Shown here piece after piece: positions 1-64,000 of a DNA stretch of 64,000 bases. Numbering within the stretch: the stretch's first letter is position 1; the number at the start of each line of letters is the position of its first letter. Both the position numbers and the translations under genes were made by a program. Source of the DNA: a virus; the IMG/VR virus record IMGVR_UViG_3300021378_000014, positions 17,417 to 81,416 of that record. The stretch is one strand, 5' to 3'. Below the pieces are notes generated by a model. It was given only the letters and a program-made list of their open reading frames with translations, was not told the DNA's origin and made no database searches.

Positions 1-205
1 TTACAAAACTAGAATTTCCATACCTAGCTCCAACGCCAAATAATAACCAATCTTCATATCCAGCTTTTGTATACGCTGCTACACCAAAATCTACTTCCCA
101 AGTGGGTTGTGTTTTAAGTATATCTTGTTGTACAAGAATATACTGAATAATATTACCAATAGTATCTTTACCACTGCCGGCTTTACCGCTTATTCCAATT
201 ATCAT
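1..205 (-). CDS. P-loop kinase, deoxynucleoside monophosphate kinase-like (3' end outside window)
   Basis: The gene starts at an ATG read on the minus strand from 205 and runs off the left edge, so only the first 68 codons are visible. Residues 2-15 read IIGISGKAGSGKDTIG, a Walker A loop of the GxxGxGKD type found in (d)NMP kinases such as phage T4 gp1 and in other small-molecule kinases. That family phosphorylates dNMPs for phage DNA synthesis. The Lid and base-binding regions are not visible, so the substrate is inferred. It is the last visible gene of the minus-strand block, 14 nt after a small charged ORF. Confidence 0.6.
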   Translation of the reverse strand, partial: MIIGISGKAGSGKDTIGNIIQYILVQQDILKTQPTWEVDFGVAAYTKAGYEDWLLFGVGARYGNSSFV

Positions 206-219
206 AGTTTTATTATTTA

Positions 220-408
220 TTAATCAAATAAATCATTTAACTTTTTATTCTGTTTTTTGATTTTTTTTAATTCTTTTGGAATTTCTGTAGAATCTCCATC
301 AAGTATTTCTTTAGCTTGTTTAATATCTTTACCTGTAATTTTAGTTTTACGGTTATTCCAGATATTAGCTAATTCTTGTTCTTCTTTAGGTGTAAGTTTT
401 TTACCCAT
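220..408 (-). CDS. Small charged protein of unknown function
   Basis: A 62 aa ORF rich in Lys and Glu, predicted to be mostly helical, with no recognisable domain. It lies between an intrinsic terminator (430-460) and the P-loop kinase gene, in the same direction. It would therefore begin a new transcription unit or be reached by read-through. I do not recognise it. Confidence 0.55.
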   Translation of the reverse strand: MGKKLTPKEEQELANIWNNRKTKITGKDIKQAKEILDGDSTEIPKELKKIKKQNKKLNDLFD

Positions 409-429
409 TAGTTATTTAATTTTAAGTAT

Positions 430-460
430 AAAAAAACCTACTACCGTTTCCAGTAGTAGG
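430..460 (-). terminator. Intrinsic terminator
   Basis: An 8 bp perfect stem (CCTACTAC / GTAGTAGG) with an 8 nt loop. On the minus strand it is followed by seven T residues. It ends the unit containing the membrane/coiled-coil gene at 487-966. Confidence 0.85.
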
Positions 461-486
461 TCTAACATAATTCACACAACCCAATT

Positions 487-966
487 CTAATCTACAAAGT
501 AATAAAGAGTTACAGATTTTCCATCTTCTTTAACATCTTTAACTTTTTTTGTAGATACATTAGTAATTGTAACTAATTCGGATTCATACAAATAAGCAGT
601 AACATTCGATTCAATAAGATTATCGTATGTATCTAAACGTGATCTAACTTCTTTAAGAGTATCACGTAATTCAAGATTGGCTTTTTGCCATTTACTTATT
701 TCATCACTTTCAGCAACACTAGCTATTTTTAGTGTATTTAGTTCTCGCCTTGTTTCAGAATAATCAGATTCAAGTTGACTTAACTCTGCAAGTAACTTAT
801 CACGATTTTCAATTAAAGCATCTACAGAAACACTATTTGTATCAGCTACATCACTATCATTTTCTTTTACAGTATTACTAAATACTGGAAACATAGCGTG
901 AATAATAGCTCCTAATAGAATAAGTAGCATACTAGCTACAATATAAAAAATAGTTGAAGACATCAT
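487..966 (-). CDS. Membrane-anchored coiled-coil protein
   Basis: 159 aa. Residues ~5-28 form one hydrophobic segment (FYIVASMLLILLGAIIHAMF). Residues ~50-115 are a heptad-rich coiled coil, and a short beta-prone C-terminus follows. The architecture, an inner-membrane anchor with a periplasmic coiled coil, is compatible with a spanin-like or other envelope role, and two cell-wall hydrolases are encoded on the same strand. There is no sequence signature for spanins, so this is inference from shape only. A terminator follows directly. ATG codons at residues 1 and 2 make the exact start uncertain by one codon. Confidence 0.6.
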   Translation of the reverse strand: MMSSTIFYIVASMLLILLGAIIHAMFPVFSNTVKENDSDVADTNSVSVDALIENRDKLLAELSQLESDYSETRRELNTLKIASVAESDEISKWQKANLELRDTLKEVRSRLDTYDNLIESNVTAYLYESELVTITNVSTKKVKDVKEDGKSVTLYYFVD

Positions 967-999
967 AATAGTTAAATTATCATTAAATTAAGAAATAAA

Positions 1000-1644
1000 T
1001 TAAGAAAGTCGAATATAACCTTTTTCAGTATCTAGTTCTGCACCCGGTACTATAACGTTAGCTTTAAGTGCGGTATTAACGCGTTTATCATCAATTACCG
1101 CAGTAGGTTCAAATATATCTCCAAATGCTTTTGTACGATTAAGTACATCACAAATATATTCAGCGGTATGTTCAGGTAAATTAGTAAAATCTACTTCGAT
1201 ACGGTAAGTTTTATAATCATCTGGTACTTGCTTTTCATCTGTAATAACTGTAGGAAATTGTCGAATATATGTAACGTTAAGTAAAGGTGTTTCTAACTTT
1301 AAATTAGGTTTAATACTATCGTTAGTACCTTTAGTTTCATTTCCATACATTAATACAGCATCAGTAATACGTTGTTTAAGATAAGCAATATTAGCAGCTT
1401 TACGCTTTGCTAATTGTTGTAATCTTTTCATTTCGAGTTTAAGTACTGATTCTTGCGCTTTAAGTTGCTCTATCACTAAATAGTAATTACGAAGTTTATC
1501 GTTAACTTCATCTCTATTTACAGATAAACGTTCAAGAAATTCTTCAGGTACTTCATCAGTATCAGGATTATCGTAAAACCATTGTTCAAGTAACGCTAGT
1601 TCTTGTACGTATTCACTTTGAATTGTAAACAGTGATTTATCCAT
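1000..1644 (-). CDS. Siphovirus Gp157-like protein
   Basis: 214 aa. The first ~115 residues are helical coiled coil with the pattern of the Gp157 family (Sipho_Gp157): a long heptad region, then KRKAANIAYLKQRITDAVLMYG. A beta-rich C-terminal half follows, with a VTYIRQFPTVIT segment typical of that family. Gp157 proteins are encoded near phage recombination and replication genes, and have been linked to resistance or modulation of host nucleases. Here the gene lies 4 nt downstream of the small zinc-motif gene in the same unit. Family assignment is from overall pattern, without a database search. Confidence 0.6.
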   Translation of the reverse strand: MDKSLFTIQSEYVQELALLEQWFYDNPDTDEVPEEFLERLSVNRDEVNDKLRNYYLVIEQLKAQESVLKLEMKRLQQLAKRKAANIAYLKQRITDAVLMYGNETKGTNDSIKPNLKLETPLLNVTYIRQFPTVITDEKQVPDDYKTYRIEVDFTNLPEHTAEYICDVLNRTKAFGDIFEPTAVIDDKRVNTALKANVIVPGAELDTEKGYIRLS

Positions 1645-1648
1645 TATA

Positions 1649-1825
1649 TTATTTTTTAGGTTTAGTAAGTTTTACGCCTCTAGCGCAAATACAAGTTATT
1701 TTAGTACTATAACACACAAGACAATGTGTTTTTTTAAGTGCTGCCATTTCCTTATGATAAGAAAAATTGGCAGCACTTGATTCAACTTTAATTTCTTGCG
1801 TATTCTTTTCGTAATTTTTTGGCAT
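1649..1825 (-). CDS. Small Cys-motif protein
   Basis: 58 aa with the start chosen at the ATG ending at 1825, which gives a 38 nt overlap with the upstream gene. A longer start at 1894 would overlap by 107 nt. The C-terminus holds CLVCYST...CICARG (CxxC followed by CxC), suggesting a small metal-binding knuckle. Function is unknown. Confidence 0.5.
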   Translation of the reverse strand: MPKNYEKNTQEIKVESSAANFSYHKEMAALKKTHCLVCYSTKITCICARGVKLTKPKK

Positions 1826-2363
1826 CGATAGTTGCAGGTTTACTTGAATAATCTCCAGTACGAATAGTACAATTTTCTTTGCCAAACCAATCAATTACAT
1901 AGATAGCAGCTTGTACAGCGTCTTTAACAAACTTTTTATACATTTTTGCATAAAGAACGTCTGTTAATTGATCAATACGTGCTCCAAAATCTTTGTTACG
2001 TTTAACGTACCAACTTTCTTTATCTTCATTCCTTATAGCTTCAATAAGTCGAAGTTTTTTCCAGGTAAAAGAGGGAATAAAAGTAAAAGCTATAAGTCCG
2101 TCATTATTATAGGCAGTATATACATCCATATACGAAGTATGAATTAAACGTACAGCGACTTGTTCACTAACGTTTTGATTATATAGTTCCATAGATTCGT
2201 AATTACTTCGTACTGTACTAGTATTAGGTAATGCTTTCTTAACGTTAGCTAATAAATGTGGTAATACATATCCATTATAATGAGCTGGGCTGACGTTGCT
2301 GTAAGCTTCAGTATAATACGTAACAGCAGGTAATCCATCTCGATCGGCAAATTGAATATTCAT
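1788..2363 (-). CDS. Hypothetical protein, 191 aa
   Basis: A globular, mixed alpha/beta protein with many Tyr and Asn. There is no transmembrane segment and no motif that I recognise. It overlaps by one base the stop of the 96 aa gene at 2363-2653, an arrangement typical of translational coupling, so these are likely co-expressed. Confidence 0.6.
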   Translation of the reverse strand: MNIQFADRDGLPAVTYYTEAYSNVSPAHYNGYVLPHLLANVKKALPNTSTVRSNYESMELYNQNVSEQVAVRLIHTSYMDVYTAYNNDGLIAFTFIPSFTWKKLRLIEAIRNEDKESWYVKRNKDFGARIDQLTDVLYAKMYKKFVKDAVQAAIYVIDWFGKENCTIRTGDYSSKPATIDAKKLRKEYARN

Positions 2364-2653
2364 TACTGTGATTTTAGTTGTGAAATTAAATTTAGTATAT
2401 TTTTATAAGCTTTACGAATTAAAGCTTCAAGTTCAATTACAGTAGTAGCTGGTTTAGCAGCTTCAGATAAATATTTACGAGTAGCTTGTTCAATATTATT
2501 AAAATACCAAACATTTCTACTGGTAATTACTTTTTTATCTTCTCCGGGAGTTTCTTTAACCCAAATTAGTACCCAATTATCAGTGTCACTACGTAAATAG
2601 TATTCATCGTCTAATTGGATACTTCCTTGTGTTAATGTTTCTTTCATTGTCAT
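2363..2653 (-). CDS. Hypothetical protein, 96 aa
   Basis: A small soluble protein. The first half looks like a beta-sheet fold (YYLRSDTDNWVLIWV...) and the second half is a helix. It is coupled to the downstream 191 aa gene and starts 1 nt after the stop of the GH24 lysozyme gene. I recognise no family. Confidence 0.55.
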   Translation of the reverse strand: MTMKETLTQGSIQLDDEYYLRSDTDNWVLIWVKETPGEDKKVITSRNVWYFNNIEQATRKYLSEAAKPATTVIELEALIRKAYKNILNLISQLKSQ

Positions 2654-2654
2654 A

Positions 2655-3410
2655 TTACTGAATTAAATTAAGCGCTTTGTTAATTTTTACAATTACCGCA
2701 GCTTTAGTAGCTTCAGTGCGTGCAGCTATATATTTAAAGTCACCTCTAAGTAATGCTGCTTCAAACTTACGTTTTTTAGTCAAACCGGTATAAGGTTTAG
2801 GTCTGCACTTTTTACAATTCCTGCTGCAAGTATCACTATGTTTACGAGCTTTATTAAAACTCAAAATTTGTATTGCAGCTTTATTGTAATCACTTCTTTT
2901 AAGAGAAGTGTCTAATTTACTACTTTCTAAATTACCACTACCTACATTGTAAACAAATAAAGTAATAGCCCATCTAGCTTCAATAGTAATGTTAGGATAA
3001 CGTTTCCCTACGTAATTCCAGTCTTTATTAAAGTCTTGCTTAAATAACTCATCGGCTTGAGCTACAGTAAGTGTACCAAAACTTTCTCCTTCTTTAATCC
3101 AGTGTCCCCAACCAATCGTACGACGATTAGCAACACAACGATATTCTTTAAGTCTTAAACCTTCACTAGCTTTAAGAAACCAAATACAACTCTCATATAA
3201 ATTAATAGTAGGTTGAATTTCTTTTTTCTCTTCAATTAGTTCTGGTAAAGTAATAATACTCATCTCTTGAGCTTTTTCAATTAAAGGGTAATCTATTTTA
3301 ATTCTCGTACTTTTTATTTGGTACGGAATTGCTAACATTAACAATGCAATTACTGTTAATACTATTAGGTGTTTGTTTATCCCTTTTCGCGTTTCGTGGA
3401 TAATTATCAT
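2655..3410 (-). CDS. Membrane-anchored GH24 muramidase (endolysin)
   Basis: 251 aa. Residues ~14-30 form a transmembrane or signal-anchor segment, then a ~45 aa linker, then a T4-lysozyme-like GH24 domain from ~73. The catalytic stretch ASEGLRLKEYRC...RRTIGWGH aligns with T4 lysozyme E11/D20/T26 as E83, C92 and T98, so the general Asp is a Cys. Cys here is also found in phage P1 Lyz, and the T4 D20C mutant is known to be active. Before the usual PGLTxRR motif there is an extra segment with three clustered Cys (HSDTCSRNCKKC), possibly a metal or disulfide site. The enzyme should cleave the glycan strand of peptidoglycan from the periplasmic side. A second wall hydrolase (SleB-like) lies at 19278-19790. 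Confidence 0.88.
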   Translation of the reverse strand: MIIIHETRKGINKHLIVLTVIALLMLAIPYQIKSTRIKIDYPLIEKAQEMSIITLPELIEEKKEIQPTINLYESCIWFLKASEGLRLKEYRCVANRRTIGWGHWIKEGESFGTLTVAQADELFKQDFNKDWNYVGKRYPNITIEARWAITLFVYNVGSGNLESSKLDTSLKRSDYNKAAIQILSFNKARKHSDTCSRNCKKCRPKPYTGLTKKRKFEAALLRGDFKYIAARTEATKAAVIVKINKALNLIQ

Positions 3411-3433
3411 GATTGTAGTTTTTAGTTACATAG

Positions 3434-3658
3434 TTAAATGTTTAAAATTTCATTTAGTTTAGTAGTTACAGAATTAAATACTTGTGTTGCTTCAGCTTCA
3501 TTTACAATTTCATATTGAGCAGGAATACCACTCATGAAGTAAAATAATAAAGAAGTTGTACTGCAAACTAAGTATCCATTTAAATATTGTTTCATGTACA
3601 CTTCATCATGAAGTGTACTAGTTTTAGTCTTAATGTATTTAGGTAAATCTTTTGGCAT
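3434..3658 (-). CDS. Hypothetical protein, 74 aa
   Basis: A small soluble protein without a recognisable motif. It lies 11 nt downstream of the 108 aa gene and 23 nt before the lysozyme gene, all in the same direction, so it is probably in the lysozyme transcription unit. Confidence 0.5.
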   Translation of the reverse strand: MPKDLPKYIKTKTSTLHDEVYMKQYLNGYLVCSTTSLLFYFMSGIPAQYEIVNEAEATQVFNSVTTKLNEILNI

Positions 3659-3669
3659 GGGTTTATACT

Positions 3670-3996
3670 TTAGTCTTTAATGGATAAGTCTTTTAATAGT
3701 TGTTCGTATTTTTTTAAATTAACTTTTATAGTTACCATTACATTAGCATTTATAAAATCTAATCTAGCTTCATGTAATCTCATTATATCTTCAGGAATAA
3801 TAAGAGTACCAAGTAAATTTGCTAATTCGCGATCAGCTCCTGGTAAAAAAATTACTCTGTTAATAATACAAGGAGATATTTTATCTGTACGTGAAATAAT
3901 AGGCATATTAACAACATTAGATTCTTTTTCTTGTTTAATCCATTCGTCGTATTGCTTCATATCTTTACACACTATTAACGATACTCTTTTTTGCAT
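3670..3996 (-). CDS. Hypothetical protein, 108 aa
   Basis: A mixed alpha/beta protein starting MQKRVSLIVCKD, without recognised motifs. It is the first gene downstream of a Bacteroidota-like promoter box (TACCTTTG on the minus strand at 4055-4062), which suggests that a unit running through the lysozyme begins here. Confidence 0.55.
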   Translation of the reverse strand: MQKRVSLIVCKDMKQYDEWIKQEKESNVVNMPIISRTDKISPCIINRVIFLPGADRELANLLGTLIIPEDIMRLHEARLDFINANVMVTIKVNLKKYEQLLKDLSIKD

Positions 3997-4054
3997 AATT
4001 TACTTATTTAATTTATTATTAATACCGGCTATAACGGAAAGTGCTTGAATTTCA

Positions 4055-4088
4055 CAAAGGTACTAAAAATCTTCATAATAAGATTCAA
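4055..4088 (-). promoter_or_regulatory. Putative Bacteroidota-type promoter
   Basis: The minus strand reads TACCTTTG (4062-4055), matching the -7 consensus TAnnTTTG. A TTG lies 23 nt upstream (4088-4086), at the long end of the usual spacing. It sits at the stop of the 184 aa gene and about 60 nt before the 108 aa gene. Confidence 0.4.
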
Positions 4089-4617
4089 GTTTATCTTTAA
4101 TATTTTCATCAAGATTTAAAGCTCGGCCAAATCTATTATTAAAAGTTGCAAATAATGTACTTAAAAATTCATAATCAAGTAGATGTACTTCATTATTTTT
4201 AATAAAGTATTCAAGAGTTTCAATTATACGTAATTCTTCAATTCCAGCAGTTACGTAAAGATCAGAACTAGTTACATCATATTCTGCATGAAGTAGATCA
4301 TGATGTACCCAAAAAATATGATCAACAACATAATCAACTTGAATATTATCACGCTGATCTAAAGCCCAAGCCAAGAATATAATAGTAGTATCATTACTAA
4401 TAACTACATCTTTTTCTTTAAGAATATTAAGATAATATTCAGCTAGTTGTTCATAATCTTGATTATCTATTAAATCAAAATAAGGAATGTTCCAATCAAA
4501 ATCAGAAGCAAACTCTTTAAAAGTTTCAGAATCAACTGTAATAGTTGTAGTACCTATTATTTCAACATTTTCACTTTTAATAATTACATTAAGTACTAAG
4601 TTTTTATAATAAAGCAT
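4063..4617 (-). CDS. Acidic hypothetical protein, 184 aa
   Basis: A strongly acidic protein (many Asp, Glu and Asn) with alternating helices and no membrane segment. It lies 12 nt downstream of the DNA ligase gene. The acidic character would fit a DNA mimic or a protein-interaction role, but nothing in the sequence proves this. I recognise no family. Confidence 0.6.
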   Translation of the reverse strand: MLYYKNLVLNVIIKSENVEIIGTTTITVDSETFKEFASDFDWNIPYFDLIDNQDYEQLAEYYLNILKEKDVVISNDTTIIFLAWALDQRDNIQVDYVVDHIFWVHHDLLHAEYDVTSSDLYVTAGIEELRIIETLEYFIKNNEVHLLDYEFLSTLFATFNNRFGRALNLDENIKDKLESYYEDF

Positions 4618-4629
4618 AACTATTGTTTT

Positions 4630-5898
4630 TTATTCATAATCTCTTACAGCTATTCCTACAGCATGAAAAGGCAGTTCTTTTGGTGGAACAGTCCTTTCAT
4701 AAAATTCTACTGTAAGTAATTTACCAATAAGAATATCACGATCAATAAAATATTGACGTTTTTGTTCAACAGTACCTTCAGGTACTACCGTAAACGTTTC
4801 ATGATTTAAATCGTTACGGCATACAAACATACCAAGTTCTGGCGCATCTCTACTATCAATTACATCTAAGATAATAAATTCTGCACTTTCTCTACGTTTT
4901 AGTTTAACAATAGTCATAGGACGTTTGCCAAATCCATATTCAGATTTATGATCTCGAAAAATAGCACCTTCGTATCCATTTTTAATACAAATATCTGTAT
5001 AGTATTGAGCTGTATCGTCGCTAGTAATATTAACACTAACTAAACCATGTACATTACTAAATCCCCAATTACCTATATTATTTTGTATAAATCTTAATCT
5101 AGCTTGTTGTTTAATATCGGCAACAGCTAAATCAAAAATGTAAAATTGTAATAACTGAGTTTTAAGATTAGGTTTAACAGCTGCACTACGTATTTCACTA
5201 AGATATTCACCATGAATATAAATTTCACCATCAAATATTAATTCAGTTCCTTCTGGTAATCCACTAGTTTCAGTAGCATAAAAATGATTTTCAGTAAATT
5301 GATCAGTAATTAATGGAAGATTATATTCTAATCCCATTTTACTAAATAGTACAGCACCACGTCCATCAACCCAGCGCATAAAAGCACGAATACCGTTAAT
5401 TTTAGGTTGACCTATACATGGAAATTTAATACGTGGTTCAATACGTTCAATTCCTTTAACTTTACGTGTAACATAATATTGTTGACATTTCATAGGTTTA
5501 ATATTACCTTTGTCGTCAGTATTATCTTTAGGTAAGTGTTTTTCTAAAAATGTAAGTAAACTCTGGTTTTGTATAAAAGTCATATGAACACCAGATTTAT
5601 TAATATTTAATGATACAGCTAATGTAGCATCTATATCACCAATACTTTTATAACCTTTTTTCTTTTGCCGAGCGATCTTTGAATTTGCCTCTAAAATAGC
5701 TTGCTGGAGCTGCGTAGTTTCGTTTAAACGGCCTATATTTTTGCCTTCGTGTATTGCTGTGATCTGCGGAGTTTGAATGCCGCCAAACAGCCCTGAACGA
5801 GTGACAATTTTAGGTACTGAACTTTCAGCATCATCAATAGTTATACTCCAAACTTTAATACTTCCATCGCTAGTTCTAGCATATAAAACTTCTTTCAT
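4630..5898 (-). CDS. ATP-dependent DNA ligase
   Basis: 422 aa. The N-terminus (~1-85) carries the GKNIGRLNETT...KKKGY pattern common in phage ligases. The nucleotidyltransferase core follows: motif I QPKINGIRAF with candidate adenylated Lys166, motif III FDGEIY, motif IV YEGAIFRD, motif V IVKLKRRE, then a C-terminal OB-like part. It seals nicks in phage DNA using ATP. Motif I is KxNG where nearly all ligases have KxDG. Codon use between ~5670 and 5810 (encoding the N-terminal conserved block) is richer in G/C-ending codons than the rest, hinting at a recombined patch. It lies downstream of the terminator that follows the 266 aa membrane gene. Confidence 0.85.
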   Translation of the reverse strand: MKEVLYARTSDGSIKVWSITIDDAESSVPKIVTRSGLFGGIQTPQITAIHEGKNIGRLNETTQLQQAILEANSKIARQKKKGYKSIGDIDATLAVSLNINKSGVHMTFIQNQSLLTFLEKHLPKDNTDDKGNIKPMKCQQYYVTRKVKGIERIEPRIKFPCIGQPKINGIRAFMRWVDGRGAVLFSKMGLEYNLPLITDQFTENHFYATETSGLPEGTELIFDGEIYIHGEYLSEIRSAAVKPNLKTQLLQFYIFDLAVADIKQQARLRFIQNNIGNWGFSNVHGLVSVNITSDDTAQYYTDICIKNGYEGAIFRDHKSEYGFGKRPMTIVKLKRRESAEFIILDVIDSRDAPELGMFVCRNDLNHETFTVVPEGTVEQKRQYFIDRDILIGKLLTVEFYERTVPPKELPFHAVGIAVRDYE

Positions 5899-5919
5899 AA
5901 TTTTAGTTTCAGTTTGTAA

Positions 5920-5954
5920 ATTAAAATGCCGCAGTCCTACTAGAAGACTGCGGC
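5920..5954 (-). terminator. Intrinsic terminator
   Basis: A 9 bp GC-rich stem (GCCGCAGTC / GACTGCGGC) with a 9 nt loop. On the minus strand ATTTTAATTT follows, so the U-tract is imperfect. It lies 35 nt after the stop of the 266 aa membrane gene. Confidence 0.75.
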
Positions 5955-5988
5955 GAATTACACAATTAGTATTAGCTCTTACTGTTAC

Positions 5989-6789
5989 TTAGAAAGTAAT
6001 ACCGAGCTTAATACCCAGTTGGGGTGCAATATCGTTTCGACCGGGGCCAAAACGAGCACCACCCCTTAAACCCCAAGCAAGCGGTTTCTTTACATTAAGA
6101 TATTCAAGGCTTGCACCTGGTTTAGTACTATTATCTGTATCCCATACATGAAAAATTTCCACACCAAGATAGTTATTACGAACTTTATTAGCCATAATAA
6201 TAGGACGAATAATATCTACGTTAGTAACTTTAGCGTCAAGTGCTACAAGTTTACCTTGCACTTCTGCTACATAGTCAATAATTTGAGATTCAGGTGTAGT
6301 AATTGTGCCTTTATAAATTTGATTACCTGTATCTCGTAGTTTATCAATTTCAGCTTGTACAAGTTTAGTTTGACAAGTTTTATTTTCATCTTGTGCTACA
6401 ATTAAACGAGATTCTACATCATCAAGAACATTAGTGTAAAATTCCTCAAGTTGAGCTGCTGTAGTGTTATATGACGTATCTGTTTTAATAAGTACAGGAC
6501 GAGGTTTACGCGTATAAGTAGTAGTATTAGCTTCTAGTTTACCCATACGACAATCAAGTAGTTCTTTAAGTATTTGTTCATGCTGTTCATTAGTTACATA
6601 ACCTACTTGTACAGGAATTACTTTCTCATCTTTTAATGCTAAGTATTCAAGTGTAAGGTTATCGTACTTCAATTGCAATTGATTGTACTTTTCCATACTA
6701 ATCATTTGTTCTACTTTAGGTCTGGAACAGAACATAATTACTAACGCTAACGTAATTGCTACTGCAATTACAGTTTTAATATTTTTCAT
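5989..6789 (-). CDS. Membrane-anchored coiled-coil protein with beta-barrel-like C-terminus
   Basis: 266 aa. Residues ~5-21 form a single hydrophobic segment, followed by a coiled-coil-prone region (~35-180). From ~205 the protein is Gly- and aromatic-rich with alternating polarity and ends in F (GLRGGARFGPGRN...LGIKLGITF), reminiscent of the last strands of an outer-membrane or porin-like domain. An inner-membrane anchor plus an envelope-spanning coil plus an outer-membrane-type tail would suit a one-piece spanin or an envelope modifier. This is inference from shape, as I recognise no family. It is followed by its own terminator. Confidence 0.6.
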   Translation of the reverse strand: MKNIKTVIAVAITLALVIMFCSRPKVEQMISMEKYNQLQLKYDNLTLEYLALKDEKVIPVQVGYVTNEQHEQILKELLDCRMGKLEANTTTYTRKPRPVLIKTDTSYNTTAAQLEEFYTNVLDDVESRLIVAQDENKTCQTKLVQAEIDKLRDTGNQIYKGTITTPESQIIDYVAEVQGKLVALDAKVTNVDIIRPIIMANKVRNNYLGVEIFHVWDTDNSTKPGASLEYLNVKKPLAWGLRGGARFGPGRNDIAPQLGIKLGITF

Positions 6790-6802
6790 TTGTAGTTTAT
6801 TT

Positions 6803-7663
6803 TTAATAGTTATGAAATTCTTTATAAAATTGATTACCTAAAACTAAAGCGTTAGTATCTGGTATAATACTAAAAACAAGTTTACGTTGTGATTCATCAT
6901 CTACAGGTATAAATCTAGCACCACAAGGATCTTGGGTGATAAACATAATATTATCATCCGGTAGTTTTGGCTCAAAATACTGTACGTATTCATTATTAGC
7001 TTTTTTACCAGTTTTACCGGTAGCTAATAAATCAAGAAAAGCTTTAGCGTACGGAAATGCTCTATTACCTACATCCCAAAATTGGGATATAGAGAGTTCA
7101 TCTAATACTCTATCAGTAGTTAATTTCGGAGTATCAAAGATAGTTAATTGAACTCGATAAGGAAAAGGTTTCTCTATTACTGGGAGAGTTTTTATATGTG
7201 GAATATAACTTTCTTTTATTGCTTGCATAACTTTACGTCTAGCAAACGGATTAAGATTACCACTATAAAAATCTTGTCCATTAATTGTGTAAACTTTTGG
7301 AGTTCCAGCTTGAGTATTATTAGCAAGTACTCGTTCATTAGTTTCTTTATTTACTAGAAACACTTTATGTGTTTGCATATACTCATGAACTCTTTTTCCT
7401 CTCCCAGTAATAGGAAAGGCTCGTACGGTATCAACTTGTTTATTACCTTTATATATACCAAGGTAATAATTATCCGCTATTTGATCAGGTTCTACAATTC
7501 CAGTATGTCCAATTTTCATTCTAGAGCCTGGATTAGTATACTTAACAAGTAACTTTTTACCTGCACCTTTGATCGTAATACCATCATACCGATAATATTT
7601 TGGTATCTGTTTCTTTGATAACTCTACTGTTCTGATATAATTAGGTATTATTACTTGATACAT
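6803..7663 (-). CDS. RusA-like Holliday junction resolvase (probable)
   Basis: 286 aa. The C-terminal ~120 residues match the RusA-like layout: a beta strand (PYRVQLTIFD), then FWDVGNRAFPYAKAFLDLL, then KLPDDNIMFI, then RKLVFSI. RusA nucleases resolve four-way junctions using Asp residues in a DxDN motif plus a later Asp. Here the motif reads DVGN, so the second Asp is missing although the PDDN aspartates remain. The N-terminal ~160 residues have no clear match. Two inverted copies of the dispersed CCCAGTAAT hairpin lie inside the gene (7171 and 7394). Its position between ligase and primase supports a role in recombination. Confidence 0.5.
   Translation of the reverse strand: MYQVIIPNYIRTVELSKKQIPKYYRYDGITIKGAGKKLLVKYTNPGSRMKIGHTGIVEPDQIADNYYLGIYKGNKQVDTVRAFPITGRGKRVHEYMQTHKVFLVNKETNERVLANNTQAGTPKVYTINGQDFYSGNLNPFARRKVMQAIKESYIPHIKTLPVIEKPFPYRVQLTIFDTPKLTTDRVLDELSISQFWDVGNRAFPYAKAFLDLLATGKTGKKANNEYVQYFEPKLPDDNIMFITQDPCGARFIPVDDESQRKLVFSIIPDTNALVLGNQFYKEFHNY
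7171..7188 (-). repeat. Dispersed hairpin motif, copy 1
   Basis: CTCTCCCAGTAATAGAGA on the minus strand. The arms CTCT/AGAG are complementary. It lies in the RusA-like gene and is read as LPVIEK. Confidence 0.8.
7394..7419 (+). repeat. Dispersed hairpin motif, copy 2
   Basis: The core CCCAGTAAT is flanked by TTTCCT and AGGAAA, which pair. It lies in the same gene as copy 1, in inverted orientation, and is read on the gene strand as PITGR. Confidence 0.8.
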
Positions 7664-7665
7664 AG

Positions 7666-8115
7666 TTAAAGTTTAATTATTAAGATATAATCTGGATTAC
7701 GTAATATTGCTTTTATAGCAATATATTGTTCTTCAGTATTACCTACCATAGTAGTAGGTATATACGCGTTACCATAATGCCCTTCAACATTACTTTTTAA
7801 TGCAGCTAAATGATTTTTAGTTAAAGGCGCTTTTGTATATAAAAACTTTCTTACAATAGTAACACCTTCTTCTTTTACAGAATTACGATCTGGCATTACT
7901 ACTCTACTAAACTCAGCTGTATATCTATCTGTCATTAAAACAAGATGTTCTTTTTTAAGTTTTACTCTACGTATAGTACAAAACTCTTTTTCTTTAATTT
8001 GATGATAAGCGCGTTCAGCTTCGTCTTTAGTAAGAGGAACAGCAAATAGTAAATCTACTGTGTCATTAATAAGAAATCCACGAAGGATATTTTGAATGAT
8101 GTCTATTTTATTCAT
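7666..8115 (-). CDS. Hypothetical protein, 149 aa
   Basis: A soluble protein with a helical N-terminus and a basic central part, but no recognised motif. Its start overlaps the end of the primase gene by 8 nt and it ends 2 nt before the RusA-like gene. It is thus tightly embedded in the replication/recombination unit and likely translated by coupling. Confidence 0.6.
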   Translation of the reverse strand: MNKIDIIQNILRGFLINDTVDLLFAVPLTKDEAERAYHQIKEKEFCTIRRVKLKKEHLVLMTDRYTAEFSRVVMPDRNSVKEEGVTIVRKFLYTKAPLTKNHLAALKSNVEGHYGNAYIPTTMVGNTEEQYIAIKAILRNPDYILIIKL

Positions 8116-9190
8116 AGTTATATTGTTGAAAATCTGAAAAATCTCTATTATTGAATTGATAAAAACCTTCAGATTTAATATAATCTATCAGGTTTTGTGT
8201 TCGTTTAATTCCATGTTTATCTACGTGTTCACTAAAGTCTTTAGCTTTATAATCATAAGTTTCAAACTTACCATTTGTAAAGAAAAGAGCAGGTATGTTT
8301 TGTTTACGTAATTGTACAGCTAGTTTAATACCAGCATAATCAAAATCCATCAAGCTATATATATTACTCCAAATACTACGTAAATATGCAATTTGAATTG
8401 GAGTAAGAATTACACTTTCTGCAGGTACTGCTACAGCTGTAATACCAAAACTATACAAAGACATTACATCTTTAAGAGATTTCGTAATAATTCCAGTATC
8501 AGCTTTTACTACTTGTTTAGTGCCTTGTACTTTATTACTATTAGTAATAAACTTATATTGTTTTCTACGTGGAAAGTATAATTTCCAATGTTCACCTTCA
8601 GTAGTCGTACCTAAATAATAAGCATAACAAGGATCATTCTCAAAGTAATGATAAATAGTGTTATTATTTAGATATGCAACTTGAACAGGAAATACTTGAT
8701 AATAATTAAGTATATCAAGATTTATATTAAATCTATCCCAGTAACAACGATCGGCATAATTCCAATCTCTAGTAAGTATATTAATAAGAGTAAATTCTCT
8801 AGGTTTATTAAAGTTTTTAACAGAAATTAAACCACTAGAACCAACTGTAGTATATTCATGAATTTTAAACTCTTTAGCTACAATGTGTAGAATTTTATTA
8901 AATCCTACTTTATCGTCAGCGTTAATACAGTTTTGATAGCCAACTACATCAAAACAATCTCCTGTAAAATAACCAGCAAAATCATTAAAAGTAATTCTAT
9001 TATCAGCTTTAACTAAAAATCCACAAGTAGGATTTTTATCAGCTCTAAGGGGTGATCTTATTAATTTATTTTTAGTTATACATTCATAAATAATATGAAT
9101 AGAAATACCTAAAAATCTAGCCAATATAGCTTCTTGAGTTATACGATCTAATATATACTCTCTTGTTAACTTTGGTAGTATTCCTATCAT
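8108..9190 (-). CDS. DNA primase with Toprim domain (DnaG-like)
   Basis: About 360 aa, with the start set at MIGILPKL. The upstream in-frame ATG at 9226 lies inside a terminator hairpin and is rejected. The N-terminal region resembles a primase zinc-binding/CHC2-like domain that has lost its Cys ligands (SPLRADKNPTCGFLV...FNDFAGYFTGDCFDVVGY). The middle is the primase core. From ~250 a Toprim-type segment follows (GITAVAVPAESVIL...YSLMDFDYAGIKLAVQLRK) with the acidic DxD-like residues expected for metal binding. It should make RNA primers for the family A polymerase together with the DnaB-like helicase encoded upstream. Confidence 0.75.
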   Translation of the reverse strand: MIGILPKLTREYILDRITQEAILARFLGISIHIIYECITKNKLIRSPLRADKNPTCGFLVKADNRITFNDFAGYFTGDCFDVVGYQNCINADDKVGFNKILHIVAKEFKIHEYTTVGSSGLISVKNFNKPREFTLINILTRDWNYADRCYWDRFNINLDILNYYQVFPVQVAYLNNNTIYHYFENDPCYAYYLGTTTEGEHWKLYFPRRKQYKFITNSNKVQGTKQVVKADTGIITKSLKDVMSLYSFGITAVAVPAESVILTPIQIAYLRSIWSNIYSLMDFDYAGIKLAVQLRKQNIPALFFTNGKFETYDYKAKDFSEHVDKHGIKRTQNLIDYIKSEGFYQFNNRDFSDFQQYNYE

Positions 9191-9210
9191 AAACTCATGT
9201 TTTAAAGTGA

Positions 9211-9243
9211 AAAAAAAAGCCAGCACTAACTGGTAGTGCTGGC
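9211..9243 (-). terminator. Intrinsic terminator
   Basis: A 10 bp stem (GCCAGCACTA / TAGTGCTGGC) with a 5 nt loop. On the minus strand it is followed by nine T residues. It isolates the upstream acidic-tailed protein gene from the primase. Confidence 0.9.
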
Positions 9244-9279
9244 CTCAAAAAACGTTAATAACAAAATGTAATCTATTCT

Positions 9280-10080
9280 TTAGACATCAGGCCACAAATC
9301 ACCAGCTGGCGGTGCACTGGGAATACCCGCAGGTGTACCAGGCAAATTACCAGATGCCGTAGTTTCAGGAACTAATTCGTAAATATCTTTTGGAGACACT
9401 GAAAGAATACTAACTCCACCCTCTTTGATAGCTTCAATACAATTACCAAGGGGCATCTGTAATACGTTAGGACGCTTACCTTGCCCAGCACGTACTAATT
9501 TAATACGAACAGGGATAGCTTTTTCTCCTACTTTATAAACAGGAGTACCTTTACGTAATGTGTTGAACGCATTAGCAATAGCTTCAAAGTAGCCTTTATA
9601 ATAAAGACTAAGTTCATTTACTTCCGTAAATTTATTATCTTCAGTTTGAAGTGTAGCAGCTCCTAAATATTCAGCAGCTTTACCGGGAACAAACGCTTCA
9701 AAGATATGAGCAATACGTTCGTTAAGCATACGGTTTTTGTTGGTAAATTTAGGATCACCAGTTAACAAACTATATACTTGCTCAATATGAATAAAATGAC
9801 CACCATTATCTTGAAATACAAATTCAAGAGTAGTTTGACGGAATTTATCATCTACTTGGTGAAACTCTAATTCAGCTCCTTCAGCTACTTCTACACCATC
9901 AGAAGCAATAGCTCCTCGTTTAACTGCAGTACGTGCAAGTACATTCACTAATTCACATTCTACAAAAGGATGTGGGCGAGTTCCTGCTTTATATTCTCGG
10001 TAATATGTTTCAACGGGAAACGCCACATTAGAGACAGTTTTAGTTTCCTCATTAATACCCATATTTTTAAAATCCAGCAT
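9280..10080 (-). CDS. Abundant acidic-tailed protein; candidate ssDNA-binding protein
   Basis: 266 aa. A globular alpha/beta body (~1-235) is followed by a Pro/Gly/Ala-rich linker and the acidic, aromatic C-terminus DLWPDV. A flexible linker ending in an acidic/hydrophobic tip is the hallmark of phage and bacterial ssDNA-binding proteins, where it recruits replication partners. Codon use resembles that of the major capsid gene and differs from its replication neighbours, suggesting high expression. It has terminators on both sides, so it is effectively monocistronic. No OB-fold signature can be read by eye, so the SSB role is an inference. Confidence 0.5.
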   Translation of the reverse strand: MLDFKNMGINEETKTVSNVAFPVETYYREYKAGTRPHPFVECELVNVLARTAVKRGAIASDGVEVAEGAELEFHQVDDKFRQTTLEFVFQDNGGHFIHIEQVYSLLTGDPKFTNKNRMLNERIAHIFEAFVPGKAAEYLGAATLQTEDNKFTEVNELSLYYKGYFEAIANAFNTLRKGTPVYKVGEKAIPVRIKLVRAGQGKRPNVLQMPLGNCIEAIKEGGVSILSVSPKDIYELVPETTASGNLPGTPAGIPSAPPAGDLWPDV

Positions 10081-10115
10081 AAGTTTAGTATTTAAAATAT
10101 TTGTACTAAATTAAT

Positions 10116-10148
10116 AAAAAAGGGGAGATCTTGCGATAAGACCTCCCC
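10116..10148 (-). terminator. Intrinsic terminator
   Basis: A GC-rich stem (GGGGAG / CTCCCC, extended by TCTT/AAGA) followed on the minus strand by TTTTTT. It lies between the two acidic-tailed protein genes. Confidence 0.85.
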
Positions 10149-10181
10149 AATGACTCAATCAATGATTAGAATTGTCGACGC

Positions 10182-11057
10182 CTACAATTCAGTGTCAAAG
10201 TCGAAATCGGTATCTACAACAGGTGCAACTACAGGCTCAGGTGTAGGTGCGACTACAGGCTCAAGCGTGACTACAGGTGCAGGAGATTCATCACCTGAAA
10301 CTTCTACGTCATCGCTATCACCACCTTTTACGCTTTTTTCCTTAAAGTGGCTATACTTTAACACAAAGAAAGGATTTTCAAGAGCTTCTGCAGTTTCTTC
10401 AACACCAACCCAAACACCAGGCTCACCACTACGGCTAAGCATAGCTACACTTTTAATTTCTGGATTTGCTTTGTTTTCGTCGGTTAACAAAACAATTTCA
10501 CCAGAATTAAGTTCAGCAAGACCGTAAGCTTTAATGGTATCATAAAACTGACTTCCATCAGTAGTACCATTAAGTAATTGCCAAGGATTACGTGAACTGA
10601 ACTGGTAACCACTACCAGTTTTACGAACAAGAGCGCCGTTATTGCCATTATCAGCAAGACCGCGAGCTTCAAGTTCCATACCAATCCACAGTGCTTTTTC
10701 TTCTTCGTAAGCAGCAAGTTCTGCACTACCGGTAGCAAAAGATTGAGGATTAGCCATTTCAAATTCCATAGCAAGAATTTCACTATTAGACAGTTCACCG
10801 ACACCTACAGCGTAAGACATTCCAGTAATTTCTACAGTTACAGGAACACCGGTTACTTGTGGTACTTCTACCACGATCAGGCGTGAACCACTACCAGCTC
10901 CAAGTGCTTTCATCATCCAAGCATTAGCAGAACAGTTACCTTTAGTACTGGTCGTATAAAATTGCGGGAGGATCGTTGCGTCACTACCACCACGGGTATT
11001 TGTAACAGCATCAGAAGCGGCATTAATTTTGTTAAGAAAATCAAGGTTGAAAGACAT
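10182..11057 (-). CDS. Abundant acidic-tailed protein, 291 aa
   Basis: The globular N-terminal ~235 residues are followed by a low-complexity linker rich in Pro, Val, Ala and Glu, then the acidic tip TDFDFDTEL. As with the neighbour at 9280-10080, this tail design is typical of proteins that bind ssDNA and hand over to partners. Codon choice is of the highly expressed type. It has its own terminator downstream and a probable promoter upstream (11101-11112). It may be an SSB or another structural component of the replication centre. I do not recognise the fold. Confidence 0.5.
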   Translation of the reverse strand: MSFNLDFLNKINAASDAVTNTRGGSDATILPQFYTTSTKGNCSANAWMMKALGAGSGSRLIVVEVPQVTGVPVTVEITGMSYAVGVGELSNSEILAMEFEMANPQSFATGSAELAAYEEEKALWIGMELEARGLADNGNNGALVRKTGSGYQFSSRNPWQLLNGTTDGSQFYDTIKAYGLAELNSGEIVLLTDENKANPEIKSVAMLSRSGEPGVWVGVEETAEALENPFFVLKYSHFKEKSVKGGDSDDVEVSGDESPAPVVTLEPVVAPTPEPVVAPVVDTDFDFDTEL

Positions 11058-11100
11058 AGTTTAATAATTAACTAGTTAAAAAAATTGGTTGTTTTCAATG

Positions 11101-11112
11101 ATGTAAAGATAC
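11101..11112 (-). promoter_or_regulatory. Putative promoter -7 box
   Basis: The minus strand reads GTATCTTTACAT, a TAnnTTT-type box, 44 nt before the ATG of the 291 aa gene, in a 104 nt gap that has no coding capacity. A similar box (GTATATTTACAT) precedes the plus-strand block at 29074. Confidence 0.4.
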
Positions 11113-11161
11113 GTCATTGATTTAATAATAAGAAATATTCTTTAAGATTTGACTACTTAAA

Positions 11162-11944
11162 TTAATCTACATTCAAATAGTCTACATCTTCTGTTTTATA
11201 TTCAATGTTAGCTGCATCCATTAGTTCAGTTTTTTCATAAACTCCGAGTAATAAATCATCAGCTATTCTACGTGCGCCTTGTGTATAAGCTCTCCAATAA
11301 ATCATAACTTTTGGACGTTTCTTCCAGTTATCTTTACCAGTAAGATCAGCCATTGCAGCATCACTCCACTTATAAATACCATACTCTATACGTTCATACC
11401 ACTCACCGTTAGGTAATTGCATCCAACGTATAAATTTAATTTTAGTTTCATAATCAATTACTTGACTACGTAGTACAGGTATTCCAGTTTTAGATTCATC
11501 GTTAGCTGCATCGGCAACTTGTTTCATAGTAAAGCAAATATAAAATCTATCAGGATAAGCATCTATATCTTCTTGACTATATACTGTATCTTTAAACTGA
11601 TATTGATAAACAGGTCTATAATCATAAACTAGTTCATCTATAATACTAGCCCTTTGAATCATCGCTTTGATAAGATGAGCATCAGCTCCTACTTTACCTT
11701 GTATATTAGTAAGGTGAGCAATACAATCCATAATTGGAAAATTATGATCTTTTGCCCATAACATACTAGCCATAATACCTTGTTTAGTAGTATGATTACC
11801 AAAGCCAGCTTTAAGTAATTCTTGTGCATATTCACTAAACAGCGCAATATTATCAAAATCTTTAAATTCGTTGTATTTAGCTACGCCATATGTAACAGGA
11901 ACTTTAGCTACAGCTGTTACGCTTTTTTCTACTTCTTCACTCAT
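11162..11944 (-). CDS. recT: RecT-like ssDNA annealing protein
   Basis: 260 aa from the ATG at 11944, which overlaps the stop of the helicase gene as ATGA. This coupling decides the start over the longer ORF from 11986. The pattern fits the RecT family: AQELLKAGFGNHTTKQGIMASMLWA, then NIQGKVGADAHLIKAMI, then the C-terminal signature KKRPKVMIYWRAYTQGARRIADD...GVYEKTEL. RecT proteins anneal complementary ssDNA during phage recombination and normally work with an exonuclease. The PD-(D/E)XK nuclease at 30806 is the obvious candidate partner, although it is encoded on the other strand. Confidence 0.75.
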   Translation of the reverse strand: MSEEVEKSVTAVAKVPVTYGVAKYNEFKDFDNIALFSEYAQELLKAGFGNHTTKQGIMASMLWAKDHNFPIMDCIAHLTNIQGKVGADAHLIKAMIQRASIIDELVYDYRPVYQYQFKDTVYSQEDIDAYPDRFYICFTMKQVADAANDESKTGIPVLRSQVIDYETKIKFIRWMQLPNGEWYERIEYGIYKWSDAAMADLTGKDNWKKRPKVMIYWRAYTQGARRIADDLLLGVYEKTELMDAANIEYKTEDVDYLNVD

Positions 11945-13086
11945 AGCTTGTATTTTTTGTTGTTTAGAGTATGTCCAATACTCCAATTATGAAATTTACC
12001 TTTGTTATATTCTGGATAAGCTGGTAATAAATGACCATTAGCTAAATCATTATATAACCACAATTGACCATCATTATCATATCTTGATTTTATAAGGCCA
12101 AGATGTATAATATTTTGTGTTGTAACTTCACGCGGTCCATATTGCGGTATACCAAGTTTAGATGGCATAAGCATAGTAAAAACAAAATCACTAGCTTGAA
12201 ACAGTTGTCCACCACAATAAATATCACTTTTTAATGGATAATGAAGTCCAGGTTTACTTCTACGTCTATCATCTTCAATTTCATTATTGAATTGATTTAG
12301 TGGAATTACCATTGCTCCAAACACTTCGCGAAGAGAAATAAACATCTTACTTAAATTATTAATAAGTTCAGTATCTGATTTTTCTTTATCTTTAGCTACA
12401 AGTAATGTATGGTCTAATGTTACAATCAACTCTGTTGGTTCAGGATTATTACGTACATATTTATTATACGCAACTTCTACAGTTTTAAATATATCCATAA
12501 CTGTACCAGCGTGATTGAAAAACAATACATTTTTAGTACGCTGTAAATAATTTAAAATAGTAGTGGTAAACCTATGTTCTTCGCTGGTTAATACATTATA
12601 TTCATACACACCGTTACTTATCTTTTTAGCAAAAGAACTGTGCAAGTAGCTGTAATTCATACCAGCATAATCACAAACACTACGCGCTATTTCTTTACCA
12701 GGATTCATTTCAAAACCAAAATGAAGCATACATACTTTAAACGTAGCATCTTTATTTATAGCCGGAAATATGAGTTCTTTCCCAGTAAAAGAAATAGAAG
12801 CTTTAGTTTCAATATGTTTAATAAGTTCTTCATCATTAGTCTCAAAAGGAAGAATTATTTCTTCTGTACTTCTAAAATCATCACGAAGATTATTCAATAA
12901 GAAACTTTTTGCACTGCCACTTGCTCCCGCAATAGTATATATGCTAGCGAACCGCATATATTTCATCATTGCTTTGTTAAGCGGTGTAAATCTAGTAATT
13001 AAACCATTTTGATCACCACTTAACTCCCTAGTTATTTCTCGATTTGCTGTTTTAACAGCACTTGTATATGTAGTGGGAGTTAGCAT
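11941..13086 (-). CDS. DnaB-like replicative helicase
   Basis: 381 aa, RecA-fold ATPase. The Walker A loop IAGASGSAKS lies at ~52-61, the Walker B-like strand LIVTLDHTLLV at ~215-225, and motif H3-like VIPLNQFNNEIEDDRRR around 265. This matches the C-terminal motor domain of DnaB/gp41-type hexameric helicases. The DnaB N-terminal domain is short or absent. It should unwind the fork for the family A polymerase and recruit the primase. Copy 3 of the dispersed hairpin lies inside the gene and is read as SFTGKE. Confidence 0.8.
   Translation of the reverse strand: MLTPTTYTSAVKTANREITRELSGDQNGLITRFTPLNKAMMKYMRFASIYTIAGASGSAKSFLLNNLRDDFRSTEEIILPFETNDEELIKHIETKASISFTGKELIFPAINKDATFKVCMLHFGFEMNPGKEIARSVCDYAGMNYSYLHSSFAKKISNGVYEYNVLTSEEHRFTTTILNYLQRTKNVLFFNHAGTVMDIFKTVEVAYNKYVRNNPEPTELIVTLDHTLLVAKDKEKSDTELINNLSKMFISLREVFGAMVIPLNQFNNEIEDDRRRSKPGLHYPLKSDIYCGGQLFQASDFVFTMLMPSKLGIPQYGPREVTTQNIIHLGLIKSRYDNDGQLWLYNDLANGHLLPAYPEYNKGKFHNWSIGHTLNNKKYKL
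12775..12794 (+). repeat. Dispersed hairpin motif, copy 3
   Basis: TTCTTT, CCCAGTA and AAAGAA form a 6 bp stem with a 7 nt loop. It lies in the helicase gene and is read on the gene strand as SFTGKE. Confidence 0.8.
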
Positions 13087-13089
13087 AGA

Positions 13090-13668
13090 TTAAAAATCTT
13101 GATCATGAACAATATATGTACCTGTTTGATTGTTTTCTAACCTACGTTGTCTAATATCCCACCAACCTTCAGATCGTACAAAGTTTTCAATGTTAACTTT
13201 AATAAGATCATGTCTTTTACCAAAATCAAGGTCTAGTAATATACGATCATGTTCAGCTTTACTGTAATTAATTCGTTGTGCGTAAAGATTACGTACAACT
13301 TCTCTATCACTATTTTTTAACGGGGCGTTACCTCCGTTAATTATAGTAAATCCAGGATAAGCAGCAATAAACTCTTGTCCTGCAATATACGTAGTTATAA
13401 AACTACTTGTAAATTTATCAGTCACTTCGTATCCTAGTTGACCCCCTAATCGAAGCCAACCGTGTTCTATAAGCATCACTTTATCTACTTCAGTAGTTAG
13501 TGATTTTTTATCTCCTATGGTTATACCATGTACTTCAATAAATTGCTTCATTAAAGCAAAGTTTGCTCTATCTTCTTTAGTAATGTAAAGAAAATAAAGC
13601 AAACTAAATTGTCGTTCATTTATCCTATTATTAATAAGATAAGTAGTGTATTCTTTAAAATCTATCAT
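13090..13668 (-). CDS. Hypothetical protein in the replication unit, 192 aa
   Basis: A soluble, mainly helical protein with no recognisable motif. It overlaps the SF2 helicase gene by 4 nt (ATGA type) and ends 3 nt before the DnaB-like helicase. This placement would suit a helicase loader or accessory factor, but no sequence feature confirms that. Confidence 0.6.
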   Translation of the reverse strand: MIDFKEYTTYLINNRINERQFSLLYFLYITKEDRANFALMKQFIEVHGITIGDKKSLTTEVDKVMLIEHGWLRLGGQLGYEVTDKFTSSFITTYIAGQEFIAAYPGFTIINGGNAPLKNSDREVVRNLYAQRINYSKAEHDRILLDLDFGKRHDLIKVNIENFVRSEGWWDIRQRRLENNQTGTYIVHDQDF

Positions 13669-15176
13669 AGTGACAATTTTGTGAAATCTAAATCAGAACT
13701 ACGCCCAGATCCAATTTCTTGTACAGTATTAATCCAATAAATAGTTTCTCCGCTAGATTGTACATTTTGTAATGTACGTTCTTCTTTGCTATTTCTAACG
13801 TACATACATATTATTAAAGCTTTTTTATTTTCTTCTAAAGGATTAATACGAATAGCTCTACCAAGTCGTTGAATAAACTGACTAGGATTAGACGTAAGAG
13901 ATGTAATTATAGCTAAATTAAGTCCAGGCATATTACTACCTTTGTCGAGTGCTGATGCGCTCATGATTACTCTAGCAACACCAGTTAATACAGCTTTAAG
14001 TATTAAGGTTTTTAGTACTTTAGTACCAAATAATTTAACTTCACCGTATTTTTGACTACTTTTAGTAGTATATGTAATATAAGGCCCACTACCAAATAAC
14101 GTAGGACTACCGGCTTCATCTTGACGAAGAGGTCGACTTTCTAAATTACTATGATAAGCTACAGAAACAATACCTTCGTTATTTAATTTAGCTGTTACGT
14201 TATCTGCAAAATCAGTCGATTGACCAAATCCAATAATTCTTGCTTTAGGTATAGCTTTGGCAATATCAATAAATAAATTTATTTTATTACTAGCTTGCCA
14301 TAAAATCTTATTTCTAATTTTAATATAACGAAATAATTCTTTGGCATAACCCATTACAAGATTAGGTGTCCATTGACTTAATACTTTTAATGCATACTCT
14401 TGAGTAGCTTTATTTGCTGGTATAGTACCATCTGCAATTTGAGCTAAATCCGGTCGCCATCCTAAATGACTAGCCCACATAATAGAACATTCATAAGCAC
14501 TATGATCATTACCTTTATCGTCTTTATGTCCAGATAAACATCTAGCAGCAAATTCAAAGTTATTATTAAATTTGCTTAGAGCTTTATCAATTACATCGCT
14601 AGCATGACTATACGCCTGTTCTTCTTCTTCAGTTAAATCAACTCCAAGATTATATATCTCGTAGTTACTAATCCAACCTTTTTCAATAGCCTCTTCTGTT
14701 GTTATTACATCAACAGTTGGATAAAGTTTTACAAATTCAGTATCTCGTTTTTGTTTATCAGCTGGTGTGGCACTAAGCCATAACAACCAATTAAACTTAA
14801 TCCAAGTGCCATTCCAAATATTACTTCTTCCAGCAGCAAAATATTCATCTACTTCATCAAGAATAAGAAGATCACAACTATATTGTAATCCTTTAGCTTG
14901 AAATGCTTGTACAGTATCTACATAAATTCTCCCTCGAAATTCGGGGATAAGTTTATCAATTTCATTACGCCATTGTGTACGTAAATTATCAAATGGTACA
15001 ACTACAATAACTCGAGTATTTGGTTTTTTAAGCAACATTTTACGAGCAGCTACAAATAGCGCTGTAAAAGTTTTCCCAAATCCTGTAGGACATTGAATAC
15101 CGCCTTTACCTTTATGCCATATCCATTTAGTAATTGTTTCCTCTTGCCGAAATAACTTACTTTCATCTATCTTCAT
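13665..15176 (-). CDS. Superfamily 2 DNA helicase (UvsW/DEAD-like)
   Basis: 503 aa with the full SF2 motif order: motif I CPTGFGKT (~29-36), Ia VIVVVPFDNLRTQW, motif II LLILDEVDE, motif III LWLSATPAD, and in the second RecA domain VIMSASALDKGSNMPG and motif VI QFIQRLGRAIRINP. Phage SF2 helicases of this kind remodel forks, R-loops and recombination intermediates (UvsW in T4). The gene overlaps both neighbours by 4 nt, so the run from polymerase to helicase is tightly coupled. Confidence 0.88.
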   Translation of the reverse strand: MKIDESKLFRQEETITKWIWHKGKGGIQCPTGFGKTFTALFVAARKMLLKKPNTRVIVVVPFDNLRTQWRNEIDKLIPEFRGRIYVDTVQAFQAKGLQYSCDLLILDEVDEYFAAGRSNIWNGTWIKFNWLLWLSATPADKQKRDTEFVKLYPTVDVITTEEAIEKGWISNYEIYNLGVDLTEEEEQAYSHASDVIDKALSKFNNNFEFAARCLSGHKDDKGNDHSAYECSIMWASHLGWRPDLAQIADGTIPANKATQEYALKVLSQWTPNLVMGYAKELFRYIKIRNKILWQASNKINLFIDIAKAIPKARIIGFGQSTDFADNVTAKLNNEGIVSVAYHSNLESRPLRQDEAGSPTLFGSGPYITYTTKSSQKYGEVKLFGTKVLKTLILKAVLTGVARVIMSASALDKGSNMPGLNLAIITSLTSNPSQFIQRLGRAIRINPLEENKKALIICMYVRNSKEERTLQNVQSSGETIYWINTVQEIGSGRSSDLDFTKLSL

Positions 15177-15499
15177 AAGTCATAAACTTTAGCGTAATGG
15201 GCAAAATCTTTAACTGGTAAAAACATAGCAATAACATCACGTGGATTATTACAAACTTTTAAATCAGTTATAAGATTACTAACAGTAATTTGTACTTCTT
15301 CTTTAGTAAGGTTATTATAATCTTCGATAAAAATACAAGCATTATGTTTATAATATTGTAAACATATGTGAAAAGTATAATAATCACCGTAACGTTTATT
15401 ATTCCATATACTATACGTAATGGATGTAGTAATATTACTATTATCAAAAATACGATTTAACTCTTTTTGTAACAGTTTTTGTTGCGTTAAACTTAACAT
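15173..15499 (-). CDS. Hypothetical protein, 108 aa
   Basis: A small soluble alpha/beta protein between the DNA polymerase and SF2 helicase genes, overlapping the latter by 4 nt. It begins MLSLTQQKLLQKELNRIF (helix) and then forms a beta-rich part. No motif is recognised. The position implies co-expression with the replisome. Confidence 0.55.
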   Translation of the reverse strand: MLSLTQQKLLQKELNRIFDNSNITTSITYSIWNNKRYGDYYTFHICLQYYKHNACIFIEDYNNLTKEEVQITVSNLITDLKVCNNPRDVIAMFLPVKDFAHYAKVYDL

Positions 15500-15505
15500 C
15501 AGTTT

Positions 15506-17950
15506 TTATTTTGTCCATGTATCTAATACTTCATAATCACATCCCATCTTATAATGTTTAAGATAACGATTAGCAGCATTAGTCATAGTATTTTTAACAA
15601 ATTCAGGATAATTACATTTAATAACATCACCTGTTTCCAGATATTTATCTAAATCTTTGTGTTTAGATATATCTACTGTTTGCAGTACACTTTTATTTGG
15701 TTGTAATTGTTTTTTTACAGTATCATTACACCAATATAAAGTAGGTTTAATTAACGGTTTCTCAAAACGAGAAACTAATTCATCATGTACCATTCCAGGT
15801 ACAGTAGCTTTAATTTGTAAACGTTTAAGTGCATAACTAAGCTCTACTATGCTTTCTTTCATCATATCAGCTTGAGTTCCTTGAAACGGAGCATTAGCAG
15901 CTGCACCACTAACTTCAGAAAGTAATCTCCAACTAGGCTCTTCGTTATTTTTATAACAACGAATAAGCTCTGGAAACCAAATACGACTATTAGTTCTAGT
16001 ATTTAGAACTAAATAACCTTGATTAATTGCTTTTCCTATGTTAGAATCTACAAAAGCAAATGTAGCGGGAATTGCATTTTTAATTGATTGGATGCCAACA
16101 GCACCCTCATCTTTTGATATATTAAGCGTTTGACCAGCTTTATCCGCTTTCATTTGATAAATAGTACCAAATGTCATTGGTTTAAAAGCAGTACGTAAAT
16201 CTTTATTTACGCTTTTATTAATTTCAAACGTTTGAGCATTACGCCAATCTGCTTTAATATCAGTATTTTTTAAACTAAAAGTATCAAGAAGAGCTTTAGC
16301 GTAAGTACTATGTTGTAATTTAAAAAACATAGTAGGATTAGTCCAAATACCGCATTTATAACCAGCGCGATACCAAAATATATCTCTCCATGTAGCTTGC
16401 GCTATTGGACTATGCGCATCATCATTAATAACAGCCCATTCATACAGTTGTTTATCGTGAGCAAAGTCACATACTATTGTAACTTCTGCCCCTGATAGAT
16501 CCGCTGTAAGTACAAATTCATCAGCACTACCGCGAAAACAATTTCTAATACGTTTTTCTCGTGGTATATTTTGTATATTAATTTTATCTGGAAGCATTGT
16601 ACCACCACCAGATTGATAACGTCCTGTTTTAGCAGTATCTGTTCGATATTGTGTATGTATTAAACCTGTAACTTCACTTATTTTAGCCATAAAACCAGCA
16701 CCGTAAGTTTGAAGTTGTTTAGTTACTTTACGATGTTTAATAAGAATACGCAATAAACTGTTACCTTTAGAGTGTGGTAATTCTATTGCCATTGCTTCAA
16801 GAGCACCCTCTTTAGTAGTATATTTACGAGCTTTATCGTCAATACACCATTTTGCTCCACCTTTGAGTGATTTTTTGTAAAATGTAGGTACGTGATATGG
16901 TACTCTACGATCATCAGTCGGTAGTTCAAATTTAAGTCTACCAAATAAATACTTTACTTCATCACTACTACCCCAATTAATAACATTGGTAGATTTAACA
17001 TTCTTATTACTGGGAGAGATGTCATCAAACAGACTATTCTGCGTAAAAGTATAATTACTACGATTATTATCGTATTTTTTTCCTTTTATATATATAGCTT
17101 CATCTTTAGATAAAATAGTATCTCTAAGTCTACGAAACTCTGTATCTAAGTCAATTTCTAATTGAAATTGCTTAGTTTTATTTTCTTCTATCATTGTAAG
17201 CCACTGCTCACAATCAAGATAAAAACCACTAAGTTCCATATCACCAACAGCCCAAGGTTGTTGTCTACCAATTTCATCAATATAAAACTCTAAATTATAC
17301 TTTGCAATGTCATATTTCTGTTGATCATAAATAGCTATTAGCCATTCAATATCTTCAGCTAAATAATTAAGATGTTGAAGTTCAATTGTATATCTATTTT
17401 TAGGTATACCGATAAATTGATCTCTTACATCTTTATCTAGTTCAATTGAATATTTCTTAAATCTACGTTTAAGTAATGCAGCAAGACTAAAACTAAATCC
17501 CATTTGATTACTAACTGATTTACCACAACCTTGCCATATTTTTTGATCAGCGATCATAGTACAATACCAGTTATCAATTATAACATTACAATTATAATTA
17601 AGAATAGTATAATCGTATTTAGCATTATGAGCTACATATTTGATAGTTGGTAAAATAAAAGATTCAATATTGTAAATAGATACAACATCTAATATATAAA
17701 CAATATTTTTATTACCAATACCAAGTAATAATACATCGTTCATTAACGGATCAAGTCCATTGCATTCAGTATCTAATCCTGCAATAGTATTATTTTGATA
17801 CCAATCAAGTATTTCTTTACGTCCAGTATCTTCAGTTACTACTTCTATATTATTTACACTATTAAAGTGCTTATAGCTAGAATTATTAGTTACTAAAATT
17901 ATCTGCTGCCCGGCTTGAACGTCCGAGAAAAGCGGGTCTAAATCGTTCAT
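15506..17950 (-). CDS. DNA polymerase, family A, with 3'-5' exonuclease
   Basis: About 814 aa from MNDLDPLF. The longer ORF start at 18025 runs through a terminator hairpin and is rejected. The exonuclease domain has DTECNGLD (Exo I), YVAHNAKYDY (Exo II) and YLAEDIEWL (Exo III). The polymerase domain has motif A TADLSGAEVTIV (DxSxxE), motif B DLRTAFKPMTFGTIYQM (RxxxKxxxFGxxY) and motif C MVHDELV. This is the replicative polymerase of the phage. Some crAss-like lineages use family A and others family B, so the gene places this phage among the former. Copy 4 of the dispersed hairpin lies at 17001. Confidence 0.95.
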   Translation of the reverse strand: MNDLDPLFSDVQAGQQIILVTNNSSYKHFNSVNNIEVVTEDTGRKEILDWYQNNTIAGLDTECNGLDPLMNDVLLLGIGNKNIVYILDVVSIYNIESFILPTIKYVAHNAKYDYTILNYNCNVIIDNWYCTMIADQKIWQGCGKSVSNQMGFSFSLAALLKRRFKKYSIELDKDVRDQFIGIPKNRYTIELQHLNYLAEDIEWLIAIYDQQKYDIAKYNLEFYIDEIGRQQPWAVGDMELSGFYLDCEQWLTMIEENKTKQFQLEIDLDTEFRRLRDTILSKDEAIYIKGKKYDNNRSNYTFTQNSLFDDISPSNKNVKSTNVINWGSSDEVKYLFGRLKFELPTDDRRVPYHVPTFYKKSLKGGAKWCIDDKARKYTTKEGALEAMAIELPHSKGNSLLRILIKHRKVTKQLQTYGAGFMAKISEVTGLIHTQYRTDTAKTGRYQSGGGTMLPDKINIQNIPREKRIRNCFRGSADEFVLTADLSGAEVTIVCDFAHDKQLYEWAVINDDAHSPIAQATWRDIFWYRAGYKCGIWTNPTMFFKLQHSTYAKALLDTFSLKNTDIKADWRNAQTFEINKSVNKDLRTAFKPMTFGTIYQMKADKAGQTLNISKDEGAVGIQSIKNAIPATFAFVDSNIGKAINQGYLVLNTRTNSRIWFPELIRCYKNNEEPSWRLLSEVSGAAANAPFQGTQADMMKESIVELSYALKRLQIKATVPGMVHDELVSRFEKPLIKPTLYWCNDTVKKQLQPNKSVLQTVDISKHKDLDKYLETGDVIKCNYPEFVKNTMTNAANRYLKHYKMGCDYEVLDTWTK
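17001..17020 (-). repeat. Dispersed hairpin motif, copy 4
   Basis: ATCTCTCCCAGTAATAAGAA on the minus strand, in the DNA polymerase gene, read as ISPSNKN. The arms pair only weakly. Confidence 0.7.
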
Positions 17951-17977
17951 AGCTTGTTTTGAGTTGTTGTATTGAAA

Positions 17978-18014
17978 TAAAAAGGGGTTACTAGTAGTAT
18001 ATACCAGCAACCCC
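17978..18014 (-). terminator. Intrinsic terminator
   Basis: GGGGTT / AACCCC arms, followed on the minus strand by CCCCTTTTTATTT. It ends the unit upstream of the DNA polymerase and shows that the polymerase ORF extension beyond 17950 is not coding. Confidence 0.75.
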
Positions 18015-18030
18015 ATAAAAGCCATTAAAA

Positions 18031-18366
18031 CTAAAAATTTACAGTAATTCGCCGCATGAACTCGGCAGCAATATCAGCTTTACTAACAAAACCATAAAAG
18101 AATATAGTATTGTTAGCGTGATCTACTCTTATCTTACCTATAATACCATCTTCTAGTTTAATACTAGCTATAATCATAGCCATTTCGGTAGATGGAAAAT
18201 CAAGAGAACTTACTTGAATGTAATTTACTGATTCAATAGCAGTATAAAAACAAATTTGCTTGTTGTTACTTATAATAGAGACATCACAATTACGTGATAG
18301 ATCAATTATAAGATATGTATTACTTGTTGTACTATTCCCCAGAATTATTGTCGGCTCTTTCGCCAT
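18031..18366 (-). CDS. Hypothetical protein, 111 aa
   Basis: The start is placed at MAKEPTIIL, giving a 35 nt overlap with the upstream gene. An ATG at 18435 in the same frame would add a convincing signal peptide (hydrophobic run ending LFSQ) but would overlap the upstream gene by 104 nt. The body is a beta-rich globular domain (LIIDLSRNCDVSIIS...) ending with a helix. Function is unknown. It is followed by a terminator just before the DNA polymerase gene. Confidence 0.55.
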   Translation of the reverse strand: MAKEPTIILGNSTTSNTYLIIDLSRNCDVSIISNNKQICFYTAIESVNYIQVSSLDFPSTEMAMIIASIKLEDGIIGKIRVDHANNTIFFYGFVSKADIAAEFMRRITVNF

Positions 18367-18925
18367 TAACTGCGAGAATAAGGTCTGACTCAAGAACAAT
18401 AGAATTGCTATCGTCATTAACTTTAAGTTTTGCATTGCTTTTATTTTTACGTTGTTTTTCAATAAAATAGTGTGTCCCACTATTAATGCGACTAGCAGTT
18501 AAAGCTTTAAGTTCAGCTTTAAGTTGTGTACTTTTATTAGGATCTTCGTTAGTTTTAAGTACGGTTTCTGCTGCAGCAATTAACGCTTGATGTTCTGTGT
18601 TTGTAGTATATCTTTTTTGTAAACTAAGTAATGCATCCATACCTTTTGGTACGACATACATACTTGTAACTCCATTACCATAAGTAGCAATAACTACATG
18701 ACTAGGAAGATCATTCCAATCAGTAATTCCGAGGTCAGCAGCTAATCTCATAGCTGCTGAAGTTTTCTTATATTGATTAAGAAAGGATTTCATTGTACCT
18801 TTACTTACATAAACAGCTGCTTCCATTTTTACAAGTAAATCACATTCTGTTTTGTATCGACGTACAACTACACCGGCCATAGGGCCAGTAGTAATACGAA
18901 TACACTTTTTCTTTTCAATTACCAT
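18332..18925 (-). CDS. Hypothetical protein with KOW-like N-terminus, 197 aa
   Basis: The start is taken at MVIEKKK (18925). A longer ORF from 18988 would overlap the previous gene. The N-terminus (KKKCIRITTGPMAGVVVRR) resembles a KOW/SH3-like segment as found in transcription elongation and ribosomal proteins. A region reading MEAAVYVSKGTMKSFLNQY follows, then a helical C-terminal half with a basic stretch (KQRKNKSNAK). KOW similarity is by eye only. I would describe it as a possible nucleic-acid-binding protein. Confidence 0.5.
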   Translation of the reverse strand: MVIEKKKCIRITTGPMAGVVVRRYKTECDLLVKMEAAVYVSKGTMKSFLNQYKKTSAAMRLAADLGITDWNDLPSHVVIATYGNGVTSMYVVPKGMDALLSLQKRYTTNTEHQALIAAAETVLKTNEDPNKSTQLKAELKALTASRINSGTHYFIEKQRKNKSNAKLKVNDDSNSIVLESDLILAVNGERADNNSGE

Positions 18926-18950
18926 TGTTTGTTTAATTGTGTAAATATGA

Positions 18951-19271
18951 TTAAATAATTTGATCAAGTCCATTAACAATAAACTCAAGTTTAGAGTTTA
19001 GTGTATTTAATGCGTCAGCAATATCTGATAATTTATGAATAGCACTATTACCAGGTAGCGGTTTTAGGGGTTTATCTGCTAACGCCATAGTTTCTCTAAA
19101 TATTTCAGACACATCTCCAAGATGATTTGTAATATCATCTACAATTTCTGACGTTGTATTGATTTTATCAGAAATAATAGTAATAAATCCTGTTAAATTA
19201 ATCGGTTCACAATTTACAAGAATATCATGATCTGTTTGTAGTTGTGGTTGTGATTCTGCTTTATTTTTCAT
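18951..19271 (-). CDS. Hypothetical helical protein, 106 aa
   Basis: Predominantly heptad-like helix (SDKINTTSEIVDDITNHL...LSDIADALNTLNSKLE) with no membrane segment. It lies between the SleB-like hydrolase and the KOW-like gene, with gaps of 6 and 25 nt. Function is unknown. Confidence 0.55.
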   Translation of the reverse strand: MKNKAESQPQLQTDHDILVNCEPINLTGFITIISDKINTTSEIVDDITNHLGDVSEIFRETMALADKPLKPLPGNSAIHKLSDIADALNTLNSKLEFIVNGLDQII

Positions 19272-19277
19272 TGTATC

Positions 19278-19790
19278 TTAATATGCATATTCATGTCTAC
19301 CACTACGATTAGTTTGGTATTTACTACGAATATAAGTTATAAATTTATGATTAGTTGCAATAGCTGGATTATAAAACCAGTATGTACTGGTTGGGAACGT
19401 ATGTGACTTCTTTCCCAGTAATAGAGAAGTGGCTAGAGTTAGCACCTCATTACTTATTACTTTATTATAATTAGTAGTTCTATAACCATTAAATTGGCTA
19501 CGTTGAGTTACTACTCCATGTACAGTGTTAGGCCATTTGTTAGAACGCATACGGTTAAGTACCGTCTCCATTACTAACGTCATACCTAGCATACCTTCAC
19601 CGATAGCTTCGCCTTGAGCTATTCTGGCGAGTATTTTGATTTCAGCTTCTGTTTGTACAGAAAGCGCAGTAACGAATATAGTTACACTTGTGTAACTATA
19701 GATTTCATCAACTGCAGGTTCATTACTAACACTAGAAGCTAAAATAGCTACTAAAATTAGTAATGCAAAGATAATATTTGCATTTCTCAT
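19278..19790 (-). CDS. SleB-like cell wall hydrolase with signal/anchor
   Basis: 170 aa. Residues ~4-20 form a signal peptide or membrane anchor. Residues ~48-165 match the SleB/Hydrolase_2 family: EIKILARIAQGEAIGEGMLGM with catalytic Glu candidate E61, then VLNRM...KWPNTVHGVV, QFNGY, and an aromatic FYNPAIA. The family comprises lytic transglycosylase or amidase-type hydrolases acting on peptidoglycan. With the GH24 enzyme at 2655-3410 the phage encodes two wall-cleaving enzymes with membrane-targeting N-termini. One may serve lysis and the other entry or another step. Copy 5 of the dispersed hairpin lies inside the coding region. Confidence 0.82.
   Translation of the reverse strand: MRNANIIFALLILVAILASSVSNEPAVDEIYSYTSVTIFVTALSVQTEAEIKILARIAQGEAIGEGMLGMTLVMETVLNRMRSNKWPNTVHGVVTQRSQFNGYRTTNYNKVISNEVLTLATSLLLGKKSHTFPTSTYWFYNPAIATNHKFITYIRSKYQTNRSGRHEYAY
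19406..19430 (+). repeat. Dispersed hairpin motif, copy 5
   Basis: The core TTTCCCAGTAATAG is flanked by ACTTCT and AGAAGT, a 6 bp stem. It lies in the SleB-like gene and is read on the gene strand as SLLLGKKS. Confidence 0.8.
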
Positions 19791-19795
19791 TTTAA

Positions 19796-20110
19796 TTAAT
19801 TAAGTTCATATGTTGAGATATACACACGTTGCATATCTTTTTTTCTTTCGTCAGATAGTACAGTAAAATACCAATGATGAAGAGTGGGAGGGTTCCCAAA
19901 CATGGCTGTAACCATGCTAGTTTCTTCATCATCGGTATTAGCAAATAGAGGATTATAGTTATTTATATAAGAAACGTAATCTTCCAAATCCTCCGGTTCT
20001 AGTATTACACGAGTTTCTAAATAGTATAAACCATTTGGAAATCTAATGTAAGGTTTAGCTATTACTTGATCGTATTGCCAATTAGTAATAACTAATTTAT
20101 TCTTAGACAT
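19796..20110 (-). CDS. Hypothetical protein, 104 aa
   Basis: The start is chosen at MSKNKLV (20110), which overlaps the helicase stop by 8 nt. A soluble beta-rich protein (LVITNWQYDQVIAKPYIRFPN...) with an acidic centre and no recognised domain. Its placement right after the SF1 helicase suggests co-translation. Confidence 0.55.
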   Translation of the reverse strand: MSKNKLVITNWQYDQVIAKPYIRFPNGLYYLETRVILEPEDLEDYVSYINNYNPLFANTDDEETSMVTAMFGNPPTLHHWYFTVLSDERKKDMQRVYISTYELN

Positions 20111-21635
20111 AGATAATACTTTTCTCTTTAGCACGACTAAGTGCTACGTATAAAAGATTAAAATATTGTATCTTTTTTATACGTAGTTCTTCATCTCCAA
20201 CTTTAAGTCGAATTGCAATATTTTTACCATCAACAAAACTATTGCTGTAAGTACTACCTTGTGATTTATGGGTAGTGATTACGTAGCCATAATCTATATC
20301 TTTTTTAGGTAAATTTTTAAGAACAATATTATTAGCTTTAGCGTATTTAGCTACAGGACTAGTTTTATAATCATTAAAACTATCAAGTAATAAATAATTT
20401 TTACGCCATTTAAAATATTCAACCCAAGCTCTACCTTTTTGGGTACGAGCAGTATAATGAATACTTTCATGCAATAAAGCAAAATTATCATACGATTCAG
20501 GTTTAACAATATTTAACCAAGGAGTTAGTTCTTGATTACCTGTGTTTTGTAATTGTACTTGCCATGATTTAATAGCGTCTTTATCGTTATGTTCTAATTT
20601 AACTACTTCGTATTCTTGTGAATTAGTTACAATTTCACTTCCTTTTCCTGCAGATACAGTAGTGTAACACATCAATAAATCGTTAAGTGTTATAATCTCA
20701 TCAGTACCAATAATGGCACTACGTACTATGTTATTCCATTCTTTTACTGATTCATTAGTAAAAGTACAAAGTCTTGCGTAATTAGGATCAAATTTAAACT
20801 GTTCATTGCCAAATGTATCTAATACTTTATCTGTAAAATACTTTTTATCTCTAGTAAATTCATACCCTTGTCCATATTGATTATAAATCATTGAGTGATT
20901 AATACAAATGTATCGAAAGAGATGTTCACGGATTAATTGACCTCTATCGTCACGATCATTATTTACACGTAAGAAATTAAAACCAGGTACAAGATGTTCA
21001 GCACTTTCTGTAAATTTAGCGTATTCATCTGTATTAAAACCACTAGTAAGAGTAGTAATATCACAACGTATAGCGTTAGCTAGAAATACCAATGGATTAT
21101 CGGGTTTCTGACGTACTGGTTGTCTTAATTCAAATATATAATCAGATAGTATAAATACAGGACTAGCAGCTTCACCAACAGGAGGTACTTGATAACCATC
21201 ACCAATAAACAGAATTTTAGTCTTAAATCGGTATGCTAGTTCTTTAATAAATTCAAACAGTTCAGTATTAATCATACTAGCTTCGTCAATCAGAAGCAGT
21301 TTATATAATCCCATTTGTGGCTCATTTCTACGAGCAAACTTTGGGTTATTTATATCGAAATTGTCAAGTAAAGTATTAGGAGCAAGACCACAAAGAGCTT
21401 GTACAGTAACAGCTTCAAGTCCAGTTACTAAACGTATAACATTCTTTGCTTTGTGAGTAGGTGCTGATACAGCAACTCCAAATTTATATTTAGAGTTCTT
21501 TGTAATTAGTTCAGACAAAAAAGTCTTACCAGTACCAGCAGGACCGATAAGACTACAAAGATAAGTATCAGTATCGTTATTAATCCATTCAACTATCCTA
21601 GTTAGAGCAGTTTCCTGGTCATTGGTTAAAGTCAT
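20103..21635 (-). CDS. Superfamily 1 DNA helicase (Dda/RecD/Pif1-like)
   Basis: 510 aa. Motifs in order: Q-like TNDQETAL, motif I GPAGTGKT (31-38), motif II LLIDEASMI, motif III FIGDGYQVPPVGE, motif V/Va ITTHKSQGSTYSNSF, and motif VI LLYVALSRAKEKSIIYV. This is the layout of 5'-3' SF1B helicases such as T4 Dda. These act in origin opening, fork restart and strand exchange. It lies downstream of the RepL-like gene and upstream of the polymerase, in the same direction. Confidence 0.9.
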   Translation of the reverse strand: MTLTNDQETALTRIVEWINNDTDTYLCSLIGPAGTGKTFLSELITKNSKYKFGVAVSAPTHKAKNVIRLVTGLEAVTVQALCGLAPNTLLDNFDINNPKFARRNEPQMGLYKLLLIDEASMINTELFEFIKELAYRFKTKILFIGDGYQVPPVGEAASPVFILSDYIFELRQPVRQKPDNPLVFLANAIRCDITTLTSGFNTDEYAKFTESAEHLVPGFNFLRVNNDRDDRGQLIREHLFRYICINHSMIYNQYGQGYEFTRDKKYFTDKVLDTFGNEQFKFDPNYARLCTFTNESVKEWNNIVRSAIIGTDEIITLNDLLMCYTTVSAGKGSEIVTNSQEYEVVKLEHNDKDAIKSWQVQLQNTGNQELTPWLNIVKPESYDNFALLHESIHYTARTQKGRAWVEYFKWRKNYLLLDSFNDYKTSPVAKYAKANNIVLKNLPKKDIDYGYVITTHKSQGSTYSNSFVDGKNIAIRLKVGDEELRIKKIQYFNLLYVALSRAKEKSIIYV

Positions 21636-21650
21636 AATTTTGTTTATTAT

Positions 21651-22049
21651 TTAAAATGGCGTTTTATCCATTATATGTTCATTTAAAAATTTAAAAGCAT
21701 AAGCAAGTGCTTGTAAATATATTTCACTTGTAGTATTAATTACAGGATATGGTTTTTGATAGGCTATATATAGTATATTAAGATCAACATCAATATAGTC
21801 TAAATTACTATCTTGTGGTAATGTTCCTAACAATACATTATGTATAACAAATACATCGTAGTTATTTGCATAAATACTACAACATATATTATGAGCATAG
21901 AGAAAGTCTATAAATATACCTATTTGATAATCAAAATCTAGTGCAAGAAAACTTGCAATAGGCATTTGACCAGCTTTATGCTGAGTATACCATTTTATAA
22001 ATACTTCTCTTGTTTTAAGTAAAGTTCCAAGATACTTAGCGATATTCAT
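21651..22049 (-). CDS. Hypothetical protein, 132 aa
   Basis: A soluble helical protein rich in Tyr, Leu and Ile with no recognised motif. It overlaps the RepL-like gene by 4 nt (ATGA) and lies 15 nt before the SF1 helicase. It is probably an accessory of the replication unit. Confidence 0.55.
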   Translation of the reverse strand: MNIAKYLGTLLKTREVFIKWYTQHKAGQMPIASFLALDFDYQIGIFIDFLYAHNICCSIYANNYDVFVIHNVLLGTLPQDSNLDYIDVDLNILYIAYQKPYPVINTTSEIYLQALAYAFKFLNEHIMDKTPF

Positions 22050-22510
22050 ATATCTAGTATTAACGGTTTAACATTTAAAAAATTACCTTTAAACAAAATA
22101 TTCGGATTAATCCAATATACTGTTTTTACTTTGATATGTTGAGCTATAATATCATTATCCTTAAGGTCTTTAATACCTCTAAAATATTTATTACGTTCAA
22201 TTGGAATATTATTGTTTAATACTATACAATCCCTTTCGTACTCTAAGTTTTTAAAGATATACCAAAAGACTTCAAGTCCAGCACTATTAAGTTTTTCTAT
22301 TTCATCAATAGAAAATATTTTAGTGAATGGTCTTTTATCAACTTCTTTTAATATAATAGTTTCACTATCAAGTTCAATTCCCGTTGCTCTTTCAAACACT
22401 TGAAAGTGCCCAAGTCTAAGTCTACCTGCTTCTATCTTTCCTACTTTGGTTTCTACAACAAACGGATTTGTTGTTCCAGTATCCATTAATATTTTAAGGC
22501 TACTACTCAT
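22046..22510 (-). CDS. RepL-like winged-helix replication initiator (probable)
   Basis: 154 aa. The C-terminal half has the layout of the RepL plasmid replication family: a helix (DEIEKLNSAGLEVFWYIFKNL), a second helix ending FRGIKDLKDNDIIAQH, then the wing and strand VKTVYWINPNILFKGN. The YxINPnixFxG ending is the most characteristic part. RepL proteins initiate replication of small plasmids and have been reported in crAss-like phages considered phage-plasmids. It heads the replication operon (followed by SF1 helicase, polymerase and others) and has a palindromic GTAAATTTAC box 31 nt upstream. Without a profile search this is moderate confidence. Confidence 0.6.
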   Translation of the reverse strand: MSSSLKILMDTGTTNPFVVETKVGKIEAGRLRLGHFQVFERATGIELDSETIILKEVDKRPFTKIFSIDEIEKLNSAGLEVFWYIFKNLEYERDCIVLNNNIPIERNKYFRGIKDLKDNDIIAQHIKVKTVYWINPNILFKGNFLNVKPLILDI

Positions 22511-22563
22511 TGCAGTATTAATTTTAACATTATTAATAATGTAAATTTACGAAATTTAGTTGT

Positions 22564-22602
22564 AAAAAGTGAGATTTCCGGCTATCGAAAATCTCACTTT
22601 TT
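22564..22602. terminator. Bidirectional intrinsic terminator
   Basis: The stem GTGAGATTT / AAATCTCAC is flanked by AAAAA on the left and TTTTT on the right, so it works in either direction. It ends the 146 aa gene unit and insulates the RepL operon promoter region. Confidence 0.85.
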
Positions 22603-22682
22603 GAACTTGAAAACTACTGATTATCAGCGAGTTATGAAGGTTTCCTTCTTAAAGAAGGGAGGGTGTAAAAATTAACACCAGT

Positions 22683-23123
22683 CTAATCTTCATCTTCATC
22701 ATTAGAATCAGTTTCAGCTTCACCAGAATCAATATGATTTTCATGAAAAAACACTTGATTTTCGTGTTCATCATAGATACGTATTGCTATTCTATTATCA
22801 CCTTTAAGAAGAACCTGTAGTTCAATCTTTTCCTCAAAATATATAAATAAAGCTTTTCTTTTAAACTCTAGCCCTTTGAATATAGCATTATTAATAAGTT
22901 CGTAAATAGTTTCATTACGAACAATAATGGTTTGCGTATATTTCCAAAGTTCACGAGCACTAATACTAAAGTAACAATCCACGTATTGCTTATTGTCACG
23001 TATCTTATTCTTATACTTAGTCGGTATACTAGTGATAGTTTTACTAGTTGTTTTTACAGCAGCTGTATTTTTAATTAACGGCGCTATGCTATTTGCTTTA
23101 GCGATAAGATTTTGTAAATCCAT
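22683..23123 (-). CDS. Hypothetical protein with acidic tail, 146 aa
   Basis: The N-terminal ~45 residues are basic and Thr/Lys-rich. The central part is alpha/beta (YVDCYFSISARELWKY...IYFEEKIELQVLL), and the last ~15 residues are almost all acidic (ETDSNDEDED). The bipolar charge suggests a nucleic-acid or nucleoprotein partner, but I recognise no family. It is flanked upstream by the paired hairpin repeat (23133-23190) and downstream by a bidirectional terminator. Confidence 0.6.
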   Translation of the reverse strand: MDLQNLIAKANSIAPLIKNTAAVKTTSKTITSIPTKYKNKIRDNKQYVDCYFSISARELWKYTQTIIVRNETIYELINNAIFKGLEFKRKALFIYFEEKIELQVLLKGDNRIAIRIYDEHENQVFFHENHIDSGEAETDSNDEDED

Positions 23124-23132
23124 CGAGGTATA

Positions 23133-23150
23133 TTTCTATTACTGGGAAAG
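23133..23150 (-). repeat. Dispersed hairpin motif, copy 6 (intergenic)
   Basis: CTTTCCCAGTAATAGAAA on the minus strand, in the 76 nt gap between two genes. With copy 7 it forms an inverted pair able to fold into a longer stem. Confidence 0.85.
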
Positions 23151-23166
23151 ATTAAGGCAGTCCTAA

Positions 23167-23190
23167 CTTCTTTCCCAGTAATAAGAAAGG
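23167..23190 (+). repeat. Dispersed hairpin motif, copy 7 (intergenic)
   Basis: The core CTTTCCCAGTAATAAGAAAG on the plus strand is the inverted partner of copy 6 across a 16 nt spacer. Confidence 0.85.
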
Positions 23191-23199
23191 GCTGCTTAG

Positions 23200-23463
23200 T
23201 TATAACTTGATTACTGCGTTAGCAGTAGTTTTAAGCTTATACGTAGCTTTATTACGTTGTACAGTAAGCGGTTTACCAAATCTAGCTCTTTGCCATTGTT
23301 TAGGCGTAAGCTTAAAATGCATTATACCACTAGTTTTAAGTTCTTTATCTTCAAAGTGTTCGTATTGAGCTACCACATCTATGGCAGATGTAACTGGTTT
23401 TAAATAATTATAATTACTTCTTTCCAACTGCACCCCGCCCGTGGCATAATGCGCATTCTTCAT
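23200..23463 (-). CDS. Hypothetical basic protein, 87 aa
   Basis: The start is taken at MKNAHYATGG (23463), overlapping the zinc-finger gene by 50 nt. The longer ORF from 23547 lies almost wholly within that gene. A soluble, basic, beta-rich protein (KLTPKQWQRARFGKPLTVQRN). No family is recognised. It is the gene just upstream of the paired hairpin repeat. Confidence 0.5.
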   Translation of the reverse strand: MKNAHYATGGVQLERSNYNYLKPVTSAIDVVAQYEHFEDKELKTSGIMHFKLTPKQWQRARFGKPLTVQRNKATYKLKTTANAVIKL

Positions 23464-23605
23464 GTCTTCCTCTATTTCCACAACAACTACATTTACCTCC
23501 AACAATTTTAGCCTTACAGCATTTACTGACTTGACCTCTACCGCCACAAATAAAACAAGTTGTTGCTTTGATTATTTCAATTAAATTAGTTATAAGTTTA
23601 ATCAT
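23414..23605 (-). CDS. DnaJ-type zinc finger protein, 63 aa
   Basis: A small protein with CFICGGRG, KCCKAK, CSCCGNRG and CALCHGRG, i.e. repeated CxxCxGxG-like units as in the central Cys-rich region of DnaJ chaperones. These units bind two zinc ions and can hold unfolded protein. No J domain is present. The gene overlaps the 87 aa gene by 50 nt. Confidence 0.65.
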   Translation of the reverse strand: MIKLITNLIEIIKATTCFICGGRGQVSKCCKAKIVGGKCSCCGNRGRHEECALCHGRGAVGKK

Positions 23606-23617
23606 GGTTTATTGATT

Positions 23618-23660
23618 AATAATGCCGACTTCAACAATCAAGTCAAAGCCGGCATAAGTT
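23618..23660 (-). terminator. Hairpin, probable weak terminator
   Basis: ATGCCG / CGGCAT outer stem with an internal TGACTT / AAGTC pairing. The minus-strand U-tract is poor (ATTATTAAT). It lies between the 17-codon ORF and the zinc finger gene. Confidence 0.5.
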
Positions 23661-23665
23661 TATTA

Positions 23666-23719
23666 CTATCGGTCACCAATACTCATACCAGTACTGGTAA
23701 TGATGTCATATTCACCCAT
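23666..23719 (-). CDS. Possible 17-codon mini-ORF
   Basis: ATG to TAG, encoding MGEYDIITSTGMSIGDR. Its ATG overlaps the end of the upstream 77 aa gene (ATGGGTGA arrangement), so it could be translated by coupling. A hairpin follows. This is evidence from arrangement only. Confidence 0.3.
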   Translation of the reverse strand: MGEYDIITSTGMSIGDR

Positions 23720-23945
23720 GTTGTTTAGGTTTACGGAGTTTTTGCTTAAATTTAAACGTATCTCCTTCCTTGATTAATTTATTAAGATGTTCTTTTGCAG
23801 CTTCAGACGTACGAAAGCCATTTGCAGGTTGATTTGCTATATCAGCATTACTTACGTTTTGTTGAATAGCGAAAGAACTAGTATTATTTTTCTTAATTAC
23901 TTTAATGTAAAAAGGAATTGCAAATACACGCTTTTCGTTTTTCAT
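23712..23945 (-). CDS. Small basic protein, 77 aa
   Basis: A Lys-rich protein with a region NGFRTSEAAKEHLNKLIKEGDTFKF that resembles small helix-turn DNA- or RNA-associated proteins, without a defined family. Its first base overlaps the last base of the upstream stop codon (TAATG), showing translational coupling with the 106 aa gene. Confidence 0.55.
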   Translation of the reverse strand: MKNEKRVFAIPFYIKVIKKNNTSSFAIQQNVSNADIANQPANGFRTSEAAKEHLNKLIKEGDTFKFKQKLRKPKQHG

Positions 23946-24265
23946 TATTTTGTAGTTTTAGCTGCAATTTCATGAGCATAGGCCATTCTCCACATATTAC
24001 CACCCATACAAATCATTTTATCTAATTCATATACATTTTGATGTGGTTCGCGGGCAGTTTCAGCTCCAACACGAGTTTGATATGTATCAATCAACGTCCC
24101 TTGACGATCAGTTACAAAACGAAACACTCCAAATTCTTTACCAGTATATGGATTTTTACCGGTAGCGTAATTTTTTGTTTTTCCATTGTTATTACGTCCA
24201 AGTTTACGATTAGCTGCTTTTACACCGCTGGACTTAGTACTACTTCTTTTCTTAATTGCCATCAT
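23945..24265 (-). CDS. Small basic protein, 106 aa
   Basis: Very basic N-terminus (AIKKRSSTKSSGVKAANRKLGRNN) followed by a compact region (YTGKEFGVFRFVTDRQGTLIDTYQT). The composition suggests a nucleic-acid-binding protein. The start could be either of two adjacent ATGs (24265 or 24262). It is the first protein gene after the tRNA region, and direct repeats of GTTATAAC (24282-24298) lie just upstream and may be an operator. Confidence 0.55.
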   Translation of the reverse strand: MMAIKKRSSTKSSGVKAANRKLGRNNNGKTKNYATGKNPYTGKEFGVFRFVTDRQGTLIDTYQTRVGAETAREPHQNVYELDKMICMGGNMWRMAYAHEIAAKTTK

Positions 24266-24314
24266 GTAATTGTTTGTGTTATAACTTATAGGTTATAACG
24301 GATTAATAAATTAG

Positions 24315-24483
24315 TGGGAATAGTGGGATTCGAACCCTGATATATATTTATTACAACTAGTATTATGTAATATCAATCATTTTACTTAGTTAACCAACAG
24401 CGTAACAATTTCAGTTACTAGTACTGCTAAAATTAACACTAGAGTTTGTATCTAGTCTAACTCTCCAACGTTAGCGTATTCCC
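24315..24483 (-). tRNA. tRNA-like RNA with ~100 nt insertion (degenerate tRNA?)
   Basis: The ends form a perfect 7 bp acceptor stem (GGGAATA / TATTCCC, discriminator A). A D-arm-like hairpin (CTAA...TTGG...TTAG), an anticodon-like arm (CTAGA, TACAAAC, TCTAG; apparent anticodon CAA) and a T-loop (GGGTTCGAATCCC) follow. Between the anticodon arm and T-arm about 100 nt replace the variable region, and these fold into two hairpins (GTAAC/GTTAC inside CAG/CTG, and TGATAT/ATATCA). Position 33 is A instead of U and the T stem has only 3 pairs, so ordinary tRNA function is doubtful. It could be a decayed tRNA, a tRNA with an unspliced insertion, or a tRNA-mimicking regulatory RNA. Confidence 0.45.
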
Positions 24484-24517
24484 CCCAGTACCGTAGGTAC
24501 AGAACTTTAATTAATAG

Positions 24518-24601
24518 TACCGGGAAAGGGACTTGAACCCTCAATTCCAGATGGAAACAGGATTTTAAGTCCTGCGTGTCTACCAATTTCACCACCCCGG
24601 T
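24518..24601 (-). tRNA. tRNA-Leu(UAA)
   Basis: 84 nt. Acceptor ACCGGGG / TCCCGGT with discriminator A and no encoded CCA. The D-arm reads GTGAAATTGGTAGACAC, typical of tRNA-Leu. The anticodon loop has ACTTAAAAT with anticodon UAA, a long class II variable arm is present, and the T-arm is GAGGG-TTCAAGT-CCCTT. It reads the UUA codon, frequent in this AT-rich phage. Confidence 0.95.
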
Positions 24602-24628
24602 ATGTAATGCAGTAATCAATACATTTAT

Positions 24629-24796
24629 TTATCGTATAATCAATTTGTGTAACTGAAATATAATAATAAACAAAAGTATAGCTTCAATGTTTACATCTAG
24701 CACTGTAGATACAATAGCTATTATACCGAATATAATTACTAGTACTAATAGTGTAAACATTAGTTTCTCTATTTGCAGTTTGTTTATTTTAATCAT
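24629..24796 (-). CDS. Small membrane protein, 55 aa
   Basis: ATG at 24796 to TAA at 24629. Two hydrophobic segments (FTLLVLVIIFGIIAIVS and AILLFIIIF) are separated by a short polar turn. Its start overlaps the end of the 50 aa ORF by 8 nt. It belongs to a chain of overlapping micro-genes. Function is unknown, and a holin-like or envelope role is only a possibility. Confidence 0.55.
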   Translation of the reverse strand: MIKINKLQIEKLMFTLLVLVIIFGIIAIVSTVLDVNIEAILLFIIIFQLHKLIIR

Positions 24797-24941
24797 AACG
24801 AGTATACAGGTGAATGAATAAAAAGTCTATTTGGAATTGGTATCCATCATAGGTGATAGATAGTAAACTACGTTCATTAAAGCTGGTAATAAACGTAGCT
24901 ATTGCAATTCCATAACGAAAACTAAGTAGTTCAAATTTCAT
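24789..24941 (-). CDS. Micro-protein, 50 aa
   Basis: ATG at 24941 to TAA at 24789. A soluble beta-prone peptide (MKFELLSFRYGIAIATF...). Its ATG overlaps the preceding stop as TAATG and its end overlaps the next start, so it is held in a coupled series. No family is recognised. Confidence 0.5.
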   Translation of the reverse strand: MKFELLSFRYGIAIATFITSFNERSLLSITYDGYQFQIDFLFIHLYTRYD

Positions 24942-25024
24942 TATCTTGCGTTTATAGATATAGGAGCAGTTATCTTATATTGATAAGCTCTATACCGGAT
25001 TGTATATAAAGTTTTCAGTCTCAT
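24941..25024 (-). CDS. Micro-protein, 27 aa
   Basis: ATG at 25024 to TAA at 24941. Basic and Tyr-rich. The start overlaps the upstream stop as ATGA and the stop overlaps the downstream start as TAATG. This double coupling is the main evidence that so short a frame is real. Confidence 0.45.
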   Translation of the reverse strand: MRLKTLYTIRYRAYQYKITAPISINAR

Positions 25025-25203
25025 AATCGTACGTTTAACAATAATAATAATCCTGTGAATATTCCAATGACAACTATAATTAGCTGTAAGCCTAATATTA
25101 TATCATTGTCATAGGTATATTTACATACTGGATATATACATATAATACATAGAATAATAAATGCTGTATATAGTATATTTAATCGTTGTTTAGTTATTTT
25201 CAT
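25021..25203 (-). CDS. Small membrane protein, 60 aa
   Basis: Two transmembrane segments (ILYTAFIILCIICIYPVC and IILGLQLIIVVIGIFTGLLLLL) with a short polar loop. It is the first gene of the coupled chain 25203 to 24629. No family is assigned. Confidence 0.55.
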   Translation of the reverse strand: MKITKQRLNILYTAFIILCIICIYPVCKYTYDNDIILGLQLIIVVIGIFTGLLLLLNVRL

Positions 25204-25341
25204 CTAGTAATTGTTTTGTTTTGTTTGTCATTGTATTATGTTTTTCGTCAGTGCTACAATATTATAGCAGACTACCACCCGTAAAGGTACAAGAACTTTA
25301 ACTTGTTTATTGGTAGTTTCGATCAGTTTTTTATGTTAAAA

Positions 25342-25566
25342 TTATTCAGGCAAAAGTATCGTGATATTTACACTTTCTTCCGTAATTGTAACATCAATGT
25401 TGTATTTAGTGAATAATTGTGAGTTCTGTAGTTGTAATCCTAGTATGAATAACAAATCAGTTGCAAAATTATTTGTTACTATCATATTGGAATTGAACAT
25501 ATCACGTATTACAATTACTAGTCGGGCTTCAATAGTACCTTTAGGGTATGCATGGGTTATTTTCAT
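25342..25566 (-). CDS. Hypothetical protein, 74 aa
   Basis: The start is taken at MKITHAYPKG (25566). A small alpha/beta protein (GTIEARLVIVIRDMFNSNMIV... IDVTITEESVNITILLPE). No recognised family. The 138 nt downstream, before the next gene, shows no coding capacity and contains only a weak ACTACCA/TGGTAGT inverted repeat. Confidence 0.5.
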   Translation of the reverse strand: MKITHAYPKGTIEARLVIVIRDMFNSNMIVTNNFATDLLFILGLQLQNSQLFTKYNIDVTITEESVNITILLPE

Positions 25567-25721
25567 GGTATTAGTTTTAGTAGTTATTTTATGTCTTGAG
25601 GTTTGCGATGTATTGCGGAACATTGAAGTTACGCTTTAATAATAAGAGGGTGATGGGTAATAGTATGATTATGGTTAATAAAAAGGGAATTAATATTAGG
25701 GATTTGGGTATGGTTAAGGGG

Positions 25722-25772
25722 AAGAGTACGGAGTACAGGAACACTATCACCTATCCTAATCTCCGTACTCTT
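25722..25772 (-). repeat. Strong inverted repeat (12 bp stem)
   Basis: AAGAGTACGGAG and CTCCGTACTCTT form a perfect 12 bp stem with a 27 nt loop, 12 nt after the stop of the zinc-ribbon gene. There is no T-run on either side, so it is not a standard intrinsic terminator. It may protect the mRNA 3' end or be a processing or binding site. Confidence 0.7.
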
Positions 25773-25784
25773 ACCAATTCACTT

Positions 25785-25901
25785 CTAATTCACTACTGTA
25801 ATTCTTCCGCATTCTGGACATTTGCAATTACCTTTAGGTTCTTTTCTAGTTCTAGTTACAGAACCACACCATTTGCATATCCACAAGTAAGCCTTATTCA
25901 T
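25785..25901 (-). CDS. Zinc ribbon micro-protein, 38 aa
   Basis: The start is at MNKAYLWICKWC (25901), overlapping its paralogue by 8 nt. Residues WICKWCGS...GNCKCPECG provide two CxxC knuckles of a rubredoxin-like or zinc-ribbon fold. The upstream gene encodes a similar ribbon, so this pair arose by tandem duplication. Confidence 0.6.
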   Translation of the reverse strand: MNKAYLWICKWCGSVTRTRKEPKGNCKCPECGRITVVN

Positions 25902-26025
25902 CGCCGATGTAAGTTTCACATCCACATTCGTCACATTCTTTAGTACCTCTTGGTTTAAATAATGTACGATGAATAGCACTACACCATTTACATATCCAGA
26001 AATGAGATTTAAGTTTGTTAAACAT
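25894..26025 (-). CDS. Zinc ribbon micro-protein, 43 aa
   Basis: ATG at 26025 to TAA at 25894. The two knuckles FWICKWCSA and ECDECGCE parallel those in the next gene. It overlaps both neighbours by 8 nt. Such small zinc ribbons in phages often bind host transcription or translation machinery, but no target can be read here. Confidence 0.6.
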   Translation of the reverse strand: MFNKLKSHFWICKWCSAIHRTLFKPRGTKECDECGCETYIGDE

Positions 26026-26311
26026 TGCTTATAGCATTAAAGGTTTCATTAATAGCTTCATACGATCGCTTAATCGTAATCCACGTTCCAACTTCGGTAA
26101 TAGCGTTAAATATATGCTCGCTATTACCATTCATTTCCGTAAGCATATCTACGGCAGTATTCCAGTTCTCTATTAGTTGATTACTATGTGTAATCAAGTT
26201 ATGAACTACATCTCTATTACTATTGGTAGCTACAGTATCTCTGTAAACTACCATTTCTTCTATCAGTAATCTTAGTGTATTAATAGAGAACTGATTAGTT
26301 TCAGTTCTCAT
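26018..26311 (-). CDS. Hypothetical helical protein, 97 aa
   Basis: A helical, Asn/Thr-rich soluble protein without a known motif. It overlaps the zinc-ribbon gene by 8 nt. Two 14 bp direct repeats (26335-26374) lie just upstream of its start and may control it. Confidence 0.5.
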   Translation of the reverse strand: MRTETNQFSINTLRLLIEEMVVYRDTVATNSNRDVVHNLITHSNQLIENWNTAVDMLTEMNGNSEHIFNAITEVGTWITIKRSYEAINETFNAISNV

Positions 26312-26334
26312 AGTTATATATTTAATTTATAGTT

Positions 26335-26374
26335 GTACGATGTTTGCAACTTATTTAATAGTACGATGTTTGCA
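26335..26374. repeat. Two direct repeats of GTACGATGTTTGCA
   Basis: Copies at 26335-26348 and 26361-26374, starts 26 nt apart, immediately upstream of the minus-strand gene starting at 26311. The arrangement suggests an operator or other protein-binding site. Confidence 0.6.
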
Positions 26375-26508
26375 GCTACGTTGGGTAGCAGAAACAATTG
26401 TACATCTAAGTGTGCATTTAAGAACACTTCACATATTAGTAGGTAGTTCTTTATTGAGGTTGCGATTAACAGCATCACGAGTTCAGTTAAGAACGCGTGA
26501 TATTGCTG

Positions 26509-26691
26509 CTATTGAGAGATAAAAACAGATGTTCCTGTGCCAGTATTACCTAAATACACACCAAGTTTACCGTTAGGTAACGTTTCGGTGTATTCTTCAG
26601 AATACTCTACACATACCATATTTGGATGGTTTTGTTTAGCTTCAGCTACTGTATTATATACGTAGTAAGCTTTAGTTGCTGGATAGTACAT
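26509..26691 (-). CDS. Hypothetical protein, 60 aa
   Basis: A small, Tyr- and Glu-rich soluble protein (AYYVYNTVAEAKQNHPNM...). Its layout of a beta strand, then a VAEAK helix, then a beta strand resembles the neighbouring 79 aa protein (VEEAKEAAAKYY), so the two may be distant paralogues. Function is unknown. Confidence 0.5.
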   Translation of the reverse strand: MYYPATKAYYVYNTVAEAKQNHPNMVCVEYSEEYTETLPNGKLGVYLGNTGTGTSVFISQ

Positions 26692-26693
26692 AG

Positions 26694-26933
26694 TTAAAAA
26701 ATTTGGGTATAATCGTGTACAATATAAGTATAACCAAGGCTATTACCTTCTGGCACATTTTCCCAATCCTGATGAAGTAGCTGCTGTACTAGCAGCAGTA
26801 ACTTCAGCGTAATATCGTAATATTTAGCAGCGGCTTCTTTAGCTTCCTCTACAGTTTCAAATTCTCCTACAGGCGCTGACCACGCAATGTGGTTACTTTG
26901 AATTTGATCACTAACTTGAGCTACAGTAAACAT
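26694..26933 (-). CDS. Hypothetical protein, 79 aa, carrying a 42 nt transplanted segment
   Basis: The N-terminal 40 residues are ordinary (EFETVEEAKEAAAKYYD). Residues ~39-52 (ITLKLLLLVQQLL and flanks) are encoded by a 42 nt stretch identical to part of the virion gene at 41669-42661, on the other strand and in another frame. Because 42 is a multiple of three the frame resumes afterwards (DWENVPEGNS...). Function is unknown. The gene lies 3 nt before the 60 aa gene. Confidence 0.55.
   Translation of the reverse strand: MFTVAQVSDQIQSNHIAWSAPVGEFETVEEAKEAAAKYYDITLKLLLLVQQLLHQDWENVPEGNSLGYTYIVHDYTQIF
26777..26818 (-). repeat. 42 nt exact repeat, early-gene copy
   Basis: The minus strand from 26818 reads ACGATATTACGCTGAAGTTA and continues identically to 42088-42129 for 42 nt. 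The flanking bases on both sides differ. Confidence 0.9.
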
Positions 26934-26957
26934 AGTTAATTCATTTAAAAGATTAAT

Positions 26958-26989
26958 AAAAAGGGTAGCAGCCTTACGACTACTACCCC
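26958..26989 (-). terminator. Intrinsic terminator
   Basis: GGGTAG / CTACCC stem extended through the loop, followed on the minus strand by TTTTTATT. It ends the 77 aa gene unit. Confidence 0.8.
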
Positions 26990-27007
26990 TAATTCAAAAT
27001 GTTATCG

Positions 27008-27241
27008 TTAAGCTATTCGTCTAACACTTAACGGCATAATCTTTTCTTTTAGAATCTTCCGATTATAAAGATTATCCGTTTCTTTTTTATTAATACAGCT
27101 AACTTCTACGTTAACTGTATCTTTTTCTTTATCGTAATTAAAGATTTTTTCTACTTTCCAATCACCTATCCCAGATTGGATCATAGAGTGCATATGATGC
27201 ACTTTCATAATAAAAGTTCTTGTTTTCTTTGAATTATTCAT
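27008..27241 (-). CDS. Small basic hypothetical protein, 77 aa
   Basis: The start is at MNNSKKTRTF (27241). A longer frame from 27283 would pass through the preceding terminator. It is a Lys-rich soluble protein (WKVEKIFNYDKEKDTVNVEVSCINKKETDN) with no family recognised. A terminator on each side makes it a single-gene unit. Confidence 0.55.
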   Translation of the reverse strand: MNNSKKTRTFIMKVHHMHSMIQSGIGDWKVEKIFNYDKEKDTVNVEVSCINKKETDNLYNRKILKEKIMPLSVRRIA

Positions 27242-27265
27242 TGTTGTTTTGTTTAAAAGATTAAT

Positions 27266-27296
27266 AAAAAGAGTAGCAGTCATAAGACCACTACTC
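27266..27296 (-). terminator. Intrinsic terminator
   Basis: GAGTAG / CTACTC stem with extended pairing in the loop, followed on the minus strand by TTTTTATT. It lies after the 215 aa gene and is very similar to the terminator at 26958. Confidence 0.85.
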
Positions 27297-27316
27297 CTAA
27301 TTCATTAAATACTAGA

Positions 27317-27964
27317 CTACGGATTTACTTCTTCCAAATCTAGCTCTTCAGCAGGCACTTCTACTTTACTAGCAGATGGTACATTAGATGTAGTCATCAT
27401 GCTAACAAACATCTGTGTTGCTGCATTCTCGGTCATACGGCCAAGTTTACCTGCAACTTCAGCAGACGGAATGTAAGTAAAGCCAGTAATTGAAAGAAAA
27501 GTGCTGGTATAAGTACCAGTAACTTTACGGCCAGCTTTCTTTCCAGTATACGTTTCACCTTCGATATTAAGTTTAACATCAAGAGTAAATCGACCTTGGT
27601 CAATCGCGCCAGTTGTTGCAATACCCATGTGCGAAAAATTAGCGAAACGTGCATTTTTAGCTACAACATCGGCACGTCCAGGTGCTAACAAAATAGTGTC
27701 ATGCTTTTCGCCGACGCACAAGCCACGAGCAAAGGTTTCATCCATATCATCAGGATCAATACCAATAGATACACGTGGCGCACCATTTACCATATTAGGT
27801 ATAATGCCTAATGTAGTAATGCCTACTGTTACTTGTGCAATACCAGTTGGATTGTCAATACGAAACTGCTTTATGTAAGCAGCCAACGCTGCTGCATAAG
27901 TTGCAGCATCTTCATCACTTAAAGCCGCTACTTGGGCTTTAGTAAGAAATTGAAATGTGTTCAT
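27317..27964 (-). CDS. Abundant early protein with acidic C-terminus, 215 aa
   Basis: Starts MNTFQFLTKAQVAALSDEDA, has a compact central domain (GIAQVTVGITTLGIIP...GIDPDDMDETFARGL), and ends EELDLEEVNP. Codon choice (GCT, GGT, CGT and some C-ending codons) is like that of the capsid gene, suggesting high expression. It is the second gene of the minus-strand block, with its own terminator. Together with the genes at 9280 and 10182 it forms a set of abundant acidic-tailed proteins. The role is unknown, with ssDNA binding or host takeover as possibilities. Confidence 0.6.
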   Translation of the reverse strand: MNTFQFLTKAQVAALSDEDAATYAAALAAYIKQFRIDNPTGIAQVTVGITTLGIIPNMVNGAPRVSIGIDPDDMDETFARGLCVGEKHDTILLAPGRADVVAKNARFANFSHMGIATTGAIDQGRFTLDVKLNIEGETYTGKKAGRKVTGTYTSTFLSITGFTYIPSAEVAGKLGRMTENAATQMFVSMMTTSNVPSASKVEVPAEELDLEEVNP

Positions 27965-28042
27965 ACTAAAAGTGTTTAAAGGTTAAAAAGAATATGTCAA
28001 GTATTAGTAGGTGGTTTACGATTAAGGTTACGTCTAAACAGA

Positions 28043-28070
28043 GGAATATTACTATTGCTAGTAATATTCC
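28043..28070. repeat. Perfect inverted repeat, 12 bp arms
   Basis: GGAATATTACTA / TAGTAATATTCC with a 4 nt loop, between the 70 aa gene and the 215 aa gene. It has no U-tract. It sits inside a segment related to 26434-26500. Confidence 0.75.
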
Positions 28071-28076
28071 TTACTG

Positions 28077-28289
28077 TTAGAACTGTTGTACGTCAGTTAA
28101 GAGGCTCGCGCATACTTCAAATATAGCAATGCTATTAGTTATATAAACTAATACAGCAATACCAGATTTAAATTCAGAATGTACTCTTTGGTTTAGTATT
28201 CTAACCGTTGTACCTCTAGCATAATGAGTACCGAGGGGTTTAGTACTAGTTCTGCAAGGTACAATATCGGCAGCTAGGTATCTGCGCAT
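28077..28289 (-). CDS. Hypothetical protein, 70 aa (first gene of minus block)
   Basis: A small, probably beta-rich protein with an SH3-like alternation of strands (YLAADIVPCRTST...GTTVRILNQRV...GIAVLVYI). It is the first ORF of the minus-strand block, facing the 838 nt control region. No family is recognised, and its coding nature rests on position and an uninterrupted frame. Confidence 0.5.
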   Translation of the reverse strand: MRRYLAADIVPCRTSTKPLGTHYARGTTVRILNQRVHSEFKSGIAVLVYITNSIAIFEVCASLLTDVQQF

Positions 28290-28335
28290 TTTTTGTGAGA
28301 ATTGCGGCTGTTTTTACCAACCAGATTGAAAATAA

Positions 28336-28428
28336 GGCACCTAAGAGCTGTTTTGAGCGACTTGAGGCAAGGGCTAAGGTATTAATACCTGTTAGCGTTC
28401 CGTGTCAGCACAACAGCACAAAGGTGCC
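28336..28428 (+). ncRNA. Candidate structured RNA, ~93 nt
   Basis: Outer stem GGCACCT / AGGTGCC (7 bp), second stem GCTGTT / AACAGC (6 bp), then inside three hairpins: CTTG-AGG-CAAG, GCTAAGGTA-TTAA-TACC-TG-TTAGC, and GTG-TCA-CAC-like. It is less AT-rich than its surroundings and lies just upstream of the minus-strand block. It has no open frame. The strand cannot be decided from pairing alone. It could be a small RNA, a leader element, or a folded ssDNA origin structure. Confidence 0.5.
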
Positions 28429-28447
28429 CATTTGAAATGAAAATCGC

Positions 28448-28482
28448 AATCTCGATGCCTATTAGTATAGATGATCGAGATT
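28448..28482. repeat. Hairpin AATCTCGAT / ATCGAGATT
   Basis: A perfect 9 bp stem with a 17 nt loop. An alternative pairing ATTAGT / ACTAAT overlaps its loop, so two conformations are possible. Confidence 0.65.
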
Positions 28483-28754
28483 TAACGACTAATAGTAAAC
28501 AATCAAGCATTGTATTAATACAATACTTGTTAGAATTTAAAATAGAGTGAAGTATCTAAGCATTTGTGAATCTAGTGATAGATTACAACTACTTAGAATT
28601 AATAATAATAAGATGTAGATCACCATTGCCAGGGCAAGGATCAAGACATTTCTACATATTAATTCCCCAAAAAACTTTTGTTAAAGTTGCTATAGGGGAT
28701 ACTTCAACTCCAAACATTAGTAGGGGGTTGATGTTATGGTGGGTCACGACCCCT

Positions 28755-28924
28755 CTGTTAAAACATAACCCAAAAATTTTAAACATAATTTTTTAAAATC
28801 AAATTATAACTAATCTTTAACTTACTGTTAAAACTTCCCTTAAAAAATATACTATAAAAATTTTTAAAACTAATTTCTAACTTAATTTTTTACTTATAGT
28901 TAAACCTACTGTTAAAACATAACC
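28755..28924 (+). repeat. Three direct repeats of CTGTTAAAACATAACC (iteron-like)
   Basis: Copies at 28755-28770, 28825-28840 (with TTCC in place of ATAA) and 28909-28924, spaced 70 and 84 nt in AT-rich DNA. They are candidate binding sites for the RepL-like initiator. Confidence 0.55.
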
Positions 28925-28998
28925 TAATAATCTTACAACTAGTCCAACTATTAATATTCCACATATACCTCCAAACATCACCAAACATACCCTTATTA

Positions 28999-29018
28999 TA
29001 TAACGTTATATAACGTTA
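28999..29018. repeat. Tandem TATAACGTTA palindromes
   Basis: Two adjacent 10 nt units, each containing the palindrome TAACGTTA, at the right side of the AT-rich region. Confidence 0.6.
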
Positions 29019-29073
29019 CAACAAGTCTTAACTTATCTTTTACTCACGATATTCTTACTATATCTTATAATGT

Positions 29074-29085
29074 GTATATTTACAT
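29074..29085 (+). promoter_or_regulatory. Putative promoter -7 box for plus-strand block
   Basis: GTATATTTACAT fits TAnnTTT and matches the box at 11101 (minus strand). It lies 43 nt before the first plus-strand gene. No clear TTG -33 element is seen. Confidence 0.35.
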
Positions 29086-29127
29086 AGAAAATAATCTACA
29101 ATTAATTTTACAACTAAAAACTAAACA

Positions 29128-29547
29128 ATGAATTTTGATAGAGTTGATGATAAACTAATTATTAAAATGCAAGAACGGTTAAATCAAAACCGGCTAGTAC
29201 CTTTGAGTGTAGAACAAATTAAAGCAGTAATACGAGGACAAAGTGCTTCTATAAAAGCTGCTATTGAAATAGGAGTACCTATTCGTTTATTGTATACTGG
29301 TAGTTTTACTTTAAAACCTGCAGTACTATTAAGACAAAATCAAGGAAGAACTTTTACGGGAATTACTGATGATTTAAATTTAATGGAAGATAAGAAAGTA
29401 AGTAAAAAACTAACGGCCTCTAAAGCTGAAGAATTAACTAGACTAGAAGGAGTACTTAAATATAAATATACAGTTGCTCCTGAAGCTAAATCAAGTTTCT
29501 TATCTGAACTTAATAAAAACAAGTCTATTACTCAACGTAGAAACTAA
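29128..29547 (+). CDS. Hypothetical protein, 139 aa (first gene of plus block)
   Basis: A soluble basic protein with an N-terminal helical region (RVDDKLIIKMQERLNQNRLVPLSVEQIKAVIRGQ) and a Lys/Ser-rich C-terminus (KKVSKKLTASKAEELTRLEG). The composition fits a nucleic-acid-binding protein, but no known domain is visible. It is the first gene of the plus-strand block and may be early, as a separate host-type promoter follows it. Confidence 0.55.
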   Translation: MNFDRVDDKLIIKMQERLNQNRLVPLSVEQIKAVIRGQSASIKAAIEIGVPIRLLYTGSFTLKPAVLLRQNQGRTFTGITDDLNLMEDKKVSKKLTASKAEELTRLEGVLKYKYTVAPEAKSSFLSELNKNKSITQRRN

Positions 29548-29554
29548 TAATAAC

Positions 29555-29585
29555 TTGCATTATATACTAGAACACCTTATCTTTG
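29555..29585 (+). promoter_or_regulatory. Bacteroidota-type promoter
   Basis: TTG (29555-29557), 20 nt spacer, TATCTTTG (29578-29585) matches the host primary sigma consensus TTG / TAnnTTTG. It lies 55 nt before the ATG of the 68 aa gene. Confidence 0.65.
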
Positions 29586-29640
29586 TACTATACTTAACGA
29601 ATTAAGTATTTAATCTTTTAAATCAAAATTGATATGTGTT

Positions 29641-29847
29641 ATGAAAACTTTGCAAATTACAGATTGTATTTTTAATCGTTATTCTGGTTTTTACGTCCAG
29701 AATAAGGGTGTATCACCAAATGACGCTTATAAGTTTGTAATGAACGCTAGGCTTCGTAATATAAATGATTTCAATATTGCTCGAATGGTTAAAGTGCAAG
29801 TTGGTGATAGTATAGAATCTTTATTGAATCTACTTACTAAAGTATAA
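29641..29847 (+). CDS. Hypothetical protein, 68 aa
   Basis: The start is taken at MKTLQITD (29641). A small helical protein (SPNDAYKFVMNARLRNINDFNIARMVKVQ). It lies directly downstream of the best host-type promoter in the window and 9 nt before the coiled-coil gene. Function is unknown. Confidence 0.5.
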   Translation: MKTLQITDCIFNRYSGFYVQNKGVSPNDAYKFVMNARLRNINDFNIARMVKVQVGDSIESLLNLLTKV

Positions 29848-29856
29848 CTACTACAA

Positions 29857-30549
29857 ATGAAACTATTTAAAGTTGATGTACTACAAGGAACAATAGAGTT
29901 CCTGGAGAATGAGTTTGGGGCCATACGAGAATTTAAAGCGGTAATGTCAAAACTGCGAAAGGTACAAGGCGACTCACAAGGTCGGTACAAGTTGCAGAAC
30001 AAACGAGAACTACTATATATATTCTTTATGGCCGACTGGACTGGAGCTAATCCTTATCATAGTTTAACTGAAGTAGAACGGCATCATAAAGCTGTTGAGG
30101 CTGCTGGGTTAGAACGTGGTTATGTTCCTGATGAGATAGTTCTTGATGCTTGTAATAAGTATATTGAACTACAGCAAGAAATGTCACCTACTACTAAGAT
30201 TCTTGTTTCTCTTAAACGTAATATGCAACAAAGTAGTAATTACTTTGAAGGACTTGCTGAAGAGAATGAAAAACTTATTAATGTTAAGAAAAGTTTAACT
30301 CTTGAATTAGGAGGACAAACTGATGCAACATTATTAGAAAGTATTAGTGAGATTAATAAGATGTTACAAAGTAATATCTCTGCTGCTCAAAAATTTACAG
30401 TTAGTCTTGAACAAGCTATTGAAAAAATAGATAAACTTCAAGATAAAGCTAGATTTGAAATGACTAATAGCCGTCGGATAACTGGCGGTGGTGATTTGAA
30501 CAATAGAGAACTTCCCAGTAATAGAGAAGATATTTCGGGTAATAGATAA
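29857..30549 (+). CDS. Helical coiled-coil protein; small-terminase candidate by position
   Basis: 230 aa. The N-terminal ~85 residues are globular (FLENEFGAIREFKAVMSKLR...YIFFMADWTGANPY). The rest is a long coiled coil (~100-210) with a Ser/Arg/Asn-rich tail. A DNA-binding N-terminus plus a helical oligomerisation stalk upstream of the large terminase is how small terminase subunits look, but nothing more specific is seen. Copy 8 of the dispersed hairpin encodes part of the C-terminal tail (LPSNRED). Confidence 0.5.
   Translation: MKLFKVDVLQGTIEFLENEFGAIREFKAVMSKLRKVQGDSQGRYKLQNKRELLYIFFMADWTGANPYHSLTEVERHHKAVEAAGLERGYVPDEIVLDACNKYIELQQEMSPTTKILVSLKRNMQQSSNYFEGLAEENEKLINVKKSLTLELGGQTDATLLESISEINKMLQSNISAAQKFTVSLEQAIEKIDKLQDKARFEMTNSRRITGGGDLNNRELPSNREDISGNR
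30510..30529 (+). repeat. Dispersed hairpin motif, copy 8
   Basis: ACTTC-CCAGTAATAGA-GAAG at the end of the coiled-coil gene, read as LPSNRE. It forms an inverted pair with copy 9. Confidence 0.8.
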
Positions 30550-30567
30550 TGATACTAACCAGTAATA

Positions 30568-30586
30568 TTCCTATTACTGGGAAAGA
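30568..30586 (-). repeat. Dispersed hairpin motif, copy 9 (intergenic)
   Basis: The minus strand reads TCTTTCCCAGTAATAGGAA, in the gap 30550-30625. Together with CCAGTAAT at 30559-30566 it also makes a 22 nt imperfect palindrome. Confidence 0.8.
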
Positions 30587-30625
30587 TTTCTTAACTTTAA
30601 TTATTAATTAATTAAATTAGAACTC

Positions 30626-30799
30626 ATGAAAGGCGATAAAAAGAAACAACTAATACCACAAACAACTAGAACTAAAGCAGTACGAGAAGTTGAAGAGGCA
30701 ATTAGAGATAATAAGATAAGTAAACAATTTGTTAAAGATCACCTTTGTTCTGATCCTAATTGTAAAACTTGTAACGCTTTTCGTGCAGTAATAAAATAA
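30626..30799 (+). CDS. Small Cys-motif protein, 57 aa
   Basis: ATG at 30626 to TAA at 30799. A basic helix (TRTKAVREVEEAIRDNKISKQF) is followed by a knuckle DHLCSDPNCKTC. It resembles the small zinc-binding proteins on the opposite block, but is not a clear paralogue. It ends 6 nt before the nuclease gene. Confidence 0.5.
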   Translation: MKGDKKKQLIPQTTRTKAVREVEEAIRDNKISKQFVKDHLCSDPNCKTCNAFRAVIK

Positions 30800-30805
30800 T
30801 GAATT

Positions 30806-31858
30806 ATGACAATGCAACAACGTACTATTACGTTTGATCCTGGACCGCATACTTATACTGATGAAACTGGTGCTCCTTATATTAGTGTTACTACTTTAAT
30901 TGGTAGTGTAGAGCCTGAGTATCCTGCAAGATTTTGGGCTATGTATAGAGCTGTAGATCAAGTAGGTATATATAAGCCTAGACCTTTTTTAGAACATGAT
31001 AGTATCGAAGTTACATTTAGAGGTAAAAGGATTAAATTTGGATTAGATGCTCTTTACAACGGAGTTATACCGTTAAACAAATCAGCAGCTAGTATTAATG
31101 CTGAATGGGAAGAAGAAAAAGATTTAGCTTGTGAATGGGGTACTAATAAACATGATTACCTTGAAGGTTGTATTAATAAATTTGCTACCACAAATTATGT
31201 AAATGTACACGAGATATACGAACGTAGTAACTCTTTAGGTTTTGCTTATAAAGTTACTAATATGGAAGAGCTGGAAGCTAGTCCATTACGTTTAATGTAT
31301 CCTACTATTTATGAGCAAATTGCTCGTTATATTAAAGCTGGATGGATAGCGTATGCAGAGAAACGTATATATTCTAGTATTCATAAAGTAGCCGGAACAA
31401 TTGATTTATTATTAGTTAAAAATGGTAAGTTTCTTATTATTGATTGGAAAACCAATAAAGATAAGTTAACTTGGGAAGCTGGTTATTATAAGAAAGAGTG
31501 GAACGCTGATCGTAGCCGTAAAGTTAAAACTAGTGAGTTTATTAAACGTAACGATTGTTTTCTTTTTCCATTAAATAAACTACCATTATGTAAAGGTAAT
31601 ATTTACACACTTCAACTTTCACTATATACTTATATATGTGAACTATGGGGATTAAAAAGTGTAGGTACTTTACTTTGTCATATACGACCACATCTATCTA
31701 ACGATGGAGAAGTGCTGTATGAAGCTGATGGTATTACTCGTAAAGAACATGAACCTGAATTTTATAAGATTGCTTATAAGAAAGCTGAGGTTGCCCGGTT
31801 ATTATCTTGGCGATTAGGCGAAATACACCGTTTTCAGCAACCTGAATTTAGTATCTGA
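30806..31858 (+). CDS. PD-(D/E)XK nuclease (Cas4/RecB-like)
   Basis: 350 aa. The core motifs are present in order: the early ACEWGTNKHDYLEG (GTxxH), VAGTIDLLLV with the metal-binding Asp (~199), LIIDWKTNK (DxK, ~210), and the QLSLYTY helix (QxxxY, ~268-273) found in RecB/Cas4-type enzymes. Such nucleases degrade or trim dsDNA ends and in phages often pair with a RecT annealing protein, here encoded at 11162-11944. A strong terminator lies 88 nt downstream, separating the gene from the packaging and structural genes. Confidence 0.85.
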   Translation: MTMQQRTITFDPGPHTYTDETGAPYISVTTLIGSVEPEYPARFWAMYRAVDQVGIYKPRPFLEHDSIEVTFRGKRIKFGLDALYNGVIPLNKSAASINAEWEEEKDLACEWGTNKHDYLEGCINKFATTNYVNVHEIYERSNSLGFAYKVTNMEELEASPLRLMYPTIYEQIARYIKAGWIAYAEKRIYSSIHKVAGTIDLLLVKNGKFLIIDWKTNKDKLTWEAGYYKKEWNADRSRKVKTSEFIKRNDCFLFPLNKLPLCKGNIYTLQLSLYTYICELWGLKSVGTLLCHIRPHLSNDGEVLYEADGITRKEHEPEFYKIAYKKAEVARLLSWRLGEIHRFQQPEFSI

Positions 31859-31945
31859 CCATTAGTATGGGATTGATAGTCAAATTCACTGGTACAGCTC
31901 AAAACAACGTATAAAGGAATTGGATGTGAGGATTTGGTATATTTC

Positions 31946-31977
31946 AGCCCGGCGGTCTAACTGTCGGGCTTTTTTTG
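31946..31977 (+). terminator. Intrinsic terminator
   Basis: AGCCCG / CGGGCT stem, 13 nt loop, then seven T residues. It separates the nuclease unit from the terminase-led late unit. Confidence 0.92.
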
Positions 31978-32033
31978 TACCTAGTGTAATAAGAAATAAA
32001 ACTATTATAAAATATTAAATTAGAAACGATGTT

Positions 32034-34349
32034 ATGAATCCTTTTAGTACTACGCTTGAAGAAGAGAAAGCGAATAATAATCCAGCACATTCTTTTAGGT
32101 GGGTAGCTAATAACTTTGAAAAGACTGGGCTTTATCGTACTGAAGATATTACTTTTGCTAATACCGATATAATTAAAGAAGCAAGTAGGCATTTTCAAAA
32201 ATACGGTATTTACAATGATATTGATCCTAAAACTGATCCTATTGCTTTTTCGAGGTGGTGGGATAGATGGGAATATCGACGTAAACATGGAATGGTAGTT
32301 AATTGTAAATTAGATAAATCTGGAGGTAATTCAGATAAAGATTTGCAACCTCTTTGGATTCCTGGTAAAATGGTAGGTCTTATGAATTTCGGACCCATTC
32401 TTCGTACTGCTGATCCTGATGATCTAACTATATTAGATGCTAATACTGCTACGTTAGATCAACGTAAAAGACTAGGGATTGATGAAGAAATGGAACAACT
32501 ATTTAGTAAAATCAAAGTAAACGAAACTGCTGATATTACACATGACTTTATGGATTTCTGGGATGGTCACTTTCATTATTGGGTTGCTCAAGATTTTAGT
32601 GAACGTATTGGATTAGATATGGTTGTAGTTAAAGCCCGACGTAAAGGTTTTAGTTATATAGGTGCGTGGGATGCTTGGGATGAAGTTTACATGAATCCTT
32701 TTATTAGTATCTTTTTAGTAGCTTATGATATGAAATATCTTACAGCTTCTGGTGGTCTTTTTTCGTTAGTTCAACAGTATTTTAACTTTGAACAAAAATA
32801 TACAGACTGGCGTAAACGTACACTTAGTAAAACTAAAGATCATATTAAGTTTGGATTTACATTTACTGGCGATCAAGAAGAGTATGGTTTCCTAAGTAGT
32901 ATTACTTGTTTTTCTGCTATGGATAATCCAGATTGTTTACGTGGTAAAATGGCTAAAAAGATTAAATGGGAAGAAACAGGTACGTTTCCTAATCTACAAC
33001 AGACAAGAGAAATTGCATATTCGGCTGCTGAAGCTGGGGGATACAAACTTGGACATAGCACTTATTGGGGTACTGCTGGTAGTAAAGATGGAGATTATGG
33101 TCCACTTCGTAGTGCTTTTTATAAACCTATTAGTTTTGAAGCTTTACCGTTTGATAATATTTGGGATATTAATAAAGAAGGTACAGAAGCTGCTTTATTC
33201 TTTGGTCAACTTCAAAATCTAGTTTATGATAAAGATGGTAATACAGATATAGAAGCCGGTAAACAATTCCATTTACGTAAAACAGAAAGAGCACGTAATA
33301 GTAAAACTGCTAGTCAATTCCAGCAATGGTCTGCTGAAAGAGCTACTACTCCTGCTGAAGCTTTGAACAGACAAGGTGATAATATCTTTTCTGCTTTAGC
33401 GGGCAGACTACAAATGCAAGTTGATCGTTTAGATATAGACCCTGTACTTAAATCAATTGGTCGTTGTGGAAGATTAGAAGAAACAACTAGTGGTATTCGT
33501 TTAATTACAAACGAAGAATTAAAACTACAAGGTAAACCTTATCATCTACCAATTAATGATACACCTGAAGCTTTAAGTAGAGATATGGATATGCATGGTT
33601 GTGTAGTTGAATGGTTTAGTCCACATACTATATCTTATGTTGATCCTCATGATCCATTCTCTTTTACTGGGAAAGTAAATTCAGTTGTACCCAAAGGATT
33701 ATACTATATTTGGCATGATCCGTATGCAACTGATAAAGATAGTACTCAAATTACTATTAAAGATTCTCTTGGTGTTGCTTATGTATACGAAAAAGCAAAC
33801 GGATTTACTCCGAGTAAAGGTGATCGTATAGTAGCTAGTTGGATTGGTAGACCTGATACAACTGATGGTTATAACTCTCAACTTTTACTTTTATGTAAGT
33901 ATTATAATACAATAGATGGTTTACTTTTTGAGAATGACCGAGGTGATGTTTATCCTTATTTTAAACATCATAAAGCTTTACGTTATTTAATGGAAGAACC
34001 TGAAATGTTAACACTTAAAGAACTTAGTGGTAAGACAGGTAGAAATTATGGTTTATCTATTGGTAAAAACTTTAGACGTAAAGCGGAAGGTGCTCGTATG
34101 CTTAAAGATATGCTTAGTTCAGTATTTAGTAAAAATCAAGAAACTAATATTGAAACTACGTTTATAGAGTATATATACTGTAAACGTTTATTGAAAGAGT
34201 TATTACGATGGAATAAAGATGGTAACTTTGATTGTGTTTCTGCTTGTATTGTAGGTCAATTTATGATTAGAGAAATAGAAGAAAGAGAAACAGAAACTGA
34301 AGATACATTTAAAGAAGTAGATGATTTCTTTACGCGTGCTCATTTTTAA
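32034..34349 (+). CDS. terL: Terminase large subunit
   Basis: 771 aa, the crAss-type large terminase length. The ATPase domain has the Walker A-like loop VVKARRKGFSYIGAWD (~198-213) and later KIKWEETGTF as Walker B/catalytic Glu region. The C-terminal RNase H-like nuclease has YIWHDPYATDKDSTQ (first metal Asp), LLFENDRGDVYPYF and FDCVSACIVGQFM (final Asp). It packages DNA into proheads through the portal encoded next. Copy 10 of the dispersed hairpin lies at 33658, between the two domains, read as SFTGKV. Confidence 0.92.
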   Translation: MNPFSTTLEEEKANNNPAHSFRWVANNFEKTGLYRTEDITFANTDIIKEASRHFQKYGIYNDIDPKTDPIAFSRWWDRWEYRRKHGMVVNCKLDKSGGNSDKDLQPLWIPGKMVGLMNFGPILRTADPDDLTILDANTATLDQRKRLGIDEEMEQLFSKIKVNETADITHDFMDFWDGHFHYWVAQDFSERIGLDMVVVKARRKGFSYIGAWDAWDEVYMNPFISIFLVAYDMKYLTASGGLFSLVQQYFNFEQKYTDWRKRTLSKTKDHIKFGFTFTGDQEEYGFLSSITCFSAMDNPDCLRGKMAKKIKWEETGTFPNLQQTREIAYSAAEAGGYKLGHSTYWGTAGSKDGDYGPLRSAFYKPISFEALPFDNIWDINKEGTEAALFFGQLQNLVYDKDGNTDIEAGKQFHLRKTERARNSKTASQFQQWSAERATTPAEALNRQGDNIFSALAGRLQMQVDRLDIDPVLKSIGRCGRLEETTSGIRLITNEELKLQGKPYHLPINDTPEALSRDMDMHGCVVEWFSPHTISYVDPHDPFSFTGKVNSVVPKGLYYIWHDPYATDKDSTQITIKDSLGVAYVYEKANGFTPSKGDRIVASWIGRPDTTDGYNSQLLLLCKYYNTIDGLLFENDRGDVYPYFKHHKALRYLMEEPEMLTLKELSGKTGRNYGLSIGKNFRRKAEGARMLKDMLSSVFSKNQETNIETTFIEYIYCKRLLKELLRWNKDGNFDCVSACIVGQFMIREIEERETETEDTFKEVDDFFTRAHF
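33658..33675 (-). repeat. Dispersed hairpin motif, copy 10
   Basis: CTTT-CCCAGTA-AAAG on the minus strand, in the terminase gene, read on the plus strand as SFTGKV. Confidence 0.8.
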
Positions 34350-34379
34350 AGTTACTAAATAATTAAAACTAATAATGTA

Positions 34380-36821
34380 ATGAATGGTTATCCTAGTCAG
34401 TATATTTCTCTAAGTGAGAAATTAAAAATAGCCCCACATAAAAAAGTACCAGATTGGATTATAGCTAATTATAATTACTGGTCACAACAAGCTTCACCTC
34501 ATATAGCAGATATTGATATTTTTCAAGAATTAGAATCTGTAGCTGAAGGAAAGATTAGTACTAACAAGTACAAATATATTGAAAATCCTTTTAATACAGA
34601 TAATCCTGATTATAAACGCTATCCAGCAAGAATTAGGAATTATGATATTATCAAACCTATTCTTGAACGTTATATTGGAGAACGTCTTGAACGACCAGAT
34701 ACACAACAAGTATACGCTAAGAATGAGGAAGTAGTTAATGAATTTAAAGTAGCTCGTAGTCAATTCTTTGAAGGAATTTTACAGCAACAATTTATTAACG
34801 AATTAAATAGTCTAGGTATGGATACTGGTATGGACTCAAAAGAGATACCAGGTATGAAAGACTTAGAGGATGAATTTATTCTTAATTATACTAAGAAACG
34901 AGCTAAGTATGGTAGTGAAAGTCTTGAGCTTTTAAAATCACAACTATTATTAAAAGAGAAGTATCAAAAAGCATTTTACTATTGGTTAGTCTTTGGTAGA
35001 GTTTATGCGATGAAAGGCATTAATTATGATGATGTTCAGTATAGTATACTTGATCCTAAAGATGTAACTGTAATTGGTTGGAATGACGATAGTAGATATG
35101 CAGAAGATGCTCAAGCTAGTATTGTTACTAAGCAATGGTCTTTAGCTAGTATTATAGATAATTGGGGACCTCAATTAATAGAGCGTTACGGTAAAGGTAT
35201 TATTAAACAATTAGAAACCAGAATGGGTAGTCAAAGACTTCCTACTTCAGGTGCTGTTGTTCGTAATGGTGAATTTGTTTATACTCCGTCTGGTGATCGT
35301 TATGGTTTAGAAAATACAGCAATGTTAGATGTTCAATATATTAATTGGAAATCTATTGCTAAACGTGGTATTCTTACTTTTATAAATGAGAAAGGTTTAC
35401 CTGATACAGCTATTGTTGATGATGAATATCGTCCTGATCCAATGGCTGGAGAAGTAAATATTGAATGGATACCGGAGAATGAAGTATGGCAAATGATAGT
35501 TATAGCTGATGGCTTAACTAGCACTAATACTACATTTGGAACTAACGCTAATTTAAACGAATTAACCGGAGATAGTGAAGGTTTTGCTGGAGCTATATTC
35601 TTAGAGTATGGTCCTGTTCCTGTACAAAGGAATATGATTAATAATAGTTCAATTTGTAAGTTACCACTTAATGGTACTTATTTTGGTTACGATCCTTCTA
35701 TTATTGACAGTATTGTTAAAAAAGGAATTAGTTACCAAGAACTATATAATATATTTCATTATAGGTTTGAACTTACACTAGCTAAGAATAAAGATAAACT
35801 GATGCTATTTCCATTAGGTCTTATACCTAAAGATAAAGGTTGGACTGTTGATACTTGGATGTATCAAGTTCATGCTTTTAGTTTAGCATTCTTTGATGAA
35901 ACTAGCGAAAAAGCTATGGCTGCTATGCAAGCTATGAAAAGTATTGATATGAGTTTAAGTCAGTACATGGGGCAGATGTGGGAGTTTATGCAAGGTATTC
36001 GACAAGAGTGGTGGGATAGCATTGGTATGAATAATCAACGTTATGGAGACATAAGTTCTAGTGCTGGTAAAGGAACTACACAACAAGCAGTTTATCGTAG
36101 TAGTGTTAGTACTAAAGAATTAAACTTTCAATTTGATTGTTTCTTAGATCAAGAAGCAAATGGTTTAATTGATTACAGTAAATATGCTTGGGCAGAAGGT
36201 AAAAAAGGTAGTTACATTACTAGTACTGGAAGTCAAGTATTTTATGATATTAATGCGGAAGATCACGCTACTACTGAATATGGTGTTTTTTCTACTTCTT
36301 CTATTGAAGAATATGATAACGTTCAATTCTTAAAAAATGTATTACTTCAACCTATGGCTCAGAATGGTACTCCTGGTAGTATTGTTACTAAAGTTATTAA
36401 AAGTAATAATTTAGCTAAGATTGAGGAGTTGATGGAAAAAGGAGAACAAATACAACAGAAGTTAGTGGCAGATCAGCAAGAACAACAAAATGAAACTCAA
36501 CGTTATATTGCTGATAGCGCTAACAAAATGACAGCTGATTCTAATCAAGTTAAACTTGATATTGCAAATATTGCAGCAGATAGTCGAATTGAAGTGGCAA
36601 AAATTACAGCTGATAGTTTTAATGCTGCAGCTGGAGATGCTGACGGTGACGGTATACCAGAATCTGATGAAATAATGGCAAGAGCTTACCAAAGACAATT
36701 AGCTAGAGAACAACTACAAGAACAAAAAAGAGCGTCTTTAGCTAAGGAAGACTTAGCGCGGCAAAAGGTCAATACATCGTTAGCAGTAGCAAAAGAAAAT
36801 AAAAATAAACATGATAACTAA
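34380..36821 (+). CDS. Portal protein
   Basis: 813 aa, matching the large crAss-like portal. The order terminase, portal, scaffold-like, capsid supports the call. The body includes a long helical region (KEIPGMKDLEDEFILNYTKKRAKYG...) and QYSILDPKDVTVIGW in the wing/stem area. The last ~120 residues form a long helical, Gln/Ala-rich tail. Within it DADGDGIPESDE (~752-764) looks like a calcium-binding loop. A dodecameric portal forms the packaging channel and the base of the tail. Confidence 0.85.
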   Translation: MNGYPSQYISLSEKLKIAPHKKVPDWIIANYNYWSQQASPHIADIDIFQELESVAEGKISTNKYKYIENPFNTDNPDYKRYPARIRNYDIIKPILERYIGERLERPDTQQVYAKNEEVVNEFKVARSQFFEGILQQQFINELNSLGMDTGMDSKEIPGMKDLEDEFILNYTKKRAKYGSESLELLKSQLLLKEKYQKAFYYWLVFGRVYAMKGINYDDVQYSILDPKDVTVIGWNDDSRYAEDAQASIVTKQWSLASIIDNWGPQLIERYGKGIIKQLETRMGSQRLPTSGAVVRNGEFVYTPSGDRYGLENTAMLDVQYINWKSIAKRGILTFINEKGLPDTAIVDDEYRPDPMAGEVNIEWIPENEVWQMIVIADGLTSTNTTFGTNANLNELTGDSEGFAGAIFLEYGPVPVQRNMINNSSICKLPLNGTYFGYDPSIIDSIVKKGISYQELYNIFHYRFELTLAKNKDKLMLFPLGLIPKDKGWTVDTWMYQVHAFSLAFFDETSEKAMAAMQAMKSIDMSLSQYMGQMWEFMQGIRQEWWDSIGMNNQRYGDISSSAGKGTTQQAVYRSSVSTKELNFQFDCFLDQEANGLIDYSKYAWAEGKKGSYITSTGSQVFYDINAEDHATTEYGVFSTSSIEEYDNVQFLKNVLLQPMAQNGTPGSIVTKVIKSNNLAKIEELMEKGEQIQQKLVADQQEQQNETQRYIADSANKMTADSNQVKLDIANIAADSRIEVAKITADSFNAAAGDADGDGIPESDEIMARAYQRQLAREQLQEQKRASLAKEDLARQKVNTSLAVAKENKNKHDN

Positions 36822-36860
36822 AAGTTATCCTTATTATTGTAACACTAAATTAATTTAATT

Positions 36861-38069
36861 ATGCCCACAGAAACGGATACTAACGTAGGGAATGAAGGTA
36901 ATGCTGATTTTGGAAACATCACTATTGGTAATGTTTTTAGTGCCGGAGGTACTCCTCCTTCACAACTGGATAATAAAGATACTAAAGCTAATCCAGACGG
37001 TGAACCTACAACGCCAATTACTACAGACACTAAACCTGTAGAAACTGTTGTTACTGATACTAAAGCTGATCCTGCAGAAGAAGAGATTGTTGAAGAATAT
37101 TCTCAAAATACTGCTGGTGATCTTTTAGATAAAGATGGTAAAGTTGTAGCTAAAAAAGGAGAGTATGAAGTTGACGCAGAGGGAACCATTTCTTTTACTG
37201 GGAAAGAAGACAATCTTAGTCCTGTTCTTAATATAGCTAAAGAAAAAGGTTATGACCTAGTCGATGAGGATGGTAATCCTATGGAGTTTGAAAATACGCC
37301 AGACGGTGTATTTGCATTAGCAACTACTATTGGTGAACGTATGATTGATGAGTATGAAATTAAACTTCTTACTACCTTTCCTATTGTTGAAGAAATTGTT
37401 AATCACCTTAAAGCAGGAAAAAGTCCTGAAGACTTTTTTAAAAGTAAAGTAGAAACTACCGATTATACTAAAATGACTTTTAGTAAAGATGATGTTGGAA
37501 CACAACGTAATTTAATTAGAAATTATTATACCAACGTTGGCAATCTTACTGCAGAAGATGCAGAAGAAGCTATTAAGTTATTTGAAGATTCTGGTAAATT
37601 AGAAGAAAAATCTAAATCTGCTTTAGAAAGATTAAAACAACACCAGATTACTACTGAGAATGCTCGTAAAGCTGCTAATCAAGAAGCTATTCGCGTAAAA
37701 GAAGCTAATACAGCTCAGTATTGGGATGGTGTTAAACAAACAATTAATACAGGTAATCTTGGAGATATTACTATTCCTGAAAAGGATAAGAATGATTTCT
37801 TAAAGTTTATTGCTGTACCTAATAAAGATGGTGTAGTTGGAGTTTCTAAAAAATACAATGAACTACCTACTGATAAGAAACTTATGATTGATTATCTTTT
37901 ATATAAAGATTTATCTTTAGAAGATTTAGTTAGTCTTAAAGTCAATCAAAAACAAGTTAATGATTTGCGTAAACGTAAAGCTGTTCTTACTCCTACAGCA
38001 GGTTCACGTAAAGTTATTAAAAGTTCTGGTGCCGAAGGAGGTGACTACACTCTTGGTAATTTAGCATAA
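36861..38069 (+). CDS. Putative scaffolding protein
   Basis: 402 aa. The N-terminal ~90 residues are acidic, Thr/Pro-rich and disordered, with a short beta domain next (KDGKVVAKKGEYEVDAEGTI). From ~150 there are long helices (KLFEDSGKLEEKSKSALERLKQH...) and a basic C-terminus (DLRKRKAV...SRKVIKSS). An acidic disordered start, a helical rod and a basic C-terminus directly before the capsid gene is the usual scaffold layout. This is inferred from position and composition. Copy 11 of the dispersed hairpin lies at 37189. Confidence 0.6.
   Translation: MPTETDTNVGNEGNADFGNITIGNVFSAGGTPPSQLDNKDTKANPDGEPTTPITTDTKPVETVVTDTKADPAEEEIVEEYSQNTAGDLLDKDGKVVAKKGEYEVDAEGTISFTGKEDNLSPVLNIAKEKGYDLVDEDGNPMEFENTPDGVFALATTIGERMIDEYEIKLLTTFPIVEEIVNHLKAGKSPEDFFKSKVETTDYTKMTFSKDDVGTQRNLIRNYYTNVGNLTAEDAEEAIKLFEDSGKLEEKSKSALERLKQHQITTENARKAANQEAIRVKEANTAQYWDGVKQTINTGNLGDITIPEKDKNDFLKFIAVPNKDGVVGVSKKYNELPTDKKLMIDYLLYKDLSLEDLVSLKVNQKQVNDLRKRKAVLTPTAGSRKVIKSSGAEGGDYTLGNLA
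37189..37208 (-). repeat. Dispersed hairpin motif, copy 11
   Basis: TTCTTT-CCCAGTA-AAAGAA on the minus strand, in the scaffold-like gene, read on the plus strand as ISFTGKE. The core is the same as copy 3. Confidence 0.85.
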
Positions 38070-38103
38070 TTGATTTTTTTATTTTAAAATTAAACTTAAA
38101 CGT

Positions 38104-39594
38104 ATGTCTGATTTTCAATCTCGCATTGTAGTCCATAATGAGACTTTTGATGCAAGTGGTATTAGTGATCAAAATCGACTTGATCGAGCTTTGATGTCTA
38201 AACCTGATCAACTAACTCCTGTTATTACTGCTCTTATGGGTGGTTGGAGTTCTAATTTTCCTCTGCTTTCATTAACTGAAGGTCAGATGGGCGGAACTAA
38301 GGAGAATGCAATTAATGATATTCAATACGAGTATCCTGTAATTACTAAACCTAAGCGTAGCGAACGTCTTGTTCGTTATGATGGCCCTGCTGGAGTTGCA
38401 AAAGGAGTTAACTTTACTCCTATTTTTGTAGTATTTCCTAGTGCTTGGTTTCCTTTCCAATCTTCACTCCGTAGTCGTAGTGGTACACAAGTTCGTGTAT
38501 CTGCTGAACCTATTAAAGTTAGTGGAGGTTATCGGTATGAATTGAATCACTTTGAACCTAATGCTGATTTTACTCTACCTGATAGTGACTTTGAACCTGG
38601 CGCTGTTTGGGCTCGCGTAGGTGGTAGTACTGTTACTGAAAGCCGGTCTATTGGTAATAGTAATCCTGTACAGAATCCCGGTAAACGTAAAAACCAAATT
38701 GGTATTTTGCGTGAATCTTATCATTATGCTGGTAATATTGCTAACAAAACTGTAGAGTTTCAATTGTATAACGGTGGTGGTAAATCCAGTAGCCTTTATA
38801 TTGATTGGGAAAACTTTCAGCATATGTTGAACTGGCGCCAGTATAAGGAAGAGCAATTGTGGGTATCACGTTATTCACGTAATGCTGACGGTAGTAACCC
38901 TTTACGTGATAGCCGTTTAAATCAAATTATTCCTACGGGTGCTGGTTTGCTTCAGCAGATTGTTAATAGTGATACTTATTCTACCCTTACGGAGAAGAAA
39001 GTTCGTAGCATTATTAGTGATGTATTCCGTGGTGCTCCTGATACCGGAGCTATGGATATTATCCTGTATACTGGTACTGGCGGCAAGGATGAATTTGACG
39101 CAGCTTTCAAAGATAGCAATATCTTTAAACTGGTAGCTGAAGGTGTAGGTGATAAATTTGTACGTAGTGCAGGTGGTAACTTACAACTTGGTGGTTACTT
39201 TACTTCTTATAAGCATATTGATGGTCACTTTGTTACTATCAAAACTCTTCCCATGTTGAACTTGGGTGGTTATGCTGATGCAAGTGGTATTCATCCTGTA
39301 AGTGGTTTGCCTATTTCTAGTTACGAAATGTATTTCATTGATCAATCTCGTTATGACGGTGTACCTAACGTACAAATGGTCTATCAAAAAGGTCGTATGG
39401 AAGTTCGTGGTATTCAACAAGGTATGACTATCTTGAATGAATCTACTTATGGTGACTTTAAAGGAATGCAAAAATCTGGTTATTTAAACTTAGCAACTGA
39501 ACAAGATGAAACTAGTGTTCACTATCTTTGTACCGCTGGTATTCAAATGATGCGTGATACTCATAGTTTTTCTTTGCTTCCTTCTATTGGGTAA
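38104..39594 (+). CDS. Major capsid protein (HK97 fold, crAss-type)
   Basis: 496 aa, within the narrow length range of crAss-like major capsid proteins. Features include the N-terminal arm (MSDFQSRIVVHNETFDASG), a long region with FVVFPSAWFPFQSSLRSRSG, and IDWENFQHMLNWRQYKEEQLW. Codon choice is strongly biased towards GGT, CGT and some C-ending codons compared with neighbours, as expected for the most abundant protein. It forms the icosahedral shell around the DNA and cargo. It follows the scaffold-like gene by 34 nt. Confidence 0.9.
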   Translation: MSDFQSRIVVHNETFDASGISDQNRLDRALMSKPDQLTPVITALMGGWSSNFPLLSLTEGQMGGTKENAINDIQYEYPVITKPKRSERLVRYDGPAGVAKGVNFTPIFVVFPSAWFPFQSSLRSRSGTQVRVSAEPIKVSGGYRYELNHFEPNADFTLPDSDFEPGAVWARVGGSTVTESRSIGNSNPVQNPGKRKNQIGILRESYHYAGNIANKTVEFQLYNGGGKSSSLYIDWENFQHMLNWRQYKEEQLWVSRYSRNADGSNPLRDSRLNQIIPTGAGLLQQIVNSDTYSTLTEKKVRSIISDVFRGAPDTGAMDIILYTGTGGKDEFDAAFKDSNIFKLVAEGVGDKFVRSAGGNLQLGGYFTSYKHIDGHFVTIKTLPMLNLGGYADASGIHPVSGLPISSYEMYFIDQSRYDGVPNVQMVYQKGRMEVRGIQQGMTILNESTYGDFKGMQKSGYLNLATEQDETSVHYLCTAGIQMMRDTHSFSLLPSIG

Positions 39595-39639
39595 GTAACT
39601 AAATAATCTATAAATTAATATAAAATAAAGATTAACAAT

Positions 39640-40596
39640 ATGTCTACAATTAATGATACAGTAAGCAGTGGCGATAAACCATCTGAAGGTGCCGCCACTG
39701 CTTCACCAGTTACAATACCAGAGTTTAATAACTTCCCATATACTGTTCGTAAATCTGTTACAATTAAACCTAAACGAACAACAACTGTACTTCCTGAAAT
39801 AAACACCCTTGGTAATACAGCTGAATTTTATATTCAAAAGATTGGAGGAGCTTTTGCTGGTCATGGTAGTACTTTACCGCTTGGCCGTCGAGCTTTAACG
39901 CGTGAAGAAGAAAAAGCGTGGTTTCCTATTATTTTAGGTATTGCGCCTACTCACCAAGATTGGGATAAATATTTAAATAATTATTGGCATGATATTTCTG
40001 TTCCTGTTCCTTTAGAAGGATTAGAACTAAATTGTAATTTAGTTATTGAATATGAAGGTCATGTTGGAACTCCAGCTAATGCTGTGCATTACATACTTTA
40101 TAAGTATTGTTTAATTTACGGGGATGTTGCTAATACGGTAGAAGATGTTAATAAATCTCCTAAAATTCGTTTTTATCTTTGGACTAAAGAAGAAGATGTT
40201 AAACTGAAATTAACTAAACAACAACTTACCGATGCTGCCTTTATTGCTCGTCTAAAACTAGATAAAACACCTCAACGTGCTGAATCTATTATTATTATGT
40301 TTAATAAAGAATTGCCTCTTAATGATGGAGATAAAAAGTTAATGCTTGCTGAACTTCAAGATAGCGAACCTGCTAAGTTTTTAGAGTTTGCTAATGATGA
40401 AAATTTACAAGATAAAGCTTTTATTCAACGATGTATTAATGCGGCTTTACTGCGTCGACCTTTGAATAGTCAAATGATTATGTATAAAGATGAAGTTATT
40501 GGTAATAGTTTTTCAGAAGCTATCGGATGGCTTAACCAAGCTGGTAATAGTGTAACTAAAGCTGAACTACAAAACTCACTTAAAATTAGTAGGTAA
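39640..40596 (+). CDS. Conserved crAss-like virion protein downstream of MCP, 318 aa
   Basis: A disordered Ser/Pro/Ala-rich N-terminus (~1-30) is followed by a compact domain (NTAEFYIQKIGGAFAGHGSTLPLGRRALTREEEKAWFP...) and a helical C-terminal half. I know no reaction for it. Its place right after the capsid gene and its one-base overlap with the next gene suggest a head or head-completion protein. Residues 60-75 have an unusually basic and Gly-rich loop. Confidence 0.55.
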   Translation: MSTINDTVSSGDKPSEGAATASPVTIPEFNNFPYTVRKSVTIKPKRTTTVLPEINTLGNTAEFYIQKIGGAFAGHGSTLPLGRRALTREEEKAWFPIILGIAPTHQDWDKYLNNYWHDISVPVPLEGLELNCNLVIEYEGHVGTPANAVHYILYKYCLIYGDVANTVEDVNKSPKIRFYLWTKEEDVKLKLTKQQLTDAAFIARLKLDKTPQRAESIIIMFNKELPLNDGDKKLMLAELQDSEPAKFLEFANDENLQDKAFIQRCINAALLRRPLNSQMIMYKDEVIGNSFSEAIGWLNQAGNSVTKAELQNSLKISR

Positions 40597-41657
40597 TGAC
40601 TATACAAGAAATGCACATCGACTTTCAGTTAAAACTGCAAGAAGTGTATGCTTATACTTTTGGTGATTTTACTAAAGAAGAAATTGATTGGGTATTAAAT
40701 GAACATATGTTTAAGTTTATTGAGTATCGTTCTGATCCTAAAAGTAATAGAAAACAAGAAGGATTTGAAAGTACTCAAAAACGTTATGACGATATTGAAA
40801 GTTTAATAACTACAACCTCTCTCCCAGTAATAGAGAATGTGGGGTATGTAAGTGCATTTCTTCCTAGTAATTATTTTAAACTAGTTAGTGAAAGACCTGT
40901 AGTGTCTTGTTCTCCTAAAGTTATTGTAGAACAATCATTATCAAGTTTAGGAATTAATTTAATTAATTCAACTCAAACATCTGTAGCTACTTATCAACTT
41001 ACAATTAGTACTAATGGTGATAGTTTTTTATTGTTTGATAAAGCCGATTATACAACAAAAGTTTTAGGACAAAGTGAAATTCCTTTTTTAACGGCTTTAG
41101 TTATAAATAAACTAAGTAGTTATAAACCAGGTCAGCTTATAGCTGCTTGGGAATCTATTGGGGATTTTCACACCCCTAATAAAACTGCTGTTGTTGGTTA
41201 TTATGATAATATAACTATCACCATTACTAGTACTAATAGTACTGGTAATACGTTTACGACAACCTTTACTTTTTCAGCTACTACTATTAATAAAGCACAA
41301 GTTGCTAATGATAGTAAAGAGGTTGATGCAAGGTTACTTAATCATGAGTTTCTTCATCGTCTATTAGGTAATTATTTTAGTAGAACTAGACCTGATTCGC
41401 CAGTGTGTGTAATAGAAGATGGTATAATTAAGGTTTACTATTCAAATTTTAGCGTTAGTAGTGTTAATATAACTTATGTTAAATCTCCTAGATTAATGAG
41501 TAATTCTTTAAGTATAGATTGCGAATTAGGAAGTAGAACTGGTCAACGTTACAATATTTGTAGACAGATTGTAGATGCTGCTGTAGCGAGTGTTGCTGGT
41601 AGAATTTCTGCTGGTAACACTCCTATTTTAACTGAAAATTTTTTAATAACTGAATAA
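40596..41657 (+). CDS. Virion protein, likely head-tail connector component, 353 aa
   Basis: The N-terminal helices (FQLKLQEVYAYTFGDFTKEEIDWVLNEHMFKFIEYR) are followed by beta-rich regions (YVSAFLPSNYFKLVSERPVV). A C-terminal part resembles head-tail joining proteins (INCELGSRTGQRYNICRQIVDAAVASVAG-like). The start overlaps the previous stop by one base. The role is by position and overall shape only. Copy 12 of the dispersed hairpin encodes SLPVIEN at ~73-79. Confidence 0.5.
   Translation: MTIQEMHIDFQLKLQEVYAYTFGDFTKEEIDWVLNEHMFKFIEYRSDPKSNRKQEGFESTQKRYDDIESLITTTSLPVIENVGYVSAFLPSNYFKLVSERPVVSCSPKVIVEQSLSSLGINLINSTQTSVATYQLTISTNGDSFLLFDKADYTTKVLGQSEIPFLTALVINKLSSYKPGQLIAAWESIGDFHTPNKTAVVGYYDNITITITSTNSTGNTFTTTFTFSATTINKAQVANDSKEVDARLLNHEFLHRLLGNYFSRTRPDSPVCVIEDGIIKVYYSNFSVSSVNITYVKSPRLMSNSLSIDCELGSRTGQRYNICRQIVDAAVASVAGRISAGNTPILTENFLITE
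40818..40835 (+). repeat. Dispersed hairpin motif, copy 12
   Basis: TCTCT-CCCAGTAAT-AGAGA, a 5 bp stem, in the connector-like gene, read as LPVIEN. The same core in the same reading as copy 1. Confidence 0.85.
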
Positions 41658-41668
41658 ACATATAATAT

Positions 41669-42661
41669 ATGTATCCTGTTGAATTGTTTGTAGCACGTGA
41701 TGTACTTTACGGAGCTAAGCAAGGAGGTGGTACTATTGCAAATTTAGGTGAAATTGATGATCTCGTCGTTGGCGGTATTGCTCTTTTTGCTGATAATGGT
41801 AGTATCATTTTAGCAGCTACTACAGCTGCAAGTCTTAAAAATGTTAGTCAATTTCGTATTGCGATTAACGACGGTAACGGTGTTCGTTTAAGTGCGCCTA
41901 TTGATCGTGAAGCGTATAACGCTACTAAGCAAGGTTACGTTGCTGCTGTAAAACAAGTAGTAGTTGTAGGAGAAAGTTCTACCACCAACGGTGATATGAA
42001 CTACCCTACCACTTTGGTACCTGGTACAGTTGCTGAACTAGTTATCACTGATACTACAACTGCTGATTATCGTGTTAATTTGACTAAACGATATTACGCT
42101 GAAGTTACTGCTGCTAGTACAGCAGCTACGTTGAATGCCGCTTTAATTGCAGCTATTAACGCAGATCCAACTTCAATTGTAGTAGCTAGTGCTCAAGGTA
42201 CTGTGGGTATTATCTTAACAGCTAAGTTGTTTGCAACTACGTTTGTTGTGGGTGTTACTGAAATTATCGAATCTGCTACTATTTGGAAAGATGGAACTAA
42301 CGGTTCTGTTATTTTCAATCCTGGTCGTGGTAATGTTTCTCAGCTACTTGAACTTCAAACTGAAAGTGATATTCTTTTAGGTAAATCTAATTTTGCTGGT
42401 CAACAACAATATTGGTGGAGTCGTCAAGATGAAGTTGCTGCAAGTGGTATTACTGGATTTGAAATGTTTATTTTCCAAGATGCTAGCGAGGCTCGTAAAG
42501 CAGGTAAAGTAATGAATGTAGCTACGAAAGATACAGTTCTTGCTTATCCTACGGGAACCACTGCAACTACTGGTATTGAAGATGTTTTAACTGGTATTCT
42601 TGCTGTTGTACTGAAAGGAGCCGAATCTAGTTCTGGTTCTTCTACTGATTCTAATAATTAA
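41669..42661 (+). CDS. Abundant virion protein, 330 aa
   Basis: A beta-rich, Ala/Thr/Val/Gly-rich protein (LFVARDVLYGAKQGGGTIANLGE...). The C-terminal part ends with a low-complexity Ser/Thr tail (ESSSGSSTDSNN). Codon bias towards GGT, CGT and GTT resembles that of the capsid gene, so it is probably an abundant shell or decoration component. A 42 nt part (42088-42129) is duplicated in an early gene at 26777. The exact role in the virion is not readable from sequence. Confidence 0.6.
   Translation: MYPVELFVARDVLYGAKQGGGTIANLGEIDDLVVGGIALFADNGSIILAATTAASLKNVSQFRIAINDGNGVRLSAPIDREAYNATKQGYVAAVKQVVVVGESSTTNGDMNYPTTLVPGTVAELVITDTTTADYRVNLTKRYYAEVTAASTAATLNAALIAAINADPTSIVVASAQGTVGIILTAKLFATTFVVGVTEIIESATIWKDGTNGSVIFNPGRGNVSQLLELQTESDILLGKSNFAGQQQYWWSRQDEVAASGITGFEMFIFQDASEARKAGKVMNVATKDTVLAYPTGTTATTGIEDVLTGILAVVLKGAESSSGSSTDSNN
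42088..42129 (+). repeat. 42 nt exact repeat, virion-gene copy
   Basis: Identical to the minus strand of 26777-26818. Here the stretch is read in frame as YYAEVTAASTAAT, in keeping with the surrounding protein, so this copy is the likely donor. Confidence 0.9.
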
Positions 42662-42682
42662 TAATCTTATAACCTCATTAAT

Positions 42683-44269
42683 ATGAAATATCGTTTCAAA
42701 ATATATGAGGTTAGTAAAGACGGGGGGACTGGCCTAGTATGTGGACAGGCCCCCTTTCTTATTACTAATTTCTCAACATTAACTATAGCACTAGCTGTTA
42801 ATGGTACTGAAATACATAATGGTGTATTTGCAGTAGGAGGTGCAAATCCTTCTGTAGTTGTTACAACTACTATAGTTGGGAGTATTACAGTTACTTTAAC
42901 TGTTCAAGATACTGGTCAATTATTAATAGAAATTCCATCTACTCAATACGATTTACCTAATAATCTTTATATTAAAGTTGCTAAAGTTGGAGGTAGTGCT
43001 AATACGTACGAAAACAATTTAATTGTATACGGATATGATTTAGGTAATGATGCAACAGTAACAAATGATTTAGGTTTACCTGTTACTAATAATCCAGATA
43101 TGGATATTGTACTTGTAGACGAAACAGCAACTGATACATTTACTAAATTTGTAGGTTATAATATACCATTAACAAGTAATGTAGCTTTAGTAGAACTTGC
43201 AAGTGGTGATGGGCTTACTACTTATCATAAAGCATTAACAGCAGAAGTTGTCGGTACTGGTTTAGTTACAACTGCAAGTATTCAAAATTTAGATTATTAT
43301 TCTAAAAGCTATCGTGCTGATAGTAATGTCAGTTGTGTTTCTAACAATTTACCATTACGTTTGTGGAATTATTGTCCTCATATTAATATGAGCATTATTA
43401 ATGGTAGATATGATGAAGTGATGGTTCTTTCTAGAGTAACTGGGCCTGCTTTACGCACTTCTTTAGATTTTATGGATATAGCACGACTTAGTATTGATGA
43501 TGTAGTTACAGTTCCTTTTATCTCTCCACGTATTGTTTACACATTACGTAATAGATTAGGAGAAGTTGTAACTGCTACTACGTTTGCTTTAAACTTTAGT
43601 ACAATTTTTACAGCTGGTTCTGATAATACATTTTACGATTGGTTGTTACCTACTCTTGATATTACTCAGAATTATACAATAACAGCTGAAATTATTAGTG
43701 ATTGTCAATTCAATTGTGTTTCTACTCTTACAATTCCTTTTTGTTATACTGAAGATATTACTCACGTAGAGTGTAATAGTTACGTACTTACAAACAATAT
43801 TCCAGTAACGGTTACAGTTAGTATAAACAAATGGAATGGTACAACGTTTGTTGAAGATGCAAATTATATTTTAGTAGCAGATAGTAGTAGAGCTATTGAA
43901 TTAACTGATGGTGTTTATCAAATTAGATTTACACGAGGTGAAGAATTTTACAATAGAATAGTATTAGCTGATTGTGGTATTCGTACCTGCATCATGACTC
44001 TTATTCAAGATTTTGTATGTAAAGTTGCTACTATTGATTGTGATTGTGAAAGCACTTGCTCTTGTACTAATGTTCAATATGTAAATGATAAAGATCTGTT
44101 TGATGTTAATATGATTAATATTCAGTATATTCAATATTTGAATTTAGTTAATCATCTTCTTAATCTTAATCCTATCTTTACTACACTTAATAACGAAACT
44201 GAAGCTGCTATTATTCAAATTGATAAACTAATACAAGCTTTTAGCGTGTATTGTGAAACTTGTAAATAA
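42683..44269 (+). CDS. Large beta-rich virion protein, 528 aa
   Basis: An N-terminal domain of repeated beta strands (KYRFKIYEVSKDGGTGLVCGQAPFLI...), a middle part with Ig-like features (VLTNNIPVTVTVSINKWNG), a Cys-rich patch (DCDCESTCSCTN at ~455-470) and a helical C-terminus ending CETCK. The many Cys are unusual for a phage tail protein and may bind metal. I infer a tail appendage or collar protein. The gene has a GC-rich hairpin (42722-42760) near its 5' end. It overlaps the next start by one base. Confidence 0.55.
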   Translation: MKYRFKIYEVSKDGGTGLVCGQAPFLITNFSTLTIALAVNGTEIHNGVFAVGGANPSVVVTTTIVGSITVTLTVQDTGQLLIEIPSTQYDLPNNLYIKVAKVGGSANTYENNLIVYGYDLGNDATVTNDLGLPVTNNPDMDIVLVDETATDTFTKFVGYNIPLTSNVALVELASGDGLTTYHKALTAEVVGTGLVTTASIQNLDYYSKSYRADSNVSCVSNNLPLRLWNYCPHINMSIINGRYDEVMVLSRVTGPALRTSLDFMDIARLSIDDVVTVPFISPRIVYTLRNRLGEVVTATTFALNFSTIFTAGSDNTFYDWLLPTLDITQNYTITAEIISDCQFNCVSTLTIPFCYTEDITHVECNSYVLTNNIPVTVTVSINKWNGTTFVEDANYILVADSSRAIELTDGVYQIRFTRGEEFYNRIVLADCGIRTCIMTLIQDFVCKVATIDCDCESTCSCTNVQYVNDKDLFDVNMINIQYIQYLNLVNHLLNLNPIFTTLNNETEAAIIQIDKLIQAFSVYCETCK

Positions 44270-44631
44270 TGATAATAGGAGAAGTAGCTACTGCTAATAT
44301 CGCTTTAAACACGATTTTTGTTAAATACAAGAGTCGTGTTTTTGCTATGTTAGCTAAAGTAGAAAAAGAACTTTGTGAAGTAGGAAAAACTAAAGCTCAT
44401 GTAGATATAGCTATTTATAATTCTGCTTTAGTTTATCTTACTTTAATATATACAGATGTTAATACTAATACACTAAGTGTTCGAGATACTACTTATTTCC
44501 AGTGTAAGTACAACTGGACTGCGATGGTAGCTTGGTATAAGTGTTTAGGTATTAACATAGAAGAAATGGCTAATTTAATTAATTTATTTACAAAACAAAG
44601 TGGTATTGAATATACTGAACTTTGCGCATAA
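44269..44631 (+). CDS. Hypothetical helical protein, 120 aa
   Basis: Mostly helical (AMLAKVEKELCEVGKTKAHVDIAIYNSALVYL) with no membrane segment. Its start overlaps the stop of the 528 aa gene (TAATG), suggesting stoichiometric expression and maybe an assembly partner or chaperone. No family is recognised. Confidence 0.55.
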   Translation: MIIGEVATANIALNTIFVKYKSRVFAMLAKVEKELCEVGKTKAHVDIAIYNSALVYLTLIYTDVNTNTLSVRDTTYFQCKYNWTAMVAWYKCLGINIEEMANLINLFTKQSGIEYTELCA

Positions 44632-44640
44632 TCTAAACCT

Positions 44641-45777
44641 ATGTCTAATTTTGGAACAACTAGCTTTACTGTAACTCCTGCAACAGGTTCTTGTAGAGAA
44701 GCTCTTATTGCGCAAATTACAGATGCTTTAGGAGGAGAAATTACAAATGAAAGCTTACATAACATTCTTATCAGTTTAATTGAATGTTTAAATAATACAA
44801 GCACCGGAACTGGTGATAGTGATGGAGTAATTACAGGAATTACAATTTCAGGTAATCTTGTAACAGTAACTCGGAGTGCTGGCTTAGGTACAATTACAGC
44901 AGCTGTTGATATCAGTGGTAATAGTACAATTGTAACAATCAATGGTAATGTTACTGCTTTAGATACTCGTATAACTACAAATGAAGGAGATATAGCAGCT
45001 ATTACTGCTGCTCTTACACCGTTACTTGATAGCGTCGTCGTAGATCCCTCTCTACTGGGAAATGGTACTGTTGGTAATGAACTTAGTGTTAAACTAGGAG
45101 CAGAAGCTGATAATATTGTTGTACGCGGTGCAAATGGTGGATTATATGTACCGCCTCCTGGTTTATCTGTTAATGTTGTAGAATATCTAGCAGATAATCT
45201 AGCTCGTTTAGCTCTTGTATCTCCACTTCAAGAAGTTATTTATACTGTACTTGATAGTGATGGTAATGGATTACGAGAATCTTATACTTGGAATGGTACA
45301 GATTGGATTTTACTACGTGGGCCTGTTGTAAGTGCTCCTGGTAATATGTTAATTTATACTGATGGTAATATGCTTACTAAAGCAGACGGACTTGGTATTA
45401 ATTATGTATTAGCCGGCAATGTGGCTACTGTTATTATTCCTAATGGCGTAATGCCTGATCGTATTCGTATTAATGAAAGCTACGCTAGTATTGGCAATAG
45501 TGAAACGTTTTATGTAAAGATTGTTGATAATGGCGGAGTTGTTAATGAAAGTCTTGCTACATTTTATCCTTTTGATGCTACAGTAATAGAGCGTGATTTA
45601 CTGAGTGGAACTTTACCAGATAATAGTGGTTCTACATTTAGATACGAATCTGGTAATGTAGCTCTTAATAGTAGAGCTAGTAAGGATATTGTTGAAATTA
45701 ATACTATTAGTAATTATATTTTGTACCGATTTACGAATTTAGGTACAGATACAAAATGGTCTATTTTGCTCACCTAA
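44641..45777 (+). CDS. Tail fibre-like protein, 378 aa
   Basis: Residues ~1-60 are globular, then a beta-rich stalk of repeated ITISGNLVTVTRSAG-like strands and VTALDTRITTNEGDIAAITAAL, a coiled-coil trimerisation pattern. A C-terminal beta domain ends TNLGTDTKWSILLT. The domain order is typical of Bacteroidota phage fibre/appendage proteins. It heads the fibre cluster. A degenerate copy of the dispersed hairpin lies at 45047-45063. Confidence 0.65.
   Translation: MSNFGTTSFTVTPATGSCREALIAQITDALGGEITNESLHNILISLIECLNNTSTGTGDSDGVITGITISGNLVTVTRSAGLGTITAAVDISGNSTIVTINGNVTALDTRITTNEGDIAAITAALTPLLDSVVVDPSLLGNGTVGNELSVKLGAEADNIVVRGANGGLYVPPPGLSVNVVEYLADNLARLALVSPLQEVIYTVLDSDGNGLRESYTWNGTDWILLRGPVVSAPGNMLIYTDGNMLTKADGLGINYVLAGNVATVIIPNGVMPDRIRINESYASIGNSETFYVKIVDNGGVVNESLATFYPFDATVIERDLLSGTLPDNSGSTFRYESGNVALNSRASKDIVEINTISNYILYRFTNLGTDTKWSILLT
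45047..45063 (-). repeat. Dispersed hairpin motif, copy 13 (degenerate)
   Basis: TTTCCCAGTAGAGAGGG on the minus strand. It matches the core for eight bases, then diverges. It is read on the plus strand as PSLLGN. Confidence 0.45.
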
Positions 45778-45817
45778 GCCGTTTACAGCGGATTTGCTAA
45801 CACTTAAAAATTATACT

Positions 45818-47062
45818 ATGTTACGATATTGCTTGCTCTTTTTTATGGCTTTATATGGGCTACAAACAAGCGCACAAACAACAACGATTGAAACTTTTAA
45901 TGGTTATGGTATTATTGGATTACTTGATAGTACAACTGTTAATGGTGGAGATTATACTGTTACTATTCCTTTTCGAAATGATAGTGGTAAATATTCAGCA
46001 GATTCTGTTTCTGTTGGAGATTTTATATGGGATACTAAATGTGATCGTTATATGATTGTTCATATTAATGATACATCTCCTTTTTTAGAAGCAGAAGTTA
46101 CTATACAAAATAGTAACGGATCGCCACCGGCCGTTGGTGGTGGAAATGCTTTGATTTATCGACCTACTCCTAACTATGGCTATATGCCTAGTTTAAGTAA
46201 ACTTAATAATACGCTACGAGATTGTATTGATAATTATCGTATGAATGAATTAGATACTGATATTTACACAGCAAGTCAAAGTGGCGGCGGTGGTGTTGAT
46301 AGTTTTGATTTTAATAGACCGATACTTCGTTTACCTTTAGTTGGTACTACTGTTGGTGTACAAACTATTGAAGAATATTTTGAATGGCAGTTTTTTACGG
46401 CTCCTACACTAGCTTTAACGTTAGCTCCAACTACTACTGTTTATGAAGTAGGAGATACAGCAACTATTAATTTAATTACTAATGTTATTAATCCAGCCTC
46501 TGCTGTTCTTACGCTTGGGGTGTTACTTAAAACTGTTGGAGGTACAGTAGATACAATTACTAATATTGGAACAACAGCTGGCAATGTTACCAGTATTTTT
46601 TATGAACCTACTCAAGATAGTTTAAGCAATTTTAAACGAAGTACTTATAGCTTTCAAAGTAAACAAACATATAACGGAGCTGAAGAATCTGGAGTTGTAA
46701 ATAGTAATACACGAAGCATATCAGCTGTTTATCCAGTTTTATACGGAGTAAGTGCAACAGATTTAATAGTTGGCGGAGATGCTTATGCAACATTAACTAA
46801 ATTAGTACAAACTGAAGGGAATAAATCAGTAGTTATGAATGGTAGTGGATTTATTTATTATGCAGTTCCAAGCACTTGGACTGATGTAAATTTATCTAGT
46901 ATTATTGATGCTAATGGCTTTAATGTTACTCCAAGTTTTACTAGTTCGACAATAGCAGTGACGAGTTCTAGTCTAGCAAATAACTGGACTATAAACTACA
47001 CAATATACAAATTAAATAACCTAACAACAATTAGTAATGGAACGTACACATTTAATCGTTAA
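45818..47062 (+). CDS. Secreted-type fibre/adhesin-like protein, 414 aa
   Basis: The start is ATG at 45818; an upstream TTG at 45794 is not needed. Residues 1-20 form a Sec signal peptide (YCLLFFMALYGLQTSAQ) with the AQ cleavage site common in Bacteroidota. The rest is beta-rich and Thr/Asn/Ser-rich with a Gly-rich hinge (SQSGGGGVD, ~150) and Ig-like strands. A leader on a structural fibre protein is not expected, because virion assembly is cytoplasmic. It may be a host-derived adhesin or a surface-exported protein. The gene ends 26 nt inside the next. Confidence 0.55.
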   Translation: MLRYCLLFFMALYGLQTSAQTTTIETFNGYGIIGLLDSTTVNGGDYTVTIPFRNDSGKYSADSVSVGDFIWDTKCDRYMIVHINDTSPFLEAEVTIQNSNGSPPAVGGGNALIYRPTPNYGYMPSLSKLNNTLRDCIDNYRMNELDTDIYTASQSGGGGVDSFDFNRPILRLPLVGTTVGVQTIEEYFEWQFFTAPTLALTLAPTTTVYEVGDTATINLITNVINPASAVLTLGVLLKTVGGTVDTITNIGTTAGNVTSIFYEPTQDSLSNFKRSTYSFQSKQTYNGAEESGVVNSNTRSISAVYPVLYGVSATDLIVGGDAYATLTKLVQTEGNKSVVMNGSGFIYYAVPSTWTDVNLSSIIDANGFNVTPSFTSSTIAVTSSSLANNWTINYTIYKLNNLTTISNGTYTFNR

Positions 47063-48818
47063 GATATTTTTATTACTGCTATTGCCAATAGTAGGGTTTG
47101 GACAAATAGAAATACAAACTAATTTTGAACCAGCTATTGCAGCTCCTTTAGATACACGACTTACTATTGCTACTCTTGCCGATACTTCAACTATTGTATT
47201 TCCTTATTTAGGATTAGTAACATGGGTTACTAATATTGCTCAAGAATGGCAATATTCTGGTAGTTGGAATCGTAAAGTTAGTAGTGGTATTGACAACAGA
47301 GTACCTGATATTCTTACAAGTTTAGGTGTAGTTGCTTATGCTGATAACATGGGCAGTTATCCTGGGACTATTGTGCCGGATGCAGGATCGGTGAAAGATA
47401 ATATTATTGCTTTGGAGGAAGCAGCACAAGCTGCTAGAGACAGTATAGCAGCACTTAGGGTAGATATTGGTGCTGGCGCGGCTGATGGTGTTGTTACTGG
47501 CGGCAGTGTATCGGGTACAAACTTGACACTTACTAGGTCTATCGGTGGGGATATTACTATCGCAGGATTACCAAGCGGAAACACTGTTGATAGTGTTGTT
47601 TTTGCTTATACCACATCTCAAATTAATGATGGGTTTGTTTCTTGGGACGACGGGGAAACGTTAGTAAATATAACTAAAAAAGATACAGTTATCGTCCATT
47701 TTAGTTTTAATGATAATTCAATAACAACGCTGTTTAATACTGCTTCAAATGACAGTATAGTAGTAAACTATAACGAAGGAAATGGTTGGGAAAAGATAGC
47801 TGAAAACCAAAACGTTACAAAAACATTTGGCACATTTTCGGAGAGGTTTTTATCGGTAAAAATGCCAAAGCAGGATTTAATCGCAGTTGACTTTTTAGGA
47901 GGTTTCAATTTTAATATTGCTGAGTTTTTGGTTTTTGAAAACATGACTGGTATTGATATACACGACAGAAATACAGTTACAGGGGATATAAATAATCTTC
48001 CTTCAAATATAGGCACATTAGATGTTAGAGGGAATAATACTTTATACGGCACTTTTACAGCGACTACAAATTTACCGACAGTGTTTTTTCGTATAACAGG
48101 AGCGAATACTGTAACTGGGGATATGGCAGATATTCCGTCGAGTGTGGTTTATTTCGGTTTAACAGGCGGAATAAATATAACTGGGGATATTGCAGATATG
48201 CCGCCAAACCTAGTGCATACTGATATAACAGGAACAAGTACATTTTCAGGAAACTTAGCAAACATACCACCTGGACTTACAGGTAACTTTACATTAGGAG
48301 GACAGAACACTATAACGGGGGATATTGCGAACATACCTGTTGGGGTAAGTGATGTAACTATATCAGGAAACAATACAGTTTCTGGTAATATTGGAGATAT
48401 TACAGCACCTTATACAAGATTGGTATTAACTGGGCAATCAGCACCAACCGGAACGTTAGCAGACATTAATAGTGTTTGTACTTACATCTATATAGATACC
48501 CCAAACGCAACGATAACAGGAGATATTGCAGATATTAACGCTGGTACCACTTTTCTATATGCCAGAGGTTTGTCAACAATAGAGGATTATTCTGCTAATC
48601 CTGGATGGCCTTCTGTTATGTCAGGTATTAATATTAGCTGTAACACTAATTTCACAACAACAGAACTAGATAACCTTTTAATTGACTTAGATGCCGCAAC
48701 GACTAGTTGGAACGGAGTATTGCTTGTAGCGGTAAATGGTGCGCAAACAAGGTCAGCAGCAAGCGATGCGGCAGTAACTTCATTACAATCTAAAGGCGTT
48801 ACGGTAACGCTTAACTAA
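47037..48818 (+). CDS. Fibre/receptor-binding-like protein with leucine-rich-type repeats, 593 aa
   Basis: A hydrophobic leader (LIVKIFLLLLLPIVGFGQ) is followed by ~190 residues of fibre-like sequence. Then about ten repeats of 22-24 residues with consensus NTITGDIADIPPNLTxxxITG, an LRR-like solenoid seen in Bacteroidota surface and phage proteins. The C-terminal segment ends LQSKGVTVTLN. The first ~105 codons use the codons of the phage, and from about 47345 usage shifts (more GGG, GCG, ACA, ATA), marking an exchanged module. It probably binds host surface structures. Confidence 0.6.
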   Translation: MERTHLIVKIFLLLLLPIVGFGQIEIQTNFEPAIAAPLDTRLTIATLADTSTIVFPYLGLVTWVTNIAQEWQYSGSWNRKVSSGIDNRVPDILTSLGVVAYADNMGSYPGTIVPDAGSVKDNIIALEEAAQAARDSIAALRVDIGAGAADGVVTGGSVSGTNLTLTRSIGGDITIAGLPSGNTVDSVVFAYTTSQINDGFVSWDDGETLVNITKKDTVIVHFSFNDNSITTLFNTASNDSIVVNYNEGNGWEKIAENQNVTKTFGTFSERFLSVKMPKQDLIAVDFLGGFNFNIAEFLVFENMTGIDIHDRNTVTGDINNLPSNIGTLDVRGNNTLYGTFTATTNLPTVFFRITGANTVTGDMADIPSSVVYFGLTGGINITGDIADMPPNLVHTDITGTSTFSGNLANIPPGLTGNFTLGGQNTITGDIANIPVGVSDVTISGNNTVSGNIGDITAPYTRLVLTGQSAPTGTLADINSVCTYIYIDTPNATITGDIADINAGTTFLYARGLSTIEDYSANPGWPSVMSGINISCNTNFTTTELDNLLIDLDAATTSWNGVLLVAVNGAQTRSAASDAAVTSLQSKGVTVTLN

Positions 48819-50000
48819 ATAAAACATATAAAATGAAAAATATAATTTTTGCAGTTATTGCAATTTTTACGGTGATGCTAGTCGCATTTAAAAGCGCAAG
48901 CGAAGCAAATGGAAAAGGTGTCATATCTGTTCAAACAGAACCGATACACGGAGATAACATAGAATGGGATGAAACTATGAAATTTTGGAAGTCCAGCAAT
49001 AGACTTGATTATAGAGTAGATACTACATACAACAATCTATTCGATAGTCTTTATTTGCTAGGAAGTCAATTAGCGGCAGTAGAAACTACTGCTAATAACG
49101 CCGAAACATCAGCTTTAGGTGCTTGGAAAATAGGAGGTAATACGGTAGGCGCATCATCTTACTTAGGTACAAACTCATCACAAAATTTAGTCATAGGGGC
49201 TAACAATGTCTCTAATTTAACACTTTTTCCTAATGCAAACGCAAACTTTACTGGTTTAGTAGAAGTTGCAAAAGTCGCAGCTAACACAACTGTAAATACT
49301 CTAACTCTGCGTAATAATGGTGGAGGCGGGACGGATGCTGCGAGCGTTCTTTTTCAAATCGGGAATGCGGCAGCAGGATCAGGCGTTAGGATTAAAGGAA
49401 CTAGGTCTACTGCTAGTTTTCTGTATGATTTTGTAGTAGAAATGTCTACTAGCTCAAGCGGGTCGCCTGTAGAGCGTTTACGATTAAAAAACAACGGTAG
49501 GTTAGAAATAGCAGGCTTGTCGGGCACGGGTGATAGAATATTAGCAGCTAACACAACGGGCGAATTAATTACAACAAAATCCCCTATAATAGAAACGATT
49601 TCAGGTTTGCAAGCGTCTGGGTTAACACCCGTAAATGGAATGATAATAAATGTATCTAGCAATAACGGGGTATTTAACGAAACGGGTTTTTGGTATTACG
49701 AGAACGCTAGTTGGAACAAATTAAATAGCAGGAAGATTGTAAATATTAATTTAGATTTTCCAAGCACAGCGGCTAATTTTTATTCGGATATAATAGTACC
49801 TTTTACGGGTGCAGCAAACGGTGACATAGTCCAAATATCAACCGAAAACAGCAATAGAAATACGGCTGGTTTTTACGATGCTTGGGTAAGTAGTGCAGAT
49901 AATGTTACGGTAAGATTTTACAACCCCACGGTGTCGGCAATAAATCCGTTAGGTGGAACTGTTAGGATTTCGATTCAAAAGTAAAGTAACCTCCTTACTT
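47345..50000 (+). other. Probable recently exchanged fibre module
   Basis: Between about 47345 and 50000 the codon and base choice changes relative to both flanks, no copies of the dispersed hairpin occur, and a remnant of an older fibre C-terminus with native codon usage remains directly downstream (50011-50115). The boundaries are approximate. Confidence 0.55.
48833..49984 (+). CDS. Fibre/appendage protein with hydrophobic leader, 383 aa
   Basis: Residues 1-22 are a hydrophobic leader (NIIFAVIAIFTVMLVAF). Then follows EPIHGDNIEWDETMKFW, a helical bit, and a stalk/beta region of the type found at the C-terminus of Bacteroidota prophage tail proteins (LTLRNNGGGGTDAASVLFQIGN...RLRLKNNGRLEIAGL). 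The last domain ends NVTVRFYNPTVSAINPLGGTVRISIQK-like, split here by wording only. It belongs to the exchanged module. The remnant at 50011 is related to its last strand. Confidence 0.6.
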   Translation: MKNIIFAVIAIFTVMLVAFKSASEANGKGVISVQTEPIHGDNIEWDETMKFWKSSNRLDYRVDTTYNNLFDSLYLLGSQLAAVETTANNAETSALGAWKIGGNTVGASSYLGTNSSQNLVIGANNVSNLTLFPNANANFTGLVEVAKVAANTTVNTLTLRNNGGGGTDAASVLFQIGNAAAGSGVRIKGTRSTASFLYDFVVEMSTSSSGSPVERLRLKNNGRLEIAGLSGTGDRILAANTTGELITTKSPIIETISGLQASGLTPVNGMIINVSSNNGVFNETGFWYYENASWNKLNSRKIVNINLDFPSTAANFYSDIIVPFTGAANGDIVQISTENSNRNTAGFYDAWVSSADNVTVRFYNPTVSAINPLGGTVRISIQK

Positions 50001-50010
50001 TTTAAGATGC

Positions 50011-50115
50011 CATTCAGAAGATGCTACTAATTTTAAAATACGTGTTCTAGATAATACTGGTGTTGCAATAACTACTGGAACAGTAGTAGTTTCTTGGAGT
50101 GCTAAACCAATTTAA
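50011..50115 (+). pseudogene. Remnant of an older fibre C-terminus
   Basis: In one frame 50011-50115 reads HSEDATNFKIRVLDNTGVAI, then TTGTVVVSWSAKPI and a TAA stop, without an ATG of its own. It matches the end pattern of the 383 aa protein (VRFYNPTVSAIN...GTVRISI) and uses native phage codons. It looks like what remained when the upstream fibre gene was replaced. Confidence 0.6.
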
Positions 50116-50177
50116 GCTTATTACACTATAAACACTATTATTAAATTAAAACTATAAATTTTGATTAATTAATAAAT

Positions 50178-50783
50178 ATGCTAACTATCTATGTTATTAC
50201 TTGTCTAAGTTGTATGGGTTTTGGTGCTATTCTTTATCATCTTATTTTTATTCCTCAACATAGACGTACTACATCATTCTATCAAATGAATTTGTTTTAT
50301 AGAGAAGCTAGAGTTATCTTAGATGATGTAAGAATGAAAACAGTTCTTACTAATGCTTTATTACTTCATGCTCATAATGGAGGAGAAGAACTTTTTGCAA
50401 ATAGCTTTCATAAAAGTAGTGTATTAGAAGAATCTCCTGGACATCCAGAAGTAAGTGCTATTAAGAATTGGATTAATAGACCAATAGATCGAGCATATAG
50501 AAATTTACTTGAAGAAGTAGAAACTCAACCTTATGCTTATGTATCTATAGACACTATGCAAGAAGGAGATTTAAAATCTATTTATATACTTTATGGTATT
50601 AAAGGTTCTTTGATTTTTAAAATCTATAATAAAACTAAAGCAAGTTTTTTTTATGCAAGTTTTGTAACAAAAGGTGATATACAAGACTTTAGGTATAGTA
50701 AAGATTATGCTAGAGTTTTAATAGCTGTTCAAAGACTTACTGAACTATGCGATAAATACTATCGTAAAAATATTTTAAAATAA
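50178..50783 (+). CDS. Membrane-anchored protein, 201 aa
   Basis: Residues ~3-24 form one transmembrane segment (YVITCLSCMGFGAILYHLIFI), then a soluble helical domain rich in charged residues (HRRTTSFYQMNLFYREARVILDDV...). No catalytic motif is seen. It sits between the fibre cluster and the holin-like gene, so a role in lysis or superinfection control is possible, but is not shown by the sequence. Confidence 0.55.
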   Translation: MLTIYVITCLSCMGFGAILYHLIFIPQHRRTTSFYQMNLFYREARVILDDVRMKTVLTNALLLHAHNGGEELFANSFHKSSVLEESPGHPEVSAIKNWINRPIDRAYRNLLEEVETQPYAYVSIDTMQEGDLKSIYILYGIKGSLIFKIYNKTKASFFYASFVTKGDIQDFRYSKDYARVLIAVQRLTELCDKYYRKNILK

Positions 50784-50836
50784 ACTTAGTAGTTAAATTA
50801 CTACTATTATTTTTATTACTAATTAAATAATTTAAC

Positions 50837-51169
50837 ATGAGTTTTAACCCTTTAGATTTTATTAAAGCGTTACCTGCTGGTATTATTACGTTTTTACGTA
50901 CTATTATTGATGGGTTTCGAGTTAAAAATGAAAAGCAGTTTACTGTTATCATAATGATTATTATCGGACTTGTAACTTTAATTTATCAATTACTGTACGG
51001 ACAATTGTCTGAAGCAATTGCTATTAATGCTAGAGTTACCAACATTTTAGAACAAGTAGGTATTTGGTTAACTGTTCTTGGTTTTCTTTTAAATGTAGAT
51101 TTACCAGAAAAATCACCAGTTATTATTGAACCTACTGAAGAACCTAATACAACACCTGAATTAAAATAA
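50837..51169 (+). CDS. Holin-like two-TM protein, 110 aa
   Basis: Two hydrophobic segments (FTVIIMIIIGLVTLIYQLLYG and VGIWLTVLGFLLNVDL) are joined by a short loop, after an amphipathic N-terminus (LDFIKALPAGIITFLRTIIDGF). The C-terminus is charged and Pro/Thr/Glu-rich. Size and topology fit a phage holin, which would give the wall hydrolases access to the periplasm. An intrinsic terminator follows. Confidence 0.6.
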   Translation: MSFNPLDFIKALPAGIITFLRTIIDGFRVKNEKQFTVIIMIIIGLVTLIYQLLYGQLSEAIAINARVTNILEQVGIWLTVLGFLLNVDLPEKSPVIIEPTEEPNTTPELK

Positions 51170-51186
51170 TTAATTTAATAACCTAC

Positions 51187-51224
51187 GGCGTAGATTGACT
51201 TTATGGTTAGTCTACGCCTTTTTT
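51187..51224 (+). terminator. Intrinsic terminator
   Basis: GGCGTAGA / TCTACGCC stem followed by TTTTTTAG, after the holin-like gene. Confidence 0.9.
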
Positions 51225-51234
51225 AGTTTTAACT

Positions 51235-51888
51235 ATGAATGATAAATCACTAAATACGATCGCTACTTTTATTGCAGGTAGATTAGATCAAGCCAATAAT
51301 TTATATTTAAGAGAAGAATTAAAACTTGCTATTAAATATTACAGAGCTTTATTATTTAAAAGAGATTTTGATAAAAGAGGTAATTTAGGTTTATTTGCTC
51401 AACATTTTATTGTAGAACTTGAAAGAGTTGCTGAAACAGATTGTAATACTTTAATTGTAGGTAATTGTAAACTTAGTAAAACTAAAGTGAAGATACCTTT
51501 CCCAGTAAGAAAGAATGGAGGGCCGATATTCCAATATGTAGGAGATAAACTATTTACTGGTAGTTATCAAGAACAATATCCTGAAACATTAAACGTTAGT
51601 TTATTTGATAGGTTTATTGGTAATAAAATTAAGTATTATTATAACGATGGTTATATTTATGTTTACGGTAATAAATACTTAAAAAGTATTGCTGTAAGAG
51701 ATGCTTGGGAAAACCCAAGTGATTTATTACCTTTATGTTTAAATAGTACTAATTGTTTTGCTGATGATGAACCTTTTCCAGTACCTATGGATATGCTACA
51801 GACTATCATTACTAGTATTATTTCTGGAGAATTTAGTATTAAAATTCCTAACGACCAAGAAACTACAATAAGCAATGTTACGACTTAA
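51235..51888 (+). CDS. Virion connector-type protein, 217 aa
   Basis: N-terminal helices (TIATFIAGRLDQANNLYLREELKLAIKYYRALLFKRDFD) and a beta-rich central and C-terminal part. By position, just before two similar genes and the muzzle-like protein, it corresponds to the ring/connector proteins below the portal in crAss-like virions. Sequence alone does not prove this. It overlaps the next gene by 14 nt. Copy 14 of the dispersed hairpin is read as FPVRKN. Confidence 0.5.
   Translation: MNDKSLNTIATFIAGRLDQANNLYLREELKLAIKYYRALLFKRDFDKRGNLGLFAQHFIVELERVAETDCNTLIVGNCKLSKTKVKIPFPVRKNGGPIFQYVGDKLFTGSYQEQYPETLNVSLFDRFIGNKIKYYYNDGYIYVYGNKYLKSIAVRDAWENPSDLLPLCLNSTNCFADDEPFPVPMDMLQTIITSIISGEFSIKIPNDQETTISNVTT
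51497..51513 (+). repeat. Dispersed hairpin motif, copy 14
   Basis: CTTTC-CCAGTAA-GAAAG, a 5 bp stem with a 7 nt loop, in the connector gene, read as PFPVRKN. Confidence 0.85.
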
Positions 51889-52678
51889 AGATATGTATGA
51901 TATTTATAAAAAATATTATTCTAATAAACAGACTAAAGCAGAACAAGAATTAACAAAGATAGTTACTGCACGTAAAGAATTAAAAGCTAATATTATTTTA
52001 CATGAATCGGTATTTAAAGAAAGTAATATTACTTTAAGTACAGCTTTAAGTATTACTGATAGTAGAACGATCAAGGCCATTTCTTTTACTGGGAAAGTAT
52101 CCTTAACTACTGTTGATATTCTTACACAACATCTTAAAGATATATCTTATCTTAATAAAAGACTTAAAGCTTTAGTAGAAGAAATTAATTCTTATAAACA
52201 TATAGTTGTAGAGTATGAAGTTTTTAAAGAAATTCTTCAGCTATATAATAAAACTAAAGTTAATCTTCTTATTACTAAAGGTTACTCTTGGAATCTTGGT
52301 AGTGGACTTGGAACTATTAGTGTAGTATTAAAAAAGATACCTGTTAAAAAAGATTTAGCTGGTAATGTAATGATAAGACCTAATTGGCCAGCAAGTAAAA
52401 AGAATAAACGAGAACTTGAAAAACAAGGTGTATCTTTATATTCTGAAGATAATCCTACAGGAGTAAAATGGATTGTTGCTCATACTGATGAAACTCAAGC
52501 TTACTTCGATTGGCGAGGAGCTAATCCTTTATTTATAGCCAATGTTAAAGATATGAAGTTTAAACCAACTAAAGGTGAAAATGGAATTTGTGGTAAACTT
52601 AGTAGATATCGAAAAGCTAATCCAGAAGTAGATAATTATTACATTAACAATATAAATTCTGCATATAATGTCAGCTAA
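51875..52678 (+). CDS. Virion protein with coiled-coil N-terminus, 267 aa
   Basis: A long coiled-coil stretch (~8-140) is followed by a basic segment (RPNWPASKKNKRELEKQG) and a compact C-terminal domain (WIVAHTDETQAYFDWRGANPLF...). It overlaps both neighbours (14 and 11 nt), so the three connector-type genes are translated as a block. The role is unknown, and a scaffold or adaptor is possible. Copy 15 of the dispersed hairpin lies at 52080 (AISFTGKV). Confidence 0.5.
   Translation: MLRLKDMYDIYKKYYSNKQTKAEQELTKIVTARKELKANIILHESVFKESNITLSTALSITDSRTIKAISFTGKVSLTTVDILTQHLKDISYLNKRLKALVEEINSYKHIVVEYEVFKEILQLYNKTKVNLLITKGYSWNLGSGLGTISVVLKKIPVKKDLAGNVMIRPNWPASKKNKRELEKQGVSLYSEDNPTGVKWIVAHTDETQAYFDWRGANPLFIANVKDMKFKPTKGENGICGKLSRYRKANPEVDNYYINNINSAYNVS
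52080..52097 (-). repeat. Dispersed hairpin motif, copy 15
   Basis: CTTT-CCCAGTA-AAAG on the minus strand, read on the plus strand as ISFTGKV. It is almost identical to copies 10 and 11. Confidence 0.85.
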
Positions 52679-53318
52679 TAATTTAGTTTCTATAAATAGA
52701 GTTTTGTCTAAAGTTAGTAGAGATTTTGGTTTAACTAGCGGACATTGGCATAACTCAGCAATTGAATGGGTAGCAGAAGCAATTAGAGAAATTGGAACTA
52801 TTGTGCCTTTTGAAGAAATTCCTGTTACTAAACTTGTAAATGATTATAAACTATTATTGCCTTGTAACTTTAATTTAATTATTCAAGTTAAAGATAAAAA
52901 TGGTTGTGAATTATACCCTTATAATGTAACTGTACATGATGTTCGTAATTATGAACAGACATTTAATTCTCCATCTGTAGATCGAGCCCATTATACTATT
53001 AATGGACGCTATTTAAATTTTAGTTTTACAGGAGAAGAAGTAACAATTGTTTATACTGATTTTGCTGTAGATGAAGAAGGTTATCCTATGATAGTAGATA
53101 CAAGTGAAAATATAGAAGCTTTAAGCTGGTATATTATTTATAAATATTTACTATCTGGTAATCCTCATGGCGTATTAAATTGGAAAGAGTCTTATACAAT
53201 GTGGATTAAATATCGAGATAAAGCTACTAATAGCATAATGATGCCTGGGCCTGATAATATGAAAAGTATTATGACAGGTTGGCTTGGTAGTATTCCTAAT
53301 TTTAATTTAAAACCTTAA
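52668..53318 (+). CDS. Tail connector/ring-type protein, 216 aa
   Basis: N-terminal helices (RVLSKVSRDFGLTSGHWHNSAIEWVAEAIREIG) and a beta sandwich (LVNDYKLLLPCNFNLIIQVKDKNG...), then a helical C-terminus (SWYIIYKYLLSGNPHGVLNWKE). This helix, sandwich, helix order resembles tail tube A/gp4-like adaptor proteins of podoviruses. It lies 2 nt before the muzzle-like gene. The adaptor role is inferred. Confidence 0.55.
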   Translation: MSANNLVSINRVLSKVSRDFGLTSGHWHNSAIEWVAEAIREIGTIVPFEEIPVTKLVNDYKLLLPCNFNLIIQVKDKNGCELYPYNVTVHDVRNYEQTFNSPSVDRAHYTINGRYLNFSFTGEEVTIVYTDFAVDEEGYPMIVDTSENIEALSWYIIYKYLLSGNPHGVLNWKESYTMWIKYRDKATNSIMMPGPDNMKSIMTGWLGSIPNFNLKP

Positions 53319-53320
53319 TT

Positions 53321-56300
53321 ATGTTTAAAGGGTATAATAAAGATACTACTTATGCTAATATGCAAACAGGAGAAAGTCCTTTTGCTAGAAACATAGTAGT
53401 AACTAAAAAGTTTTTATCTCCTAGTAATGAACCCGGTTTTACTCAACAAGTAGTCCTTACTGGATTATTAATAGGAGGTATTGCTACTTCGTATAAAGAT
53501 GTTTTGTTTATTAAAAATGGGGCTATCGATGAAATTGGAATATTTGAAGGAACTACTTATACTTGTGTAGTTAAAGGTAGTTTTGGTTTTGATATTAATT
53601 TTCCAATTGAAGGTACGTTTAAATATAACTTTGGTCAACAACTTATTATTGCTTGGACAGATAATTTAAATAGTCCTCGGATTTTAAATGTTGATTGTTT
53701 ACCTTTTGACGTTAATCCTGATTGTACGTTAGTAAACATAACAGATTCTCGATTAATGGATTTAACTCCAGAGTTAAGCATCCCAGTAATTGATTTATTA
53801 CCTCATGCTGTTGGCGGTAGTGTAGAAGTAGGAGCTTATTGGGCTTTTATTGCTTATGAATATTTAGATGGTACTCGTACTAATTGGGTTAAAATGTCTA
53901 ATACTATTTTAGTAACAGATAACAAACCAAACGAAATATTTATTAATTACGAAGGGGCAGAAGGAGGTACACCTACTAATAAAATAATTCAATTATCTAT
54001 ATCTAATATAGATACTGCTTTTAGTAAAATAGTGTTAGGTATTATTCGACAACGTAATGGTATTCAAGATGCATTTATAGTAAATTCTTTTACTATCGAA
54101 GCAGATACTCAAACAATACGTTACGAAGGTACTGAAACTACTATTGCTGTTAGTATAGAAGAATTATTAGTTCCTAATCAAACTTACATTAAAGCTAAAA
54201 CCATAACATCATTAGATGATCGTTTATATTTAGGTAATGTAAAAACAGAAGATACTATTGATTGGCAACAATATGCTAACAATGTTACTATTGATTGGGT
54301 TTACGGTAATCCTTTTAATTTATTAGATACTACAGATTCTTACGAAAATCCTGTGGTTTTCTTTAATGAACGTACATTTAGAAGTGATGAAGTATATGAT
54401 TTTTACGCTGTAGCTAAACTTAAAACAGGAAGTTACAGTGAAGCTTTTCATATACCTGGTATTGAAGAGGGTGTAATAAACGTATCAGGTACTAATTTTC
54501 CTCAAAGTCTTGGTTTACAAGAATTTAAAAATTTAGGTTATACTTTACCTGATTTAGATGAATATCTTGCTATCGCTCCAGATGCTAAACTTTATCATTT
54601 AGTAAATACCGCTAAAGTAAATACTAATTTTGGAGGAGTACTTATTGGTAATATGGGATTTTATCAGAATGAAGATGTAAGATATTCTGATGAAGCTTGC
54701 AGTTTAATTAAAGATTGTGATGAAAACATAATTGGTAATTTAGCTGGAGTTAGACGTAGATTTCATCGTTTTCCTTCTATTAGCCAAATACATACTGCAT
54801 TAAATGAATACGTAGAGTATGGTAAAGTTACTAGTAAAACTGCATTATTACACGCAACTGGATTTACTATTATACCTGGTAGTCCTACTACTGCAGTACT
54901 AGATTACGATATTGTAAATAGTACTTTATCGCCTACTATAGATGCAGACGCTTCTCCTGATGGAAGTATTCGTTATACTCCTACCGTAGCTAGTATTTTT
55001 AGGTTTGAAATTGACACTAGAATTTTTGACTATCGTAATCAACTTGAAGTTAAAATTGGTTACGTAAAAGGAGGAATTACTACATTATTAATTGATATTG
55101 ATGAACCTTCTTCTATTAATAATAGAGACAGGTTACTGACTGTTAATGAAGTAGTAGCTTTAGATGTAGGTGATTTCTTTTTTATTGATGTACATATTAT
55201 CGCTACAGGTATTTATTTTGGCGGAGAAGTAAGTAATACTGCTAATATTTTTAGAATTACTGATATTAGCTTTAATGGTATTGAAACTAAAATGAAAAGA
55301 TTCGGTATACGTTTAAATAATTTATGTATTCCTAATGAAATTGCAGCTAAAATAGATCATCTTGAAGTTTTTTATGCTAAACGTACTTTTAATAATAGTA
55401 CAATTGTAGGTCAATCGTTAATTGATATTATCAATGGAGCGGATGTTCGCAGTTATGATTTTGATTTATTAGCTACTAAAGCTTCTGTAGGTATTACGCA
55501 TATTAATGCAGAAATTGCATTTGATAGTGGAAATACAGATTTTATTACTTATGCGTTTACTAACGTAATAAATAAAATAAAACAAGTAAAAACTCATAAA
55601 TATGTAGCAGCTAATGTTTCAGGAACTCCAGATAATAGAAAACGTGAAGAGTATTTACAACTTGAATTATCTAATATTACATCATTACCTAATGATAAAT
55701 TAGTATTAGCTAACCTTAAAGTACATAAACGTAATCTTTACCAGCAAGTAGAATTAGTACCTACTGGAGAAATAATTTTACATAATTATACAGGAGGAAG
55801 TATTCCAGCTACGTATATTAATACGCTTACTTTATACGGAGGTGATACAGTAATTTCAACATATGGTCATCTTCATAGTGCTTTATTGCCTAAAGGATTT
55901 TATACAATAACAGCACCAGAAGTTGAAGCTATTGGACAATTTAGTACTTTTGGTACTACTAGACTTGGCGCTATTCCTAATCCTAGTATTGTAGATTTAG
56001 CTACCCTTATTATATTTAGTGTGTGGTTTTATCCAGTAGAATCTATATTTAATATAGGGTTACGTCATGATAATGAATTAATTGATCTTGATGATTATTT
56101 TCCAAAAACAAATCAATTACCCGTTACAATTGATTTAGCTATTGATAAAACTTTATCTCCATTAATTGAAGATAATGATTATTATACTGGAGAAAGTCAA
56201 ATAACTTATAATTACGATTTTCATGCTTTTCCGCCTAATCTTAATATACAACAATTTAATTGTATTAGAGGTTGTTATGATAATCAAGTTATTTATCCAA

Positions 56301-57514
56301 CTCGAGTTGCTCGATCTATTGTATCTAATAATGAAGAATATGAGTTATCTTGGCGTACGTTTTTAGTTAATGATTATTATGAAATGCCTAAAGATAAAGG
56401 TGTAATTTGGAAACTTACTGTTTATAATCAAGCTTTAATTATACATCTTGAGTATTCTTTATATGTTGCTTTAGTTAAAGATCGTCTTGCACTTAATATA
56501 CAAGAAATCTTTCTTGGAACAGGTGATATATTTGATAGACGTCCTGATGAAATTATAGGTACTCCTGAAGGCTACGCTGGTTGTCAATCTCAATGGGCTG
56601 CGTTTACTTGTAAACTTGGTTATGTATTTATTGATCTTAATCAAGGTAAAGTATTTCTATTTAATGGTAAATTAAAAGAACTAAGTAACGATAAAATGCG
56701 TACTTGGTTCTATACTAATTTTACTACTAATGAAACTTTAACGGATTTGACCACTTTCCCAGTAATAGATAATCCTCGTACACAATCTGGTGCTATTGCT
56801 TGGTATGATGAGATTTATAATAGAATTATGATTGGATATACTTATCGTACTTCTAGTGGAGTAGATAAATTTCGTAGTCGTCAATTAAGTTATTATCCTG
56901 ATTTAGAAGCTTGGGTAAGTGAACATGACTATAATCCATCTATAGCTTATGCTACGCGTCGTGGTATCTTTAGTGTAGATGTAAATAAAATAAATAATAC
57001 TTCTACTATTTATTTACATAATCAAAGGAATTACGGAGTATTTTATAATAATGATCGTTATAGTGCGTCAATTGATGTAATACTTAAAACTCCAGGAGCT
57101 GAACAAGTAAGATGGGATGGAGTTCTTTGGAATAGTTTAGTTACTGATGGTGTACGTACTTTTAAAGATGAAACGTTTACTTTTATTGTTATATACACTG
57201 AAGATCAATGTACTGGATCTATTGAATTAGTAGATAAAAAAGATCTTTACGCTAATGATTCTCGTAGTACTCGAAATACTAAATACACTTGGAAATTTAG
57301 TAAAATACGAGATATTGTTGTAAATAAAGATGATATTATTATTACTAATGAAGGTTTTCTGAATATATTTAATTTAAAAAATAATCCTAATTGGTATGAA
57401 CTTTCAAAGTTTTATAATAACTTTATCGTTGTTAGGTTTATTTATGATAATGCTGATCAAAAAGAAATATTTCTTAATGATCTTAATGTAAATATTATAA
57501 AAACACGAAGATGA
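53321..57514 (+). CDS. Large tail protein, muzzle/stabilisation-like, 1397 aa
   Basis: The largest complete gene in the window. It begins MFKGYNKDTTYANMQTGESP with FARNIVVTKKF, the pattern of large crAss/P22-type tail proteins that start with a short arm followed by a beta-rich body. Many beta strands and few helices follow. Size, position and composition match the muzzle-type protein that closes the tail tip of crAss-like virions. The last codons overlap the next gene (ATGA). Copies 16 (degenerate) and 17 of the hairpin lie at 53779 and 56753. Confidence 0.7.
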   Translation: MFKGYNKDTTYANMQTGESPFARNIVVTKKFLSPSNEPGFTQQVVLTGLLIGGIATSYKDVLFIKNGAIDEIGIFEGTTYTCVVKGSFGFDINFPIEGTFKYNFGQQLIIAWTDNLNSPRILNVDCLPFDVNPDCTLVNITDSRLMDLTPELSIPVIDLLPHAVGGSVEVGAYWAFIAYEYLDGTRTNWVKMSNTILVTDNKPNEIFINYEGAEGGTPTNKIIQLSISNIDTAFSKIVLGIIRQRNGIQDAFIVNSFTIEADTQTIRYEGTETTIAVSIEELLVPNQTYIKAKTITSLDDRLYLGNVKTEDTIDWQQYANNVTIDWVYGNPFNLLDTTDSYENPVVFFNERTFRSDEVYDFYAVAKLKTGSYSEAFHIPGIEEGVINVSGTNFPQSLGLQEFKNLGYTLPDLDEYLAIAPDAKLYHLVNTAKVNTNFGGVLIGNMGFYQNEDVRYSDEACSLIKDCDENIIGNLAGVRRRFHRFPSISQIHTALNEYVEYGKVTSKTALLHATGFTIIPGSPTTAVLDYDIVNSTLSPTIDADASPDGSIRYTPTVASIFRFEIDTRIFDYRNQLEVKIGYVKGGITTLLIDIDEPSSINNRDRLLTVNEVVALDVGDFFFIDVHIIATGIYFGGEVSNTANIFRITDISFNGIETKMKRFGIRLNNLCIPNEIAAKIDHLEVFYAKRTFNNSTIVGQSLIDIINGADVRSYDFDLLATKASVGITHINAEIAFDSGNTDFITYAFTNVINKIKQVKTHKYVAANVSGTPDNRKREEYLQLELSNITSLPNDKLVLANLKVHKRNLYQQVELVPTGEIILHNYTGGSIPATYINTLTLYGGDTVISTYGHLHSALLPKGFYTITAPEVEAIGQFSTFGTTRLGAIPNPSIVDLATLIIFSVWFYPVESIFNIGLRHDNELIDLDDYFPKTNQLPVTIDLAIDKTLSPLIEDNDYYTGESQITYNYDFHAFPPNLNIQQFNCIRGCYDNQVIYPTRVARSIVSNNEEYELSWRTFLVNDYYEMPKDKGVIWKLTVYNQALIIHLEYSLYVALVKDRLALNIQEIFLGTGDIFDRRPDEIIGTPEGYAGCQSQWAAFTCKLGYVFIDLNQGKVFLFNGKLKELSNDKMRTWFYTNFTTNETLTDLTTFPVIDNPRTQSGAIAWYDEIYNRIMIGYTYRTSSGVDKFRSRQLSYYPDLEAWVSEHDYNPSIAYATRRGIFSVDVNKINNTSTIYLHNQRNYGVFYNNDRYSASIDVILKTPGAEQVRWDGVLWNSLVTDGVRTFKDETFTFIVIYTEDQCTGSIELVDKKDLYANDSRSTRNTKYTWKFSKIRDIVVNKDDIIITNEGFLNIFNLKNNPNWYELSKFYNNFIVVRFIYDNADQKEIFLNDLNVNIIKTRR
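53779..53795 (+). repeat. Dispersed hairpin motif, copy 16 (degenerate)
   Basis: ATCCCAGTAATTGAT, read as IPVID. It lacks pairing arms. It may be a decayed copy or a chance protein-level match. Confidence 0.35.
56753..56770 (+). repeat. Dispersed hairpin motif, copy 17
   Basis: ACTTTCCCAGTAATAGAT in the muzzle-like gene, read as FPVID. The core is intact but the arms do not pair. Confidence 0.7.
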
Positions 57515-59343
57515 AAAGATTAAAGAAATATGGTGTTGGAGGGTTACTATCTGGTATAGGTGGACTTGCTGATGCTTATAGTAATCAATCTGACGGTTCT
57601 ACTGATCCTGCTAGTTCTTTTATTAGTGGAGCTACTAACGGAGCTAGTGTTGGTTCTTTACTTGGACCAGTTGGTGGCGTTGTTGGCGGTATAGTAGGAG
57701 GAGTTAAAGGCATGATGGGAGCTGAAAGTGCTAATCGTGAATTACTTAAACGTAAAAAGAAAATGCGCTTGTTTGAGGAAGAAATGCAATCAAATAACGA
57801 TAAAGCTTATCTTCAAACTTATCCTACTAATGGAGTAGCAAGTAGCGGATTTTACGCTAAAGGTGGTAATCTTGTTGATCCGCCCGGTACTGATTCTAAT
57901 ATGGCTAGATTAATAAAACCAGTAGCTAGAGAAACTACAGCTGTTAATTTACCAATTGAAGATTTACAAAGTACGTTAAAGCAACAACCTCTTTGGAAAT
58001 ACGAAGATCATCCTTATTTACCTAAAGAAGCTATAGATATTTATAATAAAAGTAGAACTACTCAAAATAAAAGAATTGTAGATTCTGGTTATGAAAATAG
58101 ATTTATTGCTCGTAATAGTGAAGGATTTTTATCTTATGCTGCAGGAGGCGAGCTCACTCCTATTACTGGGAAAGTAGACCAAGTCGTAGGAGATACGCAT
58201 AGTCAAGACACTAATATGGACGGTCAAACTGGTGTTATGTTACCTACACCTCAAGGAGGTCAAGCTGAAGTTGAAGGCGGTGAAGTAATGAAAGATGGCC
58301 GTTATGTTTTTAGTAATCGTCTTGGTATGGGTGGACGTTCTTATGCTAATTTAGCTAAAGAAATTGCTATTACACCAGAATATCAAAAACAAGAACAAAT
58401 GAAAAGTAAAGCGGAAAAACGTATGGGTAAAAATTTAGGTGGAGTTTATGATACTAGTAGTAAACGATTGTTAGCTCGTAAAGATGCTTTAGATATTCTT
58501 TTTGATAAACAAGAAGATAGTAAAGCTGCAGAATCTAATCAACAATACGCTGCATTAGGTGCTGATCTTGGCACACTATCTGATAAATTTAAAGGTAGAT
58601 TATTAGATATTGCACCTTATGCTGATAATATTGCTAATTCTATTATTAATAAACAAACTCCTGAAATTCCATTACCTCGATTAACTAATGCGCCTAGACT
58701 GCAAACAGAATTTAGAGTAGACGATCAACTATCAGCTATTGATAGAGCAGGTTCAGCTAGAGATCGTAACATTCGACAAACTAGTGGAAATGCCGCTACA
58801 ACTCGTGCTAATTTATTAGCTGGAAGTAGTCAAGATATTCAAACTACTAATCAAGTTCTTGGTGAAAAACAACGTCAAGAGTTAAGTTTACAGAATGCTC
58901 AAATTGGAGCTACTTACCAAAATACAGTAAATAATAACGCATTAATGAGTAATTATGATACAAATCAAATGTATCGTACTGATGATATGCAGCAACGAGT
59001 TAGTCAGAATGTGGCTGACGCTTCTACTAATGCTATGCAACAAGGTAGAGATCGTATGTTAGATGTTAGAGATAATCAAGCTCTAGCACTTACAGCTATG
59101 AAATATCTTGAATCCGGTGTATTAGATCGTTCAGGCTATTCTAAGGTACTGAAAGCTTTGAGTGAAGGGAAAGGTTTAGACGAAGCCTTAGCTTTGTTAG
59201 AACAAGCCAAAACAGCCGTATCGCAATCCGGGGCATTAAATACTGGTTCATTGTCGCTCAAAAAGTCACCTAAAGGTCGGCTTTGGAGTACTAATAATAT
59301 TTATGATAATATTTATGGAGGTATTCAGCCCAATGATGTTTAA
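57511..59343 (+). CDS. Putative cargo/ejected virion protein, 610 aa
   Basis: The N-terminal ~75 residues are Gly-rich and hydrophobic (GVGGLLSGIGGLADAYS, GPVGGVVGGIVGGVKGMMG), like glycine-zipper membrane segments. A basic helix (LLKRKKKMRLFEEEM) follows, then long helical, Gln/Asn-rich regions and a C-terminal SLSLKKSPKGR. Proteins of this kind directly after the muzzle gene are capsid cargo, ejected with the DNA, in crAss-like phages. Copy 18 of the dispersed hairpin lies at 58157 (TPITGKV). A terminator follows. Confidence 0.6.
   Translation: MKRLKKYGVGGLLSGIGGLADAYSNQSDGSTDPASSFISGATNGASVGSLLGPVGGVVGGIVGGVKGMMGAESANRELLKRKKKMRLFEEEMQSNNDKAYLQTYPTNGVASSGFYAKGGNLVDPPGTDSNMARLIKPVARETTAVNLPIEDLQSTLKQQPLWKYEDHPYLPKEAIDIYNKSRTTQNKRIVDSGYENRFIARNSEGFLSYAAGGELTPITGKVDQVVGDTHSQDTNMDGQTGVMLPTPQGGQAEVEGGEVMKDGRYVFSNRLGMGGRSYANLAKEIAITPEYQKQEQMKSKAEKRMGKNLGGVYDTSSKRLLARKDALDILFDKQEDSKAAESNQQYAALGADLGTLSDKFKGRLLDIAPYADNIANSIINKQTPEIPLPRLTNAPRLQTEFRVDDQLSAIDRAGSARDRNIRQTSGNAATTRANLLAGSSQDIQTTNQVLGEKQRQELSLQNAQIGATYQNTVNNNALMSNYDTNQMYRTDDMQQRVSQNVADASTNAMQQGRDRMLDVRDNQALALTAMKYLESGVLDRSGYSKVLKALSEGKGLDEALALLEQAKTAVSQSGALNTGSLSLKKSPKGRLWSTNNIYDNIYGGIQPNDV
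58157..58175 (-). repeat. Dispersed hairpin motif, copy 18
   Basis: CTACTTTCCCAGTAATAGG on the minus strand, in the cargo-type gene, read on the plus strand as PITGKV. Confidence 0.75.
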
Positions 59344-59364
59344 CAATTTGATATAACAACAATT

Positions 59365-59396
59365 AACCGCTATCTTGCAAAGGATAGCGGTTTTTT
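59365..59396 (+). terminator. Intrinsic terminator
   Basis: AACCGCTATC / GATAGCGGTT, a 10 bp stem with an 8 nt loop, then TTTT. It separates the 610 aa gene from the next cargo-type gene. Confidence 0.92.
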
Positions 59397-59414
59397 AATT
59401 TAAACTATACACTA

Positions 59415-61952
59415 ATGCCTAAACTATTTAATAGTCTTTCTAATAATCAATATGTTAGTCAGCACGTAGGACTTCCTATTAAAGAGTTAGATACTCTAGG
59501 AACTACGCTAGAAACAAGATACAACGATAATATAGCTACAGCAGATAAGCTAGAAGTTGGACTTGCAAATTTAAAAGTACGTGATGTAAATCGTCCTATT
59601 GTTCAGGGGCAATTAGATAATGTACGTAAAGGTTTAGCTTCAACTGTAGAAGCAGGTAACTGGGAAAATGCTAGTATGTTAGTTAGACAACAAGCTAAAG
59701 CTGTAGCTACTAGTCCTGAACTTGCTGGAGCGTTAGAAGATAAAGCTCAATATGATGCTTGGACTGCTGAACTTAATGCTGGTTTAAAAGATGGTACTTA
59801 TAACAAAGAGCAGTACGATTTTTATTTAACTAAAGCTGCAGAACAAAATGGTAAACCTATTGAAGTTGATCCTGATACTGGTTCGGTATCTAATGTTTTT
59901 AATTTTGGCAAGCCTACTAAGGATATGTCAGAAGAAATCAAAAAGTACATGACTGAACTAAGTAGGTTATGGAAATCTAATACTGTTGACAGTCCAGTAT
60001 CTGTTACATATACCGATAAAGCAGGAAAACAAGTTCAAGGTTCTATTATGTATAAAGATGGTAAAACAGGAGCACCTCCTGGTTACTATGACGTAGAACA
60101 AAAAAAATACATAACTGAAGATGAAGTTCGTAGTGCTATGACAGCTGCAGTTATGGGTGATCCTAAATATCGTTCTTTTGTTGAAGAATCAAGTAGAATT
60201 AAAGCTTGGCAAGCAGAAAAAACTAACGGAGGAGTATTTACTATAAATGATCTTGCCGGACCAACTAATCCTAATGCTGTATTTACTTTAGAAGAATTTA
60301 GTGCTCTTGAGGCCTCTTTACTTGCAGAAGGTAAAGATCCAGACGCTATATTAGCTGATCCTGATATGGTGAAAGCTTACTTTATGTTAGGTAGTCGTAA
60401 TGAAATTATTAACGGCATGATTGAAGCTCCAGTTCAAGCTACAGCATTTCAAGAAACTGAACATAAATTTATGGTTGATATACAGTTTCAAGAAGCTTTA
60501 AGATTACGTAATGATTTAGCTAAAGTAAGAGAACAAGGACGTCAAGCTAGACAAACACAGCGAGCAAAGCAAGATTATGAAAAAGAAGCTGCTGCTCAAT
60601 TTGTAGTTAAAAATAGAGGTCCAGTTATTGATAAACAAGCTACTGATAATGCTAGTATTGCTGCTGGAGTTGCTGAACGTCAAACAGAATTAAAGCAAGT
60701 TCAAGCAGAAATAGCAAGACACCAAGCTGCTGGTACTAATCCTAATGATATTGCACAATTAATGCAAAAAGAAGCTCAACTCAAAACTCAAATTAGTATC
60801 TCTGGAGGACAAGTAGCTAGTAAAGCAATAGCATATTATAATACACCAGAAGGTAATGATTTAGCTAAAGAACTTTATACCAGATATAAAGAATTTAATC
60901 CTAAAGTTAGAGGAAAAGAATTAAGTTTTGAAGAATTTAAAAATCAGATTGTAACACCAGATCAGAAAGCTTCTGGATGGTGGGGACGTTTACTTAATAA
61001 AACAGTGGCTTTTACAGAAGGATTAGCACCAGAAAATAATGCTAATAGTTTTAATGATTTTATGCAAACTAGTCATAATAAATTAATGCGTCGTATTGAC
61101 AAAGTAGAAGCTGCTAATGAACTTCCAGGACTTTCTGGTTTTACTTATGATAGTGAAGATTTAGGAAATAAATCTGCTATTTTTAGAGTAGCTAATGAAA
61201 CTAAAACTAGAGCGTATGAACAAAACCGTACAGGTTATTATATACCTAATGGTAATGGGGGTGAATTATCAGCTGTAGAGTGGGAAACAGCTTTACGTAA
61301 AAAGTATGCAGCTCAAGATTTAGAAGTTAAAATTGTAACATCAGATGCTGATCATAGTAGTAATGGAGTTGCTTTATTTCCTGATAAAATTGCAGTAGTT
61401 GATAAAAAAACAGGAGCTACAATAAGAGAAGAATGGATTTATCCTATTGACGGAGGTGCTGATGAAATGCTACAAATTGGTATACGTGGACGTAAAGAAT
61501 TTCCACGTGGTACTCAAGCGCATGAAGATGCTACTCGTATGGCTGCAATGGGTACATATACTAATTTAATTCAAGCAGATTTGAATAAAGCTAGTGCTGA
61601 TGTTAAACCTGGAAGCGGTCGTACTTGGAAAGGTGAGCCTATTGATATATCAGATGGTGGAGGTACATTACGAGTAATTCCAGTGAAAGTAGATCAACCA
61701 AATTATGATCCACAAACTGGAGCTAAAATTGGTAATAATACTAGATGGCAATTTCAAGCTGTTGATGCTGACGGTAATACTACAGATGCTCACGGTAAAC
61801 CTTATGGATTTATTCCAAATAGGGCGTATTTTGATGCTAATGGTAATATTAATGTAGATGGAATTGATAGTCCGACGGATATTCGTTTATATCAATTTGA
61901 AAATGTTAATGACGCAAAAGTAAGTATTTACAAATTAAATAACGGAGAGTAA
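59415..61952 (+). CDS. Putative cargo virion protein, 845 aa
   Basis: Largely helical. Residues ~30-130 hold a heptad region, ~360-480 a long coiled coil (EALRLRNDLAKVREQGRQARQTQRAKQDYEKEA), and the C-terminal third is mixed alpha/beta (PGSGRTWKGEPIDISDGGGTLRVIPV). No enzymatic motif is evident. Its place after the muzzle and first cargo gene and its overlap with the next (TAATG) suggest it is packaged in the head and released on infection. Confidence 0.6.
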   Translation: MPKLFNSLSNNQYVSQHVGLPIKELDTLGTTLETRYNDNIATADKLEVGLANLKVRDVNRPIVQGQLDNVRKGLASTVEAGNWENASMLVRQQAKAVATSPELAGALEDKAQYDAWTAELNAGLKDGTYNKEQYDFYLTKAAEQNGKPIEVDPDTGSVSNVFNFGKPTKDMSEEIKKYMTELSRLWKSNTVDSPVSVTYTDKAGKQVQGSIMYKDGKTGAPPGYYDVEQKKYITEDEVRSAMTAAVMGDPKYRSFVEESSRIKAWQAEKTNGGVFTINDLAGPTNPNAVFTLEEFSALEASLLAEGKDPDAILADPDMVKAYFMLGSRNEIINGMIEAPVQATAFQETEHKFMVDIQFQEALRLRNDLAKVREQGRQARQTQRAKQDYEKEAAAQFVVKNRGPVIDKQATDNASIAAGVAERQTELKQVQAEIARHQAAGTNPNDIAQLMQKEAQLKTQISISGGQVASKAIAYYNTPEGNDLAKELYTRYKEFNPKVRGKELSFEEFKNQIVTPDQKASGWWGRLLNKTVAFTEGLAPENNANSFNDFMQTSHNKLMRRIDKVEAANELPGLSGFTYDSEDLGNKSAIFRVANETKTRAYEQNRTGYYIPNGNGGELSAVEWETALRKKYAAQDLEVKIVTSDADHSSNGVALFPDKIAVVDKKTGATIREEWIYPIDGGADEMLQIGIRGRKEFPRGTQAHEDATRMAAMGTYTNLIQADLNKASADVKPGSGRTWKGEPIDISDGGGTLRVIPVKVDQPNYDPQTGAKIGNNTRWQFQAVDADGNTTDAHGKPYGFIPNRAYFDANGNINVDGIDSPTDIRLYQFENVNDAKVSIYKLNNGE

Positions 61953-64000
61953 TGGAAGATAACAAACCAACAAATAGCGTAGAACCAGGAAATGCAGTAG
62001 ATAACAGTGTAAAACCTGGAGATATAGCTACTACAAATACTGACCCGTCGCAAGGTACTACTACTCAAGGAGTATCTCGTGTAAGTCAATTACAGCAGTT
62101 AAATCCGTTTAATAATAGAAATGCATTTATTAAATCTAATGTTGCTACAGATACTGGTGCATTTGCAGATACTACTTCATATTCTCCAGTTAGCGCTAAA
62201 GAGTATGCTAAATATTTTAGCGAAGGTGTTAGTGAACTACCTAATATTCAACAAGCAAAAGCTCGTAATCAAGCTGCTTATAGTCAATTATTTAATTGGG
62301 CAGTACAAGCTACAGGTGAAGTAGTTGGTGGTACTATTAGTGGAGTTGGTAGTATTTACGAAGGATTAGATTATGCAATGTCATCTTATGATAGACAAAA
62401 TGCAGATTTTACCAATATTATCATGAATGTTGGTGAAGGTATTAGTCAATGGAGTAGAGAAATTGCTCCTATTCATCGTATGAATCCTAATCGAGCTTTT
62501 GATCCAGGAGATTTTGGTTGGTGGGCTGAAAATGGAGTTAGTATTGCTAGTAGTCTTTCAATGATTATTCCTGCGCGTATGGTCGTAGGGGGTGCTCGCT
62601 GGCTTGGACGGATAGCTAAATTAACTGATAAAGTTGGAGATACTGCTAAGTTCATTGGTGATGCTGCACTTAGTGCTGTTGTTATGCGTAACGCAGAAAA
62701 TATGCGTGAAAGTATGCAAGTTGCAGCTACTGCTAAAAAAGATGTATATGAACGTTTACAAGGAATGGACGATGAAACTTACGCTGATTATCTTAAAACT
62801 GATATTGGGCAAGAGTGGTTATCTAGTAATAAAGGTCAAGGTACTAAAGAAGATTTAGCTAGATATGTAGCTGCTCAATCTGGTTGGCATAGTTATAATG
62901 TTAATTCTGTAAATATTGTATTTGATTTTTTGCAAACTGCGACGGCCCTTAAAGCTTTAAGTGGAGCCAGTAGAACTGGAGCTGCTGGAAGTAGAGCTGT
63001 AGCAAAAGCTCAAGTTGCTGCTATAGGTAAACCTTTAAGTAGAGTTGGTAGATTTGCTGCAATGGCTTCTCCGACAGTTGGAGCTTTTGGTGCACAACTT
63101 ACAGAAGGTATCGAAGAAATTATCAATTCAATTGGTAGTGCTGAAGGTGCAGCTTTTACTAAGCAAGCTTTAGGTGAAGATATTGGTACGTTTGATCAAC
63201 GACTTGAAAAGAATTTACAAGATCCTCATACTTGGAATGCTGGTTTATGGGGAGTACTTGGAGGTGTAGCTTTTCATGGTGTACAACGTCTTATTGAAAG
63301 TAAAGGTATTAAAGCAGTTACTCAGCAAAAAGTTGCTGAAATTGGTAATCGTGCTAGTTTGATGAAAAATACTCTTACTACATTACCTATTTTAGAAAAA
63401 CAATACGCTGATGGTAAAATTAGTAAAACTGATTACGATAGTAATAAACGTGTAATGTTTAATACTCTTGGTTATCAGATGGGACTTAGTGCTGCTATGT
63501 CAGGTAATATGAATTTACTTGAAGATCAACTACATTCTCCTGAATATCAAAAGCAACTTGAAGATTCTTTAACCGAAGAACAGAAACAAAGTTTAGGTCT
63601 TACTGATACTGTAGGTATTGATTCTGTAATGCAAAAGCTAATAGAAAAAGCTAGAGCCGCTGAACGTATTTATAATAAATATAACAACCGAGTAATTAAA
63701 CCTGGTGTTAGTGAAGAAGTTGTAGCAAGGCAACGCGCTTTGCAGATGGATGCTGAATTTAATTTAGATACACAACGTGATGAATTAACTAAAGCTGAAT
63801 TAGAAGTTGAACGTTTAATGCCAAATATGAGCATTACTACTTCTTTCTTTAGAGAAAGTATTCAATTAAAAGCTAATCGTGAAGCTAAAGCTATTTTAGA
63901 AACAGCACTTACAAATAAAAATACTACAGATAAAGCTAAAGCTTCTATTGTTAAGCAAATTCAATTGCTTAAAGAAAACAATGAAACATTAGCGGCTAGT
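61952..64000 (+). CDS. Large virion protein with hydrophobic segments (3' end outside window)
   Basis: ATG at 61952 overlaps the preceding stop as TAATG. The frame stays open to the window end (683 codons). The N-terminus is disordered (Asn/Thr/Pro-rich). Around residues 115-145 there is a Gly-rich hydrophobic segment (EVVGGTISGVGSIYEGLDYAM). Further hydrophobic helices (VSIASSLSMIIPARMVVGG; SAVVMRNAEN) alternate with coiled coil. The mix suits a membrane-penetrating ejected protein. In crAss-like genomes the giant RNA polymerase genes usually lie downstream, beyond this window. Confidence 0.6.
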   Translation, partial: MEDNKPTNSVEPGNAVDNSVKPGDIATTNTDPSQGTTTQGVSRVSQLQQLNPFNNRNAFIKSNVATDTGAFADTTSYSPVSAKEYAKYFSEGVSELPNIQQAKARNQAAYSQLFNWAVQATGEVVGGTISGVGSIYEGLDYAMSSYDRQNADFTNIIMNVGEGISQWSREIAPIHRMNPNRAFDPGDFGWWAENGVSIASSLSMIIPARMVVGGARWLGRIAKLTDKVGDTAKFIGDAALSAVVMRNAENMRESMQVAATAKKDVYERLQGMDDETYADYLKTDIGQEWLSSNKGQGTKEDLARYVAAQSGWHSYNVNSVNIVFDFLQTATALKALSGASRTGAAGSRAVAKAQVAAIGKPLSRVGRFAAMASPTVGAFGAQLTEGIEEIINSIGSAEGAAFTKQALGEDIGTFDQRLEKNLQDPHTWNAGLWGVLGGVAFHGVQRLIESKGIKAVTQQKVAEIGNRASLMKNTLTTLPILEKQYADGKISKTDYDSNKRVMFNTLGYQMGLSAAMSGNMNLLEDQLHSPEYQKQLEDSLTEEQKQSLGLTDTVGIDSVMQKLIEKARAAERIYNKYNNRVIKPGVSEEVVARQRALQMDAEFNLDTQRDELTKAELEVERLMPNMSITTSFFRESIQLKANREAKAILETALTNKNTTDKAKASIVKQIQLLKENNETLAAS

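Follow-up and report, generated by a model that had tools for sequence, protein, structure and literature searches.

A rod-like inverted repeat in the divergent gap of a crAss-like phage: candidate segment of a folded early-mRNA leader

The 93-nt inverted repeat at 28336-28428 (the element) may be a segment of a folded untranslated leader of the leftward early transcript, acting in cis on stability, elongation or translation. We give this reading, which is built from predicted folds and gene order, a probability of about 0.45. The inverted repeat, its better-than-shuffle fold, the minus-strand bias of the stretch around it and the absence of any credible coding frame were established directly. 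The earlier note offered a small RNA, a leader or a single-stranded origin structure for this segment; the evidence leans to the leader, and the small RNA and the origin are less favoured. The leader is preferred among the three because the stretch 28000-28660 carries sense-strand structure and because structured segments are found in most relatives.

Genome setting

The window is the whole stretch of DNA analysed here, 64 kb (positions 17417-81416) of an 81,416-bp virus record (G000). Judged by its terminase, portal and capsid, the phage of the window is crAss-like (Crassvirales). The tblastn matches to crAss-like phages are mostly 24-32% identical. Genes run leftward left of 27964 and rightward right of 29128, and the element sits inside the 1,163-bp gap between the opposed gene blocks. 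The features of the setting are as follows.

27317-27964, minus strand: first minus-strand (early) gene, 215 aa, function unassigned, presumed gene downstream of the leader
27965-29127, no strand: divergent non-coding gap, 1,163 bp, flanked by the early block (minus strand) and the late block (plus strand)
28771-29127, no strand: A+T-rich tract, 20.7% GC
32034-34349, right (plus) block: terminase, E 5e-76 to a PHROGs family
34380-36821, right (plus) block: portal, crAss-like
38104-39594, right (plus) block: capsid, E 4e-74 to a PHROGs family

The early gene 27317-27964 has a coding score of 0.32 and matches its positional counterpart in L088 only weakly. A 70-aa minus-strand ORF at 28077-28289 has a coding score near zero. 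The cumulative GC skew reaches its minimum within the divergent gap (28-30 kb). The A+T-rich tract is probably a promoter region and possibly the melting region of an origin. Promoter calls in this tract barely exceed those in shuffled sequences, and no convincing promoter was identified. The Bacteroidota -7 motif TAnnTTTG occurs 104 times in the window against 99 expected, and its count is therefore uninformative. ARAGORN called one tRNA-Leu at 24517-24601 (24518-24601 as an Rfam tRNA) and no tRNA or tmRNA in the gap.

Fold of the 93-nt element

The element is described by one line.

28336-28428, minus strand: 93-nt imperfect inverted repeat, rod-like fold, with perfect closing stems of 7 bp and 6 bp

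The two nested Watson-Crick closing stems described in the earlier note are present: GGCACCT (28336-28342) pairs with AGGTGCC (28422-28428), and GCTGTT/AACAGC is nested within. The G/C content was said to be higher than that of the surroundings, and it is 50.5% in the element against 39.4% on the left (28176-28335) and 29.3% on the right (28429-28660), falling to 20.7% further right in 28771-29127. The location upstream of the first minus-strand gene (27317-27964) was also correct, and the claim that there is no coding frame agrees with our finding that no ORF longer than 46 aa spans the element. The three short hairpins proposed within the closing stems were not obtained. The minimum-energy fold on either strand is a single long rod with internal loops, which ends in a 4-nt terminal loop. 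The three-hairpin fold with the closing stems has energies of -27.8 (plus) and -28.4 (minus) kcal/mol, 6-7 worse than the rod.

When the folding energy was compared with dinucleotide shuffles, as the earlier note had proposed, the element folded better than the controls on both strands (plus, -34.1 kcal/mol, z -3.27; minus, -35.0 kcal/mol, z -3.75). The closing stem can be lengthened at its base on the minus strand, to 28330-28433, which gives -37.3 kcal/mol and z -4.27 as scored over 28325-28436. The extended stem has 12 bp with one bulge, and its right arm runs into UUAUUUU. The folds of the element as single-strand DNA also beat shuffles (z -2.9 and -3.4).

Of the 93-nt windows across the whole genome, 1.4% on the minus strand and 3.1% on the plus strand reach an equal or better z, and dozens of genome sites fold more strongly than the element. 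The window holds 16 instances of the nested 7+6-bp closing geometry with a span of 60-130 nt; shuffled windows hold 4-27 (mean ~13), so that the frequency is that of chance. The element is thus real but by itself not exceptional.

The structured stretch around the element

We compared 55 stretches of 660 nt, sampled across the 81-kb record. The stretch 28000-28659 ranks first of the 55 both for minus-strand structure and for strand difference. Against shuffles, the folding of 28000-28660 gives z -7.5 to -7.9 on the minus strand and z -3.0 to -3.8 on the plus strand, and the strand difference has z -4.6. On average, structure is stronger on the minus strand within the left gene block and on the plus strand within the right one; the structure bias therefore tracks the sense strand. 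In a structured early-mRNA leader, the sense-strand RNA ahead of the first early gene would be folded, and this is what was found. At least five further hairpins or rods lie between the A+T-rich tract (~28.77-29.1 kb) and the first early gene (27964), and most of them beat shuffles on the minus strand.

28000-28659, minus strand: structured stretch holding the element, first of 55 stretches in minus-strand structure
28042-28071, minus strand: hairpin with a 13-bp perfect stem and a 4-nt loop, on the side of the element that faces the first early gene
28203-28271, minus strand: second closed rod, TTGTACC/GGTACAA arms, z -3.0
28446-28489, minus strand: hairpin, AATCTCGAT/ATCGAGATT arms, z -3.5
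28504-28529, minus strand: 11-bp hairpin with a weak T-rich tail, z -6.6, the sole terminator-like call in the gap
28559-28597, minus strand: nested hairpin, TCTAAG/CTTAGA arms, z -5.5

Searches for homologues and known RNA classes

Blastn of phage records with the element gave no meaningful match. A covariance model of the extended element, which has limited reach as it is built from a single sequence, recovered nothing but the window itself from ~1.8 Mb of loci and 16 whole phage records. In a scan of 2.9 million viral contigs, exact 17-mer matches were found in L083 and L084. They are taken as chance, since the similarity does not extend past 17-21 nt.

No Rfam 15 family was found over the element, either at the gathering score or at E 10; the tRNA at 24518-24601 was the sole match to pass the gathering score. 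The scan for intrinsic terminators, defined as a short G/C-rich hairpin with a loop of 3-8 nt and a U run directly after it, did not call the element, whose UUAUUUU tail is interrupted and whose closing stem encloses ~80 nt. Neither iterons nor any known origin motif was observed. A literature search on non-coding RNAs of crAss-like phages found no paper.

The terminase search yielded 80 loci, almost all of them with identities of 23-31%, and in addition three short same-species fragments, which end short of the gap. Nearer phages came from alignment-based searches, with terminase identities of 48% (L088), 45% (L193), 38% (L186) and 36% (L192). Among isolate and metagenome-assembled genomes, no terminase above 32% identity was found. 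A 1.61-Mb contig of Zeaxanthinibacter sp. PT1 (L164, 900238-921998) holds a crAss-like terminase (32% identical) and an adjacent portal-sized gene; this locus in a chromosome-sized bacterial contig is possibly an integrated or carried crAss-like phage.

Divergent gaps of related phages

In the divergent gaps of 27 crAss-like phages, windows at z <= -4 make up 6.2% on the minus strand and 4.0% on the plus strand, against 0.6-0.7% in the terminase gene. Strongly folded windows are thus enriched about tenfold in the gaps, and structured untranslated segments lie in the same place in most relatives. Only a weak strand bias emerges over 26 phages (17/26, p = 0.03). The nearest phage with a complete gap is L088 (terminase 48% identical), in which three features were located.

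L088:5606-5690: rod with a 17-bp closing stem, z -5.8 on the minus strand and -7.4 on the plus strand
L088:5690-5750: second rod
L088:5548-5572: terminator-like hairpin ending in a U6 tail, which separates the rods from the first early gene

Terminator-like hairpins occur in the same gap of L088, L107 and L032, and the gap of L192 holds several structured elements. Two gap stretches were examined in L193 (terminase 45% identical), and neither was better than shuffles. The type of feature recurs among the relatives, but the sequence does not.

The leader and its alternatives

Leftward (minus-strand) transcription would start in the A+T-rich tract at ~28.77-29.1 kb. In the leader RNA the element would fold as a single long rod whose closing stem is formed by its own ends. 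The folded leader may then act in cis, shielding the early mRNA from host ribonucleases, and/or it may slow or attenuate transcription and translation of the first early genes. According to RNA-seq of crAss001, the early genes form a separate strand-specific block that is transcribed within 10 minutes of infection (PMC8375218), and the early genes of Crassvirales are attributed to the virion RNA polymerase (PMC10136315). Several observations stand against the leader. The strand preference of the element alone is small (z -3.75 against -3.27) and 1.4% of genome windows score as well, the element has no detected homologue, the two gap stretches examined in L193 fold no better than shuffles, the strand bias over 26 phages is weak and no convincing promoter was identified.

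The repeat could instead have arisen by chance, so that the gap would be a structured leader in which the repeat has no function of its own. The closing geometry at chance frequency (16 against a mean of ~13), the rank of the element merely in the top 1.4-3% of genome windows and the lack of conservation in any search all agree with this idea. We nevertheless consider it rather unlikely, as the local z is -3.3 to -4.3, the G/C content peaks in the repeat itself and the element lies within the most structured stretch of the genome (first of 55 sampled). An origin of replication, in which the element would act as DNA by forming a hairpin or cruciform beside the A+T-rich tract at the gene-block junction, would suit the GC-skew minimum at 28-30 kb, the 20.7% GC tract 340 nt rightward and the single-strand DNA folds. 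In a zeta crAss-like phage, Ori-Finder predicted an origin where two gene blocks join (PMC12386605). GC skew also tracks gene orientation, though, and neither iterons or a known origin motif nor a homologue in relatives was seen. Structure in double-stranded DNA should be strand-neutral, whereas the stretch 28000-28660 is strand-biased (z difference -4.6); RNA read leftward is therefore favoured over a structure acting on the DNA, and the origin appears improbable.

A free phage small RNA would be ~105-110 nt long, with paired ends and a U-rich tail, made from its own promoter or by processing and directed at host or phage targets. Paired closed ends protect stable small RNAs, and the closed ends of the element resemble them; the 12-bp minus-strand stem with its one bulge ends in UUAUUUU, and in L088 a terminator-like hairpin divides the structured stretch from the first gene. 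This identity is a shade less probable than the origin, given that the Rfam search stayed empty over the element even at E 10, that the 81-kb record holds no gene for a TROVE/Ro60 partner, that there is no dedicated promoter, and that the tail is short and the loop much too long for a canonical terminator. The last alternative is an attenuator or terminator of the leftward transcript. For it speak the UUAUUUU that comes after the G/C-rich closing stem on the minus strand and the terminator-like hairpins in the same gap of L088 (5548-5572), L107 and L032. With an interrupted tail, a stem enclosing ~80 nt unlike that of an intrinsic terminator, and no call by the terminator scan, we think an attenuator very improbable. 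The folded early-mRNA leader is thus the reading that we prefer.

Covarying hairpins on early mRNAs

Two families of short hairpins (alpha and beta) with compensatory changes were found in the untranslated regions of early genes of freshwater crAss-like phages. Carriers include L020, L029, L031, L037, L038, L041, L042, L056 and L060. Family beta is a 53-nt hairpin of the form 'TTGCTCCTAGGTTC-stem-GTTTAGTAAGAGCACAA', and both of its stems show compensatory changes. The covariance model R1 gave 13 strong matches in 11 loci, at times two copies per genome. All 10 of the 10 pairs are kept in 10 sequences, and five pairs are changed on both sides. In 11 of the 13 copies the hairpin ends 7-8 nt upstream of an early ORF's start codon.

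Family beta loci: L020 (x2), L029, L031, L034, L037, L038, L041 (x2), L042, L053, L056, L059
Family beta example: L031:6147-6199, minus strand

Family alpha is a 44-nt nested three-stem hairpin of the form 'CAGGT..AGAGCATCCACT..AGTGGCTCTGCTCTCACCTG'. Nine of its 10 copies start 5-17 nt past an early stop codon, and three pairs have changes on both sides.

L020:5067-5110, minus strand: family alpha
L029:1973-2016, minus strand: family alpha
L031:5756-5799, minus strand: family alpha
L037:4645-4688, minus strand: family alpha
L038:5079-5122, minus strand: family alpha
L041:176-219, minus strand: family alpha
L042:1457-1500, minus strand: family alpha
L056:5529-5573, minus strand: family alpha
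L059:1350-1394, minus strand: family alpha
L060:5729-5773, minus strand: family alpha

Rfam found neither family in L031, which bears both. The element shows no sequence likeness to family alpha, and membership of family beta was rejected, as model R1 had no match in the window or in L082. The two families, with their freshwater members, are provable cases of structured early-mRNA modules; structured untranslated modules on early mRNAs therefore exist in this order. The element might belong to a general, undescribed layer of early-gene control, made of mosaic, lineage-specific structured RNA modules in leaders and 3' ends, which the virion RNA polymerase or some other phage-encoded factor might recognise. 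We put this forward tentatively, as a doubtful generalization.

Other shared modules were observed among the crAss-like phages. A 44-nt module 'AATGCACCATAACTCACTTCCMAARGGTGAGCAGTTGTAATA' is 93-100% kept among phages with differing surroundings (L057:3792-3835; also L019, L031, L037, L039, L049 and L060). A structured module of ~112 nt is 77% shared by distant crAss-like phages (L005:5787-5898, L032:7058-7169 and L038:4735-4847), and in L005 and L032 it is part of mosaic non-coding arrays of 1-2 kb. Rfam tRNA matches that ARAGORN did not call lie at L005:4232-4322 and L032:5538-5628 (minus).

Other repeats and hairpins in the genome

An 18-bp motif, TCTATTACTGGGAAAGAT, has ~22 copies over the 81-kb genome, on both strands and in genic and intergenic positions, against 0.1 expected in the window. 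Within genes it often encodes S-I/F-T-G-K. It is present in the fragments of the same species and absent from the relatives checked.

TCTATTACTGGGAAAGAT sites in the window: 7173, 12775, 17003, 19408, 23135, 23168, 30570, 33660, 37191, 40817, 51495, 52082, 56752, 58159; eight others in L082

Two 51-bp terminator-like hairpins with U5 and ATTAATCTTTTAAA lie on the minus strand between early genes (window 26944-26996 and 27252-27304). The copies are 88% identical and show paired stem changes. Minus-strand hairpins in the leftward block with shuffle z of -7 to -8.8 were found at 13517-13609, 19865-19957 and 1713-1805; the one at 19865-19957 has 17-bp closing arms and lies inside the ORF 19796-20134.

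Significance

The crAss-like phages are very abundant in the gut and the environment, and the start and control of their early genes are poorly understood. A strand-biased structured leader at the early/late junction would offer a defined stretch for probing, and the conservation of alpha and beta suffices for real tests of early-mRNA control at the 5' and 3' ends. The element alone would alter little; the leader stretch and the two families are the better leads.

Comparison with known systems

Like a Y RNA, the element is ~100 nt long with paired ends and a U-rich 3' tail. An early TROVE gene was reported in crAss001 (PMC8375218). Y RNAs bind TROVE/Ro60, whereas here no TROVE gene (PF05731) was found in the 81-kb record, which is possibly incomplete, or in 16 relatives, and the element has no Rfam match; a Y RNA was thus rejected.

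The promoters of the virion RNA polymerase of coliphage N4 consist of small hairpins (5-7 bp, 3-nt loop) set at a fixed distance from the start site. They resemble the element in being inverted repeats upstream of early genes, and Crassvirales carry a virion RNA polymerase. The 93-nt element folds into a long rod whose terminal loop has 4 nt, and a hairpin promoter of the N4 type was rejected on this ground. The transcription programme of Crassvirales has been likened to that of N4 (PMC10136315).

Families alpha and beta differ from the element in that they are ~44-53 nt long, conserved in sequence and covarying, whereas the element has no such family. Like them, the element would be a small structured RNA module in an untranslated region of early genes, and the phage order is the same. 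Early mRNAs of phages and bacteria can carry structured 5' leaders, such as stability hairpins and attenuators. Compared with these, the stretch described here has no conserved sequence, is known from sequence alone and has no regulator or ligand assigned. It shares with these leaders that it is untranslated, lies upstream of the first gene of its block and is structured on the sense strand.
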